Part shown: positions 1 to 64,000 of the stretch, one piece after another
How the letters are laid out: each line of letters opens with the position of its first letter
Numbering within the stretch: the stretch's first letter is position 1
NCBI GenBank assembly: GCA_035516965.1
Contig: DATIZR010000027.1
Location: 1-64,000, forward strand
From: Nitrospirota bacterium
GTDB taxonomy: Bacteria; Nitrospirota; UBA9217
Length of the DNA stretch: 64,000 nt
Reading direction: 5' to 3'
Notes under the pieces: generated by a model
What the model saw: only the letters and a program-made list of their open reading frames with translations
Told to the model about the DNA's origin: nothing
Databases searched by the model: none
Position numbers and translations under genes: made by a program

Positions 1-13
1 TCACAAGCAATGC

Positions 14-42
14 AAAAAGGCGGTGATTACTCACCGCCTTTT
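14..42. terminator. Bidirectional rho-independent terminator
   Basis: A perfect hairpin (AAGGCGGTGA, loop TTAC, TCACCGCCTT) is flanked by an A run on the left and a T run on the right, so it can terminate transcription in both directions. It lies downstream of the minus-strand signalling operon that ends at 119 and probably also serves a plus-strand gene outside the window. Confidence 0.75.
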
Positions 43-118
43 CTGTTGTTCTCTTGTCATGCTGTTTCGTAGGGACGCCCAATCGCCTCTTCCCATGCAC
101 GTTCCCATACGTGATCGA

Positions 119-1321
119 TCAATTGGCCGAGATGCTTTCGGTCAGGTGAGGCAAGAGGGGAAGAATCTGGAGATCATGGACTTCACCGCTCAATTCCCTG
201 AGGAGCAGGTTGAAAAAGGTCTTCGTGATATGTTCGTCAAATTGAGTGCCGCTGCATTTCAGCACCTCGCGGAATGCCTCATCAAGCCCCATCCTATTCC
301 GGTAGGGGCGGTCCGTCGTCATGGCGTCAAAGGCGTCGGCAAGCGCGAGGATCCTTACACCCTCGCTCAGTTCGGTCGCGCTGAGCGAATCGGGATATCC
401 CTTCCCGTCAACCCGTTCATGATGGTGAAGGACAAACATCTCGACGTTTTTCCACGGGAACTTGATCTTCGACAGGATATCGTAGGATATCTGGGGATGC
501 TTTTTTATTTCCCTGACCTCGGGCCCCGTTAACGCCTCTCCCTTGTTGATGATATCCCGATCTATGATGATCTTGCCGATATCGTGGAGCAGGCCCGCAA
601 CGTAGATACCCTCCACATCGTTCTTCTTCCAGCCCAGTTCGCGGGCGATCGCGACGGCATAGCTCGCGACGCGATAGGAATGGTCCTTGGTATATTCATC
701 CTTGGCGTCGATTGCAGCCGCAAAGGCCTGGATCGTGTCGTGGTAGATGCGGCGCATGTTCTCATACAGTCGCTTGTTCTCCGCAGCCTTCTTGGCGAGA
801 TCCCTGAACAGGCGGGCGTTATGCAGCGTTATCGCTAGCTGATGGGCGACGACCCTGAGAACATCCTTGTCACTGGGGCGGAAGGGCGTTTTGCCGATCT
901 TCTTACCGAGCGCGAGAGCGCCGACAAACTCATCCTTCACGAAGAGCGGAAGGAATATCCTTGCCTGGAGACTGGCGAATACGCTGCTGTTCTGCTCGTA
1001 GAAGTCGCTCAGCGACAGCTCCCGGATGGTATGGGGTTCATTGATCCGGAACTTGCCGACCTGGTCCGCTCGGATTGTCAGTCGGGACACCTGCTTGATC
1101 GCGTCCTTGTGCCCCTTGTGGGCCAGGAGTTTGAGGCATTTTTTCGGTGCTTCGTAGGCATAGAGCGATGCCGATGGTACGGAAAACATGCCCGTTACGA
1201 CGTAGAGGGCGGATCTCATCTTGTCCGTCAACTCCTTCGATGAGGACACTTCCTGCCCCAGGTCGGCAAGGGACGCGATGCTGAACATCATCCGCTTCAA
1301 ATGAAGTTTCCTGTTCGGCAT
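119..1321 (-). CDS. GAF-HD-GYP c-di-GMP phosphodiesterase
   Basis: This is a putative cytoplasmic cyclic-di-GMP hydrolase. An N-terminal GAF-like sensor region (about residues 20-170) precedes an HD-GYP domain (about 200-380). The metal-binding HDIGK motif near residue 245, the HHHER and DGKGYP motifs near 300, and the A-D-A-F-D-A-M-T segment near 330 are all present, so the enzyme looks active. The ATG at 1321 overlaps the stop of the upstream STAS gene; a GTG at 1330 is an alternative start. It is the last gene of an operon that also encodes a GGDEF cyclase, so synthesis and breakdown of the messenger are transcribed together. The GAF ligand cannot be told from sequence. Confidence 0.9.
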   Translation of the reverse strand: MPNRKLHLKRMMFSIASLADLGQEVSSSKELTDKMRSALYVVTGMFSVPSASLYAYEAPKKCLKLLAHKGHKDAIKQVSRLTIRADQVGKFRINEPHTIRELSLSDFYEQNSSVFASLQARIFLPLFVKDEFVGALALGKKIGKTPFRPSDKDVLRVVAHQLAITLHNARLFRDLAKKAAENKRLYENMRRIYHDTIQAFAAAIDAKDEYTKDHSYRVASYAVAIARELGWKKNDVEGIYVAGLLHDIGKIIIDRDIINKGEALTGPEVREIKKHPQISYDILSKIKFPWKNVEMFVLHHHERVDGKGYPDSLSATELSEGVRILALADAFDAMTTDRPYRNRMGLDEAFREVLKCSGTQFDEHITKTFFNLLLRELSGEVHDLQILPLLPHLTESISAN

Positions 1322-1322
1322 G

Positions 1323-1676
1323 TCAATCACGGTCGCTCAAATAAGAGAGAGCGTCCTTCTCGTCCTTGAATACGCGCACGTGTTCGATCAAACCCACCGT
1401 CTCAAAGATGTCCCGGTGGATCTTCTTCATGTTCGTGAAGCAGAGCTGGCCTTCGTAATCTATCGTCTTTTGCACGATGCCGGTGAAGATCGAGACGCCC
1501 AGCGTGTTGATGAACTGGACGTGGGAAAAGTTGATGACGATCTTCCTGAGCCCCCTTCCCAGGTACTGCTCGCTGGTCAGTTCAAGACGTTCGGCTCCGA
1601 GGTCATTAATGTACCCCGTAGGACTCATGATCGCAACATCTTGCGCATCTTTGAGCGACAGCGAAAAATTACTCAT
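1323..1676 (-). CDS. STAS-domain anti-sigma-factor antagonist-like protein
   Basis: A 117-residue single STAS domain (SpoIIAA/RsbV fold). The phospho-acceptor loop reads FINTLGVSIF, so the usual D-S-S-G serine is replaced by N-T; a threonine could still be phosphorylated, but this is untested. Its start overlaps the end of the upstream gene, whose C-terminal part is a GHKL ATPase of the anti-sigma kinase type. In the partner-switching logic known from RsbW/RsbV this protein would be the substrate and antagonist of that kinase. The output sigma factor or effector is not in the window. Confidence 0.82.
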   Translation of the reverse strand: MSNFSLSLKDAQDVAIMSPTGYINDLGAERLELTSEQYLGRGLRKIVINFSHVQFINTLGVSIFTGIVQKTIDYEGQLCFTNMKKIHRDIFETVGLIEHVRVFKDEKDALSYLSDRD

Positions 1677-3342
1677 GGCTGATGGCGTCCTCCTTCTTTA
1701 CTCCCGCAGTCGGTTCAAGCTTCTTTATCAAAGTCGTTTTCGTTCCCCGGGCCGTCTTTTCAAATTTCACTTCGTCGGCGTATCGCTTCATCAGTTTTAT
1801 TCCCCACCCTCTGCCGGAGGTTCTGGCTTGCTCCCGGTCAACGGCGGGCTCGCCGCCTTCCAGGGCGACGAATTCCTGCCCTTCGCTTTCGATCGAAACT
1901 TCCAGGCGATCTTTTCCCGCGACCACTCCAACATAGACCCTGTTGTCGGTCCCCTTGCTGTGCTCCATGGCATTGATGCATGCCTCAATGACCGCTATTT
2001 GCAGCTGACCGACTGCATCCTGGTGCATGTGCAGGTTCTTGCCGATCTGCTCGAGGCACTGCGCTGCCACCAACTCCGCTTCCTTGATCATCGGCAGGGT
2101 GATCTCATAACTGACGACCTCTTCGCCGGCGGCCGATGATCGTTCAAGGATTTCCTGTGCCAGGTCATGAGACGCTTTCCCGAGGATCTCCCGGCGGAAC
2201 AGGGTTTCAATGATGTCCCGTACCACCCGGTCATGGGCCGACCTGAGAACGCCGAACTCTCCGCGCGCAATATCCGCCCGGTACAGCCCGTGCGCGATCG
2301 CTTCCGCCTGGTCGACGCTCAGCGAGAAGGTCCTGGCGAGTTGGTGACATGCAAGGGGCTCATTTGAATGAGAGACCTTGTATGCCGCCGTGAGGGCAAG
2401 TCGTCTGAGCTCGAGATCGGGGAAAATGCACTTCAGGTGCGACGACACCGCCAGAGCGAGCGACCCCTCTGTAATCTCGTGTGCGTAGGCCTTCCAGAAA
2501 TCCGCTTCAGTGGGATTAGGGAGTGTGGCCGCCATCAAAACGACGCGGCGCAGGTAGAGAGGATTGCCCCCGAGGTGGATGAGGAGGGCCTGCGGTATCG
2601 AGCCTTTCGAAGCGTGGTGCGCGTGGAGCAGGGATCCGGCGCCCGTAGCCGCGATGGCGAGCCCGAGGGGCGGAACGGCAATCCTCTCCAGGCCGCTTGA
2701 GACGGGCATGTCCCGGAGATCTGCCTCATTTCCCGCGATGATGTGGGGGGTCTTCCTGAACGACATGGGTACTTCGAACAGGGAAGCTAGCCGCGGATCG
2801 GGATTGTCGCCTATCGAGAGCTTCTTGACACGGTGAAACCCGTCGATCAGTACAGCCACCGGCACGCCCGTAGTCAGCACCGATTGCTGAGGAGCGTTCA
2901 ACGCTATGTGGAGGGCGCTCAGCGGGTCTCCGGCATTTCGGGCAAATTTTTCCAGAACCTCTCGCGCCCACCGGGCCTCCCGTTCTTCCACAAGGATTGA
3001 AAGTTCGTCCAGTGATACACCGTCGATATACAGGAGGGCCTGCTCCTTTTTTTCGAACGCGATCCGTTGGTAAAGGAACTGAGTGAGATAGCTTCTTGAA
3101 AAGGACGCCGCGGAGACGAGGGCGGGGTTAATCGAATAGAAGAACGGAACGACCCGGTCTTGCCTCCAGAACAGCGAAGAGAAGAGCTGCTTGAGTAGCT
3201 CTGTTTTGCCGATGCCGCGCGGCCCGGAAAGATAAGCGCTTTGCGCCAGACCGCGCTCGGCCTGAAGGACCCTGCGACGGAGGTCGCCCAGCTCCGCTTC
3301 TCTTCCGAAAAATTCCGTTTCCTGAAGCGTTCCGGGCAGCAT
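1669..3342 (-). CDS. AAA ATPase fused to a GHKL (RsbW-type) kinase domain
   Basis: A 557-residue protein. The N-terminal part is an AAA_16/ORC-like NTPase: Walker A GPRGIGKT at residues 40-47 and a Walker B-like VAVLIDGF near residue 180. The C-terminal 140 residues look like an anti-sigma-factor HATPase: N box E-A-C-I-N-A-M-E-H and G2 box GRGWGIKLM. The fusion suggests that nucleotide-driven conformational change gates the kinase acting on the adjacent STAS protein. It is one nucleotide downstream of the GGDEF gene stop and overlaps the STAS gene by 8 bases, so translation is probably coupled. The functional link is inferred from architecture and order. Confidence 0.82.
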   Translation of the reverse strand: MLPGTLQETEFFGREAELGDLRRRVLQAERGLAQSAYLSGPRGIGKTELLKQLFSSLFWRQDRVVPFFYSINPALVSAASFSRSYLTQFLYQRIAFEKKEQALLYIDGVSLDELSILVEEREARWAREVLEKFARNAGDPLSALHIALNAPQQSVLTTGVPVAVLIDGFHRVKKLSIGDNPDPRLASLFEVPMSFRKTPHIIAGNEADLRDMPVSSGLERIAVPPLGLAIAATGAGSLLHAHHASKGSIPQALLIHLGGNPLYLRRVVLMAATLPNPTEADFWKAYAHEITEGSLALAVSSHLKCIFPDLELRRLALTAAYKVSHSNEPLACHQLARTFSLSVDQAEAIAHGLYRADIARGEFGVLRSAHDRVVRDIIETLFRREILGKASHDLAQEILERSSAAGEEVVSYEITLPMIKEAELVAAQCLEQIGKNLHMHQDAVGQLQIAVIEACINAMEHSKGTDNRVYVGVVAGKDRLEVSIESEGQEFVALEGGEPAVDREQARTSGRGWGIKLMKRYADEVKFEKTARGTKTTLIKKLEPTAGVKKEDAISHE

Positions 3343-3343
3343 G

Positions 3344-5365
3344 TTACGAATACACCTCTATTCTGTTCTTGCCGCGATCCTTTGCACGGTAGAGTGTCTT
3401 GTCAACGAGGTCGAGCAGAAGTTCGATCGTGTTTCCGTGTGCGGGATAGCACACGATCCCGATGCTGGTCGTGAGCTTGATCGGTTCCGTGCTGGTTGTA
3501 CGCTGCGGGAGGAAGGTGCTGTCCGCCACGTTGCTTCTCAGGCGCTCGGCGATTTCGACTGCCAGTGCTTCCGTGGTTTCGGGCAGGATGATCATGAACT
3601 CATCTCCGCCGTAGCGTGACACGATGTCGATGGAGCGGACCGTATTGAGCAGGGTCTCCGCAACGTCCTTGAGAACCTTGTCCCCGAAGAGGTGGCCGAA
3701 GGTATCGTTGCAATACTTGAATCCGTCGAGATCGAGCATGAGGAGGCTCAGTTGGTGGCCGTACCGTTCGGAACGCGACAGTTCATCCTTCAGTCGTTCA
3801 TAGAGGTACCTGCGGTTCAACAGCCCCGTCAGGTGGTCCGTGATGGTCAACCTCTTGAGCTCTTCCGTTTTATTGATAAAGACGTTGCGCTCCATGATGA
3901 TCGCTGCATGGGTCGCAAAGGACTGTATGAGCTTCAGATCCTCCTCGTCGAAAACTTCGCCGCTTGTTTTGTCAGAGAGGTTGATTACGCCGATGATTCG
4001 ATCGTCGATCTTGAGCGGAACGCTCACGAAGGACCGGGTCTTGTAGTGGTCACGATTTTTCTGCCTGATCCGCGGGTCGCTCTCCAGGTTCTTGACAAGA
4101 TAGGGCTCGCCCAGCGCCGCTACTTTCCCGGCGATGCCGACTCCGCGCTGGATCCTGATCTTGCCTGACATTCCCTGGATGATGCCTTTTTTCGCCTCGA
4201 GGAGAAGATTGTCGGTTTCATGATCGAGCAGCATCAGGGACCCCTGTTCAGCCTTCAGCAGTTCGGCGGACTTCTCAAGGATTGTCTGGACGAGGGTTTC
4301 AAAATTCTGGATCGGCACAATGGTCTTGGTCAACTCCGACATGGCGACAAAGCGGTTGAATTTCTTGTAGAGGTCGTGGTGCAGTTGCTGATTCTCGATG
4401 ATGAGAGCGGTCTGCTTGCAGAACCCCGAAATGATCTGCTTGTCGTTTTCTTTGAAAATGCGGTCGGGGATGCTCAGGATCCCGCTTAATCGCTTATTGA
4501 CGACAATGGGGAAATAATAGCGGGAGCCGCTTCGAGGCGTTTCGACGCCGGTAGCCGCTGCCGGTTCCGATGTCCGGACGAAGGCTTTGCCTCTCAGAAG
4601 GTCCTTGACGATCGGGTCATGGACATCGATGCTGTGCGGGTCGGTCCGGATGCCGCCCTTGGACAGGCCGTAGAGGCTCGTAAATCTGCTCCGAGCCTTG
4701 TCGAGCGATAGGATCGTGATCCGGTCGACATCGAGCAGTGACGAAAGATTATACAGCATGTCGTGGTACCGCGTTTCCGGCTGCTCAGCGCCGGAAGAGC
4801 CCCAGAGTGCGAAGACGCTTTTCAGGCTTTCGAACTTCTTCCGCAGGGTCACGGTTTCCTGCGTGTTCTTCAAGAGCCGGTTGACCGTGTCGACCGCGAA
4901 GTTGCAGGCCTTCCACGCCTGCTTGGAGCTCGTAAAGTTGAGGGGTGTCTTTATGGTGACCATGTCAACGCCGTAGGCGCTGACGAGGTCCATGTAGTCA
5001 CGAAAATCCTCGTACGAGGAAAACGACCCCTGCCCAAGGACAACGGCTCTTTCGTCCATGAAGTCGATGGGAAAAGCAAAGCTCATGATCTTCGCGTGGC
5101 ATTTGAAGATATTGGGTGTACCCATCTCGAGGGTGTTTACGATGAAGGGTCGGCAGACGGTATCGCACAGGGATTTGAGTTCAGCTGACTGGGAAGGAAA
5201 TCCCTTGCAGGGCAGGTTATCTCCCTGGGGGACATAGATCGGCTCTCCTGCAGCGGAGTAAAGGCTGAGAGTAAAACCCAAGGTTTCGGAAAGGGACTCA
5301 AAATGCTCCTGCCACTTCCCGCCCGTAAAAAGGTCCTGCAGACGCTGCCCGGTTGATATGTTCAA
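3344..5365 (-). CDS. PocR-GAF-GGDEF diguanylate cyclase
   Basis: A 673-residue protein predicted to make c-di-GMP. Residues about 5-165 resemble the PocR ligand-binding domain (cysteines in PCKGF, CDTVC and FKCHA). One or two GAF-like segments follow (about 190-330 and 345-490). The GGDEF domain has an intact G-G-D-E-F at 586-590 and an upstream R-S-I-D at 577-580 at the spacing of the allosteric inhibitory I-site. The start is a TTG with a strong GGAGG eight bases upstream. It is the first gene of the minus-strand operon. PocR domains bind small hydrocarbon-type ligands in known cases; the ligand here is unknown. Confidence 0.88.
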   Translation of the reverse strand: MNISTGQRLQDLFTGGKWQEHFESLSETLGFTLSLYSAAGEPIYVPQGDNLPCKGFPSQSAELKSLCDTVCRPFIVNTLEMGTPNIFKCHAKIMSFAFPIDFMDERAVVLGQGSFSSYEDFRDYMDLVSAYGVDMVTIKTPLNFTSSKQAWKACNFAVDTVNRLLKNTQETVTLRKKFESLKSVFALWGSSGAEQPETRYHDMLYNLSSLLDVDRITILSLDKARSRFTSLYGLSKGGIRTDPHSIDVHDPIVKDLLRGKAFVRTSEPAAATGVETPRSGSRYYFPIVVNKRLSGILSIPDRIFKENDKQIISGFCKQTALIIENQQLHHDLYKKFNRFVAMSELTKTIVPIQNFETLVQTILEKSAELLKAEQGSLMLLDHETDNLLLEAKKGIIQGMSGKIRIQRGVGIAGKVAALGEPYLVKNLESDPRIRQKNRDHYKTRSFVSVPLKIDDRIIGVINLSDKTSGEVFDEEDLKLIQSFATHAAIIMERNVFINKTEELKRLTITDHLTGLLNRRYLYERLKDELSRSERYGHQLSLLMLDLDGFKYCNDTFGHLFGDKVLKDVAETLLNTVRSIDIVSRYGGDEFMIILPETTEALAVEIAERLRSNVADSTFLPQRTTSTEPIKLTTSIGIVCYPAHGNTIELLLDLVDKTLYRAKDRGKNRIEVYS

Positions 5366-6168
5366 CGCAGTACCTCCGAAGTGCTCATGAACCGATCGTT
5401 GCGAGAGCTCTCGTCCTTATCCTTTATTAATATGAAAGCAATCCGTAACTCCCGAAGCAGCGCGAGCATTTTCCCGTGCTCGACAGGAGGGACTCCTGGT
5501 TTCCTGTAAAAAACAATTTTTGAGCAAGACGTTGAAAAAGCTTGTAGTTTTACAACTCACCCTGCTGCTAATGTGCTTTGTGAACCGCATTCCTGATCGT
5601 AAGACGCTTTGGAACGGAATGATGATTCTGGGAAAAAGCGGTGAGGTACTCTCAATAAACAAATATCATAAGACAAATAAGCCGTCAAGAGGAAAGGGGC
5701 CCGGCAAATAATTTATGTCGGACTCATTTAATTGCAATAAATTGCATTAAGCAAGATATACGCCATATATATTATACTAATATATAATATTTTAGAATTA
5801 CGTTCTAATGTTTTAGCATTATATATTTCTAATTTTAGGAAGTAATACATATACAACGATAGTTTGCATATCTGATCGTTCGGTTTGGAGTCAGCAAGCT
5901 GGTATCGAAGCCGAAATCATTCGAACGGTAAGGCCGGGCTCCGGGAGCTTGGCTCTCGTATGTCCCGCGACGGTGCGCTTGTGGTATCGATGCATCGGGT
6001 TTCAGGAGGACGAAGAAAGCAAGTTGTTGCTTCGATGGCGGCGTTGTGCTCCTGTGGGTCAGGAAAAGACGACAGGAACAACCGCCCGCGGCGGCTCCTG
6101 TCTGAGTGGGATGAGTGACAAACGGTAATGCTCGCCGTCCTTCATGCGTTATGCCGACTGGCCATGTA
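5366..6168. other. Intergenic region with AT-rich island, no supported gene
   Basis: About 800 bases between the GGDEF operon and the CpXC gene, both on the minus strand. Short reading frames here lack recognisable similarity and ribosome-binding sites. The stretch 5700-5880 is very AT-rich, with runs such as ATATATTATACTAATATATAA, in a genome near 60% G+C. It probably carries the promoter of the signalling operon, but several TATAAT-like matches exist and I cannot choose between them. Confidence 0.5.
6071..6102. repeat. GC-rich imperfect palindrome
   Basis: GACAGGA at 6071-6077 pairs with TCCTGTC at 6096-6102, and inside it CCGC pairs with GCGG around a five-base loop. No T run follows on either side, so it is not a classical terminator. 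It lies about 65 bases beyond the 3' end of the CpXC gene and may be an mRNA end structure or a small palindromic repeat. Confidence 0.5.
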
Positions 6169-7035
6169 TTAGTGTGACGGTTCTTGGGCCTCGACCCGCG
6201 ATGCCGTTCTTTTTACTTCCTTGCGAAGCTCATTTTGCGCATCATAGGATTCGACAGTCCCCAGCTTCCAGGTATAGACCCTGCCGCACGTCTCGCATGA
6301 GGCGCCGGAGAGGGCCTCTTTGCAGCTGGGACAGTACACGACATAGTGTCGCGAAAGAAGGTCGTTGTGGTCGTTCAATTCAATCCGGTTGCCGCAGCAT
6401 TTGAACTCGGCGGACAAGTCCGCCCCGCACTTGCACCGGCCATCCTTGGGCCAGGGAAGCATCTCCTCGAGCGTATAAACCGCCTGGCCCAGAATGTCGA
6501 CGAGTTCGTCGTTTGTCGCGTCGCCAAAGAACGATTCGGTCAACTTCTCGCGGATGTCGATCATCAGGGGATCTTCCTTCAGAAACCGGAGCATCTTCCG
6601 AAGGCGCTCCTCACCCGTGCCGATCCTTGACAGGGCACGCAGGTTCCTGTTCATCTTGTAGTGATCCTGAAAATAGATCAGCATCCAGACCTGGGTCATG
6701 TCATAAAAAAATTCGAGCACCGGGTAGTAGCCGTATTTCTGCCGGATGCCCGTTTCCACTTCTCCTCGCTTGTCGGGAATGCGCGGGAACACAGCGATCA
6801 GCATGCCATCTTCAAAATCCTCGTAGAAAAAGGGGGTGCCTGAAAAATGCCGGCAGCCGCAATGAGTGCACTGAATGATGTTGAACTCCCATTTCAGGAG
6901 GGCTTTCCGCGCCTGCGGCGCCCGCGTCACGTCAACCCACGTGATCACCTTTGCCTGAAAGTCCCGGTCGCAGTTGCCGCACTGGAACGTCTCATGGCTG
7001 TATGCTTCTGCTTGGATGGTCAACAAATTTACCAT
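6169..7035 (-). CDS. CpXC-domain zinc-ribbon protein
   Basis: A 288-residue protein. The N-terminal part has the C-G-N-C and C-T-H-C-G-C pairs of the CpXC domain family, followed by the F-F-Y-E-D-F segment. The C-terminal third has three more cysteine pairs (KCGA/CCGN, CPSC, CETC) resembling zinc ribbons. No catalytic motif is visible and the family has no established function. A perfect TATAAT lies 16 bases before the ATG with no ribosome-binding site between, suggesting a very short or absent leader. It is divergent from the topoisomerase gene. Confidence 0.75.
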   Translation of the reverse strand: MVNLLTIQAEAYSHETFQCGNCDRDFQAKVITWVDVTRAPQARKALLKWEFNIIQCTHCGCRHFSGTPFFYEDFEDGMLIAVFPRIPDKRGEVETGIRQKYGYYPVLEFFYDMTQVWMLIYFQDHYKMNRNLRALSRIGTGEERLRKMLRFLKEDPLMIDIREKLTESFFGDATNDELVDILGQAVYTLEEMLPWPKDGRCKCGADLSAEFKCCGNRIELNDHNDLLSRHYVVYCPSCKEALSGASCETCGRVYTWKLGTVESYDAQNELRKEVKRTASRVEAQEPSH

Positions 7036-7050
7036 GCCACATTATACACC

Positions 7051-7056
7051 TTTTTT
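7051..7056 (-). promoter_or_regulatory. Likely -10 box of the CpXC gene
   Basis: TATAAT on the minus strand, ending 15 bases before the start codon at 7035. No good -35 match is seen. It sits within the short divergent promoter region shared with the topoisomerase gene. Confidence 0.45.
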
Positions 7057-7067
7057 AAAACTTGACT

Positions 7068-7097
7068 TTGAAAAATCAATCCTCTTTGTGGTAATAT
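7068..7097 (+). promoter_or_regulatory. Sigma-70-type promoter of the topoisomerase gene
   Basis: TTGAAA at 7068-7073 and TAATAT at 7092-7097 are separated by 18 bases. Transcription would begin near 7104, leaving a leader of about 70 bases before the ATG at 7173. Confidence 0.55.
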
Positions 7098-7172
7098 AGC
7101 GGCCGACAGTTAGTTGCATAAAATCCGGCTCATCGATTTTTTTCTGTTCTTGTGTTAAGAAAGGGGCTCTTC

Positions 7173-9434
7173 ATGCCGATACAAGAGGATTCTATTTTGA
7201 CAACGGCGCTCCACGCGGAGGTCGAGAACCGGTTTCTGACCTATGCGCTCTCGACAATCGTGTCCCGCTCATTGCCCGATGTCCGCGACGGCCTCAAGCC
7301 GGTGCACCGGAGGATTCTCTATGCCATGTGGGAGATGGGGCTGGGACCTACGGCGAAGTTCAGAAAGAGCGCAGCCGTCGTGGGCGAGGTCCTCGGCAAG
7401 TTCCATCCCCACGGCGATCAGGCTGCGTACGATGCCATGGTCAGGATGGCGCAGGACTTCTCCCTGCGGTATCCCCTGATCGATGGCTCGGGTAACTTCG
7501 GAAGCCTCGACGGCGACCCGGCCGCTGCCATGAGGTATACCGAGGCGCGGCTGTCGCAGCTTGCCGAGGAGCTGCTGGTCGAGATCGAAAAGGACACGGT
7601 GAGCTTCCGGCCGAACTACGACAACTCCCTGAAGGAACCCGTGGTGCTGCCTGCCCGCTTTCCCCAGCTGCTCGTGAACGGCACCTCGGGCATCGCGGTC
7701 GGCATGAGCTGCTCCTTCCCGCCGCACAACATCGGCGAGGTGATCGATGGACTTGCGGCCATGATCGATGACCCCGCCCTCGAAGTGAAGGACCTGCTGA
7801 AATACATCAAGGGCCCGGACTTCCCGACGGCGGGACAGGTCCTGAACTCCAAGAAGGAGCTCAGGGACATATACCAGTCGGGAAGCGGCGCGATCCGGAT
7901 CCGCGGCGAATATGCCGTCGAGGACCTTCCCCGCGGCAGGCTGGCCGTTGTGTTCACGTCAATTCCCTATCTTGTGAACAAGGCGAAGCTGCTCGAGAAG
8001 CTCATCGGTCTCATGGAGGAGAAGAAGCTGCCCCAGGTCGCTGCCGTGCGCGACGAGTCGACCGGCGAGGTGCGCGTCGTGATCGAGCTCAAGGCGGAGA
8101 CGAGCCCCGAGCTCGTGACGGCCTATCTCTTCAAGCATACGGACCTCGAATCCTCCTTCGCGATCAACTTCACGGCTCTCAAGCCCACCATGGAGCCCGA
8201 ACGGCTGTCGCTCAAGCAGTTGATGCAGTACTTCCTTGATTTCCGGCACGAGATCACGACCAAACGGCTCAACTTCGACCTGAAGATCCTGAAGGCGCGG
8301 CTTCATATTCTTGCCGCTTTTGAAAAGCTGTATGATGACCTGGATACGGCCATCAAGATCATCCGCAAGGCAAAATCGCGCGAGGAAGCGGCAGAGAAGC
8401 TCAAAAAGCACTTCAAGTTCGATGATGAGCAGGTGCGTGCGATCCTGGAGATGCAGCTGTACAGGCTCGTTGGCCTCGAGATCGAACGCATCCTGAAGGA
8501 GAAGGCCGAGAAGTCGAAGCAGCGGAAGGACATCGAGGCGATCCTTGCGAGTCAGAAGAAGATCTGGGGCCTGATCAGGACGGAGTTGCTTGAGATCAAG
8601 GAAAAGTACGGGGACAAGCGCAAGTCCGTCATGAAGGCTGCCGAGGACGTGGAGTTCTCCCAGGAGGACTTCATCGTGCACGAGGACGTGACCGTGATCC
8701 TCACGAAGATGGGATGGGTCCGGCGCGTCAAAACGGTAGGGGAAAACCTGCGCTTCAAGGAGGGGGACGACCTCCTGGCACTGCTGCCTGCCAACACCCG
8801 GGACACCATCGCGATCTTCTCTTCCATGGGCAAGGTCTATGTCATCAAGGCTTTTGATCTCCCGTCGGGGTCCGGCTTCGGCGAACCGGTCCAGAGCCTG
8901 TTCAAGTTCGGCGACGGCGAGCGGCCGATTGCTGCGATGAACTTCACTACGGTCATGGCTGGCGAGCGCGAGCCCGGCGGCGGACCGGAGAAGCAGGCCG
9001 AACTGGCGCTGGCGCCCCGCGAGGTATCGGCGCTGTCCGTATCAGCAAAGGGCATCGGGTTCCAGTTCGACCTCGGCCAGTTCAATGCGGTGACCACGCG
9101 TGCAGGGAAGAAGTTCGCCGGCGTGAAGGAAGGCGACGGCATCATGGCCGTGGAGATCCTCGATCTGCCGAACGTGCTGTTCCTTACGACGGAGGGCAAG
9201 GCCGTGGTCGTGGCGGCAAAGGACATTCCCGCTCTGAGCGGTGCTGGCAAGGGCGTGAAGCTGGTCAACGTGAAGAGCGGCGAAGTGGCGCTCGTACGTG
9301 CCGTGCGGAAGAACGACCAGGTGAAGGTCATCGACGAGAAGGGCAAGGAAAAGGTCATCGACCTCAAGGGGTACGGTGTGATGACCCGGGGAAGCGTGGG
9401 GCACAAGGCGGTCAAGGCGGTGAAGTTCGGGTAG
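7173..9434 (+). CDS. parC: Type IIA DNA topoisomerase subunit A (ParC/GyrA-like)
   Basis: A 753-residue DNA breakage-reunion subunit. The N-terminal segment with [15 protein letters not shown] and the active-site tyrosine in A-M-R-Y-T-E-A-R-L (Tyr122) is fully conserved. The C-terminal third contains degenerate beta-pinwheel repeats and I do not see a clear QRRGGKG GyrA box, so ParC (topoisomerase IV) is favoured over GyrA. The ATG at 7173 is chosen because AAGGGG lies six bases upstream; a GTG at 7152 has no such signal. No parE or gyrB is adjacent, which is unusual, so the B subunit must be encoded elsewhere. Confidence 0.88.
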
Positions 9435-9510
9435 AAGTAGATTAAACCCACACCCTGCACTCGCGCGTGTCATGCGTGGCTGGACCCGTGGTTGCAATCT
9501 GGGAACGAGA

Positions 9511-9930
9511 ATGAAAAGCTTTCGCAAGGAACTCTGGTTCAACGTGCCCGCGCGCAGGGGGTTCATCAACATCACGCTGCAGGTGGAGGACTGTCTTCGC
9601 GAGAGCGGCGTCGAGGAGGGTCTCGTCCTCGTGAACGCTATGCACATCACCGCGTCCGTCTTCATCAATGACGACGAACCCGGCCTGCGTCATGATTACG
9701 AGGCCTGGCTCGAACGGCTAGCCCCCCACGAGCCGGTTGCCCAATACCTACACAACCGGACCGGCGAGGACAACGGCGACGCCCACCTGAAGCGCCAGGT
9801 CATGGGTCGTGAGGCCATCGTGGCCGTCACGAAGGGCAGGCTCGACTTCGGCCCCTGGGAGCAGATCTTCTATGGAGAGTTCGACGGCATGCGCAAGAAG
9901 CGTGTGCTGGTGAAGATCATCGGGGAGTAG
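9511..9930 (+). CDS. yjbQ: YjbQ/UPF0047 family protein
   Basis: A 139-residue protein matching the YjbQ family in length and motifs: [12 protein letters not shown] and [15 protein letters not shown]. The conserved histidines and acidic residues line a metal or phosphate site in known structures; members have been reported to have weak thiamine-phosphate synthase activity, and the physiological role remains unclear. The ATG at 9511 gives the family length; the longer frame from 9472 would add a non-homologous extension. A strong terminator follows. Confidence 0.85.
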
Positions 9931-9945
9931 ACAGCCCGCCGGAAC

Positions 9946-9982
9946 AAAAAAAGCGCCCTCGGTCATGGAGAGCGCTTTTTTT
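9946..9982. terminator. Bidirectional terminator between yjbQ and ftsH
   Basis: AAAAAAAGCGC at 9946-9956 pairs with AGCGCTTTTTTT after a short loop, giving a symmetric hairpin with A and T tails. It ends both converging genes, yjbQ on plus and ftsH on minus. Confidence 0.85.
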
Positions 9983-10007
9983 GCGTCGGGTCACGAAGGT
10001 GGTGCGT

Positions 10008-11828
10008 CTATTCCTTTTTCTTCTCCGGCAGCCCGAGGAGTTTCCTGATCTCATCCCCCTCAATGGTCTCTTTGTCCAGGAGAGCCGCCGCAAGCTTCCG
10101 CAGGTTCTCCTGGTTGGCCGTCAGCATTTCGCGGACCTTCGCGTAAGCCCCGTCCACCAGCTTCTTCACTTCCTCGTCGATCTCGCGGGCCGTCTCCTCG
10201 CTGTACTCCCGGGAGCTCTGCGGAATGCCGATATCGAGGAACAGGGGCCTCCGCTCCCGTTCAAAGGTGAGGGGCCCGAATTTTTCGGTCATGCCGTACT
10301 CCGTGACCATTGTGCGCGCGATCAGGGCGGCCCGTTGGAGGTCGTTCTGGGCGCCGGTGGACACTTCGTGGAAGATGATCTCCTCGGCCACCCGTCCGCC
10401 GAGCATGACGCAGAGCTTGTCCTGCAGTTCGGTCTTGGTCATGAGGTACCGGTCCTCGGTCGGAAGCTGGAGCGTGTAGCCGAGGGCCGCGATGCCGCGC
10501 TGGACGATCGAGACCCGGTGCACCGGGTCGGTGGTCGGCAGCAGCTCCGCAACGAGCGTGTGACCGCACTCGTGGTAGGCGACGGTCTCCTTCTCCTTCT
10601 TGTTCATGACCCGCGTTTTCTTCTCGAGGCCGGTCATGACCCGGTCGATGGCTGCTTCGAAGTCCGTCATGTCCACTTCGGTCTTGCTCTTCCGGGCGGC
10701 CAGGAGCGCCGCTTCGTTCACGATGTTCGCCAGGTCGGCGCCGACGAATCCCGGCGTCCGGGCGGCGACAACGGCAATATCGACGTCCTTCGACAGCTTC
10801 ACGCCCCGGATGTGCACCTTGAGGATCTCCTCGCGGTCCTTGATGTTAGGCCGGTCGACGAGCACCTGCCGGTCGAACCGGCCGGGGCGGAGCAGCGCCG
10901 GGTCGAGGATCTCGGGCCGGTTCGTCGCCGCCATGATGATCACGCCCTTGCGCGCGTCAAAGCCGTCCATCTCGGCGAGGAGCTGGTTCAGGGTCTGCTC
11001 CCGCTCCTCATGGGTGCCGGCTATGCCGATGCCCCTGGCGCGGCCCAGAGCGTCGAGCTCATCGATGAAGATGATGCAGGGGGCCTTCTGGACCGCCTGC
11101 TGGAAGAGGTCGCGGACGCGCGACGCGCCTACACCGACGAACATCTCGACGAACTCGGACCCCGACAGGGAAAAGAAGGGGACCTTGGCCTCGCCGGCGA
11201 CCGCCCGGGAGAGGAGCGTTTTCCCGGTCCCGGGGGGCCCGACGAGCAGGACCCCTTTGGGAATGCGGCCCCCGAGCTTCGTGAACTTGTCGGGTCGACG
11301 GAGGAACTCGATGATCTCCATGAGTTCCTCCTTGGCCTCGTCCACGCCAGCCACGTCATTGAAGGTCACCTTCACGTCGCTCTCGCTGTAGATCTTGGCC
11401 CGCGACTTGCCGAAGCTCATAAAGGTCTCGCCCGGGCCGCCCGATGCCATGCGGCGGAACACAAAACTCCAGATGAGCATCAGTACGACGAGGGGGAGTA
11501 TCCAGGTCAGGAGGAAATCCCTGAGCCAATTGCCCGAGAGGTCGCCGCGGTAGGAAATGCCGGCGGCGGCGAGGCTCTTCACGAGGTCGGGATCATCCAC
11601 GCGCACGACAGTGAACGGCTTGTCCTTCTCTCCAGCCTTGTCCGCCGAGCGCACGCCCTTGATCGCGTCCTGGGAGATGACGACATCTTTCACCTTGTGT
11701 TCAGTCACTAGGGCCTTGAACGTGCTGTAGGGTATCTCTTCGGTACGGGGTTCCGAGAAGAGCCGGAACACACTGATGAACACGAGGAAGAGCATCACGT
11801 ACAGGAGTATCGGAGAGCCTTTTTTCAT
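10008..11828 (-). CDS. ftsH: ATP-dependent zinc metalloprotease FtsH
   Basis: A 606-residue membrane-anchored AAA protease for quality control of membrane and regulatory proteins. Two membrane segments (about residues 7-23 and 104-124) flank a small periplasmic domain. The AAA module has Walker A GPPGTGKT at 197-204, Walker [12 protein letters not shown] and the second region of homology [19 protein letters not shown]. The zinc site is H-E-C-G-H rather than the commoner H-E-A-G-H but still satisfies HEXXH, and the downstream N-D-L-Q-R-A supplies the third ligand. The ATG at 11828 has GAGGTG upstream; a longer frame reaching 12053 overlaps the next gene and is not used. Confidence 0.96.
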
Positions 11829-11877
11829 GCATGCACCTCGCGAGAGCCCGCCTCGGCAATTGCCCGGGCCTTGCCAG

Positions 11878-12381
11878 TCAGAATCCGTGATAGACTCCGA
11901 CGCCGACACCCACGGAGATTTGCGGACCCGTCCTCGGCTCCCACAGCAGGATCTGCCTGGCTGCCACGACAGGGTAGCGGTATTGCATCTCGCCGAGCGG
12001 TCGCACTTCTTGGCCAACGACCTCGCCGATGAGTGATATCCGCTTGCCGGCATGATACACCGCGGGGTCCAGATACTGTCCGGATTTCATGATAAACCGG
12101 CCTTCAGTGTCATCCGTCTCCTCGGGTCTTCCCCTGCGGTCGACGGGACGTTGGAGCACCTCGATGAACGTGCCTTGGGCCGTATTCCGGATGTCGACGA
12201 TGACTCCGCCCAGCATCAGCCATTTTCCCCGGTAATGGTCGGGATCGCGCTGCACGTCCCGGAATGCGGCGTCGGGGTCCACGCGGTCGAGTGCCTCCCG
12301 GGAAAAGGTGGGCGCGCATCCCGCGCAGAGCAGCAGCGCGGCGAACGCAGACAGGAACATTGTTCTTCTTTCCACTCTCAT
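11878..12381 (-). CDS. Slp-family outer-membrane lipoprotein 1
   Basis: A 167-residue lipoprotein with signal peptide and lipobox L-L-C-A-G-C (cysteine near residue 22), so it should be processed by signal peptidase II. The mature part has Slp-family features: D-P-D-A-A-F, W-L-M-L-G-G-V-I-V and the conserved Y-P-V-V near the end. Slp proteins are starvation- or stress-related outer-membrane lipoproteins of unknown mechanism. It is followed upstream by a diverged paralogue, so the two form a tandem pair. Confidence 0.8.
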   Translation of the reverse strand: MRVERRTMFLSAFAALLLCAGCAPTFSREALDRVDPDAAFRDVQRDPDHYRGKWLMLGGVIVDIRNTAQGTFIEVLQRPVDRRGRPEETDDTEGRFIMKSGQYLDPAVYHAGKRISLIGEVVGQEVRPLGEMQYRYPVVAARQILLWEPRTGPQISVGVGVGVYHGF

Positions 12382-12413
12382 GGCATGCCCCCGCTCCGTT
12401 GTCCCTATAAGCG

Positions 12414-12923
12414 TCAGTTGGAATAGCGAGGTGAGGCGTACGGATCGTAGAGCGGATCGAGATACTGGGGTCTGCTCCAGGCGCGTCCCGGCTCCGGCCA
12501 GAGCTTCAGCTCCTTCGCGAGAAGAAGGGGCCAGCTGCGGTCTCCGTCGTCGAGCCCTTTGTGCCGGCTCCCGTCGATGATCGCAGCGGCGGTGATCTCG
12601 CGGCCCGGACTGTAGAGCAGGGGGTCGAGGGACCCAGGATGGAGGAGGAGAAAACTGCCGCCGGACCGGTTCGTCCGCAGCGGCCTGCCCCAGGAGTCCA
12701 GGGAGTGCTGCGCCACTTCGATCATGGTGCCGTCCGTGGTGCGGATTGCTCCGGCGATCGTTCCGCCGAGAATGACGAGCGTACCCTTATGCTGCTCGGG
12801 AGCCGACTCGATCTGTTCGAAGGAAAGGGTCTTGTCAGCCTGTTTGACGAGTTCCGGGGAGATGGCGTAGGTGCATCCGGGGAGGAGGAGGGCGATAAGG
12901 GCCACTGGAACTATGTTATTCAT
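12414..12923 (-). CDS. Slp-family outer-membrane lipoprotein 2
   Basis: A 169-residue lipoprotein with lipobox L-L-P-G-C near residue 17. It shares the layout of its neighbour: G-T-L-V-I-L-G-G-T-I-A, T-M-I-E-V-A-Q and R-P-L motifs, then a C-terminal proline/tyrosine-rich tail (D-P-L-Y-D-P-Y-A). The pair probably arose by local duplication and is likely co-transcribed, this copy first. No partner outside the pair is suggested by the neighbourhood. Confidence 0.78.
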   Translation of the reverse strand: MNNIVPVALIALLLPGCTYAISPELVKQADKTLSFEQIESAPEQHKGTLVILGGTIAGAIRTTDGTMIEVAQHSLDSWGRPLRTNRSGGSFLLLHPGSLDPLLYSPGREITAAAIIDGSRHKGLDDGDRSWPLLLAKELKLWPEPGRAWSRPQYLDPLYDPYASPRYSN

Positions 12924-12981
12924 ATGCAGACTCCTTCTCCGACCCCGCCACGCCCGGGCATGATGCAGAGGACCTGCCGCT

Positions 12982-13251
12982 CTACGCCCCCGAATTCTCC
13001 CGGGATTCCGCTTCGATCTTCTTCCTGACCTTGTCTGGGACGTCGACCCCGCTCAGGTCAAAAGCCCCGAGTTCGCGGGCCAGGAGATTGATCTTCTCGC
13101 TGGTCTGGAGGTGTTTATTGATGATGATCCTGCGCGTTTCCATGACCCTGCAAGATCCGCCCTTTGATGTCTTGAGGTCGTCATAGGTCAGCTTGATGGA
13201 CAGGGCTTTCGCAACGAGTTCAAGATCCGCAAGCGTAATTTTCATGGCCAT
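12982..13251 (-). CDS. Small conserved-looking hypothetical protein
   Basis: An 89-residue protein, mostly helical by composition, with no signal peptide or membrane segment. It contains one cysteine in G-G-S-C-R-V followed by R-R-I-I-I-N-K-H-L and E-K-I-N-L-L-A-R-E-L. I do not recognise a named family and see no HEXXH or other catalytic motif. It lies between the lipoprotein pair and the 41-residue gene, all on the minus strand. Confidence 0.6.
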   Translation of the reverse strand: MAMKITLADLELVAKALSIKLTYDDLKTSKGGSCRVMETRRIIINKHLQTSEKINLLARELGAFDLSGVDVPDKVRKKIEAESRENSGA

Positions 13252-13350
13252 GACTTCTAGAGTAAGTATAGCAGAGAGCGATAGAGCAACACGCTGGTTC
13301 CTCGCTCCGGCGCCGTCACCGGCCCCTTGTCTCTGCTGGCGCGGGTCCGG

Positions 13351-13476
13351 TCAGGCTTCCTCTTTGTGGACCTCAAGGATGCTGACGACGTTCACGTTCG
13401 CGTCCTTGAGCGCCTTCTGCACATCGGCAAGCTTCGCGTCCTGCACCTTTAGAATGAAGTTTGTCTTCGTAGCCAT
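13351..13476 (-). CDS. 41-residue small protein, beta-alpha-beta-like
   Basis: A very short gene with a strong ribosome-binding site: GAGGAGG seven bases before the ATG at 13476, stop TGA at 13351-13353. The peptide begins MATKTNFILKVQDAK and ends ILEVHKEEA. The pattern strand-helix-strand (NFILKV, a lysine/alanine-rich helix, VNVVSILEV) resembles half of an ACT or ferredoxin-like fold and suggests it functions as an oligomer or a partner subunit. It lies below usual gene-calling cut-offs. The function is unknown. Confidence 0.65.
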   Translation of the reverse strand: MATKTNFILKVQDAKLADVQKALKDANVNVVSILEVHKEEA

Positions 13477-13868
13477 TTTTCGGCCTCCTCACTAATGATT
13501 AGAAAGCAATCAGCGTTCGATAAATTATCATAAAGGCGGCAGTCAAGTCAACTCCGAAAGGACGCAGGTGCTGCATCCACCGGTCTCTTGCAAAAGCGTC
13601 CACCAAGAGTGCCGGAATAAGCATTATCGGTACTGCGGGATGATTACGCTCACTCCGCAACGGGGCTGGTCAGGGCCCTCGCTCGCGTTGAAGATGCCTG
13701 CAGCGCGCACGTGTGCGCCATCTCGTGAAAATGCGCCGCGAAACGCGGACATTGAAAAAATTTCTCTTGCTATTTCATGCCAGACTGTATATACTTTTCC
13801 CCGAAACAGCACCTAATCTGCCTTTGGGCAGTTAGAATTTTTTAATTTTTTTAAAGGGAGGATTTTTT
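13477..13868. other. Intergenic region upstream of the HU gene
   Basis: About 390 bases with no supported gene. It holds the divergent upstream region of the 41-residue gene and the HU promoter described separately. Short frames in 13568-13816 on both strands lack ribosome-binding sites and similarity. Confidence 0.5.
13767..13795 (+). promoter_or_regulatory. Sigma-70-type promoter of the HU gene
   Basis: TTGCTA at 13767-13772 and TATACT at 13790-13795 with an ideal 17-base spacer. Transcription would start near 13802, giving a leader of about 67 bases that contains the strong AAAGGGAGGA ribosome-binding site. Confidence 0.65.
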
Positions 13869-14156
13869 ATGGCAAAAGCCATGACGAAGTCTCAGATTGC
13901 TGATTTTGTCGCGAAGAAGGCAGACATCAAGAAGAAGATGGCGGTACAGATCCTGGAAGACATTGCAACGCTCGCCTACAAGGAAGCCAAGAACTCCTTC
14001 ACGCTGCCAGGGCTCGGCAAGCTGGTGCTCGTTCAGCGCAAGGCCCGCATGGGCCGGAACCCTCAGACCGGCGAGGCGATCAAGATCCCGGCCAAGAAGG
14101 TCGTGAAGTTCCGCGTGGCAAAAGCCGCAAAGGAAGCCATTCTCGGCAAGAAATAA
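13869..14156 (+). CDS. HU-family nucleoid DNA-binding protein
   Basis: A 95-residue HU/IHF-type protein. The beta-arm with the R-M-G-R-N-P-Q-T-G-E segment and the I-P-A-K-K-V-V-K-F-R motif are intact, and the protein is lysine-rich throughout. It would bind and bend DNA as a dimer. The ATG follows AAAGGGAGGA, a strong ribosome-binding site, and the gene is bracketed by its own promoter and terminator, so it is monocistronic and probably highly expressed. Confidence 0.93.
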   Translation: MAKAMTKSQIADFVAKKADIKKKMAVQILEDIATLAYKEAKNSFTLPGLGKLVLVQRKARMGRNPQTGEAIKIPAKKVVKFRVAKAAKEAILGKK

Positions 14157-14180
14157 TCCCATCGTACCTGGTCTGACTCC

Positions 14181-14213
14181 AAAAGGCATTCCGGAACATC
14201 CGGAATGCCTTTT
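14181..14213 (+). terminator. Terminator of the HU gene
   Basis: AAAAGGCATTCCGG and CCGGAATGCCTTTT flank a short loop, forming a 14-pair hairpin with a T tail 24 bases after the HU stop. Confidence 0.85.
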
Positions 14214-14285
14214 GTTCTTCACCCGCATGCAGCAGTGACGAGGCTCGTGCGCGCCGCGGTTCACGGAGTTGGTTCCAAGCCTGCT

Positions 14286-14987
14286 ATGCATCTACTTCTT
14301 ATTCTTCTATATTCGCTGGGGCTCTACCGCCTGCGCTTTGTCCTGCCCGCGCTTCTCCTGCACGCCGTCCTCATCTCGGGCACGGCAATGATGTTCGGCA
14401 GGATACCGCTCATGGGCATGCGCGAAACGCTCGGTTTTCTCGCTTTCGCGATCGGCGCTCTCGCGCTGGTCCTGGGCTGGAACCGGAAGCGCGATCTCTT
14501 CACCTCTCTGTCCATGCCGCTTGTCATCCTGCTTCTGGCGGGCTCGTCGCTCTCCGCGCCCGTGGAGCACTCCCTGCCGCCGGTTCTCAAGACCATCTGG
14601 TTCGAGCTGCATGTTATCCTTTCCTTCGTGTCCTATGCATTGTTCGCCATCGGCGCAGTCTACGGCGTCCTTGCGCTCGCGGAGGACGAACCGGGCGCCG
14701 AGAAAAGCCAGTACAGCTGCCTGCTCCTGGGCTACGTTCTCTTCTCCACGGCGATGATCTTCGGCGGCATCTGGGCCTACCTCGCGTGGGGGACCTATTG
14801 GCTTTGGACGCCGAAGGAGCTCTGGACCACGATCGTGTGGCTCTTCTACGGCCTGTACCTGCATGCGCGGCTCGTGCGCGGCTGGACAGGGCCGAAGGTC
14901 ATCGGGATGGGCATCGCCGGGTTCATCATCGTCCTGTTCACGTACGCGGGTGTCGGGCTCTTGATGAAGAGTTCCCATGAGTTTTAA
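14286..14987 (+). CDS. ccsA: Cytochrome c assembly protein CcsA/ResC-like
   Basis: A 233-residue polytopic membrane protein of the system II (CcsA/ResC) heme-handling family, with about seven or eight hydrophobic segments. The WWD region reads W-G-T-Y-W-L-W-T-P-K-E, so the usual aspartate after W-x-W is threonine. Candidate heme-ligand histidines are in L-L-H-A-V, E-L-H-V-I and L-Y-L-H-A. The ATG at 14286 starts at the first membrane segment; the longer frame from 14205 would run through the HU terminator. It precedes the ResB partner gene. The start is not supported by a strong ribosome-binding site. Confidence 0.8.
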   Translation: MHLLLILLYSLGLYRLRFVLPALLLHAVLISGTAMMFGRIPLMGMRETLGFLAFAIGALALVLGWNRKRDLFTSLSMPLVILLLAGSSLSAPVEHSLPPVLKTIWFELHVILSFVSYALFAIGAVYGVLALAEDEPGAEKSQYSCLLLGYVLFSTAMIFGGIWAYLAWGTYWLWTPKELWTTIVWLFYGLYLHARLVRGWTGPKVIGMGIAGFIIVLFTYAGVGLLMKSSHEF

Positions 14988-15116
14988 GAAAAGAAGGCGG
15001 ACGTGGATTTGTTCGGGAAAAAACGGATACGGCAGGGCGGGAGCAGTGTTGAACAATTCATGCATCATCGATTCGCGGCTGCTCGCGGACACCTGCGTTC
15101 CGCATGAGCGGGAACC

Positions 15117-15833
15117 ATGAAGAACTTTTTTCTTTCGCTCAAGACAGCGGTCTGGACGCTCTTTGTCCTGATCTGCCTCTTCTTTATCGGCTCGGGCCTG
15201 ATGCCGGCGTACCGCGATGTGTTCGCTCCCCTGAACGACGACCTTCTTCTGAACTGGATCAAGGGTGCGGCTGCGGCGAACCCGTGGCAGACGTGGTGGT
15301 TCTTTGCATCCCTTGCAGGCCTGGTTGTGCTCACGATCAACACGATTGTCTGCAGCATCCAGGCAGTCTCGTTGCGATGGTCCCGCTCCGAATTCCTGCT
15401 CCGCATCTCGCCGCAGGTCATGCATGCGGGCTTCCTTCTCATCCTGCTCGCGCACCTGCTCAGCGCCGTCTCGGGGTACAAGCTCTCCGGCATGCTTCCC
15501 GAGGGAGGATTCGGCAGGCTCCCGGAGGACCGGGCAGTGCTCCTGCAGGAGGTCCGCGTAGAAACCGATGCAGCGGGATATATGACCGACTGGACAGCAT
15601 CGGTCTCCCTGTACGAGAAAGACCGACTCGTGAAGAGCGATGCCCTGCGTCCGAACAAGCCCGTCTTCTACCGGGGCGTCGGCGTCTACCTGAAGACCCT
15701 GAACTTCGACCGGGGGCCGGCCGCCTTCCTCATGATCGTGAAGGACCCGGGGGCGGTCTGGGCTCTGGCCGGCGGCCTGCTATTCATGCTTGGCTCGGTC
15801 ACCCTGCTTGCGCTGAAATGGAAAAAGGCGTAA
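15117..15833 (+). CDS. resB: ResB-like cytochrome c biogenesis protein
   Basis: A 238-residue protein with the ResB/CcsB layout in short form: an N-terminal K-T-A-V-W-T-L membrane segment (about residues 9-28), two more (about 60-82 and 100-120), a periplasmic domain, and a C-terminal membrane segment (about 212-233). The histidine in V-M-H-A-G-F near 102 is a likely heme ligand. With CcsA it would export heme and attach it to apocytochromes. At 238 residues it is much shorter than Gram-positive ResB (about 540), a form seen in other anaerobic lineages. Confidence 0.8.
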   Translation: MKNFFLSLKTAVWTLFVLICLFFIGSGLMPAYRDVFAPLNDDLLLNWIKGAAAANPWQTWWFFASLAGLVVLTINTIVCSIQAVSLRWSRSEFLLRISPQVMHAGFLLILLAHLLSAVSGYKLSGMLPEGGFGRLPEDRAVLLQEVRVETDAAGYMTDWTASVSLYEKDRLVKSDALRPNKPVFYRGVGVYLKTLNFDRGPAAFLMIVKDPGAVWALAGGLLFMLGSVTLLALKWKKA

Positions 15834-16011
15834 GGTTAGTTGTTGACGGGAAAGAACGGCAACGGATTCTGCTGCTGGGACGACGTCGATAACGCCATCT
15901 GTCGTGATAACTTTGGATCTAGCATGCGGTTTCTGACTCTACCCAAGCGGTGCATCCACCCGGGCATTCCTATCCCTTCGCGTGCATTCGCGGCAGGACC
16001 TAGGCCACTCC

Positions 16012-17049
16012 ATGAATAAGCGCGTACTCGTAGCCATGAGCGGCGGCGTGGACAGCTCCATCGCGGCGGCCCTGCTCAAGCAGCAGGGCATGTCCGTCGA
16101 GGGCGCGACCATGAAGCTGACCGCGGGGCTTTGCTGCGACATCAGCGCGGCCCAGGCAGTGTGTCAACATCTTGGCGTCCCACACCGCATGATCGACGCC
16201 CGGGACCGGTTCTCCGAGTCCGTGGTCCGGGACTTCATTTCCGAATACCGCCGGGGACGGACGCCGAATCCCTGCATCACGTGCAACGACCTCGTCAAAT
16301 TCCGGCTGCTGCTCGACTACGCCCGCTCACAGGGCTTTGACCATCTTGCCACCGGCCATTACGCGCGCATCGAGCAGGACCCAACTACTGCGCGGTATCT
16401 GCTGAAAAAGGGCATCGACCCGGACAAGGACCAGAGCTACTTCCTCTACCGTCTGAAACAGGAGCAGATGCGGCACATTCTCTTTCCGCTGGGAGGCATG
16501 CGCAAGGCGGATGTTCGAAGGCTCGCGGCCGGGCTCGCCCTTCCCGCGGCTGAACGGCCCGAGAGCCAGGAGATCTGCTTCGTCCCGGGCAATGACTATC
16601 GCTCGTTTCTCAAAGAGCATGCGCCTGAGACGCTCCGGCCGGGAGACATGGTCATGATTGATGGAAAGGTGGTCGGCAGGCATGACGGTGTTGCTTTCTT
16701 TACCGTCGGACAGCGGAGAAAGCTCGGTATAGCCGCGGGTGAACGGCTGTATGTCGTGAGCGTAGAGCCGGATACGAACAGGGTCGTGCTCGGAAAACCG
16801 TTCGAGCTCCAGGCCAGCGAGATGGCAGTAGCGAACCCCAATTTCGTCGCCGTTGATAAGCTTCATGAGCGCACGATTGTCACGGTCAAGATACGATACC
16901 GCTCGTCTTACGCGCCCGCTGTCATTGAACCGGCCGGTCCCGACAGGGTTCGCGTGGTGTTTGAACAGCCCGTTCCCGGCGTCTGCCCCGGCCAAGCCGC
17001 GGTCTTCTACGACAATGACATCGTCGTGGGCGGCGGCGTCATCGAGTAA
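16012..17049 (+). CDS. mnmA: tRNA-specific 2-thiouridylase MnmA
   Basis: A 345-residue tRNA-modifying enzyme that adds sulfur to U34 of Lys, Glu and Gln tRNAs. The PP-loop S-G-G-V-D-S-S is at residues 10-16. The catalytic cysteine lies in T-P-N-P-C-I-T-C-N (Cys91, with an additional Cys88) and the second in E-S-Q-E-I-C-F near residue 189. The F-F-T-V-G-Q-R-R-K-L-G-I motif in the central domain is conserved. The ATG at 16012 places the P-loop at the usual distance; the frame from 15982 adds an unsupported extension. Confidence 0.95.
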   Translation: MNKRVLVAMSGGVDSSIAAALLKQQGMSVEGATMKLTAGLCCDISAAQAVCQHLGVPHRMIDARDRFSESVVRDFISEYRRGRTPNPCITCNDLVKFRLLLDYARSQGFDHLATGHYARIEQDPTTARYLLKKGIDPDKDQSYFLYRLKQEQMRHILFPLGGMRKADVRRLAAGLALPAAERPESQEICFVPGNDYRSFLKEHAPETLRPGDMVMIDGKVVGRHDGVAFFTVGQRRKLGIAAGERLYVVSVEPDTNRVVLGKPFELQASEMAVANPNFVAVDKLHERTIVTVKIRYRSSYAPAVIEPAGPDRVRVVFEQPVPGVCPGQAAVFYDNDIVVGGGVIE

Positions 17050-17108
17050 ACGTCCTTTCCTGCGCGCCGCACATCATGCGGTCCGATCCTCACTACTGAT
17101 CTTTCTCC

Positions 17109-17137
17109 TTGCCCACCGTTATTCCCTATGATATATT
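17109..17137 (+). promoter_or_regulatory. Promoter of the tungstate locus
   Basis: TTGCCC at 17109-17114 and TATATT at 17132-17137 are 17 bases apart. Transcription would begin near 17144, about 50 bases before the ModE-like start. Confidence 0.55.
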
Positions 17138-17140
17138 ACG
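17117..17140. promoter_or_regulatory. Candidate ModE-type operator
   Basis: CGTTAT at 17117-17122 and ATTACG at 17135-17140 form an imperfect inverted repeat with a 12-base AT-rich centre, resembling the known ModE box (CGNTATAT...TATAACG). It covers the spacer and -10 element, which suits repression by the regulator encoded immediately downstream. Confidence 0.45.
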
Positions 17141-17194
17141 ACTATGCGGAACGCGCATCATCGCAGCAGCTGAAACGCGAAGCCCACGCCGGGG

Positions 17195-17545
17195 TTGCGC
17201 GGCCGCATCTGGATCGATGGGCCCGAAGGGACCTTCATCGGGTACGGACGGGTCGTCCTGCTCGAGCGCATCAGGGAGCAGGGGTCTATCACGAAGGCCG
17301 CAAAGTCAATGCAGATAGCGTATCGCCACGCCTGGGACCTGGTGGACTCCATGAACCGGCAGGCGAAGGAGCCCCTGGTGGAACTGGCCACGGGCGGCAA
17401 GGGCGGCGGCGCGCGGGCCACAAAAGAGGGTGAGCGCGCGATCAAACGGTTCCGGCGTTTCTATGATGATTTCCAGTCATTCCTGAAGCGGGAAGAAAAA
17501 AACTCCAGCCCTGACGGCTGGACAACAGAGGAGGCGCACCCATGA
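17195..17545 (+). CDS. ModE-type winged-helix regulator lacking an effector domain
   Basis: A 116-residue protein equal to the N-terminal DNA-binding domain of ModE: R-I-W-I-D-G-P-E-G-T-F-I-G-Y-G-R, then L-L-E-R-I-R-E-Q-G-S-I-T-K-A-A-K, then Y-R-H-A-W-D-L-V-D and a glycine-rich wing (G-G-K-G-G-G-A). No molybdate/tungstate-binding (TOBE) domain is present. The start is a TTG at 17195; an in-frame stop at 17171 rules out a much longer form. Its stop overlaps the start of the first TupA-like gene (ATGA), so translation is coupled. It likely controls the tungstate transporter downstream. Confidence 0.85.
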   Translation: MRGRIWIDGPEGTFIGYGRVVLLERIREQGSITKAAKSMQIAYRHAWDLVDSMNRQAKEPLVELATGGKGGGARATKEGERAIKRFRRFYDDFQSFLKREEKNSSPDGWTTEEAHP

Positions 17546-18336
17546 TGAAGAAGCGGACCAGACTGATCGTTGCCTCGACGACCAGCACCCAAAACTCAGG
17601 TCTTTTCAACATTCTGATTCCCGCCTATGAAAAAGCGACGCGCTATGACGTCTCCGTGGACGTCATCGCCGTAGGCACCGGCAAGGCGATCCGAATCGCC
17701 AAGAAAGGCGGGGCGGACCTGCTTTTTGTCCATGACCCCTTCAGGGAGGAGAAATTCGTCGCAGAGGGATACGGCGTCAACCGGCGACCCGTCATGCATA
17801 ATGTGTTCGTCATCGCCGGTCCGCAGAGGGACCCGGCAAAGATCAAGGGGGTACGAACGGCAGTCGAGGCCTTCGAGTTGATCGCCGAAACGGGCTCCCC
17901 CTTTGTGTCCCGGGGAGATGATTCAGGTACGAACATCAAAGAGCTGGATCTGTGGGATGATGCCAGCATCAATCCGAAAGGCAAGGGATGGTATTTCGAG
18001 ACCGGCGGAAAGATGGGTGATACCCTGCTGCTCGCGGACCAGAAGAAGGCCTATACCCTCACGGACATCGGCACGTTCCTCAATTATGAAAAGCAGGTCG
18101 ACCTGAAGATCCTGTTCCAGGGTGATCCGCTCCTTAAGAACAGCTACAGCGTCATCGCCGTCAATCCCGACCGCTTTCCGAATGTAAGCTACCGCGAGTC
18201 CATGGACTTCATCGCCTACGTCACGTCGCCCGAGGGCCAGGCCGTCATCGCGAAATACATAAAGCACGGCATGCGCCTGTTCAATCCCGACGCCGTTCAG
18301 AGCGCCGCGTCCTCAGTGCGGCGAACGAAATCATAG
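17542..18336 (+). CDS. TupA-like tungstate-binding protein without signal peptide
   Basis: A 264-residue periplasmic-binding-protein fold of the TupA family, with the oxyanion-binding A-S-T-T-S-T-Q-N-S-G-L segment, V-G-T-G-K-A-I, and S-R-G-D-D-S-G-T-N. Unlike the third copy it starts directly at the first beta strand (MMKKRTRLIVASTTS) and has no hydrophobic export signal, so it should stay in the cytoplasm. The ATG overlaps the ModE-like stop. It may serve as the detached effector-sensing partner of that regulator or as a tungstate buffer; both are inferences. Confidence 0.85.
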   Translation: MMKKRTRLIVASTTSTQNSGLFNILIPAYEKATRYDVSVDVIAVGTGKAIRIAKKGGADLLFVHDPFREEKFVAEGYGVNRRPVMHNVFVIAGPQRDPAKIKGVRTAVEAFELIAETGSPFVSRGDDSGTNIKELDLWDDASINPKGKGWYFETGGKMGDTLLLADQKKAYTLTDIGTFLNYEKQVDLKILFQGDPLLKNSYSVIAVNPDRFPNVSYRESMDFIAYVTSPEGQAVIAKYIKHGMRLFNPDAVQSAASSVRRTKS

Positions 18337-18346
18337 GAGGCATGCC

Positions 18347-19195
18347 ATGTTGAGCCGTATCGTGCCTTTCCTTGCCGTATTCCTGGCCATGTCAATCTGC
18401 CCGCAGCTCAATGCCGCGGAAACAGCGCCGACGAAGCTCATGCTCGCAAGCACCATCGGCCCCATTGACGCGGGCATTGTGGGGGCGCTGGAAGAGGCGT
18501 TCACGAAGAAGACGGGCATACTCGTCGAGCATACCGGAGCGGGCACGGGACAGGCCCTGAAGCTTGCCGAGTCCGGGCAGTATGACCTCGTTCTGGTGCA
18601 TGCGAAGGCGCTCGAGGAAAAATTCGTGGCCGACGGGTTCGGCACGAAGCGCTACGACCTCATGTACAACGACTTCGTGATCCTCGGCCCCGCAGCCGAC
18701 CCGGCGGGGATCCGGGGAATGCGGGATGCCGCCGGAGCGCTGCGCAAGATCGCCGGCACGAAGGCGCCCTTCGTGACGCGGGGCGACAAGTCGGGCACGA
18801 ATGTAAAGGAACTGGAGGTCTGGAAGAAGGCGGGCATCGAACCACAGGGTGCCTGGTATACGGTATTCGAACAGGGAGCAAAGGGGAACGCTCCGACCCT
18901 TGCCTTTACCGACGAGAAACAGGCCTATACGATCATGGACCGGGCCACCTATGTCACGATGAAAGCAAAGATATCCCTACAGGTGCTTGTCGAACAGGAT
19001 GACGTTCTGCTGAACTATATCACGCTTATCCCGGTAAGCCCGGCCAGGTTCCCGCAGGTGCGCCACCGCGAGACGATGCAGTTCGTCGAGTGGCTGCAGG
19101 GCAGGGAAGCGCAGACCATTATCCGTGACTTCGGCAAGGACAAGTATGGGGAGCCGCTTTTCTTCCCCAATTCAGCGGAAGGGGAAAAATTATAA
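18347..19195 (+). CDS. Divergent TupA-like binding protein
   Basis: A 282-residue protein with a signal peptide (about residues 1-24, ending L-N-A-A-E). It keeps the family scaffold (H-T-G-A-G-T-G-Q-A-L, T-R-G-D-K-S-G-T-N) but the ligand segment T-T-S-T-Q-N-S-G is replaced by S-T-I-G-P-I-D-A-G. This suggests a changed anion preference or loss of tungstate binding. GGAGG overlaps the preceding stop, so it is translated from the same message. The real ligand is not known. Confidence 0.82.
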   Translation: MLSRIVPFLAVFLAMSICPQLNAAETAPTKLMLASTIGPIDAGIVGALEEAFTKKTGILVEHTGAGTGQALKLAESGQYDLVLVHAKALEEKFVADGFGTKRYDLMYNDFVILGPAADPAGIRGMRDAAGALRKIAGTKAPFVTRGDKSGTNVKELEVWKKAGIEPQGAWYTVFEQGAKGNAPTLAFTDEKQAYTIMDRATYVTMKAKISLQVLVEQDDVLLNYITLIPVSPARFPQVRHRETMQFVEWLQGREAQTIIRDFGKDKYGEPLFFPNSAEGEKL

Positions 19196-19217
19196 TTTTA
19201 CTGAGACGGAGGGCATG

Positions 19218-20033
19218 ATGAGAGGGTTTTTCGTACTTATTTCGGTATTCCTGATCATGGGCAGCGCGGCTGCAGTTTCTGCCCAGACGCGCATTCGCAT
19301 GGCCTCGACCACGAGTACGCAGAATTCCGGGCTCTTTGACTATCTGCTGCCGATATTCGAAAAAAAAACCGGGATCAAGATCGACGTTGTTGCCGTGGGA
19401 ACCGGCGCATCGATCGAGATCGGCAAGCGCGGCGATGCCGACGTGGTGTTCGTTCACGCCAAGGAGCACGAGCTGAAGGCCGTAGAAGAGGGGTTCTTCG
19501 TGAACCGCCACGATGTCATGTACAACGACTTCCTCGTCATCGGCCCCACGAACGATCCGTCGAAGATCAAGGGCATGAAGTCGGCGACCGAGGCGTTCAA
19601 GAAGATCGCCGACTACGGCTCACCCTTCGTGTCGCGTGGGGACAAGTCCGGCACGAACACCAAGGAGCTTTCGATCTGGAAAAAGGCGGGTCTTGAACCG
19701 GCGGGCAAGAAATGGTATCTTGAGGTCGGCCAGGGCATGGAGAAGACCCAGCGTGTTGCCGACGAGAAGCGGGCCTACACGCTCACGGACCGCGGCACCT
19801 GGCTCGCCACGAAGGACAAGGACAAGCTGGACATGATCGTAGTGCTCGAAGGCGATCCAACGCTCTTCAACCAGTATGGGGTCATGGCCGTGAACCCGGA
19901 AAAAGCAAAGACTGCGAAATACAAGGAAGCGATGGAATTCGTGAACTGGATCATCTCCAAGGAAGGCCAGGACGTAATAGCTTCCTTCAAGGACAAGAAC
20001 GGCAACGCACTTTTCATTCCGAACGCGAACTAG
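19218..20033 (+). CDS. tupA: Tungstate ABC transporter substrate-binding protein TupA
   Basis: A 271-residue periplasmic binding protein with a clear signal peptide (residues about 1-25, ending V-S-A-Q). The ligand loops are canonical: A-S-T-T-S-T-Q-N-S-G-L, V-G-T-G-A-S-I-E, and S-R-G-D-K-S-G-T-N-T-K-E. It would deliver tungstate to TupB. Two ATG codons lie side by side (19215, 19218); the GGAGG at 19208 favours the second. It is the copy nearest to the permease and the best candidate for the transport function. Confidence 0.9.
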   Translation: MRGFFVLISVFLIMGSAAAVSAQTRIRMASTTSTQNSGLFDYLLPIFEKKTGIKIDVVAVGTGASIEIGKRGDADVVFVHAKEHELKAVEEGFFVNRHDVMYNDFLVIGPTNDPSKIKGMKSATEAFKKIADYGSPFVSRGDKSGTNTKELSIWKKAGLEPAGKKWYLEVGQGMEKTQRVADEKRAYTLTDRGTWLATKDKDKLDMIVVLEGDPTLFNQYGVMAVNPEKAKTAKYKEAMEFVNWIISKEGQDVIASFKDKNGNALFIPNAN

Positions 20034-20043
20034 GACGCAGGGC

Positions 20044-20111
20044 GGGCACGGACCGGTACGACACAAGCGAGTCGATACCCCCAGTATACATCCCCGCGCC
20101 GGTCCGTGCCC
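20044..20111 (+). promoter_or_regulatory. Multibranched RNA structure between tupA and tupB
   Basis: A perfect 13-base inverted repeat (GGGCACGGACCGG at 20044-20056, CCGGTCCGTGCCC at 20099-20111) encloses two small hairpins: CGAC/GTCG near 20059-20074 and ATAC/GTAT near 20075-20088. The 3' arm ends six bases before the tupB ATG, in the place where a ribosome would load. No T run follows, so this is not a simple terminator. It could stabilise the tupA message, limit tupB translation, or bind a ligand. Confidence 0.6.
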
Positions 20112-20117
20112 TTATCT

Positions 20118-20822
20118 ATGGATTCAATCGCCCAAGGTTTTATCCGCGCATTTGATCTTATCCTTCACCTGAACGCCGAACTCTTCGGCATTATCCTCCT
20201 GTCCCTCAAGGTGTCCGGTCTTGCCCTCCTGGTCGCGACCATCCTGGGCCTGCCCCTGGGCGCGTTGCTCGGCCTGAGGCGATTTCCCGGCCGCGACCTT
20301 GCCATCAGCTCCATGAACACGCTCATGGGTCTCCCTCCGGTGGTCGTCGGGCTTTTCGTCTATCTCCTCATTTCCCGCAAGGGGCCGCTGGGGTTTCTCG
20401 GACTGCTCTACTCACCGTCGGCCATGATCATCGCCCAGACGATCCTAGCGCTGCCGATCGTAAGCGCGCTCTGCCACTCGGCCATTGTGAACGTTGACCC
20501 GGTGATCGGCCAGGCCGCACGAACGCTTGGGGCGACGCCGGGCCAGGTGACCATCACTATAATAAAGGAAGCGCGGTACGGCATCCTGTCCTCGATCATC
20601 GCGGCCTTCGGCAGGGTCATGGCAGAGGTGGGCTCCATCCTGATCGTGGGCGGCAACATCGCGGGGTACACACGGGTCATGACAACGACCATCGCCCTCG
20701 AAACGGACAAGGGGAACTTCGAACTGGCCCTCGCCCTGGGCATCATCCTGCTCGCGATCTCGTTTTTTGTCAACGCCGTACTGCATGGCGTTCAGAAGAG
20801 GGGGGCAATGCCGTCACCATGA
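20118..20822 (+). CDS. tupB: Tungstate ABC transporter permease TupB
   Basis: A 234-residue inner-membrane permease with about five to six hydrophobic segments. The coupling segment is recognisable: Q-A-A-R-T-L-G-A-T-P-G-Q followed by A-E-V-G-S-I-L-I-V-G-G-N-I, typical of the TupB/WtpB group. The ATG at 20118 is chosen; a GTG at 20106 falls inside the upstream stem. Its stop overlaps the tupC start (ATGA). No clear ribosome-binding site is visible before the ATG, which fits the structured leader. Confidence 0.9.
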   Translation: MDSIAQGFIRAFDLILHLNAELFGIILLSLKVSGLALLVATILGLPLGALLGLRRFPGRDLAISSMNTLMGLPPVVVGLFVYLLISRKGPLGFLGLLYSPSAMIIAQTILALPIVSALCHSAIVNVDPVIGQAARTLGATPGQVTITIIKEARYGILSSIIAAFGRVMAEVGSILIVGGNIAGYTRVMTTTIALETDKGNFELALALGIILLAISFFVNAVLHGVQKRGAMPSP

Positions 20823-21466
20823 AGCTGGCCGTTTCCCATATCAAAAAAGCCTACGCGGGCAAGGCCATCCTCCAGGACTGCTCAGCGGTCTTTGACAAGG
20901 GGGGGATCTCCGTGCTCATGGGCCCCAACGGGTGCGGCAAGTCCACATTCCTCAGGATCTGTGCCTTGCTTGAAGAGGCCGACCGGGGCGAGCTCCTCTT
21001 CGGCGACGACAGCGCGCCGCTCACGCACGACCTTGCGCTCAAGCGGCGGATCACTCTCGTGCTTCCCCGCACGGGCATATTCAACACCACGGTCTTTCAA
21101 AATGCGGCCTACGGCCTCAGGGTCCGGGGAAGGCGCCCGGCAGAGGTCGCCGGGCCGGTCCGGGAGGCCCTCGCGTTCGTGGGCCTCGAGCAGAAGAAGG
21201 ACCAGCAGGCCCGCACGCTCTCGAGCGGGGAGACACAGCGGCTCGGCATTGCGCGGGCGCTCATCATCGAGCCCGAGATGCTGTTCCTCGACGAGCCCAC
21301 GGCCTCGGTGGACCAGGAGAACACCGCGATCATCGAGTCGATCATCCTCGATATGAAGAAGCAGGGCAGATCCACGGTCATCATGGCCACGCACGACCGG
21401 GACCAGGCGGAGCGGCTTGCAGACCGCGTACTGGTCATGAACCGAGGAATGATCGAGGAACGCTGA
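20819..21466 (+). CDS. tupC: Tungstate ABC transporter ATP-binding protein TupC
   Basis: A 215-residue ABC ATPase with Walker A G-P-N-G-C-G-K-S-T at residues 35-43, signature L-S-S-G-E-T-Q-R-L, Walker B M-L-F-L-D-E-P-T-A-S and the H-loop A-T-H-D. Short, without an added regulatory domain, as usual for TupC. It is the last gene of the tungstate operon and its start overlaps tupB by four bases. Confidence 0.92.
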   Translation: MKLAVSHIKKAYAGKAILQDCSAVFDKGGISVLMGPNGCGKSTFLRICALLEEADRGELLFGDDSAPLTHDLALKRRITLVLPRTGIFNTTVFQNAAYGLRVRGRRPAEVAGPVREALAFVGLEQKKDQQARTLSSGETQRLGIARALIIEPEMLFLDEPTASVDQENTAIIESIILDMKKQGRSTVIMATHDRDQAERLADRVLVMNRGMIEER

Positions 21467-21500
21467 GACCGCTGAGCGGCCCCACCGCCAAGAATTGGCC

Positions 21501-21529
21501 TTGATAAATTCGGCGCACTTTACTATAAT
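21501..21529 (+). promoter_or_regulatory. Sigma-70-type promoter of the GAF-receiver pair
   Basis: TTGATA at 21501-21506 and a perfect TATAAT at 21524-21529 with a 17-base spacer. Transcription would start near 21536, about 90 bases before the GAF gene. Confidence 0.7.
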
Positions 21530-21625
21530 AGGTTACATTTTCGACCGCGTGCATCCGTCCGTGAGGGTGCGAAGGGATGGCATCGTTTTGATGTTGCGTG
21601 CAGCAGCGGGAATGAGGAGGGTCTG

Positions 21626-22450
21626 ATGGACAAGGAACCGGCATCTATCTCCAAGAGGGTCGAGGATTTTCTCCAGGTCTTCAAGAAAGGCGAGGAGTTC
21701 ACGCAGGAGCTGCTCAAGGAGAACGAGAAGCTCCGGTACCGCGTCGCGCAGCTCGAGGAACTCACCAAATTCTCGGACCGCGAGGGCAACTTCAAGGTGC
21801 ACTCCATGGAGGAGCGCATCAAGTTCCTTGAGGATGAGAACAGGAACCTGCTCGACCGGTACCGGCAGGTCGAGGAGGAGAACAAGGACTTCGCCAACCG
21901 CTACATCGAGGTGGAGGCCGAGAACAACAACCTCGCCAACCTGTACGTGGCCAGCTACCAGCTCCACTCGACCCTGGATTTCAACGAGTCCCTCAAGATC
22001 ATTCTCGAGATCGTCATGAACCTGATCGGCGCCGAGGAGTTCTCGATCATGATGCTCGACGAGAAGACGAACGAGCTCACGATCGTGGCCCAGGAGGGCA
22101 TGGGCCCCGAGGCCCGGGCCAGCGTAAAGCTTGGCGACGGGACCATCGGCACGGCGGCCAAGGCGGGCGAGGCCTACTACCGGGAGGGCGACCCGACCGA
22201 CCTAGGCGGGGTCGACTACCTGCACCCCCTGGTCTGCATTCCCCTCAAGATCAAGGAGCACGTCATCGGCGTCATTGCCATTTACAAGCTGCTCGTGCAG
22301 AAACAGGCCTTCTCCAACGTGGACTACGAGCTCTTCTCGATGCTCGCCGGCCACGCGGCGACCGCGCTCTTCTCATCCAAGCTCTACTCCCAGTCGGAAC
22401 GCAAGCTCACGACCATCCAGAGCTTTCTCGATCTGCTGAAAGAAAAATAA
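21626..22450 (+). CDS. Coiled-coil GAF-domain protein
   Basis: A 274-residue soluble protein. Residues about 1-105 form a long charged coiled coil (heptads rich in E, K, N and L). A GAF domain follows (about 112-255), with L-V-C-I-P-L-K-I and V-I-G-V-I-A-I. No kinase, cyclase or methyl-accepting output domain is present, so it probably acts through dimerisation or by docking to the receiver protein encoded 13 bases downstream. GAGGAGG lies upstream of the ATG. The ligand is unknown. Confidence 0.82.
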   Translation: MDKEPASISKRVEDFLQVFKKGEEFTQELLKENEKLRYRVAQLEELTKFSDREGNFKVHSMEERIKFLEDENRNLLDRYRQVEEENKDFANRYIEVEAENNNLANLYVASYQLHSTLDFNESLKIILEIVMNLIGAEEFSIMMLDEKTNELTIVAQEGMGPEARASVKLGDGTIGTAAKAGEAYYREGDPTDLGGVDYLHPLVCIPLKIKEHVIGVIAIYKLLVQKQAFSNVDYELFSMLAGHAATALFSSKLYSQSERKLTTIQSFLDLLKEK

Positions 22451-22463
22451 ACGGAGGTTGGCA

Positions 22464-22844
22464 ATGCCCGAGTACAATTTTCTGGTGGTGGAAGATTCCC
22501 CGACGATGCGGCAGCTGATATCCTTCGCGCTCAAGCGCATCCCGGGAAGCAAGATCGTCGAGGCCAACGACGGCATCGACGCGCTCAAGAAGCTTTCGAT
22601 CCAGAAGTTCGACATCATCCTGACCGACATCAACATGCCGATCATGGACGGCCTGAAGCTCGTGTCCATGGTCCGGAACGACCCCGCCCACAAGGGCATC
22701 CCGATCGTCATCATCACCACGGAAGGCGCTGAGGAGGACCGGAAGAGGGGTCTCGCGCTCGGCGCCAACGCCTACATCCCAAAACCGATCCAGACAGCGG
22801 ACCTTCTGACTGTCGTGAACCAGATTCTCGGGGCCAAGACCTAG
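22464..22844 (+). CDS. CheY-like single-domain response regulator
   Basis: A 126-residue receiver with the acidic pair V-V-E-D-S near the start, phospho-acceptor aspartate in I-L-T-D-I-N-M-P (about residue 55), threonine in I-T-T-E and lysine in Y-I-P-K-P. It has no output domain. GGAGG six bases before the ATG at 22464 fixes the start; a TTG at 22458 is less likely. It pairs with the GAF protein upstream; the kinase is unknown. Confidence 0.9.
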   Translation: MPEYNFLVVEDSPTMRQLISFALKRIPGSKIVEANDGIDALKKLSIQKFDIILTDINMPIMDGLKLVSMVRNDPAHKGIPIVIITTEGAEEDRKRGLALGANAYIPKPIQTADLLTVVNQILGAKT

Positions 22845-22874
22845 TCCGCAGCATTTTGAAAGCATCACGCAAGG

Positions 22875-22909
22875 AAGGACGAGAGACGATATTGTTTCTC
22901 GTCCTTTTT
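22875..22909 (+). terminator. Terminator of the GAF-receiver operon
   Basis: AAGGACGAGA at about 22875 pairs with TCTCGTCCTT at about 22897, followed by a run of T. The loop is about 12 bases. Confidence 0.8.
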
Positions 22910-23059
22910 GGTTGTCTGCGAATACCGGGGGAGGGCAAGAACCCGAGGGGCTTGGAAGAAGAGTGATTGCCAACGTGAAGACGGGCGGAGAAACAGGCGC
23001 CTTGGAGACGACGGAATAGGGCAAGTATCAAGTCCGAACCAGGAGAGTCCATAGGAGCA

Positions 23060-23506
23060 ATGCACATGCAAAAGATGATCACCATTATGGCAGCGCTGGC
23101 GTTTTCATGCGCAACAGCAGCAGCCGAAGAGCACTTCGGGGTGAAGGCTTACCCCAACGTCAAGACCGACGCTTCGACGGACCGGTACTGCAGGCAATAC
23201 GTGCAGGAGAGCGAGAACGCGGCAAGAAAAGCCGGCAATGCCTCGATCGGGACAGAGGCCTATTGCTTTCGTACGGGCGACGGCTTTGACAGGGTTGCGG
23301 CCTTTTACCGGAAGCAGAAGGGCCTCGAACTCCTCGGCAATATCGCGAATAGACCCGGAAACAGGGCCGCGGTATTCTGTCTTCCGGAAATGCGGTGCGC
23401 TGCCCTGGGCAACGGCGTGGACGTGACCATAACGTCGCCCTGGATCGACGATAAGAAGAGGCAGAACGACGTCATGATAACGATCAGGGAGAGCAGGCAG
23501 AAGTAG
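23060..23506 (+). CDS. Secreted hypothetical protein
   Basis: A 148-residue protein with a signal peptide (about residues 1-22, cleavage after A-T-A-A-A). The mature part has four cysteines (Y-C-R-Q-Y, A-Y-C-F, V-F-C-L, M-R-C-A), likely two disulfides, and a C-terminal segment of beta strands (V-D-V-T-I-T-S-P-W). It should be periplasmic. I do not recognise the family. A second ATG at 23066 is an alternative start. Confidence 0.65.
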   Translation: MHMQKMITIMAALAFSCATAAAEEHFGVKAYPNVKTDASTDRYCRQYVQESENAARKAGNASIGTEAYCFRTGDGFDRVAAFYRKQKGLELLGNIANRPGNRAAVFCLPEMRCAALGNGVDVTITSPWIDDKKRQNDVMITIRESRQK

Positions 23507-23643
23507 GGGTCAGGGAAAAGACCTGACAGACGTATGCGGGGAAAAGAACGTATCGGGATCAAATCCTAGATGTTGATTAATATGCAAAGAAAGATTTGAT
23601 CCCGGTGAGACTTGAATCGAAACTGATCGAACCCCGCAGCACT
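23507..23643. repeat. Paired inverted repeats, REP-like
   Basis: Two hairpins follow the secreted-protein gene. GTCAGG at 23509-23514 pairs with CCTGAC at 23522-23527. CGGGATCAAAT at 23554-23564 pairs perfectly with ATTTGATCCCG at 23594-23604 over a 29-base spacer. No poly-T follows. The layout resembles REP-type palindromic elements associated with REP transposases, but no transposase gene is present. Confidence 0.5.
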
Positions 23644-23805
23644 TTAATGGTGCTCTCCATGCTCTCCATGATCATGGTCTCCATGATCACCATGGCCGTG
23701 TTCTTCATGTCCTCTATGACCGTCGTCCACCGGTACGAAAACGGGAAAGCAACCGCTGGATACGAGCAGCAGGACCCCGATTATCATTAGTCTAATTTTT
23801 TTCAT
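23644..23805 (-). CDS. Small histidine-rich lipoprotein
   Basis: A 53-residue protein starting at the ATG at 23805 and ending with TAA at 23644-23646. It begins MKKIRLMIIGVLLLVSSGC, a lipoprotein signal with the lipid-attached cysteine at residue 19. After a short linker (F-P-V-F-V-P-V-D-D-G) the last 24 residues contain ten histidines spaced by G, D and E. It should be a surface or periplasmic metal chelator or donor for nickel, zinc or cobalt. No ribosome-binding site is obvious close to the ATG. It lies below normal gene-calling length. Confidence 0.65.
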   Translation of the reverse strand: MKKIRLMIIGVLLLVSSGCFPVFVPVDDGHRGHEEHGHGDHGDHDHGEHGEHH

Positions 23806-24383
23806 AGTAGTATAGTATTGTCATCCTTCACTTGTTTCTTTCGGATTGTCTCAGTTTTCTGACAACTGATGCCGAGGTTCTTCCGGCAATACCCGATTGA
23901 ATATTTACATTATAGCATCGTTTTTTCAAGCTGCTGACACCGATGACGGCTGCTGCTCTCTTTCGCAGATCATTACTGAGTTGCTGCGACGGGCGAACAC
24001 GAGAAGGGGGTCTTCCGGGCCTGGTTTCTCTTCTTGCCGCTTATCCTCGCTGTCTGCAAAAGTTCCCTCTTACGCAACGGTCTTAAAATAATGGGTACGG
24101 TGAAAGCCGAGTCCGCCGGCCTTTCCGTCCCGCTACATCGCCGGCTAAGCATTGCATGACGTGAACCGTCCCCTCCTTTTTTCCAGCACCGTCTCAAACC
24201 CCGGACTGATGATCCTAATCGCTTCCACTCAAATGGAAGAAAGACGACCATCGATGGCGCTATTGGAATTGCACGAGAGCGAAGTGGATCGCCAGTTAGA
24301 GAAAGGTCAGGCAATATAATAATACTTTCGACACTGAACCCGCATTTATCCGTGTCAAAGGTCTTGATTCATTGGCGGCCGGA
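23806..24383. other. Intergenic region without supported gene
   Basis: About 580 bases between the minus-strand His-rich lipoprotein and the YaeQ gene end. Short frames exist on both strands but none has similarity, a membrane or signal pattern, or a ribosome-binding site. I see no tRNA or terminator with a clear T run. Confidence 0.45.
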
Positions 24384-24935
24384 TTATGAAGGAGACAGGA
24401 CCGTTGCCTTGGTCAGGTCCAGGTGCACTGTTTCCCGTTCATCGGTCACCCACACCTGGTTGTCCTGGATGGTGAATTGCAGTTTCATGCTGCGCTGCGC
24501 CAGCCTGGCGAGGGCCGGGGGGGTCGTCGCGGGCAGGTTTATCACGGTCAGATTCCTTAAGCGTCCGAGACTGTTCCTGATCTGGTTCAGCCAGACGTCA
24601 GCGCCGTGGCCGCCGAAGCTGTAGATATATACCCCTGCCGCGCGTCCACAGGCTCTGCGAATGCGTTTTTCGTCGGGTTGTCCCACATCGATCCAGAGTT
24701 GGACCCCGCCGGTCAAATCCTTCTGCCAGAGCGAGGGTTCATTATCGGACCCGATGCTGTCGCCAAAGACCAGCGCCTCGTGGGCGTGCAGGGCAAAGGC
24801 CAGAAGGCGCACCATCATGCGCTCGTCTGTCTCGGAGGGGTGGCGGGCGATGGTGAGGCTGTGGTCGCCGTAGTAGTTGCGGCCCATGTCGGAGATCTGG
24901 AGCTCCGCCTTGAATATGGTTGATTTCAGCGCCAT
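24384..24935 (-). CDS. yaeQ: YaeQ family protein
   Basis: A 183-residue cytoplasmic protein matching YaeQ at length and sequence: M-A-L-K-S-T-I-F-K-A-E-L at the N-terminus, then Y-Y-G-D-H-S-L-T-I-A-R-H-P-S-E-T-D-E-R-M and W-I-D-V-G-Q-P-D-E. The fold is related to PD-(D/E)XK nucleases, but activity is unproved. The ATG at 24935 matches the family start; the longer frame to 25007 adds a non-homologous hydrophobic stretch. Confidence 0.9.
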   Translation of the reverse strand: MALKSTIFKAELQISDMGRNYYGDHSLTIARHPSETDERMMVRLLAFALHAHEALVFGDSIGSDNEPSLWQKDLTGGVQLWIDVGQPDEKRIRRACGRAAGVYIYSFGGHGADVWLNQIRNSLGRLRNLTVINLPATTPPALARLAQRSMKLQFTIQDNQVWVTDERETVHLDLTKATVLSPS

Positions 24936-25007
24936 GTCGTCATTGTCCCGGAGAGTTATAACTACCCACGGAGTAAGGAGAATACAGTAAACCATCCAGC
25001 AGGGCAA

Positions 25008-25434
25008 GGGAATTTACATAAACTACACGCAGGTCTTAGGGTGAGGCCCTTTATTGAGACCTCCGCCTGGTTCTCTGCTACGGAGATTTTAGTGCCTTCT
25101 TCTCGCCTTTCTGATGATAAGGCCGTCGCATGCGCATAACAGACCTTTCCTGCTTTTGTTCTTTTCTCTGACCGCTATCCTCAAAGAAACCTTTACCGGT
25201 TCTTTCCTCCATACGCAGCCCTGGGTGCTATACTTGACTCAACTGAATCATTCGTCGATCCAAATCGATCCCCTCAAGCAAGAACGAGCCGGATTTGAAC
25301 ATCCGGAGTTGTCTGTCGGGAACAAAGATCGCTCTCCTGTATTTTACCGTCAAGTTTAACGCCGCGAACCGCGTGGTCTGGGCGCTTGCTGCCGCAGAGC
25401 GTTCATATTGCCCCGTGGAGAATTGAGGGAAACC
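25008..25434. other. Intergenic region upstream of the fused activase gene
   Basis: About 430 bases between divergent yaeQ and the activase gene. It contains a bulged hairpin at 25031-25062 (AGGTCT/AGACCT outside, AGGG/CCCT inside). No short frame here has a convincing ribosome-binding site. I could not pick a clear promoter. Confidence 0.45.
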
Positions 25435-28400
25435 ATGCCGAACATCCTGCCCATGAGTCAGAATGCATTATTGCAGGAAAAGGCGCCGCAACCGTTCTGT
25501 GTGGGCGCGAACATCGGCGCCATAACGGTGAAGGCAGTGGCCTTGCGTGGGGACGATGTCTTCTCCAGCGTGAAGGCCCATCAGGGCCGTCCCCTGGAGG
25601 TGCTCGGGGAAATGCTCGTCGGGAAGGAGTTTGACGGAGCCGACTGGTTCGGGGTGTCCGGCCGCCGGGGGCACATCACCGAGGTTGCCGCCATACAGCG
25701 GGCTTTGGCTGAGTTGGGGGGCGATTTCGATGCCGTCGTCTCGCTGGGCGGCGAGTCCTTTCTGGTGTATCTCCTTACGGACGGAAGGATCGAAAATGTG
25801 CTTTCGCACAATAAATGCGCTGCCGGAAGCGGCGAGTTCTTTGTGCAGCAGATCGGCCGGATGAGGCTTACTATCGAGGAAGCGATCCAGCGCTCATTCA
25901 GCGGGAAGGTCGTACCCCTGGCAAGCCGCTGCTCGGTCCACTGCAAGTCGGACATAACCCACAAGCTCAACCGGAATGAAGCGAGCCCCGAGGACATCCT
26001 GCACACGCTGCATGACAGCATGGCCGACAAGGTGATCTCGCTGCTCGAAAAGGGGCAGCAACAGCTCAAGCGGGTGCTCGTCATCGGCGGCGTATCCCGA
26101 AACGCCGCCCTTTTGGCAGCTTTGCGAGAGAAGCTTCCTTCCACGGAAATCGTCGTCGCAGCGCAGAGTCTTTGTTTCGAGGCCTGGGGGTGCGCTCTGC
26201 TCACGCGCGACGACCCTCGCTACAGCTCTCCGCAGATCTCGCTTCAGCCGATCCTGGACAGCTTTCCGCCGCTTCATCGCCAGGCTGACAGGGTGCAGGT
26301 CATCGCGCCGGTGCCGCGGCAGGCGCCTCCGGAAGGTCTGCTCGTCCTTGGTCTTGATGCGGGGTCGACGACGACCAAGGCGGTCCTGCTCGATCCGGCA
26401 ACGAGGGCGGTGGTCGCATCGCACTATACCCGCACGCGCAGCGACCCCGTGGCAGCGACGCGCGAATGCCTCAGGGTCATCGGGCAAGAGGCCGGCAACC
26501 TCAGGGTCGGACTTATCGGGACCACCGGCTCGGCCCGGGAACTGGTCGGCGCTTACCTGGGCACCTCCCATGTGTACAATGAGATCTCCGCCCATGCTAC
26601 GGGAGCAACCCACTTCGACCCCGACGTGGACACCATCTTCGAGATCGGCGGCCAGGACTCCAAGTACATCCGCCTCAAAAACGGCGTGCCTGTCGATTAC
26701 GCGATGAACAATGCCTGCTCTGCCGGCACCGGGTCTTTTCTGGAAGAGAGCGCCCAGGGGGACCTCGGCATCACCGTGTCGGAGATCGCAGAGGCCGCGC
26801 TGGCCGCGCCGTCCCCGGTGCAGCTCAAGGCAACCTGCGCTGCTTTCATCAATTCCGACATCCGCATCGCTTTCCAGCAGGGACAGTCGGCAGAGAACAT
26901 AGTTGCCGGGCTGGTCTACGCGATCGCCGCGAACTATCTCACCAAGGTCAAGGGGCCGCGCGCCGTGGGCAAAAAGGTGTTCCTGCAGGGCGGCGTTGCC
27001 CTGAACCGCGCCGTGGGCCACGCCTTTGCCCACAGTGTAGACCGCATGGTCGTGATCCCCCCCAGCCCGGAACTGATGGGAGCGCTGGGCGTCGCGCTCC
27101 TGGCCCTCACACGGTCTCATGACACCCTCGATACTGAGACGGACCTGCTCTCCCTGGCCAAAGCCGAGATGGCGTCCCCGGGACGCTTCATCTGCAAGGC
27201 ATGCCGGATGCACTGCAGCATCGACCGCTTCGAGGTTGGGGGCCGGCGTTTCCCCTTCGGCGGGCGCTGCAGCCTTTACGAACATGTGTGGAAGAGAAAT
27301 ACCCACGTTGTTGCGGCGGCGGACCTGGTGGAGCAGCGTGCGGAAATGATCTTTGGAACCACGAACGATCAGGTCGAAAGGCCGGCAATGGATCGTGTTC
27401 AGCCGACCATCGGAATTCCGAGAGCGCTTTTGACGCACTCGCTCTACCCGCTCTACTCGGTCTTCTTCAAGGGCCTGGGACTGAACGTTGTTCTGTCCGG
27501 TCTTGACCCCAAGGGCGAGCTGAAGTCCTATTCAGGCTTTTGCTTTCCCGCGCAGACAGCGCACGGAGCGATCCTGGACCTTGCCAAACAAGGCGTGGAT
27601 GCGGTCTTCCTGCCCCACGTGAAGCGCATGCCCCGGACCGGCCCGTGCCGTGATTCCTACCTCTGCCCGATCACCCAAGCCAGCCCCTTTTTCCTTGCTG
27701 AAGCATTCCCCAATGTCCGCTTTCTTTCCCCGGTCCTGGATTTCACGCGCGGCTACGAATGCGGCCTGGAACTGGAGGAGATGACCAGCCGCGAGTTCGC
27801 GATCGGACGCGAACGGGTTGGGCAGGCTTGGGAAGCGGCAAAGAGCGCTCAGAAGAAGGCTGAACGCGCCATGCGGGAGCTGGGGCAGCATGCCCTGGAG
27901 CAGGCGCTGTTCGAAAGAAAACCAGCGATCGTGCTTGCCGGCCGCAGTTACAACGCCTACGCAGCCGAGGCGTCTCAATCAATCGGTAGGAAGCTGTCCA
28001 GCATGGGCGCGGCAGCCATCCCCGCTGATTGCCTGGCGCCGGTCGAAGAAGGGCCCTTTGCATGGCACTTCTCCAACCAGGTCCTGAACGCCATGACCCT
28101 GGCCAAAAAATATCCGAACCTGTTCCTGGTCTGCATCAGCAATTTCAGCTGCACCGTGGACGCCTTTACCCACGCAAGGGTCGCGTCCGAGATGGGCGCC
28201 AAGCCGTACCTGATCCTCGAGATCGACGCGCACACCGCCGACGCCGGTGTCCAGACCCGTCTCGAAGCGTTCCTGGACATTGTTCATAACTATCAGGCAG
28301 CACCGGCCGTTCAGAGCGCGCAGTTCTCCCTGTGCAGGACCGGCGCCGGGAGTACGGTCATCCGTTCAGAGGGAGAGACCGTATCCATGCAAGATCCGCG

Positions 28401-29640
28401 GGTACGGTTTTATTTTCCCAATTTCTCCGAGGTCCATTCACAGGCGATGGCCATGGCGTTTCGCTGGATGGGCCTGCACGCCGGCAAGATCGCTCCGCTG
28501 GACCGGGACCAGCTCGAGCGGGGCCTCCAGTATACGTCGGGCCGCGAGTGCCTTCCTCTGCCGCTCTGCATCGGACAACTGCTCAAGATCAACGAAGAGC
28601 GCGCACGCGGCGAGATAGCGGGATTTTACATGCTGGAGGGCGGCGCGCCCTGCGTATTGGACGCCTACCTGGACTTTCTCAGGCGCTTCATCGTCGAACA
28701 GCGATTGCCCGACCTGTTCCTGTTCGTCCCGACCGCAGAGAACGGACGGAGCGCGATCGACAGAATAACACTCGCTAAGAACACAGCGCTCACGCTCCTC
28801 GCGGCGGACCTCCTCGTGGAGATCGAGCACGTTCTCCGTGTTGTCGGCGCTCCAGGCAGCGTGGATCAGCTCAGGCAGGAGTGGCAGCGGCTTGTGGACG
28901 CAGCGGACTCGGAGGCCCGGTTCCAGGCCGAGCTGCCCGGATTCGTCGAGCTGATCGCAGCGCTGCCGCGCACGCGGGAGCGGCGGACCTGTCCGCGGGT
29001 GATCGTCATGGGTGACTTTTTCACCCGGTTCAGCCCGTTCTTCATGGACGGCGTCCGGGACCTCTATTCTGAACGAGGCATAATCCTGAAGCCGGTTGAT
29101 ATGACCGACCTGCTGCTCTATCACACCTATTACGGGGTGACCGAAGCGGCCCGCGAATGGGGCATGAAGCCGGGCGGCCTTGCTTTGGCCAAGGCCTGTT
29201 CGAGGATTTTCCAGAGGGACGGAAAGCAGTATCTGCAGCACTGGCTTGCCTATCAGGCGGAGAGACGGGTCGAGGGAGAATACCGGAGGCTGTTTGAGAA
29301 AACAGGCCTTCTCGTGGCAGGTCCCAATGATGCAGCTTCCCTGTTCGAGAAGGCCTCTGATCATGTGTCGCCGGGGATCTACGGCGAGATTGTCCCGACC
29401 GTAGGCCGGGGATTGGAGGCCGAGGCCCTGGGCTACGATGGGATCATCATCATTGGGCCGTTCAACTGCCTCCCGTTCCGGATCTCGGAGGCGATCCTGA
29501 AACCGCTCAGTATCCGGCACGGGATGCCTGTTCTTACCTACGAGAGCGATGGCTACGCGGTCTCGCCGACGGTCCTCCGGCAGGTGGACGTCCACATCCA
29601 GCAGGTCCTTGAACACGCGGCCAGGGTTTCCACGGCATAG
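25435..29640 (+). CDS. Fused acyl-CoA dehydratase activase / dehydratase-like protein
   Basis: A 1401-residue protein with four parts. Residues about 20-280 and 300-560 are two BadF/BcrA-type ASKHA ATPase modules (the second with L-G-L-D-A-G-S-T-T-T-K-A), each with the cysteine motif that ligates the bridging Fe-S cluster (K-C-A-A-G-S-G near 128, A-C-S-A-G-T-G near 428). A DUF2229-type segment follows (about 655-870). The remainder resembles HgdB/HgdC-type 2-hydroxyacyl-CoA dehydratase. Such activases use ATP to drive a low-potential electron into a partner. The ATG at 25435 follows TTGAGGG. No separate dehydratase or CoA-transferase genes are adjacent, so the substrate is unknown. Confidence 0.85.
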   Translation: MPNILPMSQNALLQEKAPQPFCVGANIGAITVKAVALRGDDVFSSVKAHQGRPLEVLGEMLVGKEFDGADWFGVSGRRGHITEVAAIQRALAELGGDFDAVVSLGGESFLVYLLTDGRIENVLSHNKCAAGSGEFFVQQIGRMRLTIEEAIQRSFSGKVVPLASRCSVHCKSDITHKLNRNEASPEDILHTLHDSMADKVISLLEKGQQQLKRVLVIGGVSRNAALLAALREKLPSTEIVVAAQSLCFEAWGCALLTRDDPRYSSPQISLQPILDSFPPLHRQADRVQVIAPVPRQAPPEGLLVLGLDAGSTTTKAVLLDPATRAVVASHYTRTRSDPVAATRECLRVIGQEAGNLRVGLIGTTGSARELVGAYLGTSHVYNEISAHATGATHFDPDVDTIFEIGGQDSKYIRLKNGVPVDYAMNNACSAGTGSFLEESAQGDLGITVSEIAEAALAAPSPVQLKATCAAFINSDIRIAFQQGQSAENIVAGLVYAIAANYLTKVKGPRAVGKKVFLQGGVALNRAVGHAFAHSVDRMVVIPPSPELMGALGVALLALTRSHDTLDTETDLLSLAKAEMASPGRFICKACRMHCSIDRFEVGGRRFPFGGRCSLYEHVWKRNTHVVAAADLVEQRAEMIFGTTNDQVERPAMDRVQPTIGIPRALLTHSLYPLYSVFFKGLGLNVVLSGLDPKGELKSYSGFCFPAQTAHGAILDLAKQGVDAVFLPHVKRMPRTGPCRDSYLCPITQASPFFLAEAFPNVRFLSPVLDFTRGYECGLELEEMTSREFAIGRERVGQAWEAAKSAQKKAERAMRELGQHALEQALFERKPAIVLAGRSYNAYAAEASQSIGRKLSSMGAAAIPADCLAPVEEGPFAWHFSNQVLNAMTLAKKYPNLFLVCISNFSCTVDAFTHARVASEMGAKPYLILEIDAHTADAGVQTRLEAFLDIVHNYQAAPAVQSAQFSLCRTGAGSTVIRSEGETVSMQDPRVRFYFPNFSEVHSQAMAMAFRWMGLHAGKIAPLDRDQLERGLQYTSGRECLPLPLCIGQLLKINEERARGEIAGFYMLEGGAPCVLDAYLDFLRRFIVEQRLPDLFLFVPTAENGRSAIDRITLAKNTALTLLAADLLVEIEHVLRVVGAPGSVDQLRQEWQRLVDAADSEARFQAELPGFVELIAALPRTRERRTCPRVIVMGDFFTRFSPFFMDGVRDLYSERGIILKPVDMTDLLLYHTYYGVTEAAREWGMKPGGLALAKACSRIFQRDGKQYLQHWLAYQAERRVEGEYRRLFEKTGLLVAGPNDAASLFEKASDHVSPGIYGEIVPTVGRGLEAEALGYDGIIIIGPFNCLPFRISEAILKPLSIRHGMPVLTYESDGYAVSPTVLRQVDVHIQQVLEHAARVSTA

Positions 29641-29755
29641 GATACGACGCTTGCCTGCATTTGGGGGTTATCACCGGACACGGATGACGCAGAATGCGGG
29701 CCTGGCAACCTTTTGTTCGCGATGACTCGTTGCTACGAGCGAGAACGGGTCATGC

Positions 29756-30331
29756 TTACAGCGTTTTCGGCCTGTTAATGATCGATAAAAATTCCTCTCT
29801 CGTCGCAGGGTTCGTTCGGAAGACCCCGAGCACCGCCGAGGTCACGAACATGGAATTCTGCTTCTCTACTCCCCGCATCATCATGCAGAGGTGGCGCGCT
29901 TCGATCATGACGCCGACGCCGTCGGCGTTGATCGAGTCCTTGATCGCAAAGGCGATTTGTTCCGTGAGCCGCTCCTGGATCTGGAGCCTGCGGGCATACA
30001 TGTCGACCAGGCGGGCCAGTTTGCTGACGCCGAAGACTCGTCCCCGGGGAATGTAGCCGATATGGCAGCGGCCGTAGAACGGCAGCAGGTGATGTTCGCA
30101 GAGGCTGTACAGCTCGATGTCCTTTACCACGATCATGCTGGTCGTTTCCTGCGCGAAGCAGGCATCGTTGACCAGCGCCCCGAGATCGGCCCGGTAGCCC
30201 GAGGTCAGATAGGCGAGGGACGCGGCAACGCGTTTGGGCGTCTTGAGGAGACCTTCCCGCTGCGGGTCTTCGCCGAGCTCGATCAGCAGTTCCTCTACCA
30301 GTTTTTCGATCCGTTCACTGTTTCCGCTCAT
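29756..30331 (-). CDS. folE: GTP cyclohydrolase I (pterin-operon copy)
   Basis: A 191-residue FolE making 7,8-dihydroneopterin triphosphate from GTP. The zinc ligands are present in [10 protein letters not shown] and in [10 protein letters not shown]. Its start lies inside the end of folK, so it is the last gene of a coupled operon. A second FolE at 53102 is only moderately similar; here the segment reads E-A-R-H-L-C where the second copy has D-A-E-H-L-C. The duplicate copies suggest separate pools or conditions. Confidence 0.95.
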
Positions 30332-30842
30332 GGAGGAGTTCCTTTCGCAGTTCTTCTGTGTAGGCCTCGAGCGGCGTCATGGCGTTCGGAGACAAGGCCG
30401 CCGCCGCTTCCCGTATATGCAGCCCCGATCCCGGCAGGACCAGGCCGGGCGCGAGCTCCCGGATCGGGATCGCAAGGAACGGCCGCAGCGGGATATCGGG
30501 GTCCGGGAGGACCAAGTCCGGTGTCGTCATCACGAGCCCGTCCCAGAGGAGCAGATCGAGGTCGATGGTACGCGCCGCGAACTTGTCACTGCCCCGGGTC
30601 CTGCCAAGTTCGCTCTCGATGCTGCGCAGCAGCCGGAACTTAAGCTCCCGGGGGGCAAGGTCCGTTTCGATCTCCACCACACAGTTGTAGAACCACGGCT
30701 GACCTGGCGGTCCGACGGGCTCCGTACGATAGACCGTTGAGATCGCCGTGACCCGCTCCGTCGAAGCGAGCCCGAGGATGGCGCTCCTCACATTCGTTTC
30801 CGGGTCGATGTTCGATCCGATGCTTATGAAGGCCCGCGCCAT
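30315..30842 (-). CDS. folK: Hydroxymethyldihydropteridine diphosphokinase FolK
   Basis: A 175-residue pyrophosphokinase acting on 6-hydroxymethyl-7,8-dihydropterin. It has the family start A-F-I-S-I-G-S-N, the [15 protein letters not shown] motif, and [11 protein letters not shown] with the magnesium-binding aspartates. It is followed by folE with a 17-base overlap and preceded by folB. Confidence 0.95.
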
Positions 30843-30844
30843 GG

Positions 30845-31201
30845 TCAGCCCGGCCGCTTCCTGACGATCTCCACGCCGACGCTCCGTGCGAACCTGAGCG
30901 CCCCGGGTTTTTCGATCCTCACCGTTGCTTCCTGGACCGACGGATGGCCGAGGCAGATGTCGGCCACTGCCTGTGCCAGGGCTTCGACGAGATGGAACTG
31001 CGAGCGCTCCGCCATGCCCAGGACCTGCTTATTCAGGGCGCGGTAATCCACGGAGTCTTCGATCCGGTCGCTCGAGCCGGCCTTCCTAAGATCCACTGCG
31101 AGCGCCACGTTGATAAGCACGTCCTGTTTGTCCCGGCGCTCCTCGTCATGAACGCCGATGACGCACCGCACCAGAAGGTCCTTAATCAGAATCCGGTCCA
31201 T
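30845..31201 (-). CDS. folB: Dihydroneopterin aldolase FolB
   Basis: A 118-residue aldolase (or epimerase) of dihydroneopterin. It shows R-C-V-I-G-V-H-D-E-E-R near the start, V-D-Y-R-A-L and the active-site lysine in I-E-K-P-G-A-L. The ATG at 31201 gives the family length; the frame from 31234 would overlap folM further. It is coupled to folM upstream (20-base overlap). Confidence 0.92.
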   Translation of the reverse strand: MDRILIKDLLVRCVIGVHDEERRDKQDVLINVALAVDLRKAGSSDRIEDSVDYRALNKQVLGMAERSQFHLVEALAQAVADICLGHPSVQEATVRIEKPGALRFARSVGVEIVRKRPG

Positions 31202-31976
31202 TGCCGCCCTCCAGAAGGCGCCGGCCGCCGTCAACGTAGATGATCTGGCCGGTCACGAAGCCGCTTTTAAGCAGATAGAGAACAGTGTCCGCGATGTCCC
31301 CCGGCCCCCCGTGCTTCCTGAGGGGGACCTTTTCTGCCAGCCGGTCGAGGTAGCTCTCATCCTTACCCGCTGGCGGGAGAATCAAGCCGGGCGCAACGGC
31401 GTTTACCGTAATGGCTGGAGCGAATTCCAGCGCGCATATCCTTGTCAGGGACGCGAGCATCTGCTTGCTCAGGAGGTACGCCACGTGCGCCGGATCATGG
31501 CTGGCTATGCGGGTATCGAGAATATTGATGATCTTGCCACGGCCGGCGAGCCTTGCGAACTCGCGGGAAAGGACAAAGGGCGTCCACGCGTTCACCTGCA
31601 TATGTCGCACCACGTCGCTGAAGCCGACATCCATGATCGAAGTCGGAAGAAAGATGGAGGCATTGTTGATCAGGATGTCGAGCCCCCCCCCAGCCTGGAG
31701 GGCCCGGGCGGTCAACGACTCGTACTCTTCCGGCCGTTCGAGATCGGCAATGATGCTCCAGGACTTCGCCCCGCAGTCCTCGACTTCATTGCACACCCTT
31801 GCGGTCTCGGATTCCTGCGCCTTGCGGTCGTGCGCCACGATATTTACGCCCTCTTCCGCAAGAGCGATGGCGAGTGCGCGTCCTATCCTTCTGCTGGCAC
31901 CGGTTATCAGGGCGACCTTTCCCTTCAGGCTCGCTGCGGCGCTCTGTTCCGGGGTCTCCGTGAGATGATCGGTCAT
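31182..31976 (-). CDS. Short-chain dehydrogenase, FolM/pteridine-reductase-like
   Basis: A 264-residue NAD(P)-dependent reductase. The T-G-A-S-R-R-I-G-R-A cofactor motif carries the arginine typical of FolM and PTR1 pteridine reductases rather than the commoner T-G-x-x-x-G-I-G. The catalytic Y-L-L-S-K and the upstream aspartate in I-L-D-T-R fit the same group, as does the position in a pterin operon. It likely reduces dihydropterins to tetrahydropterins (monapterin or dihydrofolate). The exact substrate is inferred. Confidence 0.82.
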   Translation of the reverse strand: MTDHLTETPEQSAAASLKGKVALITGASRRIGRALAIALAEEGVNIVAHDRKAQESETARVCNEVEDCGAKSWSIIADLERPEEYESLTARALQAGGGLDILINNASIFLPTSIMDVGFSDVVRHMQVNAWTPFVLSREFARLAGRGKIINILDTRIASHDPAHVAYLLSKQMLASLTRICALEFAPAITVNAVAPGLILPPAGKDESYLDRLAEKVPLRKHGGPGDIADTVLYLLKSGFVTGQIIYVDGGRRLLEGGNGPDSD

Positions 31977-32320
31977 GCAGCCTTTCCGACCCGCTGCTGG
32001 TCCGCCAAGAGGTCGATCTTCGCCGCCACGACAAAGTCGTTCAGCGTCAGGCCGCCGACCTTATGCGTCGACAGGGTCAACCGCACCTTGCTGTAGGATA
32101 TGAAAATATCAGGGTGATGGTCCTGTTCGTTCGAAAGCGCTGCCACGCGGTTCACGAATTCCATGGCCTCTCGAAAATCCCTGCACCGGAATTCCCGTTC
32201 GATGGCACCTCTGCCCAGCGACCACAGCGGGATCTCTCGCGCGAGTTCCTCCGCTTCTTTCTGCGAAAGGGGGGCGGTCCCTTTCGCTACGGGTTTTGCG
32301 GTTTGTTCTGCCAGTTTCAT
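31973..32320 (-). CDS. phhB: Pterin-4a-carbinolamine dehydratase
   Basis: A 115-residue PCD/DCoH enzyme that dehydrates 4a-hydroxytetrahydropterin. The E-Q-D-H-H-P-D-I motif with catalytic histidines and T-L-S-T-H-K-V-G-G-L-T are intact. The ATG at 32320 follows GGGAGG; the stop overlaps the folM-like start (ATGA). It is the first gene of the pterin operon. A phenylalanine hydroxylase is not adjacent, so the recycled pterin may serve another hydroxylase or the enzyme may act in biosynthesis. Confidence 0.9.
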   Translation of the reverse strand: MKLAEQTAKPVAKGTAPLSQKEAEELAREIPLWSLGRGAIEREFRCRDFREAMEFVNRVAALSNEQDHHPDIFISYSKVRLTLSTHKVGGLTLNDFVVAAKIDLLADQQRVGKAA

Positions 32321-32352
32321 ATTGACCTCCCTGTTCGTCCTTCCTATTATTA

Positions 32353-32372
32353 AAACCAACCACAGAGAACAC
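32353..32372. repeat. Partial CTCTGTG-family repeat
   Basis: A single arm reading ACCACAGAGAACACCGAGAA, which matches one arm of the inverted repeats at 58266-58336 and 62456-62575. The other arm is not seen nearby. It lies in the leader of the pterin operon. Confidence 0.4.
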
Positions 32373-32498
32373 CGAGAAAATAATGTTAACGGCAACTCTT
32401 TTGCGATGTCCTAACAACAGAGGCCATAGACTTTTTAAATAGCTTAAAGATCTATTCTTAGCCTCCTTTATTGTTAAGCTTTGCGGATCCATTTTTTG

Positions 32499-33704
32499 TC
32501 ATTTGATCATGCCGCGCAGGCCCTCTCTCGTCACCCTCGCATTCTTGCGGATCAGTTCGCGGGCCGCCTCGACCTTGTCCCACACGTTGCACATCATCGC
32601 GCCCCGGACCCTGTCGTCTTTGAGGTAATAGATCACGCCCGTATCGTTTTCCTTCTGCCAGTCGGCGAACGTCTCGAGCTGGGCGTCCACTTCTCCCACC
32701 GCCTCGTACCCGAACTCGAAGAGGTCAGAGAAAAAGTAGGGCATATAGTCATAAGGTTTGTGCCCACCGGCCATGTTCAAACCTGCCCGCTTGCCCTGGT
32801 TCAAGGCATTGTCCCAGTGTTCGACGCGCGTCTGTTTTCCGAGCGCCTGGTAGGGAAAGAACGCGATGTCACCAGCAGCGTAGATGCCGGGGAGCGACGC
32901 CTGAAGATATTCGTCCACAATGACCCCGTTGGCCGTCTGCAGTCCCGCACGCCTCGGAAGATCGAGCGAGGGCGCAATGCCGATGCCCACAATCACCATG
33001 TCGGACCCGATCTTCGTACCGCTCGCGGTGTACGTGGTGAACCGGTCGCCTTCCTGGGAGAACGCAGAGGGCCTCTCATCTGCCAGGACCTTGATGCCGC
33101 GCGAGAGGTACAGGTTCAAAAGCGCCCGCCCAAGGTATTCAGGGTAGACCCTGCTGACGAGGTAGGGCTCGGGAAAGATCATCGTCACGCCGACCTTATT
33201 GATGGTCAGCGCAGCCGCTATTTCGGAACCGATGAACCCGCCGCCGATGACGACCGCCGTTTTCCCCTCTGTGGATCCTTTCCGCAGCTTCAGGTAGTCG
33301 TCCAGGGTGCGAAAGTAACAGATGCCCGCGAGGTCGCCGCCGGGAATGGGGAGTGTTCGCGGGATGCCGCCCGTGGCAAGGAGCAGTTCGCGATAGCGAT
33401 ACTCGTTGCCGGCGTTCGTCGTGACCGCCCGTTGTTTCGCATCGAGCGACGTGACCGTGATGCCGGTTTCCACGGTCACTCCGTTCTCGTCGTAGAATTT
33501 CCGGTCATGGAGAAAAATCTCCTCGACCTTTTTCTTTCCGAACCAGAGCTTCTTCGTCAGAGGCGGGCGGTCATAGGGTAGGTGCTTCTCGGCGCTCAGA
33601 AGGAGAATTGCCCCCTTTTTGTCCAGTTCCCGTATCCCCTCGACGGCCGATGCCCCGGCCAGGCCCCCGCCTACGATGATATATTCATATGATCGGTCAC
33701 CCAT
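32499..33704 (-). CDS. FAD-dependent NAD(P)H-ferredoxin-reductase-like protein
   Basis: A 401-residue flavoprotein with two dinucleotide folds: I-I-V-G-G-G-L-A-G-A-S-A near residue 8 for FAD and V-V-I-G-G-G-F-I-G-S-E-I-A near 150 for NAD(P)H, plus G-I-Y-A-A-G-D-I-A-F-F-P closing the FAD site. No redox-active CXXC is seen, so it resembles rhodocoxin/BphA4-type ferredoxin reductases rather than thioredoxin reductases. The ATG at 33704 follows GAGGAGG. Its electron acceptor is not adjacent. Confidence 0.85.
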   Translation of the reverse strand: MGDRSYEYIIVGGGLAGASAVEGIRELDKKGAILLLSAEKHLPYDRPPLTKKLWFGKKKVEEIFLHDRKFYDENGVTVETGITVTSLDAKQRAVTTNAGNEYRYRELLLATGGIPRTLPIPGGDLAGICYFRTLDDYLKLRKGSTEGKTAVVIGGGFIGSEIAAALTINKVGVTMIFPEPYLVSRVYPEYLGRALLNLYLSRGIKVLADERPSAFSQEGDRFTTYTASGTKIGSDMVIVGIGIAPSLDLPRRAGLQTANGVIVDEYLQASLPGIYAAGDIAFFPYQALGKQTRVEHWDNALNQGKRAGLNMAGGHKPYDYMPYFFSDLFEFGYEAVGEVDAQLETFADWQKENDTGVIYYLKDDRVRGAMMCNVWDKVEAARELIRKNARVTREGLRGMIK

Positions 33705-33992
33705 GAGCCGTTGCCTCCTCACCCGCTGTGAACGTTATAAGACAAAATCCGTTTACGCTCCCTGGCAAAATCACTGCCTGCAGTTTTAGTATAGCATAGT
33801 GGCCGGGGATCAATTGTGTGATGACTCGCCCCGTCACGCAGCGGAGAAGTGAAAGAAGCCTTCGAGTTCAGTGCGGTTTTTAAACGGCACTCTATTCGTG
33901 GAGACCTGCTTGCCGTAAGCCTGTTGCTGCCTGTTCCTCCTCGGTGGTAATAAATCAGGTAAGAGAGCTCGCTAGGAAAAGAGGAGGGAAGT

Positions 33993-34171
33993 ATGAACGT
34001 CATGGACAAGATGGAACGTGACCTGCTCGTCACCGAACTGGAGGAGATACCACGACCCCGGAGCTCAGGGTCTTGATCGCGTCGGGAATACGGAAGGAGC
34101 TCAGGGATGAGCTGAAGCAGGACGAGGTAGCGCTGAAGAATGTTCTCGAAAATCTCGAAATGGCTGCCTGA
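33993..34171 (+). pseudogene. Frameshifted small protein gene
   Basis: A GAGGAGGGAA ribosome-binding site precedes an ATG at 33993. The frame reads MNVMDKMERDLLVTELEE and then stops early after 27 codons, but shifting frame by one base at 34047-34049 continues T-T-P-E-L-R-V-L-I-A-S-G-I-R-K-E-L and ends E-N-L-E-M-A-A at TGA 34169-34171. Both halves have matching charged helical composition and together would make about 59 residues. A single-base deletion (or sequencing error) is the simplest reading. The family is not recognised. Confidence 0.5.
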
Positions 34172-34267
34172 CCGGGATTGACGAGTGGGCAGACAAGGGG
34201 GACGCATCGCGAACAGAAGTGTCCCTGTTATTTTGCGCCGCCTTCCGTCAATCCCTCCGAAGGGAGA

Positions 34268-35374
34268 TTACGGATGCAGCGCAGCCTCCTGCTCCCGCAA
34301 CTGGCCGCAGGCCGCCGAGATGTCCCTGCCCCGTGACTCGCGCAGGGGTGCGGTCAAGTGATGGTCCAGCAGGACCTTCTGGAAGAGGCGGACCGCGGCA
34401 TCAGCGGGCCGCCTGAACTCGCTGCCGGGAAAGGGATTGAAGGGGATAAGATTGACCTTGCTCCTGATGCCCTTGAGCAGGTGCACGAGCCGCCGCGCAT
34501 CCTCCCCCGAATCATTCACGCCCGAGAGCAGAACGTATTCGAACGTGATCCTCCTCCGTTCGTCGAGGGGAAAGCGCCTGCAGGCGGCCAAAAGCTCCCC
34601 GATCGGGTAGCGGCGATTCACGGGCATGATCCGGTCGCGGACCGCGTCGGTAGTTGCGTTCAGCGAGATGGCGAGGTTGACCCTGATGCCGGTTGTTCCG
34701 AGCCTGTCTATTTCCGGCGCCAGGCCGTCGGTCGAGAGCGTCACCCTGCGCGGCGAGAACCCCAGCCCCTTGTCTGCCGTTATCACGCGGAGCGCCTGCA
34801 CCACGTTGTCGAAGTTCGCCAGAGGCTCACCCATTCCCATCAGCACGATGTTCGTGATGTACCGCACGGGCTCGCGCCTGAAGTCTCCGCCGCCTCCCTG
34901 GTGAACGGTGCCGGCACGTTCACCGGAAGCAATCAGCTTCTCTACGAACAGGATCTGGTCTACGATCTCGAAGGCGTCGAGGTTCCTGCGAAACCCGCCG
35001 CTGCCGGTGAGGCAGAAGCGACAGGCCTGGGCGCAGCCGACCTGCGAGGAGACGCAGAGCGTTTTCCGGTCCTCGTCGGGGATGAGCACGCTTTCGATGG
35101 TATGGCGGTCGGTAAGCTCGAATAAAAATTTTGTGGTCCCGTCCGAGGAGCGCTCCTGCTTCAGCAGCCGGGGCGATGGGATGAAGAAACGCCCCGCGAG
35201 CAGGACGCGCTCGGCCTTCGGGATGTTCGTCATCTCGTCAAAGGCGTCCGCGCTGTTCCGGTATATCCACTCATGGACCTGTCCGGCACGATATCTCTTC
35301 ATGCCCAGGCTCACCAACTCCCGGGTAAGATCATCGAAGGAGAGATTCTTTATATTGATCGAGCCGGTTTGCAT
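34268..35374 (-). CDS. rlmN: 23S rRNA (adenine2503-C2)-methyltransferase RlmN
   Basis: A 368-residue radical SAM enzyme that methylates A2503 of 23S rRNA and A37 of some tRNAs. The cluster motif C-A-Q-A-C-R-F-C is present, as is the G-M-G-E-P-L-A-N-F segment and the methyl-carrying cysteine in I-S-A-A-C-G-Q-L near the C-terminus. Length is typical. It is monocistronic on the minus strand. Confidence 0.95.
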   Translation of the reverse strand: MQTGSINIKNLSFDDLTRELVSLGMKRYRAGQVHEWIYRNSADAFDEMTNIPKAERVLLAGRFFIPSPRLLKQERSSDGTTKFLFELTDRHTIESVLIPDEDRKTLCVSSQVGCAQACRFCLTGSGGFRRNLDAFEIVDQILFVEKLIASGERAGTVHQGGGGDFRREPVRYITNIVLMGMGEPLANFDNVVQALRVITADKGLGFSPRRVTLSTDGLAPEIDRLGTTGIRVNLAISLNATTDAVRDRIMPVNRRYPIGELLAACRRFPLDERRRITFEYVLLSGVNDSGEDARRLVHLLKGIRSKVNLIPFNPFPGSEFRRPADAAVRLFQKVLLDHHLTAPLRESRGRDISAACGQLREQEAALHP

Positions 35375-35717
35375 CGGAGAAGGGCTTTCCTTTCATGAGG
35401 CCTCAGATTAACACCTTTATCCTGCAAAATCAAGCTGTCAAGAAACGGTACTTTTCACGCATCACTGTCCTGTTTCTGTACAGTCATACGGGTTTGTTTA
35501 GACTTAAATATCTGAAAAAATGTACATATTTATCCGGAACGAAAAGTGCATGAGTTTCTGTGGATTAACAGAGGGTTAATTACAAACGTTTCCAGACAAA
35601 AACCTGAAAATACCCCTAAAGATCATTCAAGATTTCAATGGAATCTCCGAAAAGAGATCAGCCTTCCTTATTATTATAGTGATTGACGGGAGGCTCAGCC
35701 GGGATTGCAGGAGGGAT
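35375..35717. other. Divergent intergenic region between rlmN and the chemosensory operon
   Basis: About 340 bases with AT-rich stretches around 35500-35540 and 35660-35680. It must hold both the rlmN and chemosensory promoters. I do not find a convincing sigma-28 or sigma-54 site, nor a strong sigma-70 match. Confidence 0.4.
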
Positions 35718-36869
35718 ATGACCGAGAACAAAAAAATAAAGCCCATTCTGGCTGGTCTTCTCCTGCTTGCTGCGCTGCCGTCCCTGTTCACCACGTGGCA
35801 GGTTCGGCTGAGCGCCTTCATCGTATGTTACGGCGCCGCCCTGTTCCTCGCCATTTCCCTTCTGCAGAGGCATCACGCCTCGCTCGAAGAGAAGCACGGG
35901 CAGGAGCAGAAGATCGAACTTGCCGGGATCGAATCGATCCTAACGCCCGTCGCCGGTCACCTTCAGAGCAAGGTTCAGATCATTCCGGTCCTGACGAACC
36001 AGCTGACAGAGGTCACGAAGCAGACCGAACAGGCCGCCCTGGAAATGGGTGAAAAATTCATGGGCATCGTCGGCCGGGCGCGGAAGCAGTCGGAGAGCGC
36101 ATCGGACGCCTTCGGCAGGCTCGGAGTGAGCGGCGGAGACTCGTCGGCTATCAGCGTGAGCAGGCAGACCTTCAAGAGCGTCATGGCCGACCTTCAGACA
36201 CTCACGAGCTCCGCGAGAGAAACCCAGCAGGAGATGAGCGTTATCGCCCAGGACGCGGAAAGCATCAGGAAGATCGTGGGAGAGATCGAATACATCGCGC
36301 AGCAGACCAACCTGCTCGCCCTCAACGCGGCGATCGAGGCCGCGCGCGCGGGAGAGGCGGGCAAGGGGTTCAGTGTGGTCGCCGACGAGGTGAGAAAGCT
36401 TTCCGACCGGTCCAACGGCGCCGCCGACAAGATCAAGCAGCTGATCACCAAGATCGGGGCGGACATGAGCGCCATGTATCAAAAGACCGAGATGAGCACG
36501 GCCGAGCACACGGCCAAATCGCTCCAAGCAGGGACGGCCGTCGATGAGGCGCTCGCCACGCTGGACGCCGTGGTCCGCGACGCGAAGGAGCGGCTCGAGG
36601 AGCTCACCAAGGAGTCTGATGCGCTCGCCAGGGACATCAGCGGGATCATCGTCTCCATGCAGTTCCAGGACATCACCCGTCAGCGGATCGAGCATGTGGT
36701 CGAGCCCCTGCTGCAACTCAAGGCCGAATCGGAGCAGATCCTGGCGAAGCTCCGGGATGCCAGCGTGACCCACCACAGGGCGAACGCGTCGTGGATCGAG
36801 AAGTTGTATACCATGGAGTCGGAGCGGGCGGTCATGAACAAGACGCTCCTCGCTCTGAACGTGAAATAG
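35718..36869 (+). CDS. Methyl-accepting chemotaxis protein without sensor domain
   Basis: A 383-residue transducer. Two membrane segments (about residues 9-28 and 33-52) are almost adjacent, leaving no periplasmic ligand domain, so it probably senses through the membrane or cytoplasm. The signalling hairpin is canonical: [21 protein letters not shown]. It ends with the Q-F-Q-D-I-T-R-Q-R segment seen in some cytoplasmic-type transducers. The ATG at 35718 is close to GGAGGG. It opens the operon. Confidence 0.88.
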
Positions 36870-36884
36870 CGGGAGGGTTCTCGT

Positions 36885-37250
36885 ATGGCAAAGACCGTTC
36901 TGGTTGTAGATGACTCCGCATCGATGCGGCAGCTGGTCGCTTTCACCATCAAGGAGGCGGGGCACGACGTGCTGGTCGCGGAGAACGGCAGGGACGCCCT
37001 TGGGAAGATCGCGGGCGCAAAGATCGACATGGTCATCACCGACCTGAACATGCCCGAGATGGACGGCATCGAGCTCATCAGGAAGCTCCGCGGCCTGCCG
37101 GCTTTCAAGTTCTCGCCCATCGTGATGCTGACCACGGAGTCGCAGGAGAGCAAGAGGCAGGAGGGAAAACAGGCGGGGGCCAGCGGCTGGATCGTCAAGC
37201 CGTTTTCCCCGGAACAGCTGCTTGACGTAGTGAAGAAGTTCGTGAAGTAG
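36885..37250 (+). CDS. cheY: CheY-like response regulator
   Basis: A 121-residue receiver with V-V-D-D-S-A-S-M-R, phospho-acceptor aspartate in V-I-T-D-L-N-M-P (about residue 53), T-T-E in the switch position and K-P-F near the C-terminus. It has no output domain and sits directly between an MCP and CheA, so it is the most likely diffusible output of this pathway. Confidence 0.92.
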   Translation: MAKTVLVVDDSASMRQLVAFTIKEAGHDVLVAENGRDALGKIAGAKIDMVITDLNMPEMDGIELIRKLRGLPAFKFSPIVMLTTESQESKRQEGKQAGASGWIVKPFSPEQLLDVVKKFVK

Positions 37251-37304
37251 CAGCGCGTATCCGGGCAACCCCGGCCGGCTGCGTATGAGAGGAAGGACAT
37301 CGTC

Positions 37305-39440
37305 GTGGCGATAAGCGACAGGCACAGGTCCGTTTTTCTGGAAGAAGCGAACGAGCGTCTGGAAGAGCTTGAAGCGTCGCTGCTCGAGCTCGAGGAATCG
37401 CCGGCGGACGGAGAGCTGATCGGTCGGATCTTCCGCGCCCTGCACACGATCAAGGGCTCCGGAGCCATGTTCGGCTTCGAGAGGGTTTCGAAGTTCACCC
37501 ACGAGATCGAGACCGTCTTCGACCTCGTCCGGAACAACAGGATGTCGGCTTCCCGGGAGCTGATCAACCTTGCGCTTCAGGCGCGGGACCGGATCAAGAC
37601 CATGCTCGCTGCGTCCGATGAAGCCGGACCGGAACTGGAGCGGGCCAATGTCCCCCTCATAGAGTCGCTGAAGAAGCTTATCCCTGCCGATGTCCGGAAG
37701 GAACCCCCGGCCGGGCCTCTGCCCTCCGCAGTCGAAACCAAGGCCGGCGAGCGGCGCGAGGCAATCGCTACCTACCGCATCGCCTTCGGGGCGGGTCGGA
37801 ACATATTCAAGACAGGAATCGACCCGATCCGCCTGCTCGATGAATTGCGCGGACTCGGCGAATGCACCGTCGTCGCCCTGACCGAGCCGGTGCCGTTCCT
37901 CGAGGACCTCGACCCGGAAGACTGTTACCTCTCCTGGAACGTCCTGCTCACCACCAACCGCGGGCTGAATGCCATCAAGGACGTGTTCCTGTTCGTGGAG
38001 GACTGCTCCAAGGTGAAGATCGATGTGGCCGACGTCATCGACCCGTCGCAGAACGTGGATTTCCAGCCGTACACGAAGAGGATCGGTGATATCCTGGTCG
38101 AACGCGGAGACGTCTCCCCGGAGGTCGTCCGGCAGGGGCTTTCGGCACAGAAGCGCTTCGGCGAGATCCTTGTGGGCATGGGCGCAATCGGACCCGATAA
38201 GGTGACTGCCGCGCTCGCCGAGCAGGAGCACGTTCGCGACGTGCGCGAAAAACGCCACAAGGAAGAATCGGTGATGACCGTCCGGGTGCCAGCCGAAAAG
38301 CTCGACCGCTTGGTGGACCTCGTCGGGGAACTGGTGACGGTGCAGGCGCGGCTCAGCCAGGCGGCATCGACCCATGGCAACGGCTCTACCGATTTTCTCG
38401 CCATCTCGGAGGAGGTGGAGCGGCTGACGGCCGAGCTCCGGGACATCACGATGAGCATCCGCATGATGCCCATCGGCACCACCTTCAGCAGGTTCAAGCG
38501 CCTGGTGCGGGATCTGTCCGGGGAACTGGGCAAGCAGATCGAGCTGACCACGGCCGGCGCCGAGACCGAGCTGGACAAGACCGTCATCGAGCGGCTCGGC
38601 GACCCGCTGGTGCACCTCATCCGGAACAGCATCGACCACGGCATCGAGACCCCGGCCGTCCGCGAGGCAGCGGGCAAACCGCGTCAGGGTTCGATCCTCC
38701 TGTCCGCCGTGCATGCAGGTGCGAACGTGCTGATCCAGATAACCGACGACGGAGGCGGCATCGATTCCGACGCGGTCCGCATCAAGGCGATCGAGAGGGG
38801 TCTCATTGCAGCCGATGCACATCTGTCGGAGCAGGAGCTGTTCGGACTGATCCTGACGCCGGGATTCACTACGGCAACAAAGGTCTCGAGCGTGTCCGGC
38901 CGCGGGGTGGGGATGGACGTTGTGAAGAAGACCATCGAGTCGCTGCGCGGAACCCTCGACATAACCAGCCGGAAAGGGACCGGGACCACCATCACGCTGA
39001 AGCTGCCGCTGACCCTGGCGATCATCGACGGCTTCCTGACCAGGATCGGCAGTGAGCACTTCATCTTCCCGCTGTCCGTCGTGGAGGAATGCGTGGAGCT
39101 GTCCCGCGACGACCGGGAACGGTCCCGGGGCAGGCACCTTGCCCATGTGCGGGGACAGATCGTCCCCTATCTACGCCTCCGGGAGCGCTTCGCCATAGGG
39201 TGCGAAGCGCCCTCCATCGAACAGATCGTGATCACCCGGGTCAACGACCGACGGGTCGGATTCGTGGTCGACCTTGTGATCGGCGGCCATCAGACGGTCA
39301 TCAAGAACTTGGGAAGATATTACCACGGCGTGAAGGGCATATCCGGCGCAACGATCCTCGGCGACGGCACCGTGGCGCTCATTCTCGACGTTCCCCGGCT
39401 TGTCCGAAGTGCCGAGTTCGAGGAAACGAATGCCCGTTGA
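37305..39440 (+). CDS. cheA: Chemotaxis histidine kinase CheA, copy 1
   Basis: A 711-residue kinase. The HPt domain has the phospho-histidine in A-L-H-T-I-K-G-S-G (His47). A middle region (about 145-245) is followed by about 65 residues resembling paired GspE/MshEN-type repeats (G-D-I-L-V-E-R-G and G-E-I-L-V-G-M-G). Then come dimerisation, the HATPase (N box H-L-I-R-N-S-I-D-H-G, G2 G-R-G-V-G-M-D-V-V) and a CheW-like domain. The start is a GTG at 37305 with GGAAGGA upstream. Confidence 0.92.
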   Translation: MAISDRHRSVFLEEANERLEELEASLLELEESPADGELIGRIFRALHTIKGSGAMFGFERVSKFTHEIETVFDLVRNNRMSASRELINLALQARDRIKTMLAASDEAGPELERANVPLIESLKKLIPADVRKEPPAGPLPSAVETKAGERREAIATYRIAFGAGRNIFKTGIDPIRLLDELRGLGECTVVALTEPVPFLEDLDPEDCYLSWNVLLTTNRGLNAIKDVFLFVEDCSKVKIDVADVIDPSQNVDFQPYTKRIGDILVERGDVSPEVVRQGLSAQKRFGEILVGMGAIGPDKVTAALAEQEHVRDVREKRHKEESVMTVRVPAEKLDRLVDLVGELVTVQARLSQAASTHGNGSTDFLAISEEVERLTAELRDITMSIRMMPIGTTFSRFKRLVRDLSGELGKQIELTTAGAETELDKTVIERLGDPLVHLIRNSIDHGIETPAVREAAGKPRQGSILLSAVHAGANVLIQITDDGGGIDSDAVRIKAIERGLIAADAHLSEQELFGLILTPGFTTATKVSSVSGRGVGMDVVKKTIESLRGTLDITSRKGTGTTITLKLPLTLAIIDGFLTRIGSEHFIFPLSVVEECVELSRDDRERSRGRHLAHVRGQIVPYLRLRERFAIGCEAPSIEQIVITRVNDRRVGFVVDLVIGGHQTVIKNLGRYYHGVKGISGATILGDGTVALILDVPRLVRSAEFEETNAR

Positions 39441-39482
39441 ACTGCGGGCAATAACCATTCCCCGTCAAGCGAGGTGAACAGC

Positions 39483-39830
39483 ATGGGAGCGAATTTTCAA
39501 CAATCCGGGACGAGCGTGGTGATCACGCTGGAAGGCGAGATCACGCTGCCGCATGCCGCAGAGCTGAGACACACCCTGATCAAGGCGCTGATCGACTCGG
39601 ACGACATTTCGATTTCTCTGGCGAACGCGCAGGCCCTGGACCTCTCCTGCCTGCAGCTCTTCTGTTCGGCCCACCGCAGCGCCGTTCGCCTGAAGAAACG
39701 GCTCTGCCTGAGCGGTCCGCTGCCCCAGGTGTTTACGGACATGGTCGAGGCCGCCGGCTTCGGCCGGCTCACGGGCTGTAAACTGGATACGGAGAAGAGC
39801 TGCCTCTGGGCGGCGGCTCATGGAGCCTGA
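39483..39830 (+). CDS. STAS-domain protein
   Basis: A 115-residue STAS domain. The acceptor loop reads L-D-L-S-C-L-Q-L, retaining a serine at the phosphorylation position. It lies between two CheA genes and its stop is next to the second CheA start. It may be a phospho-switch linked to the kinases, but no anti-sigma kinase is in this operon. GAGGTG precedes the ATG at 39483. Confidence 0.8.
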   Translation: MGANFQQSGTSVVITLEGEITLPHAAELRHTLIKALIDSDDISISLANAQALDLSCLQLFCSAHRSAVRLKKRLCLSGPLPQVFTDMVEAAGFGRLTGCKLDTEKSCLWAAAHGA

Positions 39831-39831
39831 C

Positions 39832-42006
39832 ATGGATGAAAAGAGCAAACCGGCATTTGATGACTCCTCGGAAATCATTGTGCGCGAACTGCGCGCAACA
39901 TTCCAGGCGGAGGCCCAGGAGCTGCTTGCGGAGCTGGAGCAGGCGCTCTTGGAGCTCGAAAAAGATCCGAACGACGGCCAGCAGATCGGCAGAGCCTTTC
40001 GCGCCATGCACACGATCAAGGGGTCCGGCGGCGCCTGCGAATTCCACGAGATAGCCGGCTTTACGCACGAACTGGAGACGATCCTGGACAACGTCCGTTC
40101 AGGCAAGGTGACGGCGACGAAAGAGATCATCAATCTCACCCTTGCCGCCCGAGACCAGATCGAGGCCATGTTCAACGTCTACTACCGCGGCGGCACTGCG
40201 GACCCCGCGCGGTGCACCGAGATCCTCGAGGAATTCCGGCAGCTGCTCCCGGGCATGGAGCTGAAGGGCGGACCGGCCGCGGAGCCGGCGGCCAAGAGCA
40301 TCGCACAACCGGAGGCCGGGGCGCCCTGCCTCACGTACCGTATTCGCTTCAAACCGGCTGCGGACATCGCCCTGCACGGGATAAATCCGGTCCACCTCCT
40401 GAACGAACTTCGGGAGCTCGGAGCATGCAAGATAATTGCCCATACGGAGGCCATCCCGCTCCTCGAGGACTTCGATCCCCAGGCCTGCTACACTTCGTGG
40501 GACGCCATCCTTTCGACCTGCCGGGGCCTGGACGCCATTCAGGACGTGTTCATCTTCGTAAAGGACGGCTCCGACGTTAAGATCGACATCATAGACCGGG
40601 ACGGCTTTCTGGACGACGAGAAAACCTACAAGAAGGTCGGCGAGATCCTGCTCGAACGCGGAGACCTGGCCATCGGGGACCTTCAGAAGGTGCTGGAGAG
40701 CAAGAAGCGCGTCGGAGAGATGCTGGTAGAGACCGGCGTGGTACCCAGCGCCAAGGTGGAGTCGGCCCTGCTCGAACAGCAGCATGTGCGCGAGCTCCGG
40801 GAGCAGCGCCAGGGCGCAGATGCGGCTCAGAGCATCCGCGTGGCGACCAGCAAGCTCGACACCATGGTGAATCTCGTGGGCGAACTCGTGACGGTCCAGG
40901 CGCGGCTGACCCAGACGGCGGCGACCAGCCGGATCCCCGCTCTGCTAGCGATCGCAGAAGAGGTGGAGCGGCTGACCGCCTCCCTCCGGGACAACGCCAT
41001 GAACATCCGCATGCTGCCCATCGGGACGACGTTCAGCAGGTTCAAGCGAATCGTTCGCGATCTTTCCGTGGAACTCGGCAAGGAGATCGAGATGACTGCG
41101 GACGGGGCCGAGACGGAGCTGGACAAGACCGTGATCGAGCGGCTGAGCGATCCCCTGGTCCATATCATCCGGAACTGCATCGATCACGGTATCGAGCAGC
41201 CCGCCGTCCGGCAGGCCGCGGGCAAGCCGAGGCAGGGTACGATCCACCTGTCGGCCGTGCATTCGGGAGCCCATGTCCTGATCCGGGTGGAGGACGACGG
41301 AGCGGGCCTGGATGTTTCGGCCATCAGGGCCAAAGCCCTCGAGAGGGGCCTGATCCAGCCCCATGACGAGCTGTCGGAGCGACAGGTGATGGAACTGATC
41401 CTCGCACCCGGCTTCTCCACGGCGAAGAGCGTAACCGGAGTGTCGGGACGCGGCGTGGGGATGGACGTGGTCAAGAAGGCGATCGATGGGCTCCGGGGCA
41501 GTATCGAGGTCACGAGCGCGCCGCGCAGGGGGACAGCCATTTTGCTCAAGATCCCGCTCACCCTTGCCATCATCGATGGCTTCCTGACGCGGACGGCAGG
41601 CGAGCATTTCATCTTCCCGCTGTCCCTCGTGGAAGAGTGCGTGGAACTCTCGCAGGGCGACGCCGCCGGCACGCACGGCAGGCACCTGGCGCATGTCCGG
41701 GGATCGCTGGTACCCTACATCCGGTTGCGGGACTATTTCGGGATCAACGGGGCGCCGCCCCGCTTTCAGCAGATCGTGATCACGAATGTCGACGGCAGGC
41801 GCGTCGGGCTCGTGGTGGACACGGTCATCGGCGAGCACCAGACGGTCATTAAATCGCTCGGGAAATATTATCAGGGGGTCGAAGGGATATCCGGCGCTAC
41901 GATCATGGGGGACGGGACGGTGGCGCTGATCCTCGATATCCCGAAACTGGTCCGGCAGGTTGAACATGAGGAAACCAAGATCGCCCGCGGCGGGGCTACT
42001 GTCTAA
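39832..42006 (+). CDS. cheA: Chemotaxis histidine kinase CheA, copy 2
   Basis: A 724-residue paralogue of the upstream CheA with the same layout: HPt (A-M-H-T-I-K-G-S-G, His60), a matching middle region, MshEN-like repeats (G-E-I-L-L-E-R-G and G-E-M-L-V-E-T-G), HATPase (H-I-I-R-N-C-I-D-H-G, G-R-G-V-G-M-D-V-V) and a CheW-like domain. GGAG six bases before the ATG at 39832 fixes the start. Both copies keep all catalytic boxes, so both are probably active. Confidence 0.92.
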   Translation: MDEKSKPAFDDSSEIIVRELRATFQAEAQELLAELEQALLELEKDPNDGQQIGRAFRAMHTIKGSGGACEFHEIAGFTHELETILDNVRSGKVTATKEIINLTLAARDQIEAMFNVYYRGGTADPARCTEILEEFRQLLPGMELKGGPAAEPAAKSIAQPEAGAPCLTYRIRFKPAADIALHGINPVHLLNELRELGACKIIAHTEAIPLLEDFDPQACYTSWDAILSTCRGLDAIQDVFIFVKDGSDVKIDIIDRDGFLDDEKTYKKVGEILLERGDLAIGDLQKVLESKKRVGEMLVETGVVPSAKVESALLEQQHVRELREQRQGADAAQSIRVATSKLDTMVNLVGELVTVQARLTQTAATSRIPALLAIAEEVERLTASLRDNAMNIRMLPIGTTFSRFKRIVRDLSVELGKEIEMTADGAETELDKTVIERLSDPLVHIIRNCIDHGIEQPAVRQAAGKPRQGTIHLSAVHSGAHVLIRVEDDGAGLDVSAIRAKALERGLIQPHDELSERQVMELILAPGFSTAKSVTGVSGRGVGMDVVKKAIDGLRGSIEVTSAPRRGTAILLKIPLTLAIIDGFLTRTAGEHFIFPLSLVEECVELSQGDAAGTHGRHLAHVRGSLVPYIRLRDYFGINGAPPRFQQIVITNVDGRRVGLVVDTVIGEHQTVIKSLGKYYQGVEGISGATIMGDGTVALILDIPKLVRQVEHEETKIARGGATV

Positions 42007-42150
42007 CGGAAACCGGAACGCCTTCTGCCTGACCTCGCGATCGGGTCTTCGAACTGGAGGCGGTCGAATGAATCGCCGTTTCAGCGTAGATTCGTCCGGA
42101 GAAAGGCCGTCGAGTGAGGCGTGCATGGCGACACGGACAAGGAGCATTCC

Positions 42151-43845
42151 ATGAAGATCTCGCGAAGCATCACCTTTCGGGGTAGGATCCTGTTCATCAC
42201 AGGGCTGATGATGGCCGGCATCCTCGCCATCACCCTCCTCTCGCTCTTCACCATCAGACGGGAGCTGTTCGAGGACCGGAAGGTGAAGACACGGCACGTG
42301 GTCGAATCAGCCTTCGGCGTCCTGGAGTACTACCATGGTCTCGCCCTGCAGGGCAAGATGACCATGGACGAGGCGCAGCGGAACGCGGTCGCCATGATCA
42401 GGCAGCTCCGCTACGACGAGAAGGAATATTTTTGGATCAACGACATGCACCCCACGATGATCATGCACCCCTACAAGTCCGAGCTCGACGGGAAGGACCT
42501 GTCTGACTTCAAGGACCCCGAGGGGAAGCGGCTCTTCGTGGCCTTTGTCGACGCGGTCAAGGCGAGCGGGGCGGGATACGTGGATTATCTCTGGCCCAAG
42601 CCGGACTTCAAGGAGCCGGTACCCAAGGTGTCCTACGTCAAAAGGTTTGAGCCCTGGGGGTGGGTGATCGGGTCGGGCATCTACATTGACGACGTCCAGG
42701 CCGTCTTCTGGGCCGAGGCGAGGAGGTACGTGGTCGCCATGGTCCTGATCATGTCGCTCATCCTTGCGATCGGCCTGCTGCTGGTCAGGAGCGTGAATCA
42801 GGGGCTCACCGAGGCGGTGCGTGTTTCGAACCGTCTCGCCGAAGGCGACCTGATGCTGGATATCTCGGTGACGAACAATGACGAAACGGGCCAGCTGCTG
42901 AATGCGATGAAGGCCATGATGGAACGCCTCCGGACCGTCGTCACCGAGGTGAAGAGCGCCTCCGACAACGTGGCCTCGGGCAGCCAGCAGCTCTCCGTGG
43001 GCGCCGGGCAGATGTCCCAGGGAACGACCGAGCAGGCAGCATCCGCAGAAGAGGCATCATCATCCGTCGAGGAGATGAACGCCACGATCAAGCAGAACGC
43101 GGACAATGCCCAGACGACCGAAAAAATTGCACTCAAGTCGGCTGCAGACGCCACGGAGAGCGGCAGGGCAGTTGCCGAGACCGTGGCCGCCATGAAGGAC
43201 ATCGCCTCCCGGATCTCGATCATCGAGGAGATCGCGCGCCAGACGAACCTCCTGGCGCTGAACGCCGCCATCGAGGCCGCCCGGGCAGGCGAGCATGGCA
43301 AGGGCTTCGCGGTCGTTGCGTCAGAGGTCAGGAAGCTCGCCGAGCGGAGCCAGGCGGCAGCCGGCGAGATCAGCAAGCTGTCGACCACCAGCGTCGAAGT
43401 GGCCGTGAAGGCGGGACAAATGCTTGCCAGGCTGGTTCCGGACATCCAGAAGACCGCGGAGTTGGTGCAGGAGATCAGCGCCGCGTCCAAGGAGCAGACC
43501 ACCGGCGCGGACCAGATCAACGGCGCGATCCAGCAACTGAACCAGGTGATCCAGCAAAACGCGGGTGCTGCCGAGGAGATGTCCTCCACAGCGGAAGAGC
43601 TCTCCTCCCAGGCCGAGCAGCTGCAGCGCGCGATAGCGTTCTTCAAGGCGGCAGAGCCCCAGGCTTCGCGTCAGGTTGCAGCGGTAAAACACGTTCCGGC
43701 GTGGCATAGGGCCGCTTTCGCCCCTGTCGCGCCGAAGCCGTTGCCAGCGCTCGGTGCAGCAGTTCATGCCGGAATTGCCCTGAACCTGGGGCATGACGGG
43801 AAGGGCAACGACGACCGCCGGGACAGCGAATTTGAGAGATTTTAA
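42151..43845 (+). CDS. Cache-domain methyl-accepting chemotaxis protein
   Basis: A 564-residue transmembrane chemoreceptor. Between membrane segments (about 12-33 and 190-215) lies a single Cache domain (sCache_2 type) with Y-F-W-I-N-D-M-H-P and [14 protein letters not shown] region and the canonical signalling hairpin ([20 protein letters not shown]) follow. Cache domains of this type bind small organic acids in known cases; the ligand here is unknown. AAGGAG precedes the ATG at 42151. Confidence 0.92.
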
Positions 43846-43939
43846 AACCAGGTGCGGTATGACTGACGTGGAGCCAACCAGCGATGTGCGTCAAGTCCGA
43901 CAAAATCCCGCACTACGCATTTCTGGCGAGGAGGTACCT

Positions 43940-44455
43940 ATGGCTGCAGCAGCAATCATGGAGACGACGCAGTATCTGACGTTCAAGCTCGATGACGAGG
44001 TCTTCGCCCTCGACATTGGCAAGGTACGGGAGGTCCTGGACTTCACCTCGATCACCAAGGTACCGCGCACGCCTGACTTCATGCGCGGCGTCATCAACCT
44101 TCGGGGCAGCGTGGTCCCGGTCGTCGATTTGCGGCTCAAGTTCGGCATGTCGAAGACGGAGAATACGGTGAACACGTGCATCATCATCGTCGAGGTCACG
44201 GTCGACGGCGAAACCACGGTCCTGGGAGCCTTGGCCGATTCCGTCCAGGAGGTGATGGACCTCGGGCCCGGCCACATCGAACCGGCACCGAAGATCGGGA
44301 CGAGGCTGAACACGGAGTTCATCAAGGGCATGGGCAAGAAGGACAACCGTTTCATTATCATCCTCGACATCGACAAGATCTTCTCGACCGATGAACTGGC
44401 CCTGGTCCAGGCCAAAAAGGACTCCACCGCTCCGGAAGCGGGCCAGCAGGACTGA
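43940..44455 (+). CDS. cheW: CheW coupling protein
   Basis: A 171-residue adaptor between receptors and CheA. It has the family motifs F-A-L-D-I-G-K-V-R-E-V, R-G-V-I-N-L-R-G-S-V-V-P-V-V-D-L-R and D-S-V-Q-E-V. GAGGAGG before the ATG at 43940 fixes the start; the frame from 43793 is not supported. Confidence 0.94.
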   Translation: MAAAAIMETTQYLTFKLDDEVFALDIGKVREVLDFTSITKVPRTPDFMRGVINLRGSVVPVVDLRLKFGMSKTENTVNTCIIIVEVTVDGETTVLGALADSVQEVMDLGPGHIEPAPKIGTRLNTEFIKGMGKKDNRFIIILDIDKIFSTDELALVQAKKDSTAPEAGQQD

Positions 44456-44574
44456 ACGAACCGGAGGAGGGAAGGCGCTCCCAGTCCGGCGCCCCCCGGA
44501 GGGGAAATAGGACGTCCGGTATCGCGGGGGCCGCTGCCTTCCCCGACGCTCTCTTTGTGATGAAAGAAGTCCAG

Positions 44575-45423
44575 ATGAACAACGATGCCGTCAAGGCAAT
44601 GTCCGCGAAAGAGTTCGGCCGTCTGAGCGAGTTCATCGTCGACCACTGCGGCATCAAGATGCCACCGGCCAAGCAGATCATGCTCGAATCGAGGCTGCAG
44701 AAGCGGCTGCGTGTGCTCGGCATGTCCTCCTTCAGGGACTATTGCGATCACGTGCTCGGATCGGAAGCAGGGGCGGATGAGCTTGTGCACATGATCGACG
44801 CGGTCACAACGAACAAGACCGACTTCTTCCGTGAACCTTATCACTTCCAGTTCCTGGCCGAATCGGTGCTTCCCGAGTTTCTGAGCGAACAAGGGGGCGC
44901 CAGGAAGCACTTCCAGATTTGGAGCGCCGGCTGCTCCTCGGGAGAGGAGCCCTATACGCTCGCGATCGCTATGAGCGAATTTGCGATTCAGCGCGCCGGC
45001 TTTCAATACGGCATCCTGGCCACCGATATCTCGAGCCGGGTGCTGGACAAGGCGCGGCTCGGCATCTACGACGAGCATCTGGTGGCTGGTATCCCGCTTG
45101 CGCTCAAGCAGCGATACTTTCTGCGCAGCAAGGACCGCGGCAAGGCGCTGGTGCGCGTGGCTCCCGAGCTTCGCTCCCACATCTCGTTCCAGCGGGTGAA
45201 CCTCATGGATGAGCACCTCTCGGCACCCGAGCTCATGGATGCCATATTCTGCCGGAACGTGATCATTTATTTCGAGCGGGCGACGCAGTACAGGCTCCTG
45301 GGCCGCCTGTGCCGGTGCCTCAAGACGAACGGGCATCTCTTCCTGGGGCATTCCGAGACGGTCCACGGCTTCGATCTGCCCCTCGTCCGGATCTCATCGA
45401 CGATCTACAGGAAGGTCGCATGA
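44575..45423 (+). CDS. cheR: Chemoreceptor methyltransferase CheR
   Basis: A SAM-dependent glutamate methyltransferase of about 282 residues. It carries the N-terminal helical domain, T-T-N-K-T-D-F-F-R-E, the SAM site W-S-A-G-C-S-S-G-E-E-P-Y-T-L-A and I-F-C-R-N-V-I-I-Y-F. A GAAAGAAG lies upstream of the ATG at 44575; GTG/ATG at 44557-44560 are alternatives. The stop overlaps the cheD start. Confidence 0.92.
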   Translation: MNNDAVKAMSAKEFGRLSEFIVDHCGIKMPPAKQIMLESRLQKRLRVLGMSSFRDYCDHVLGSEAGADELVHMIDAVTTNKTDFFREPYHFQFLAESVLPEFLSEQGGARKHFQIWSAGCSSGEEPYTLAIAMSEFAIQRAGFQYGILATDISSRVLDKARLGIYDEHLVAGIPLALKQRYFLRSKDRGKALVRVAPELRSHISFQRVNLMDEHLSAPELMDAIFCRNVIIYFERATQYRLLGRLCRCLKTNGHLFLGHSETVHGFDLPLVRISSTIYRKVA

Positions 45424-45983
45424 GCAGGGGGAACAACGGGACCCCGGTCGTGTATCTCAAGGCGGGAGAATTGCACGTTACCGACCAGCCGTCGCTGGTT
45501 ATCACGGTCCTCGGTTCCTGCCTGTCCGTAACGATGCACAGCAGCAGGCTGGGGATCGGAGGCATCTGCCATGGCCTGCTGCCGGAATGCGGCAAGAAGA
45601 ACAGCTGTACGAGAGAGTGTCCGGACGGCTTAAGGTATGTGGACTGCTCGATCAGGCAGATGACCGGTATCTTCGACAAGGCAGGTGTGAAGCGGAGCGA
45701 TATCGAAGTGAAGTGTTTCGGCGGAGCCGATATGTTCCCGCGCTCGATCGAGAAGCCGGGCCTCATCTCGGTTGGACGCCAGAACATCATGACTGCCGAA
45801 GCGCTCCTGAAGCAGGAAGGCTTCGCGATCGCCCGGCAGGATGTGGGAGGGCTCGGCGGACGGAAGCTGCTGTTCTACCCGCATACGGGCGAGGTCCTGC
45901 TGCAACGCCTCGAAGGGGTCCGTGAAGCCGATGTCCGCCGGAAGCAGTACGGCGTGCCCCGTCATCCAGCGGGCATGAGGTGA
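45420..45983 (+). CDS. cheD: Chemoreceptor glutamine deamidase CheD
   Basis: A 187-residue deamidase acting on receptor glutamines. The catalytic cysteine is in T-V-L-G-S-C-L-S-V and the histidine in G-I-C-H-G-L-L-P. The ATG overlaps the cheR stop (ATGA). A cysteine-rich insertion ([11 protein letters not shown] near residue 60) is unusual and might bind metal, which is speculative. CheC is absent nearby. Confidence 0.92.
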
Positions 45984-45990
45984 TTCCGTT

Positions 45991-47070
45991 ATGAGCAAAA
46001 AAATACGGGTTCTCGTCGTCGATGACTCTGCCGTCGTCCGCCAGACGATGGAAGAGGTGCTGTCGTCCGACCGCGGGATCGAGGTGATGGCAACGGCTTC
46101 GGATCCCTTCATCGCCGCGGAAAAGATCCTGCGCGAGGTGCCCGACGTCATAACCCTGGATGTGGAAATGCCGCGCATGGACGGCATAACGTTCCTCCAG
46201 AAGATCATGTCCCAGCATCCGATCCCGGTGGTCATCTGCTCCAGCCTGGCCGAGGGCGGCTCCGAGACGGCCCTCAAGGCGCTCGAATACGGAGCAGTCG
46301 AGATCATCACCAAGCCCCGCCTCGGGACCAGGCAGTTCCTCGAAGAATCCAAGGTGCGCATCTGCGATGCGGTCAAGGCCGCGGCCGCAGCCCGCATCGC
46401 GCGCATATCTCCCGATGCGCCGCGCGTCGTGCCCAAGTATTCAGCGGACGTGATCCTCGCGAAGCCGGGATCGAGCGCGATGGCAAGGACCACGGAAAAG
46501 GTGGTGGTCGTAGGCGCTTCTACCGGGGGCACAGAAGCGCTCCGGGATTTTCTGGAGGCCATGCCGCTCGACGCCCCGGGCATTGTGGTCGTGCAGCACA
46601 TGCCCGAACATTTTACGCGCGCCTTCGCGGCCCGTCTCGACGGCATCTGCCGCATATCCGTGAAAGAAGCGGAGAACAACGACACCATTCTGCGGGGCCG
46701 GGCACTGATCGCACCGGGCAACCATCATCTGCTGCTCAAGCGCAGCGGCGCCCGCTACTACATCGAAATCAAGGACGGGCCGCTCGTGTCGCGCCATCGT
46801 CCGTCGGTTGACGTCCTGTTCCGGTCCGCCGCCCGGTATGCGGGCAAGAACTGCATCGGCGTGATCATGACCGGCATGGGCGACGACGGTGCCAGGGGCA
46901 TGCTCGAAATGAAGGAGGCGGGGGCCTTCACCGTCGCGCAGGACGAGGACTCCTGCGTCGTTTTTGGCATGCCCAAGAAGGCGATCGAACTCGGGGCCGT
47001 TGAGCGCGTCGCGCCTCTCAAGGACCTGCCGCAGGTCGTATTAAATGCTCTCGTAACGGGCGCGGCCTGA
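45991..47070 (+). CDS. cheB: Chemotaxis methylesterase CheB
   Basis: A 359-residue receptor methylesterase/deamidase. The receiver domain has V-V-D-D-S-A and the phospho-aspartate in [11 protein letters not shown]. The esterase domain has the serine in G-A-S-T-G-G-T-E, histidine in Q-H-M-P-E-H-F-T and aspartate in M-G-D-D-G-A. It follows cheD by eight bases and closes the core adaptation set. Confidence 0.94.
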
Positions 47071-47129
47071 CGGGAATGAGCCGGCTTGATTTTTCGAGGG
47101 AGATCCGGGCGGCAGCGCCATCATGGAGG

Positions 47130-47158
47130 TTGCTTTTTTACCATCATGAGCATACTAT
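47130..47158 (+). promoter_or_regulatory. Possible internal promoter
   Basis: TTGCTT at 47130-47135 and TACTAT at 47153-47158 with a 17-base spacer, in the 120-base gap after cheB. It would allow the two receiver genes and the binding-protein gene to be transcribed apart from the che genes. Confidence 0.4.
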
Positions 47159-47190
47159 AGACGTGCAACCCGTGACGAGAGATCATACCC

Positions 47191-47586
47191 ATGCTGCCTG
47201 TCAAATCCGCACCGACGCGGGTCCTCATCGTTGACGATGAGCCGACCATCCTGCTGACGCTGTCCTATGCGCTCAGGACGGAGGGGATCGAGGTCATCAC
47301 CGCGAGCAGGCTTGAACCCGCCGAGGAGGCCCTCGCGCGCTATACCTTCGACGTGGTGATCGTCGATATCAGGATGTCGGGGATTCTGGCAATCGAGGGG
47401 CTTGAACTGCTGACCTATATCAAGCGCAATTGGCCCACAACGGACGTGATGGTCATGACCGCCTATGGGTCGGAGCAGATTGAGAACGAGGCCTATGGCA
47501 GGGGCGCACGATGGTACTATGAGAAGCCGGTCGACATCCGCGAACTGATCGACCGGCTGCGGGAGCCGCGATCGTCCGTTGTGTGA
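47191..47586 (+). CDS. Single-domain response regulator
   Basis: A 131-residue receiver with I-V-D-D-E-P-T-I, a phospho-aspartate in V-I-V-D-I-R-M-S and the lysine in Y-E-K-P-V-D. An extra G-I-L-A-I-E insertion follows the acceptor site. No output domain is present. Its likely partners are the CheA kinases upstream, but this is not shown. Confidence 0.85.
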   Translation: MLPVKSAPTRVLIVDDEPTILLTLSYALRTEGIEVITASRLEPAEEALARYTFDVVIVDIRMSGILAIEGLELLTYIKRNWPTTDVMVMTAYGSEQIENEAYGRGARWYYEKPVDIRELIDRLREPRSSVV

Positions 47587-47655
47587 CAAGGTGATTGCCG
47601 CGGACTGGCGCACACCGGCATTGCCGGAAGTGGGAGCGCATGCAGGAGGATGGAC

Positions 47656-48030
47656 ATGCTCAAGAAGGTTCTGGTCATAGACGATTCGGCGCTGATCCAC
47701 CAGATGTACAAAATGGTGCTCATGCGGTATCGCTGTGAGATCATCGACGGGATGAACGGGCAGGACGGGTGGGACAAGCTTGCGGCGAATCCGGATGTGG
47801 ACCTGATCCTGCTCGACATCAACATGCCGGTGATGAACGGCATCGAGTTCATCAAAAAAGTGAAGGCGACGGAGCGCTACAACGCGATACCGATTGTCAT
47901 GGTCAGCACCGAGGGCAAGGAAGAGGATACCTTGCGGGGGTTAGCGCTCGGGGCGAAGGGGTATGTGAAGAAACCGTTCCAGCCGAGCGATCTGCATGCC
48001 CTTATCGAGAAGATCTATCCGGTGAAATAG
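47656..48030 (+). CDS. CheY-like response regulator
   Basis: A 124-residue receiver with V-I-D-D-S-A-L-I-H, phospho-aspartate in L-I-L-L-D-I-N-M-P and lysine in Y-V-K-K-P-F. GGAGG seven bases before the ATG at 47656 favours that start over the ATG at 47650. It is the third stand-alone receiver in this cluster. Confidence 0.88.
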   Translation: MLKKVLVIDDSALIHQMYKMVLMRYRCEIIDGMNGQDGWDKLAANPDVDLILLDINMPVMNGIEFIKKVKATERYNAIPIVMVSTEGKEEDTLRGLALGAKGYVKKPFQPSDLHALIEKIYPVK

Positions 48031-48066
48031 CGGCGAGGTGACACGGTCCGGCAAGGAGAGGCGATC

Positions 48067-48981
48067 ATGGCGTTCATGAGGGATGTGCCGCAACAGGGGG
48101 TGGTTTGCCTGGGCGGGGGAGCGGGTGCGAGCCTGATGCGGCTGCTCTGCCGCATCACGGTAGGCATCATCCTTGTATCGGCCGTTCCGACCGCGGCCCG
48201 GGCCGAGGTCAAATTCGGCATTCTGCCGCGCTTGGGCCCCGTCGAACTGTTCACGATGTTCAACCCGCTCGCTCAATATCTCACGAAGGAGACAGGCGAG
48301 AAGGTCAGCATCGTCATCCCCAAGGATTTCGCGGCCTTCAACGCTGCGGTCAGGCAGGGTCAGATAGATCTCGGCTTTGCGAACCCGGTGGTCTACGTGC
48401 AGCTGAAAAGGGATATCGCCCTTGAACCGCTGGCCCTTGCCGCGGAGCTAAAGGCCGGCACGAAGTTCCGCGGCATCATCATCACGAGGAAGGAGAGCCC
48501 TGTCAGGAGGATCCAGGACCTGAAGGGGAAAAAACTGGTCTTCGTGGACAGGGATTCGGCCGCGGGATACATTTTTCAGATGCTTCTCCTGCACCACGCG
48601 GGCTTTGACGTTCGCAGGGACTTGACGGTGCTTCCCTTCGCGAAGACCCATGACAACGTCGTGCAGGCCGTTTACAACGGAGCAGCCGACGCCGGCGGCA
48701 TCCGGGAGGATGACTTCGACAGGGTGAAGCGCAAGATCGACATTTCCCGGTTAAGGATCGTGGCCTATACCGACTATTACCCTAACTGGCCGGTCTTTGC
48801 CTCGCCGAGCCTAAGCAAGGAGGTGACGGCAAAGATCCGCGCCGCCCTGCTCAGGCTCAAGCCCAACGAGGCCGCGTCGGCGGGCATCCTCTGGTCCGCG
48901 GGGCTGATCGGCTTCTCGATGGTCCAGGACACTGATTACGATCATCTGCGCGAGGCGGCGCAGGTGGCGGGAGCCTTCTGA
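48067..48981 (+). CDS. PhnD-like phosphate/phosphonate-type binding protein
   Basis: A 304-residue PhnD-family periplasmic binding protein. A signal peptide begins at an internal methionine (M-R-L-L-C-R-I, residue 24) and ends A-A-R-A-E; the ATG at 48067 with GGAGAGG upstream adds a short lead. The family core is present (V-K-F-G-I-L-P-R, F-A-N-P-V-V-Y, D-L-K-G-K-K-L-V-F-V). No permease or ATPase genes follow, so it may present a ligand to a chemoreceptor or histidine kinase instead of a transporter. Confidence 0.83.
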   Translation: MAFMRDVPQQGVVCLGGGAGASLMRLLCRITVGIILVSAVPTAARAEVKFGILPRLGPVELFTMFNPLAQYLTKETGEKVSIVIPKDFAAFNAAVRQGQIDLGFANPVVYVQLKRDIALEPLALAAELKAGTKFRGIIITRKESPVRRIQDLKGKKLVFVDRDSAAGYIFQMLLLHHAGFDVRRDLTVLPFAKTHDNVVQAVYNGAADAGGIREDDFDRVKRKIDISRLRIVAYTDYYPNWPVFASPSLSKEVTAKIRAALLRLKPNEAASAGILWSAGLIGFSMVQDTDYDHLREAAQVAGAF

Positions 48982-48998
48982 CGGGCTTCCATCCTCTC

Positions 48999-49679
48999 TC
49001 AGGCGCCGTCTCCCGCATTCTGTTGCTGCCGGTAGAGGATCTCGTATTCTTTTTCCAGGTTGTCATATTTCGCCTGGAGCGCCTTCAGGATATTTGTCTT
49101 CTCGGCGAGTGCGTCCTCCGCGGCCTTCGTCCTATCCAGCAGTTCCTCTTTTTCCCGGGACATCATGGTCCTCACGATCTCATCGGCCGGCGTGATGGAA
49201 GCCGTTTCATCTCCCTGGAGCTTATTGAACTGACCCTCCCAGATCCTGAACTTCACCGCGAGCGTTTCCTGCTCGGCTTTCAGGCTCCCGAGAGCGGCCT
49301 CCATCTCCTGCTGACCCGCACCGCTCGCCTTCTGTTCCGACCGTTCCTGCTGATCACGGTAGGCCGCTTGTATGCCGGACAACCGTGCCGGCGCGGTATC
49401 GAACACCTGTTTGCAGCTCAGCATATCGTGGACCATTTTTTTCAGCATCTCGACGGTCTGGCGGAGGGAGTCCAGTTCGCCGGACCCCGGCTCCTGCGCT
49501 TCGGCAGCGTCAGGGCTGGAGGGGAGCTCTCCCGGCCCTGCCTGCTCTTGTGGCGTATCCTCGATTCTCTTCCGGCCCCGATCCTTCCAGGCTCGCCACA
49601 GCAGTACGAGCGTCACCGCGAGGAGGACGATCAGCGCCTCGACGAGCAGCAGGAACGAGAGCGCGTCGATCTTTATCAT
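48999..49679 (-). CDS. Membrane-anchored coiled-coil protein
   Basis: A 226-residue protein with one N-terminal membrane segment (about residues 7-28), a proline- and glutamate-rich linker, and long coiled coils (about 68-105 and 115-220). No enzymatic motif is present. Its start overlaps the stop of the VWA gene upstream, so the two are translationally coupled and probably act together at the membrane. The family is not recognised. Confidence 0.65.
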   Translation of the reverse strand: MIKIDALSFLLLVEALIVLLAVTLVLLWRAWKDRGRKRIEDTPQEQAGPGELPSSPDAAEAQEPGSGELDSLRQTVEMLKKMVHDMLSCKQVFDTAPARLSGIQAAYRDQQERSEQKASGAGQQEMEAALGSLKAEQETLAVKFRIWEGQFNKLQGDETASITPADEIVRTMMSREKEELLDRTKAAEDALAEKTNILKALQAKYDNLEKEYEILYRQQQNAGDGA

Positions 49680-51394
49680 GATAATACCTTCTTCCGTGCG
49701 AACTTCTTGATCAGGAATAATACGATGCCAGCGAACGAGGCGAGCGCAAGGTTTATCAGGCCCAGCCGAAGCAGCACTGGTCCCCAGTGTATTTCTTCGT
49801 CCGGCAAGTTATTTGGCGCCACGGAGGCCGCCTGCGGCGTCCGTGGCGCGGGAGCGAGCGACGGAGCGTCCAGGACCCGGAACGGGACGGTCTTCTCACG
49901 CTTGAATGTCCTGCCCGTTGCCCTGATCCGCACCGTGTATTCCCCCGGCCCAGCTGCGGGAAGTTCAACATGATGCCTGCTGTTTATCCCCGAAGTCCCG
50001 GCTCCCGGAGGAGAACCGTCGTCCACCAGGTTCACAGCGGTGGTCTTTCCGTCGGGCCCGGTTACCTCGGCGGAAAAAACCGCGTTTGCGGCCAGATCCG
50101 CTCCGGTCACGATCACACCCTGTTTTTCCAGCCAGGCGTCGATCCTGACGGATTCTCCCTTCCTGACGAAGTCCCTGTCCAGGGCGCACCTCAGGCTCAG
50201 ATCCGTCAGAACGTACACTTTGTTGCCTTCGTTCGTGCTGAGCCTGACGGTCCACATGCCCTCAGGGGGTTCGCTGATCGTTATCATGTCAAACACGTTC
50301 GATGCATACCAGTTGAACGAAGAGGGATGTCGCGACGAGGTATGCTGCCCGCCGTTCGGATCGCGAAGGGCCACCGCCGTGCCCGGCGCCTTGGTGATCA
50401 GCACCACCGCTTCCCGGATCTCGCGGTCAAGGACGAAGGATTCTCCCTCGAAAGGGACGCTGTCCGGCGCCTTGAGCCGTTCAAAGATGGAGGTGAACAT
50501 GAGGTGCACGTCCCTCTCGGTTTTCGCGTACCGGAACGAACCGTCGGTCTCGCGGGCCATGGTCGCGAGCAGGGTGCTGTCCGACTCCTCCGTAAAGGCC
50601 ACCGTGTATATCCTGATGCCCGCATCTTTCAGCTCGGGCAGGAGCTTCATGAGCTCGGCATGCGCGGCGGAGTCCTTCTCTGCGGAGCCGAGAGCCAGCC
50701 TGCCGTCGGACATCATGACCAGGATCCTGTTTTTTGTCGTCGACTGCTTCAGCTCATCGTAGCCTTTCTGCACGGCGTCGAGAATGTTCGTCGAGAACTC
50801 CCGGGACGAGATCCGGTCGATGGCCCTGAATACCGCAGGCCGGCTCTGATCATTGTTCGCGGTGAGCGGGATGAGCATCGTCGCCGCATCACCGAAGCTC
50901 ATGACCGCGATGCGGTCGTTCTTCCCGACCAGCGAAGCGAAGAGCTTGGCCGCGTCCTTCCGGTAATTCCCGGGGTCCGTCCTTTTCATGCTGCCCGAAC
51001 TGTCGATGAGCAGAACAATGTCGAAGAGGTCCTGGACCGGCCTCGCGGGCCTGATCGTGGTGGTCTGCTCCGAGGGGAGAACGGACCGCGTCTGTCCGGA
51101 TGAGACCTGTTCCGGGGTCGTCGACTGGCCGGAAAGGACGTACGTCGTGGTCGGCAGCGCAGCGGAAACGACCGCAGGGGTCGAGGTTTGAAGGGACGCC
51201 TCTCCGGCAGGGGCGTTCCGGGCGGTACCAAGCGCCGCGGTCGGTGCCTGGCGGATGATGATATTGGATCCCTGCTGTGCAGGGGCGTGGTCCTCCTGCT
51301 TCATGTACCAGGAAAGGGCCGCAATAACCGCCAGGACGATCAGGAGCGCGGCCGCAAGAATCCAAATATATGATGGTATTTTTCTTATTCGCAT
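49676..51394 (-). CDS. Membrane-anchored VWA-domain protein
   Basis: A 572-residue protein with an N-terminal membrane segment (about 8-27), a serine/threonine/proline-rich linker, a von Willebrand A domain (about 125-320) with an intact metal-ion-dependent adhesion site D-S-S-G-S and M-S-D-G-R, beta-rich domains, and a C-terminal membrane segment (about 540-562). Most of the protein should be outside the cytoplasm, binding a partner through divalent metal. It is first in a two-gene operon. The ligand and function are unknown. Confidence 0.78.
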   Translation of the reverse strand: MRIRKIPSYIWILAAALLIVLAVIAALSWYMKQEDHAPAQQGSNIIIRQAPTAALGTARNAPAGEASLQTSTPAVVSAALPTTTYVLSGQSTTPEQVSSGQTRSVLPSEQTTTIRPARPVQDLFDIVLLIDSSGSMKRTDPGNYRKDAAKLFASLVGKNDRIAVMSFGDAATMLIPLTANNDQSRPAVFRAIDRISSREFSTNILDAVQKGYDELKQSTTKNRILVMMSDGRLALGSAEKDSAAHAELMKLLPELKDAGIRIYTVAFTEESDSTLLATMARETDGSFRYAKTERDVHLMFTSIFERLKAPDSVPFEGESFVLDREIREAVVLITKAPGTAVALRDPNGGQHTSSRHPSSFNWYASNVFDMITISEPPEGMWTVRLSTNEGNKVYVLTDLSLRCALDRDFVRKGESVRIDAWLEKQGVIVTGADLAANAVFSAEVTGPDGKTTAVNLVDDGSPPGAGTSGINSRHHVELPAAGPGEYTVRIRATGRTFKREKTVPFRVLDAPSLAPAPRTPQAASVAPNNLPDEEIHWGPVLLRLGLINLALASFAGIVLFLIKKFARKKVLS

Positions 51395-51487
51395 AGAGCA
51401 ATTATCGTATCGGTAAACGGGAGTTTATCTTTAGTCTCGAAGTCCGCCGCGTACTTTCAGGAAGCTCAATTACCAGGTAAAAAACCC

Positions 51488-51516
51488 TTGACACATCCGT
51501 ATGTTAGGTGTTATTT
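51488..51516 (+). promoter_or_regulatory. Promoter of the first cooC gene
   Basis: A perfect TTGACA at 51488-51493 and a TTATTT at 51511-51516, 17 bases apart. Transcription would begin near 51523, about 33 bases before the TTG start. Confidence 0.55.
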
Positions 51517-51555
51517 TTACCATCTGTTCAATTATTCGTCATTTCGGAGATCTGA

Positions 51556-52347
51556 TTGAAAATAGCAATAACCGGCAAGGGAGGCGTAGGAAAAACAACG
51601 CTTTCCGGCCTCCTGGCCCGGATCTATGCGTCGGAAGGGAAGAAGGTTCTCGCGGTAGATGCCGATCCTGATGCAAACCTGGCATCTGCCCTCGGCATAG
51701 CGCCGGAGCTGGCAGCAAAGGCCCTACCGCTTGCCGAGCAATCCGACATGATCGAGGAGCGGACGGGCTCCCGTCCGGGCGCGCCAGGCGGCCTGTTCAG
51801 CATCAACCCGAAGGTGGATGACATCCCCGAGGCCTACGGCATCCAGCATGAGGGCGTGCGGCTCCTGGTGATGGGCAAGTCAAAGGAGGCCGCCGCCGGA
51901 TGCTACTGTCCTGAGCATGTGCTGCTCCGCCGCCTTGTCAGCCATCTGATCCTTCGGCGCGATGAGGTTGTGATCCTCGATATGGAGGCGGGCATCGAAC
52001 ATCTGACCCGCGGCACGGCCAGTGGAGTGAATGCCTTTATCGTGGTGGTAGAGCCGGGACAGCGGAGCCTTCAGACAGCTCATCATGTGCAGGACCTGGC
52101 AAAGGGGCTCGGCATCAAGGACGTCTTCGTCGTGGGCAACAAGATCAAGCGGGAGTCGGACAGGGAATTCATCACAAAGCACCTGCCCGGGATGAAGGTC
52201 CTCGGATTCATGAGCTATGCAGACGATATGGTCAAGGCCGATCTCGACGGCAGATCTCCCTTTGATGCGTCGCCGGAGGCTGTGGAAGAAGCAAAGGCCA
52301 TCAAGTCCGGATTGGACCGGTTGATCGGAAAGTCCCTCTCGAAGTAA
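51556..52347 (+). CDS. cooC: CooC-type ATPase 1 (CODH nickel insertion)
   Basis: A 263-residue P-loop ATPase of the MinD/CooC family. The deviant Walker A G-K-G-G-V-G-K-T-T is at 7-15, and the metal-binding C-Y-C (Cys116, Cys118) sits in A-G-C-Y-C-P-E-H-V-L-L-R, the hallmark of CooC dimers. It would load nickel into carbon monoxide dehydrogenase at the cost of ATP. The start is a TTG at 51556 with GGAG upstream. The CODH gene is not in the window. Confidence 0.88.
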   Translation: MKIAITGKGGVGKTTLSGLLARIYASEGKKVLAVDADPDANLASALGIAPELAAKALPLAEQSDMIEERTGSRPGAPGGLFSINPKVDDIPEAYGIQHEGVRLLVMGKSKEAAAGCYCPEHVLLRRLVSHLILRRDEVVILDMEAGIEHLTRGTASGVNAFIVVVEPGQRSLQTAHHVQDLAKGLGIKDVFVVGNKIKRESDREFITKHLPGMKVLGFMSYADDMVKADLDGRSPFDASPEAVEEAKAIKSGLDRLIGKSLSK

Positions 52348-52458
52348 CATACAGGACCGGACAGAGAGGAAGTCATAAAACGGTGGAATATAATTTTCTT
52401 TCATGTTAATATTAGTAAACGTTATTAATGTATTATTAAAAGTTATTCTTCCCTCCTC

Positions 52459-53010
52459 TTGAAAACACCTCTGAGAAAAAAGATAGCAGAAGCGAGGGAT
52501 AGCCTTTCCCGTGAGATCCGTGCGTCCAAGAGCTATGAGATCGAGCAGCGGCTCTGGTCGCTTCCCGAGTTCCAGGCCGCGCGGATGGTCATGTTTTTTG
52601 CCTCGTTCCGAAGCGAGGTCGATACCCTGCCCATGATCCGGCATGCGCTGGATTCAGGCAAGCGGGTGATCCTGCCGAAGGTTGCAGGCAGGGAACTCCT
52701 GCTGTTCGAGATCAAGGACTTTGATAAAGACATGGTTCCCGGTACCTGGGGGATCCCCGAGCCTCGCGAGACCACGCCGGTCGCACTCGGCGAAGTGGGA
52801 CTCGTTATCGTACCGGGCCTGGGGTTCGATCAGCAGGGAAACCGTCTGGGATACGGAGCTGGATTCTACGATAAGTTGTTGCAGGATTATTCCGGTGCCA
52901 CTGCAGCGGTCGCTTTTGAGCTTCAGATCGTACCCGAGATACCGGCCGATCCTCACGACATCCCCGTACAGAAGATCGTAACGGAACGGAGAGTCATAGA
53001 AGCGAGCTGA
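52459..53010 (+). CDS. 5-formyltetrahydrofolate cyclo-ligase
   Basis: A 183-residue enzyme converting 5-formyl-THF to 5,10-methenyl-THF with ATP. It has the basic N-terminus L-R-K-K-I-A-E-A-R, V-I-L-P-K-V and the signature G-N-R-L-G-Y-G-A-G-F-Y-D-K. The start is a TTG at 52459, chosen because the family N-terminus begins there; no strong ribosome-binding site is seen. In this setting it returns stored formyl-folate to the C1 pathway. Confidence 0.9.
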   Translation: MKTPLRKKIAEARDSLSREIRASKSYEIEQRLWSLPEFQAARMVMFFASFRSEVDTLPMIRHALDSGKRVILPKVAGRELLLFEIKDFDKDMVPGTWGIPEPRETTPVALGEVGLVIVPGLGFDQQGNRLGYGAGFYDKLLQDYSGATAAVAFELQIVPEIPADPHDIPVQKIVTERRVIEAS

Positions 53011-53101
53011 TCGTGCTGCGCATGCCGGTTGAGGCGTGCACCGGAGCTGATAGAGGGATTTTGGTCTGCGTTTCCAGGACCCCGTTGAGCCCTGCTACCA
53101 T

Positions 53102-53665
53102 ATGGACCCTAAGAAAATTGAAAAAGGCGTTCGCCTCATCATAGAGGGCATCGGGGAGGATCCGGACCGGCCGGGACTCAAGAATACGCCCCAGCGCGTT
53201 GCCGAGATGTATGCCGAGATCTTCTCCGGCATCGCGGCCGACACGGGAGAACTTCTGAAGCCCATGGCCGGCGAGAACCATGACGAGATGGTGATGATCC
53301 GCGACATCCCGTTCTATTCCGTGTGCGAACACCATCTCCTTCCGTTCTTCGGCAAGGCGCACATCGCTTATATCCCGGGTGCGGGGAAGATCGTGGGCAT
53401 CAGCAGCCTTGCCAAGGCGCTCGAGGTCTTCGCCAAGCGTCCGCAGGTGCAGGAGCGTTTGACAACTCAGTTCGCCGACTTCATCGTCGGCAGGCTCAAG
53501 CCCAAGGGAGCCATGGTTGTGATCGATGCCGAGCATCTCTGCATGAGCATGCGCGGCGTAAAGAAGCCAGGGTCCCGCGTCGTCACGTCCGCGGTCCGGG
53601 GGATCTTCCGGACCAAGGAATCTACCAGGATGGAAATGCTCGAGCTCTTGAAGGAGCGGAATTAA
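53102..53665 (+). CDS. folE: GTP cyclohydrolase I (C1-region copy)
   Basis: A 187-residue FolE with zinc ligands in [10 protein letters not shown] and [12 protein letters not shown]. This copy matches the canonical enzyme more closely than the one at 29756. It stands 28 bases before hdrC, so folate synthesis may be expressed with the methyl-branch genes. Confidence 0.95.
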
Positions 53666-53692
53666 GCGTTCAGTCCATACAAGGGAGTGTCT

Positions 53693-54295
53693 ATGTCGCC
53701 ATCGGTATTGAAGTACGAAGCGTCGGTTTCCAAATCCCTGCTCGACGAGGTCTCGGCCCGGTCCGGCCAGAACCTGCAGGCCTGCTATCAGTGCCGCCGT
53801 TGTGCCGCCGGCTGTCCGGTGGGGGAGGAGACGGGGGTCACGCCGGACCGGTTGATCCGGATGGTCCTCGTCGGAGACAGGGAAGGGGCGCTCAATAATC
53901 TGCTCGTCTGGAAGTGCGTGTCCTGTTATACCTGCGGTACGCGCTGCCCCAATAATATCCAGACCGCGCGGATCACCGAGACCCTGAAGAAGATGTCCAA
54001 GGAAGCCCATTTGAAGCCGCTCACCCCCCGCATCGCCGATTTTCACAAGGCCTTCATGACGTCTACGGGCCACTTGGGCCGCGTCAACGAGATCGAACTC
54101 ATGGCCATCTACGAGACCAAGACCCTGTTCAAGGAGCTCGCGAAGGGGAACCTGAATGCCATGTTCGAGGAAATGAAAAGCCAGGCTAAGCTCGGCGCGG
54201 AAATGACGAAGTTGAAACGGATGCACTTCGGCATGGACAGGGTCAAGAACCGCGCGGAAATAAAAGCCCTCTACAAAAAATCCAAGGGCCGCTGA
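53693..54295 (+). CDS. hdrC: Heterodisulfide-reductase-type subunit HdrC
   Basis: A 200-residue iron-sulfur protein with two [4Fe-4S] motifs: C-Y-Q-C-R-R-C-A-A-G-C-P near residue 30 and C-V-S-C-Y-T-C-G-T-R-C-P near 78. The C-terminal half is helical and basic. It should relay electrons between HdrA and HdrB. AAGGGAG before the ATG at 53693 fixes the start. Confidence 0.93.
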   Translation: MSPSVLKYEASVSKSLLDEVSARSGQNLQACYQCRRCAAGCPVGEETGVTPDRLIRMVLVGDREGALNNLLVWKCVSCYTCGTRCPNNIQTARITETLKKMSKEAHLKPLTPRIADFHKAFMTSTGHLGRVNEIELMAIYETKTLFKELAKGNLNAMFEEMKSQAKLGAEMTKLKRMHFGMDRVKNRAEIKALYKKSKGR

Positions 54296-54324
54296 CGGCC
54301 GTATGAGAGGATGAGTACCGTCCT

Positions 54325-55200
54325 ATGGAAATAGCCTATTATCCCGGTTGTTCACTCCATGCATCGTCCGAGCTGTACGATATCCAGTGCAAGCTCGTGT
54401 TCAATAAGCTGGGCGTCGAGCTCAAGGAGATCGAAGATTGGAACTGTTGCGGCGCCACCGGCGCAAGCAAGACCAATGAGTTCCTTTCCATCGCCCTTCC
54501 CGCCAGGAACCTGGGGCTTGCCGACGCCACCGGTCTTTCCGAGATCGTGATCCCGTGCTCGTCGTGCTACAGCAGGACCCTCGTGTCGCAAAAGGTGCTT
54601 GCCTCAGATGCGGCGCTCAAGGAATCCATCAACGCGGAGCTCGGCCATAAAATAGAAGGCAGGATCAAGGTTTCGAGCATCCTCGAGGTCCTGCGGCCCA
54701 AGGTTGACTCGGGAGAGATCGCCGGCAAGGCGGTCAAGAAACTCACGGGCCTCAAGCCGGCCTGTTACTATGGCTGCCTCATGACGCGGTTCCCGGTGGA
54801 CATCGACGTACCCGATAACGTGGAGAATCCCCAGGGAATGGAGATCGTCTGCAAGGCGCTCGGCGCAGAGCCCGTCGATTGGAGCTATAAGACAGACTGC
54901 TGCGGCGCCTCCGGGGCGTACAACGATGCCGAACAGTCGCAGCTTCTGATGTCCCGTATTTTCAAGGACGCGACAGCCCGCGGCGCGAACTGCCTCGTTA
55001 CCACCTGCCCGCTCTGCCAGATGAACGTGGATTCCTACCAGGACGAGGTCGGCAAAAAATATGGGATAGAAAAGCGGCTGCCGGTCTACTACATCACGGA
55101 GCTTATCGGCGTCTCTATGGGGATCGACCCAATACTCATGCAGGTCGACCGGCATTTCGTGGACGCCATGGGATTGTTAAAGGAGTTGAACCTGATATGA
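54325..55200 (+). CDS. hdrB: Heterodisulfide-reductase-type subunit HdrB
   Basis: A 291-residue protein with two CCG domains: Y-Y-P-G-C-S-L...N-C-C-G-A-T-G in the first half and Y-Y-G-C-L...D-C-C-G-A-S-G-A in the second, followed by T-T-C-P-L-C-Q-M-N. In methanogens these cysteines hold non-cubane [4Fe-4S] clusters that reduce the heterodisulfide. In a non-methanogen next to MetVF the acceptor is probably different. Its stop overlaps the hdrA start. Confidence 0.94.
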   Translation: MEIAYYPGCSLHASSELYDIQCKLVFNKLGVELKEIEDWNCCGATGASKTNEFLSIALPARNLGLADATGLSEIVIPCSSCYSRTLVSQKVLASDAALKESINAELGHKIEGRIKVSSILEVLRPKVDSGEIAGKAVKKLTGLKPACYYGCLMTRFPVDIDVPDNVENPQGMEIVCKALGAEPVDWSYKTDCCGASGAYNDAEQSQLLMSRIFKDATARGANCLVTTCPLCQMNVDSYQDEVGKKYGIEKRLPVYYITELIGVSMGIDPILMQVDRHFVDAMGLLKELNLI

Positions 55201-58200
55201 GCGCACAGACTACTTCGAAAAAACAAGGCTCGGTCCTGATCGTCGGCGGCGGCATCGGCGGCATGCAGGCGGCCCTCGATCTCGCGGAAAGCGGCTTCAA
55301 GGTACACATGGTCCAGAAGGACACCTCCGTCGGCGGGACCATGGTCATGCTGGATAAGACCTTCCCCACGGGCGACTGCGCCATGTGCATGATCTCGCCC
55401 AAGATGGTCGAGGTCGGCCGCCATCTGAACATAGACATTCACACCCTGGCCGAGGTGACCTCGGTCTCCGGCCGGTCCGGCGACTTCACGGTCAAGGTAA
55501 GGATGGCGCCGCGCTACGTCGATAAAAGCAAATGCACCGGCTGCGGCGACTGCGAAGCGAAATGCCCCAAAAAGGTCCCGAGCGAATTCGACCAGCAGCT
55601 CGGCCAGCGCAAGGCCATCTTCTCCCTCTTCCCCCAGGCGGTCCCGAACACGCGGGCCATCGACTCGAAGAACTGTCTCTGCCTTACCGATCCCCAGAAG
55701 AAGCGCTGCCGCTTGTGCGAAAAGGTCTGCAAGGCCAAGGCCATCAACTACGAAGACGCCGGCAAGGAGATCGAGCTCCATGTCGGTTCCATCATCCTCT
55801 CTCCGGGTTTGAATCGGTATGATGCGCGGGTGCGGCCCGAGCTGGGTCTGGGCCGCTGGCCGAACGTGGTCTCCTCGGTCCAATTCGAGCGCATCCTCTC
55901 GGCCTCGGGCCCGTACCAGGGCGTTGTGCAGCGGCCGTCCGATCAGAAGCATCCTGTCAAGGTGGCCTGGATCCAGTGCGTGGGGTCCCGGGACAGCCAC
56001 AACGGGAACCCCTGGTGCTCGTCGGTCTGCTGCATGTACGCGACCAAGCAGTCGATCATAGCCAAGGAGCACGACAAGCACATCGAGCCGACCATCTTCT
56101 ACATGGAGATGCGGGCCTTTGGCAAGGATTTCGACAAATATGTGGAGCGGGCAAAGAACGACTACGGCGTCAAGTATCAGCGTGCCATGGTCTCGGCGGT
56201 CCGCGAGGATCCCGGTACCGGCAACCTGGTCCTTCGGTATTCCGACGAGACCGGTAAACTTTTGAATGAGACCTTTGACATGGTGGTCCTGTCCGTGGGC
56301 CTGGAACCCCACTCGGACGCCCTTGAGTTCGCCAAGACCTTCGGAATCGAGGCCAACCAATACCAGTTCGCCAAGACCTCGCACTTCACGCCGGTCAAAA
56401 CCTCGCGCGACGGCGTGTTCGTTACCGGCATCTACCAGGGGCCCAAGGACATTCCCGACACCGTGATGCAGGGCAGCGGCGTGGCCGGAAGCGTCATGGC
56501 ACTTCTTGCCGAGGCGCGCGGGACCGAGACCAAGAAAAAAGAACTGCCGCCCGAGAAGGATGTTGCCGGTGAAGCGCCCAGGATCGGCGTGTTCGTCTGC
56601 CACTGCGGTACGAACATCTCCTCGACCGTCGAGATCGACCAGGTCGTCGAGGCGGTCAAGAAGGAAAAGGGCGTTGCCTACGTTACGAATACGATTTATG
56701 CCTGCGCCCAGGACAACCAGGATGTGATCAAGCAGACGATCAAGGACCAGAACCTGAACCGCGTGGTGATCGCGTCCTGTACGCCCCGGACCCACGAGAA
56801 GCTTTTCCAGGAGACGATCCAGGAGGCGGGCCTGAACAAGTACCTCTTCGACCTCGCCGACATACGCGAACAGTGCTCCTGGTGCCATAAAGGCCAGAAC
56901 GAAGTGGCCACGAAGAAAGCCATCAAGATCGTCAAGATGGCAGTGGCCAAATCACGGCTGCAGGAGCCGCTCAAGAGCGAGAGCGTTGGCGTGACTCCTG
57001 CATGCCTCGTCATCGGCGGCGGCGTAGCCGGCATGACTTCCGCCCTCGCGGTTGCCGACCAGGGTTTCCCCGTGCACATCGTTGAGCGAGAACAAGCGCT
57101 CGGCGGCCTGGCAAAAAACGTCTACCGTACTCTTGACGGCTCCGACGTGCAGCACTTCCTCGCAACGAAGATCGCGGAGGTCAAGGCCCATCCCAAGATC
57201 ACGGTGCATACAGGCGCCGAGGTCAAAAAGACCGACGGTTTCGTGGGCAATTTCGAGACGACCCTGACCAATGGGAGCGTCATGAAGCACGGCGCCATCA
57301 TCCTTGCCAGCGGCGGCGTGGAATATCAGCCTACGGAATACCTTGCCGGTCAAAGCTCGAATGTAATCACCCAGCGTGACCTGGAAAAGAAGTTGTTCCA
57401 TGAAAACCTCAAGCCGAAGGCCGGCGAGCGTTACGTCATGATCCAGTGCGTGGGTTCCCGCGAGGAACCTGCCCAGTACTGCTCCCGGGTCTGCTGCCAG
57501 GACGCCATCAAGAATGCCATTGCCATTAAAGAGCGGAACCCCCTGGCTGAAGTGGTGATCCTCTACCGGGACATCAGGACCTATGGTCTTCGCGAGGACT
57601 ATTACAAGCAAGCCCGGGATCTGGGCGTGTTCTTTGTCCGCTATGATGTGGACCGGAAGCCGGCGGTGGAACAGGCCGGGAGCAAGGTCCAGGTCAAAGC
57701 CTGGGACTATATGCTGAACCGGGAGCTCCAGTTCGACGCCGACTGGCTCGTGCTCTCCGTCGGGCTCAGGCCGCATCCTTCGACCGAGAGCATCGGCGCC
57801 ATGTACAAGGTCACGCGCAATCCCGATGGCTATTACCTTGAAGCTCATGTAAAGCTCCGGCCTGTTGACTTCCCCAGCGAAGGGCTCTTCGTGGCCGGTC
57901 TCGGGCATGCGCCCAAGAACCTCGATGAAACCCTCATCCAGGCCTTGGCCGCCGCGGGCCGCGCCGGCGTGATCCTGTCCCACGAGAAACTCGCGGTCTC
58001 CGGCATCATCGCCAAACACAAGCGGGAGCTCTGCATGTCCTGCCTCTCCTGTCTGCGCGTCTGTCCCTTCGGATCGCCCTACATTGACAAGGACGGGAAG
58101 GTCTCGCACAACGAGATCAAGTGCATGGGGTGCGGGATCTGCGCGGGCATCTGCCCGGCCAAGGCGTTCCAGGTGAACAACTTCCGGGACGACCAGATCC

Positions 58201-58253
58201 TCGCCATGATCGACGCCGCCGCGGAGTCCGAGGCGGGCGTGATGGGGTCGTAA
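55197..58253 (+). CDS. hdrA: Double-module HdrA flavo-iron-sulfur protein
   Basis: A 1018-residue protein, well over the usual length of about 650. Residues about 12-450 form an HdrA-like FAD module (V-G-G-G-I-G-G-M-Q near 16, a ferredoxin-like C-T-G-C-G-D-C-E-A-K-C-P near 112, further C-R-L-C-E-K-V-C). A second, complete HdrA follows: F-V-C-H-C-G-T-N near 465, FAD motif G-G-G-V-A-G-M near 605, and C-terminal ferredoxin clusters (C-M-S-C-L-S-C-L-R-V-C-P and C-M-G-C-G-I-C-A-G-I-C-P). It is the candidate electron-bifurcating or confurcating core. The ATG overlaps hdrB. Confidence 0.93.
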   Translation: MSAQTTSKKQGSVLIVGGGIGGMQAALDLAESGFKVHMVQKDTSVGGTMVMLDKTFPTGDCAMCMISPKMVEVGRHLNIDIHTLAEVTSVSGRSGDFTVKVRMAPRYVDKSKCTGCGDCEAKCPKKVPSEFDQQLGQRKAIFSLFPQAVPNTRAIDSKNCLCLTDPQKKRCRLCEKVCKAKAINYEDAGKEIELHVGSIILSPGLNRYDARVRPELGLGRWPNVVSSVQFERILSASGPYQGVVQRPSDQKHPVKVAWIQCVGSRDSHNGNPWCSSVCCMYATKQSIIAKEHDKHIEPTIFYMEMRAFGKDFDKYVERAKNDYGVKYQRAMVSAVREDPGTGNLVLRYSDETGKLLNETFDMVVLSVGLEPHSDALEFAKTFGIEANQYQFAKTSHFTPVKTSRDGVFVTGIYQGPKDIPDTVMQGSGVAGSVMALLAEARGTETKKKELPPEKDVAGEAPRIGVFVCHCGTNISSTVEIDQVVEAVKKEKGVAYVTNTIYACAQDNQDVIKQTIKDQNLNRVVIASCTPRTHEKLFQETIQEAGLNKYLFDLADIREQCSWCHKGQNEVATKKAIKIVKMAVAKSRLQEPLKSESVGVTPACLVIGGGVAGMTSALAVADQGFPVHIVEREQALGGLAKNVYRTLDGSDVQHFLATKIAEVKAHPKITVHTGAEVKKTDGFVGNFETTLTNGSVMKHGAIILASGGVEYQPTEYLAGQSSNVITQRDLEKKLFHENLKPKAGERYVMIQCVGSREEPAQYCSRVCCQDAIKNAIAIKERNPLAEVVILYRDIRTYGLREDYYKQARDLGVFFVRYDVDRKPAVEQAGSKVQVKAWDYMLNRELQFDADWLVLSVGLRPHPSTESIGAMYKVTRNPDGYYLEAHVKLRPVDFPSEGLFVAGLGHAPKNLDETLIQALAAAGRAGVILSHEKLAVSGIIAKHKRELCMSCLSCLRVCPFGSPYIDKDGKVSHNEIKCMGCGICAGICPAKAFQVNNFRDDQILAMIDAAAESEAGVMGS

Positions 58254-58265
58254 GAATCATGTTCA

Positions 58266-58336
58266 CCGCAGAGGACGCAGAAAAATACAATAGAAAAGGT
58301 TATCTCGAATATTCTCTGTGATCTCCGTGGTAGCTG
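58266..58336. repeat. Small inverted repeat of the CTCTGTG family
   Basis: The left arm CCGCAGAGGACGCAGAAAAA and the right arm TCTCTGTGATCTCCGTGG are inexact reverse complements around an AT-rich centre. It sits in the gap between hdrA and mvhD. Similar arms occur at 32353 and 62456. Confidence 0.5.
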
Positions 58337-58372
58337 TCGTAGATTTTGATTATGCTTGAAAGGAGTGCATCC

Positions 58373-58885
58373 ATGGCCGTAGCATCAGAAACACCGGAAA
58401 AAGTCGCGGTTTCGTCCGTCGAGAAACCCCACGAAGCGCCGCCGGGCTGGGAGCCGAATGTGATCGCCTTTGCGTGCCATTACTGCGCGTTCGCGGCGGC
58501 GGACCTGGCAGGCGTCATGCGGCTCTCATACACGCCGAGCGTCAAGATAATCCGTCTGCCCTGCACCGGAAAGCTCGACCACATCCACATTCTCCGTGCA
58601 TTCGAAAAGGGCGTTGACGGCATCTTCGCGGCAGGCTGACTGAAAGGCCAATGCCATTACCTGGAAGGTAATCTGTTTGCAGCAAGAAGGATAGAATACG
58701 TCAAAACACTGCTGACCAAGGTCGGCATCGACCCGGCGCGCCTGGAGATGTATAACCTTTCCGCAGCAATGGGCCCGCGGTGGGCGGAGATGTGCAACGA
58801 ATTTGTCGAGAAGATACGGAAACTCGGGCCGTCGCCGATAGGGCTCGCACGACACGGCAAGCTATGCGGCACGGAAAAGGAGTAA
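58373..58885 (+). CDS. mvhD: Selenocysteine-containing MvhD-type hydrogenase/Hdr delta subunit
   Basis: A 170-residue protein with an in-frame UGA at 58637-58639 read as selenocysteine (residue 89). The frame continues without interruption for 82 codons, giving G-U-L-K-G-Q-C-H-Y-L-E-G-N-L, the conserved MvhD site in which Sec replaces cysteine, and then a family-typical C-terminus (I-R-K-L-G-P-S-P). Other cluster cysteines are in C-H-Y-C (35, 38) and L-P-C-T-G-K (64). MvhD carries a [2Fe-2S] centre passing electrons to HdrA. AAGGAG precedes the ATG at 58373. The N-terminal 28 residues are an unusual extension. Confidence 0.9.
58637..58675 (+). promoter_or_regulatory. Candidate bacterial SECIS element
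   Basis: Sixteen bases after the UGA codon, ATTACC at 58656-58661 pairs with GGTAAT at 58667-58672 around the loop TGGAA. A short apical hairpin with G residues in its loop at this distance is what SelB recognises in bacterial selenoprotein messages. The whole element is inside the coding sequence. Confidence 0.6.
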
Positions 58886-58892
58886 ATGACCA

Positions 58893-59585
58893 ATGATAGT
58901 CGGAAAACAGAAACCATTTGATGAAATCTGGGACATGGTCAAGGGATTCAAGAAGGTCCTTGTCTTCGGTTGCAACACCTGCGTCGCCATCAGCCACGCG
59001 GGCGGCAGCAAGGAGGCGGAGATCCTCGCGTCGATGATCCGCATGAAAGCGACCCAGGAGGGCGCTGACATGCAGGTCGACAATGCGGCGATCGAGCGGC
59101 ATTGCGAGCCCGAGTTCTTTGAACCTCTCATGGAAAAGGTGAAGACCTACGATCTGGTGCTCTCCACCGCCTGCGGCGTGGGGGTGAACTTTCTTGCCGA
59201 TCGGATCGGCGACAGCATCCCGGTCTATCCAGGCGTGAATACCACGTTCTACGGCGCCGTCCCCAAGGCCGGCTACTTCGTTGAACTCTGCGGAGGGTGC
59301 GGCAACTGTATCCTGCACATGACCGGCGGCATCTGCCCGGTGGTTCGCTGCTCCAAGTCGCTCATGAACGGGCCCTGCGGCGGAACGGACAAGGGCAAGT
59401 GCGAGGTCGGCAAGGACATCGACTGCGCCTGGTACCTCATCGTCGAGCGGATGAAGAAGCTGGGCAGGATCGAGGAGCTGTATTCCATCCAGCCGCCGAG
59501 GAACTGGTCCCCGGGAACCCACGGCGGACCGCGAAGACTCGTATACGAACACATCATGGAATTGGAAGAAGAGAAAAAGGCTTAA
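58893..59585 (+). CDS. metV: Methylene-THF reductase partner MetV
   Basis: A 230-residue cysteine-rich protein of the MTHFR C-terminal (MetV) family. Cysteines occur in F-G-C-N-T-C, T-A-C-G-V-G-V, C-G-G-C-G-N-C and G-P-C-G-G-T-D-K-G-K-C, enough for zinc and two [4Fe-4S] clusters as found in acetogen MetV. It passes electrons to MetF. The ATG is seven bases after the mvhD stop. Confidence 0.92.
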   Translation: MIVGKQKPFDEIWDMVKGFKKVLVFGCNTCVAISHAGGSKEAEILASMIRMKATQEGADMQVDNAAIERHCEPEFFEPLMEKVKTYDLVLSTACGVGVNFLADRIGDSIPVYPGVNTTFYGAVPKAGYFVELCGGCGNCILHMTGGICPVVRCSKSLMNGPCGGTDKGKCEVGKDIDCAWYLIVERMKKLGRIEELYSIQPPRNWSPGTHGGPRRLVYEHIMELEEEKKA

Positions 59586-59603
59586 GGCCGGAGGATAATC
59601 CGA

Positions 59604-60578
59604 ATGAAAAGCGGAAGCAATCTGGAAAAAGTCATCGCAAGCGGAAAACCCGCGGTCACTGCCGAGCTCGGCCCTCCCATGAGCGCAGACCCGCATGAAG
59701 TTGTCGAGAAAGCCCACAAGCTGAAAGGCTTCTGCGACGCGGCGAACATCACAGACTGCCAGACGGCGGTCGTGCGCATCTCGAGCATCGCCGCCGCGTT
59801 CATCGCCCAGCGGGAAGGGCTCGAACCGGTCATGCAGATGACCTGCCGGGACCGGAACCGGATCGCCATGCAGGCGGACCTCCTCGGTGCCGCTGCCCTG
59901 GGCCTCAAGAACTGCCTCTGCATTGCCGGCGACCATCAGAAGTTCAGCGCCGCGGGCAAGCTCAAGGGTCATCCGGGCGCGAAGAATGTTTATGACGTGG
60001 ACACCTGCCAACTCGTCGGGATCATGAAAAAGATGCGCGACGAGAGCCTTCAGGAGGGCGGCGACAAGATCGAGGTCCCGCCGAAGTTCTTCATAGGCGC
60101 ATCCTGGACGCCCATGGGAGACCCGATCGATTTCAGGCCGTACAACCTCAAGAAAAAAGTGGATGCCGGAGCGGACTTTATCCAGACGCAGGGGATCTAC
60201 GACGTGGAGATCTTCAAGTCGCAGATGGAAAAGGCCAGGAACCTGGGGCTCCACGAACGGACCGCGATCCTCGGCGGCATCATCGTGCCCCGGAGCGCCA
60301 TGATGCTCAAGTACATGGACTCATCGGTCGCGGGCGTCACGGTGCCGAAGGCGCTGATCGACCGGATGAACAAGGCGAAAGAGGCCGCGGGCGAGGACAA
60401 GAAGAAGGCCCGGGAGCTGCAGGAAGCCGAGGGCCTCAAGATAACCGTGGAGCTGATCCAGCAGATCCTCGAGATCCCGGGCGTCAAAGGCGTTCATATC
60501 CAGGCCATCGAATGGGAGAGCGCCATCGAGGGGATCGTCAAGGCGGCAGGTCTTTATCCGCGGCCATCGTTCGATTGA
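59604..60578 (+). CDS. metF: 5,10-Methylenetetrahydrofolate reductase MetF
   Basis: A 324-residue FAD-dependent reductase producing 5-methyl-THF. It has T-A-E-L-G-P-P near the start, L-C-I-A-G-D-H in the FAD region and the barrel motif D-F-I-Q-T-Q-G-I-Y-D. Together with MetV it would use electrons from the Hdr module instead of NADH alone. GGAGG precedes the ATG. Confidence 0.94.
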   Translation: MKSGSNLEKVIASGKPAVTAELGPPMSADPHEVVEKAHKLKGFCDAANITDCQTAVVRISSIAAAFIAQREGLEPVMQMTCRDRNRIAMQADLLGAAALGLKNCLCIAGDHQKFSAAGKLKGHPGAKNVYDVDTCQLVGIMKKMRDESLQEGGDKIEVPPKFFIGASWTPMGDPIDFRPYNLKKKVDAGADFIQTQGIYDVEIFKSQMEKARNLGLHERTAILGGIIVPRSAMMLKYMDSSVAGVTVPKALIDRMNKAKEAAGEDKKKARELQEAEGLKITVELIQQILEIPGVKGVHIQAIEWESAIEGIVKAAGLYPRPSFD

Positions 60579-60676
60579 TGCCGGCTTGGAAAAGGCTGTG
60601 CCGGGAGCGAAGGATGTGAGGGAGCACCGAGGGTTCCGGATCAAAAGGTCTGGATTCCGCAATCCGGGATAAGACT

Positions 60677-61477
60677 ATGCCGAAGATCACCATAGCGGAT
60701 CTGTACAAGAAAAAGGCCGAGGGCAGGAAGATCACCATGCTCACGGCCTATGACTTTCCCACGGCCCGGATTGTTGATCAGGCCGGCATAGACATGATCC
60801 TCGTGGGGGACTCCCTCGGCATGGTGGTGCAGGGCGCCTCGAGCACCCTCCCGGTTACGATGGATGAGATGATCTATCATACCCGCATGGTTTCCCGTGC
60901 GGCACAGTCCGCCATGGTCGTGGGTGACATGCCGTTCCTGTCCTATCAGACGCACAAAACAGAGGCCGTCCGGAACGCCGGCCGGTTCCTGAAAGAGGCC
61001 AATGCCGAGGCCGTCAAACTTGAGGGCGGAAGCCAGATGGCCGGCACCATCCGGGCGATCGTTGACGCGGGGGTCCCGGTCGTGGCGCATATCGGGCTCA
61101 CGCCGCAGTATGTGCATGTGCTCGGCGGGTTCAAGGTGCAGGGCAAGGACGAGGCCGCCCGCGAGAAGATCCTTGCTGACGCGCGAGCGGTCCAGGATGC
61201 AGGCGCTTTCTCCGTCGTAGTCGAGGCAGTGCCCGTATCCCTGGCAAGGGACATCCATGAGGTGCTGCATATCCCGACCATCGGTATCGGCGCCGGCCCG
61301 GATTGCGACGGCCAGGTTCTGGTCATCCACGATCTTCTCGGGCTTTTCGAGCGTTTTACTCCTAAATTTGTGAAGAAGTACGCGAACCTCGGGGAGCAGG
61401 CACTCAAGGCTGTCAAAGAGTACAAACAGGACGTTGAAAGCGGAACGTTCCCGTCGGAAGAACACAGTTTCAAATAA
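60677..61477 (+). CDS. panB: Ketopantoate hydroxymethyltransferase PanB
   Basis: A 266-residue enzyme adding a hydroxymethyl group from methylene-THF to ketoisovalerate. The conserved [23 protein letters not shown] and [11 protein letters not shown] motifs are intact. It follows metF by about 100 bases and uses the same methylene-THF pool. Confidence 0.95.
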
Positions 61478-61518
61478 TTGCGTTTAAAAATTGGGTGCAT
61501 ATTCGTAACAACCCGCCG

Positions 61519-61544
61519 GCTACCTTTAGTAGCGCCTCGTTTTT
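61519..61544 (+). terminator. Weak terminator after panB
   Basis: GCTAC at 61519-61523 pairs with GTAGC at 61529-61533 around CTTTA; a run of T follows six bases later. The stem is short, so termination may be partial. Confidence 0.35.
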
Positions 61545-61602
61545 CATCAATGAAATTTATAAGTTAATTAGAAAATATTGTCCGCAACTGATTCATTTTA
61601 TC

Positions 61603-61632
61603 TTGACTCATGTGACAGGTGCTGGCTATAAT
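61603..61632 (+). promoter_or_regulatory. Sigma-70-type promoter of thyX
   Basis: TTGACT at 61603-61608 and a perfect TATAAT at 61627-61632 with an 18-base spacer, giving a start near 61639 and a leader of about 75 bases. Confidence 0.7.
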
Positions 61633-61712
61633 GCCATTTCCTTGCCATCCATTTCTCACCCCTGTTCCCGCTCAAGAGGGTGTCGAGTGGCGTCGTGAGA
61701 GGAGGGGACAGC

Positions 61713-62447
61713 ATGCCTGAAGCGGCATTGAACGTGGTTCTCCTCCGGCATACGCCGGAACCCGAAGAGGTCGTAGCTATGGCAGCAAAGCTCTGCTACA
61801 GCCCCTCGGGGGTGGATGAACTGAAGCAGAAGATCGAGGCCAAAGACCAGGCTGCGTTCGTGGAAAAGCTGGCGTCCATAGGGCACCTCTCTCCCATCGA
61901 GCATGTTTCGTTCTCTTTCGGCATCGAGGGCATCTCCCGGGCGTGTTCTCACCAACTGGTCCGGCACCGCGTAGCATCCTATTCTCAGCAAAGCCAGCGG
62001 TATGTAAAAGCAGAGCAATTCGATTACGTCATCCCGCCGAGCATCAAGCAGGACCCCGCCCTCGCCAGCGAATTCGAACGCTGCATGGACGAGGCCCAGG
62101 CGAACTATACGAAGGTCCTGAAGCGGCTCGAGGATCTCGGGTTCAAAGGCGAGGCGGGGCAGCAGGACGCGCGCTATCTTCTTCCGAACGCGGCGGAGAC
62201 CAAGATCGTGGTCACCATGAACGCGCGGGAGCTCCTGCATTTCTTCCGCGTACGCACCTGCAACAGGGCGCAGTGGGAGATCCGGGATATGGCCGAGCGC
62301 ATGCTGGCGCAGGTGAAAAAAGTGGCGCCGACGATCTTCGCCAGGTCCGGCCCCGGGTGTCTGTATCATCCCTGCCCGGAGGGCAAGATGACCTGCGGCA
62401 AGATCGAAGAGGTCAGAAAGAAATTCGGGGTACAAAAGCAAAATTAG
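61713..62447 (+). CDS. thyX: Flavin-dependent thymidylate synthase ThyX
   Basis: A 244-residue ThyX. The signature R-H-R-V-A-S-Y-S-Q-Q-S-Q-R is complete. It makes dTMP from dUMP with methylene-THF as carbon donor and reduced FAD as reductant, leaving THF, so it does not require dihydrofolate reductase. GAGGAGGGG before the ATG at 61713 fixes the start. It has its own promoter. Confidence 0.95.
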   Translation: MPEAALNVVLLRHTPEPEEVVAMAAKLCYSPSGVDELKQKIEAKDQAAFVEKLASIGHLSPIEHVSFSFGIEGISRACSHQLVRHRVASYSQQSQRYVKAEQFDYVIPPSIKQDPALASEFERCMDEAQANYTKVLKRLEDLGFKGEAGQQDARYLLPNAAETKIVVTMNARELLHFFRVRTCNRAQWEIRDMAERMLAQVKKVAPTIFARSGPGCLYHPCPEGKMTCGKIEEVRKKFGVQKQN

Positions 62448-62455
62448 CGACAGGG

Positions 62456-62575
62456 GTCACAGAGATCACAGAGAAAGATAAAAAATAAAAGCTCGTCGTT
62501 CGAATTTAGCTATTTGGATTTGATCAGGGTTTAGATAGTTCGGATATTCTGTGATCCCCCTGTACTCTGTGGCAG
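62456..62575. repeat. Inverted repeat of the CTCTGTG family
   Basis: The left arm GGGGTCACAGAGATCACAGA and the right arm TCTGTGATCCCCCTGTACTC with a trailing CTCTGTGG are near reverse complements around about 70 AT-rich bases. It fills the gap between thyX and the second cooC. Related copies are at 58266 and 32353. Confidence 0.5.
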
Positions 62576-62592
62576 ACGTTAAAGGTTTTACC

Positions 62593-63363
62593 ATGGGTTT
62601 TTCCATCGCAGTCGCAGGCAAGGGCGGCACGGGCAAGACCAGCCTCTGCGGCCTCACAATCCGATACTTGACAGAGAACAGACGCGGTGCGGTGCTCGCC
62701 GTGGACGCGGACGCCAATGCGAACCTGAACGACGTGCTCGGCGTCAAGGTCCACGCCACCGTGGGGAAGCTGCGGGAGACCTCCCTCGAAGCGGTCAAGT
62801 CCACGGCGCCCCGGCCGGGCGGCATGAGCATGGAGCAGCTCTTCGACTACCAGATCCAGCAGGCGATCATCGAGGCAAAGGGCTTCGACCTGCTCGTGAT
62901 GGGACGGCCCGAAGGCGCGGGCTGCTACTGCGCGGCAAACAACATCATCCGCAAGTACATGGACAAGCTGGCGGACAATTATCCCTACACGGTCATGGAT
63001 AATGAGGCGGGCCTCGAGCATCTGTCCCGCCGTACGACACAGGACACGGATCTCCTGCTCATCATCAGCGACTCCTCCGTCCGCGGGGTCATGACGGCCG
63101 GCCGGATCGGCGCGCTGATCAAGGAACTGAACCTGAACGTCAAGCGCACGGCGCTCATCGTGAACCGGGTGCAGGACGGGACGAGCGAGGACAAGTCGCT
63201 CCGGCAGGCGATCACGCAGCAGGGCGTGGAGTTCGCGGGATTCGTTCCTGCGGACGACCTGATCTTTGAATATGACCTGAATGGAAAGCCGTTGATCCAG
63301 CTTCCAGCGGGTTCAAAGGCGCTCAAAGAGTATTACCTCATTCTCGACAAGCTGATCCCATAA
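62593..63363 (+). CDS. cooC: CooC-type ATPase 2
   Basis: A 256-residue MinD/CooC-family ATPase with Walker A G-K-G-G-T-G-K-T-S at 9-17 and the metal-binding C-Y-C (Cys111, Cys113) in G-A-G-C-Y-C-A-A-N-N. The sequence around the cysteines differs from CooC1 (A-A-N-N instead of P-E-H-V). It may serve a different nickel enzyme such as acetyl-CoA synthase, which is inferred. The ATG at 62593 is chosen at the family start. Confidence 0.87.
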   Translation: MGFSIAVAGKGGTGKTSLCGLTIRYLTENRRGAVLAVDADANANLNDVLGVKVHATVGKLRETSLEAVKSTAPRPGGMSMEQLFDYQIQQAIIEAKGFDLLVMGRPEGAGCYCAANNIIRKYMDKLADNYPYTVMDNEAGLEHLSRRTTQDTDLLLIISDSSVRGVMTAGRIGALIKELNLNVKRTALIVNRVQDGTSEDKSLRQAITQQGVEFAGFVPADDLIFEYDLNGKPLIQLPAGSKALKEYYLILDKLIP

Positions 63364-63366
63364 CGT

Positions 63367-64000
63367 ATGACCTCCAAAACCGTTGCAATCATCGGTGCAG
63401 GTCGTGTCGGCAGTTCCGTGGGGTTTCTGCTTGCCAAGGCGGGGTTTCAGGTGGGGGCGGTCGTGGCGCGGTCGTTAGCGTCTGCACAGGCGGCTGCGGA
63501 CTTCATCGGTTCGGGAGAGCCGACCACGAACGCGGTGAGCGCAGCATCAAAGGCTGATATCGTATTCATTACCACTCCCGACAGGGTCATCCAAGAGGTA
63601 TGCAGGACCATCGCTGCCGGGCAAGGCTTGAAGCCGGGCGCACTCGTGGTCCATATGTCGGGCGCTCACTCGCTCAGCCTGCTCGATTCGGCGGGGAAGG
63701 CGGGGGCGTTCCGGGCAGTGCTACACCCGCTCCAGTCGCTGGCGAGCAGGGAGCAGGGGGTCAAGACGCTCCCGGGCTCTTATTTCCGCGTTGAAGCGGA
63801 CGCCGCGGCATCGGATGATGCCAGGGCGATCGTTGCGGCACTCGGGGGCGTCGAGCTTGCGATGCCGAAGTGGAGCTCGGACAGGGACTCGGCGGCATTG
63901 TACCACGCGGGCGCAGTGGCGGTTTCAAACTACTTCGTGGCCCTGATCGACTACGGCCTCAAGTTCTATGAGACCCTGGGTGCAGATAAAAAGGAAGCGC
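63367..64000 (+). CDS. Rossmann-like DUF2520 dehydrogenase (truncated by window)
   Basis: The first 211 residues of a protein that continues beyond the window. An N-terminal Rossmann fold (I-I-G-A-G-R-V-G-S-S-V-G) resembles F420/NADP-dependent oxidoreductases, and the next part has H-M-S-G-A-H-S-L and H-P-L-Q-S-L typical of DUF2520 proteins. It starts four bases after the second cooC. Substrate unknown. Confidence 0.85.
   Translation, partial: MTSKTVAIIGAGRVGSSVGFLLAKAGFQVGAVVARSLASAQAAADFIGSGEPTTNAVSAASKADIVFITTPDRVIQEVCRTIAAGQGLKPGALVVHMSGAHSLSLLDSAGKAGAFRAVLHPLQSLASREQGVKTLPGSYFRVEADAAASDDARAIVAALGGVELAMPKWSSDRDSAALYHAGAVAVSNYFVALIDYGLKFYETLGADKKEA

Follow-up and report, generated by a model that had tools for sequence, protein, structure and literature searches.

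Comparative evidence for selenocysteine at an in-frame UGA of mvhD in an HdrCBA-MvhD-MetVF locus of a Nitrospirota bacterium

Does the UGA at codon 89 of a bacterial mvhD gene end the protein, or is it read through, and if so as which amino acid? The gene lies on the forward strand of the first 64,000 nt of contig DATIZR010000027.1 from a Nitrospirota bacterium (assembly GCA_035516965.1), the whole stretch analysed here and called the window below. Its frame starts at ATG 58373, with a probable ribosome-binding site (AAGGAG, 58360-58365, recognised from the sequence) 7 nt 5′ of the ATG, meets TGA at 58637-58639, and then stays open until TAA at 58883-58885. A preliminary description made from the sequence had counted 82 more codons after the UGA; the frame is indeed open, but the count is 81 sense codons followed by the stop. 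The C-H-Y-L-E-G-N stretch and the C-terminal MvhD features that it placed downstream are both found in the sequence. Read through, the 170-residue product matches PF02662 (FlpD) with 157.3 bits (cut-off 22.3) over profile positions 1-123 of 123, and the two halves match separately, with 76.6 bits before the UGA (profile 1-59) and 63 bits after it (62-123). The structure model of the read-through protein reaches a pLDDT of about 95 for most positions between residues 30 and 150, and its fold agrees with the MvhD chains 5odh_D, 5odc_D and 7bkb_F at a target-normalised TM of 0.95; the solved relatives of the product are MvhD chains of Hdr complexes. On the agreement of profile, alignment and structure model, 58373-58885 is a single intact MvhD/FlpD gene, broken only by the UGA at codon 89.

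The simplest reading of that codon is a genuine stop, leaving either a truncated protein of 88 residues or a decaying pseudogene. Standard gene calling does end at UGA89, just as had been predicted, and this is the point in favour of termination. Against it, the frame 3′ of the UGA supplies the rest of the domain and is under purifying selection (dN/dS of about 0.05-0.18 where computable), and metV begins just 7 nt past the later TAA. The UGA itself is kept across phyla, being found at codon 89 of 19 loci besides the window, most of them adjoining metV. These are genomes of the window's own family (L034-L036), one from a different family of the same phylum (L037), a Thermodesulfovibrionia MAG (L050), Thermodesulfobacteriota (L051-L054, L130 and L131, including Desulforhopalus singaporensis DSM 12130 as L053), two Anaerolineae (L064, L065), an Aminicenantes MAG (L092), two further loci (L055, L158), and three in which metV was not found nearby (L119, L122, L123). 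Recurrence at the same codon in these loci, together with purifying selection after the UGA, indicates that the open frame is not due to chance. Among the MvhD homologues compared, none had a true stop at codon 89 followed by a sequence lacking conservation, the observation that the preliminary description had named as fatal to its proposal. Stop codons noticed in L063 and upstream in L138 are meaningless, as they are positioned before the gene start. Termination at UGA89 is therefore very improbable.

If the codon is read, the homologues point to what it replaces. Five Cys/Sec positions are conserved in the MvhD alignment (35, 38, 64, 89 and 94), and every aligned homologue has either Cys or Sec at residue 89, with Cys invariable in the Cys homologues, so the earlier proposal that UGA stands in place of a conserved cysteine holds without exception. 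The codon also aligns with X, a modified residue, in VhuD chain 9sfi_K. The cysteine ligands of the MvhD [2Fe-2S] cluster are not stated in the available portions of the literature on the solved complexes; less firmly than the preliminary description had it, residue 89 is a plausible putative ligand of the Fe-S cluster. It lies where a predicted beta strand runs out into a loop, as other conserved cysteines do, and Sec there would probably tune either a redox pair or the site of the cluster.

Since the homologues have Cys at this position, insertion of Cys would also yield a working protein, and one may ask whether UGA89 is decoded not as Sec but as Cys or Trp, either because the code has changed or because termination is leaky. 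Of the 42 long ORFs in the window, 17 end in UGA, which is therefore a normal stop here and has not been reassigned. The full Sec system is also present. All four genes whose presence had been suggested as a check (selA, selB, selC and selD) occur in the same genome, with selA and selB scoring well above their cut-offs, selC encoding a tRNA-Sec with anticodon TCA, and selD itself containing an in-frame UGA. Four molybdopterin oxidoreductase genes of the genome have an in-frame UGA, FdhA with its UHSS motif among them; the formate dehydrogenase alpha gene on the same contig (L164:10528-13251, contig C27, at about 72.5-75.3 kb and so beyond the window) carries its UGA at UHSS, and its sequence DHCARY-U-HSSTV, about 14 kb downstream of mvhD, is the Sec site of formate dehydrogenase. 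Among the 17 genomes with Sec89, counting that of the window, selB was above its cut-off in 14 and below it in three, all of them MAGs; Cys-type MvhD is found in selB-bearing genomes too. Together with the conserved hairpin linked to UGA, described below, these observations make a Cys or Trp reading less probable still than termination. As a separate observation, the genome (G000) holds two selA and two selB-like genes, on contigs C42 and C71; the second set has a transposase-like ORF as its neighbour on a contig of 4.9 kb and reflects either duplication or contamination.

The hairpin proposed in the preliminary description is found as claimed, at 58656-58672 of the forward strand, with stem ATTACC/GGTAAT and apical loop UGGAA, starting 16 nt past the UGA. 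It falls within the H-Y-L-E-G-N codons, the stem overlapping those from His95 to Asn100. Its folding energy is not unusually stable against shuffled sequence (z 0.40), and across the hairpin tests z-scores lay between +0.5 and -1.3, so that energy was rejected as proof; a search of Rfam with the hairpin region gave no match to a SECIS family, unlike the SECIS of fdhF type. Because the energy is ordinary and Rfam is silent, the case for the hairpin rests on comparison of loci. All six stem pairs are present in 16 of 17 UGA loci compared with 2 of 83 Cys loci (Fisher p about 2e-15, which is not a true probability as the loci share kinship). Where the majority residue is kept, codons 95, 96, 97, 98 and 100 are invariant among 14 UGA loci, while the mean majority-codon fraction elsewhere in MvhD is 0.59 (85 other columns). 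In an alignment of 19 UGA loci, 100% of stem cells are paired, and shifting the stem partners along the alignment abolishes the pairing. Six rows hold a double change, in which Tyr96 TAC becomes Phe TTC and Gly99 GGT becomes GGA, turning an A-U pair into U-A. The other five pairs are invariant across the UGA loci, and hence the covariation rests on one pair. With this covariation and with its presence in nearly all UGA but very few Cys loci, the hairpin after UGA89 is, on comparative grounds, real, and the SECIS-like element of the preliminary description is upheld. Bacterial SECIS elements of the fdhF type, which bind SelB, are likewise in-frame stem-loops shortly 3′ of the UGA, and the hairpin in the window resembles them in having G at the second loop position and 22 nt between UGA and loop; the bacterial SECIS rule places this spacing at about 16-37 nt. 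Two Cys-type MvhD genes linked to MetVF (L058 and L062) retain all six stem pairs, G-U included, and are possible remnants of a lost SECIS. In L123, from a Syntrophomonadaceae, codon 89 is UGA and the shared stem is absent, so the SECIS of that locus must differ.

Two further explanations are barely credible. A sequencing or assembly error turning TGC into TGA needs only one base (TGC or TGT to TGA) in what is a draft genome of 120 contigs, but the same TGA and a covarying hairpin occur in independent assemblies of relatives, including the named strain D. singaporensis DSM 12130, and this recurrence refutes an error for practical purposes. A split MvhD, made as two separate half-proteins that then assemble, accords with each half matching PF02662 on its own, but the break would land within a loop of conserved cysteines, and the UGA is kept along with the hairpin, in UGA genes only; no start for the second half was noticed.

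We therefore infer recoding at UGA89 from the comparative evidence, and taken as a whole, it is almost certain from these comparisons that UGA89 is decoded as Sec under direction of the hairpin, in the electron-transfer subunit of a predicted HdrCBA-MvhD-MetVF complex. SelB with Sec-tRNA(Sec) would bind the stem-loop that starts 16 nt past UGA89 and, once bound, would drive Sec insertion instead of termination, as the comparison and the known working of bacterial SECIS elements suggest. The product would serve as the [2Fe-2S] electron-transfer subunit of the HdrCBA-MvhD-MetVF methylenetetrahydrofolate reductase in the Wood-Ljungdahl pathway.

The setting of the gene is consistent with this role. 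Upstream of mvhD, profile searches identified an hdrC-like 4Fe-4S protein (53687-54295) and an hdrB-like protein with CCG domains (PF02754; 54325-55200), followed by an hdrA-like flavoprotein of 1018 aa with two pyridine-nucleotide/FAD domains and no in-frame UGA (55197-58253). Downstream are metV (PF12225; 58893-59585) and metF (PF02219, methylenetetrahydrofolate reductase; 59604-60578). All are on the forward strand, so that hdrC, hdrB, hdrA, mvhD, metV and metF are contiguous over 53687-60578. Farther on the same contig lie AcsE, AcsD, AcsC and CODH/ACS alpha/beta, and beyond these a Sec-formate dehydrogenase, its NuoF-like partner and formate-THF ligase; the Acs/CODH, Sec-formate dehydrogenase and formate-THF ligase genes mark a Wood-Ljungdahl locus. 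The gene set is identical to that of the HdrCBA-MvhD-MetVF reductase of Moorella thermoacetica and Sporomusa ovata (PMC9430772, PMC5736913), and by this analogy the complex of the window probably shares its role in the Wood-Ljungdahl pathway. Pull-downs in S. ovata connect MetVF with MvhD and Hdr subunits (PMC9430772). According to the reports on the solved homologous complexes (PMC12350162, PMC6019823), the [2Fe-2S] cluster of MvhD passes electrons to the HdrA flavin, and by homology the MvhD of the window would exchange electrons with this flavin in either direction. Unlike the Sec89 gene of the window, the S. ovata reductase is described without mention of selenium in PMC9430772, and our literature check on Sec in Moorella Moth_1193 (the MvhD adjoining MetV) found nothing.

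Sec in MvhD is not unprecedented, as bacterial Sec-FrhD/MvhD had been catalogued by 2006, with 19 cases (PMC1794560), and was later reported from Desulfobacterium autotrophicum (PMC2702500) and Desulfococcus multivorans (PMC5109826). Known examples include Syntrophobacter fumaroxidans, D. autotrophicum mvhD1/2/3/5, D. multivorans and M. thermoacetica; like the gene of the window, they belong to PF02662, have UGA replacing a conserved Cys and often lie beside HdrA. The preliminary description had called it notable that a bacterium should have Sec beside MetVF, which stands only in part, given these precedents and the recurrence of Sec-MvhD beside metV in several phyla: 16 loci, the window counted, in Nitrospirota, Thermodesulfobacteriota, Chloroflexota and one Aminicenantes MAG. 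A 2026 review (PMC13188914) lists CxxU as the Sec motif of MvhD and allows for one or two Sec residues. This CxxU corresponds to residue 38 here, whereas the gene of the window has Cys38 and Sec89 instead. Archaeal VhuD of Methanococcales (PDB 9sfi/9t1s) has, as here, a modified residue aligned with residue 89, and chain 9sfi_K has X, taken as Sec, at both 38 and 89; unlike the MvhD of the window, VhuD is archaeal and part of Hdr-Vhu complexes, and archaeal SECIS elements are located in the 3′ UTR (PMC11227280). Within the literature checked, of which the open-access coverage is incomplete and some sources were partial, neither Sec-MvhD beside MetVF nor a Sec89-only site is described. The new aspects thus appear to be the HdrCBA-MvhD-MetVF setting and Sec at residue 89, not 38. 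For annotation, standard gene calling will yield a truncated MvhD here and in relatives from at least three phyla, so that a complex central to carbon fixation will seem broken.

The evolution of the two sites was traced in a tree of 129 MvhD sequences in which residues 38 and 89 were masked. Nearly all MetVF-linked MvhD form one group (SH-aLRT 99), which includes Cys, Sec38 and Sec89 members. Sixteen Sec89 rows form one branch with support of 89, short of firm, and placing L092 inside this branch is not rejected (p-AU 0.868). Twelve loci of the MetVF-linked group (L138, L144, L146, L147, L149, L150, L154-L157, L159 and L073) carry the UGA at codon 38 instead, with codon 89 coding for Cys. After UGA38, most of the twelve fold a hairpin GGACC-TGGCA-GGTTC, and the apical motif CC-UGGNA-GG is common to the Sec38 and Sec89 hairpins; the Sec38 hairpin is less well supported, since its motif partly encodes the conserved D-L-A-G. 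We are therefore inclined to think, with some reserve, that MetVF-coupled MvhD carries Sec at either 38 or 89, never at both in the loci compared, each with its own hairpin of the same motif, while relatives have Cys at both. If true, positions 38 and 89 would be partners in a single functional site and could stand in for each other, and the swap of the Sec site in a core carbon-fixation enzyme would be previously unreported. The mosaic of Sec and Cys, with two alternative sites in one group, offers a natural experiment on the role of selenium in the [2Fe-2S] subunit, which feeds a flavin with a presumed part in electron bifurcation. The Sec89 gene is carried by a culture-collection strain. 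A further bacterial MvhD match (G319:C1:108999-109415) has two in-frame UGA codons and may, like archaeal VhuD, carry Sec at the two sites together.
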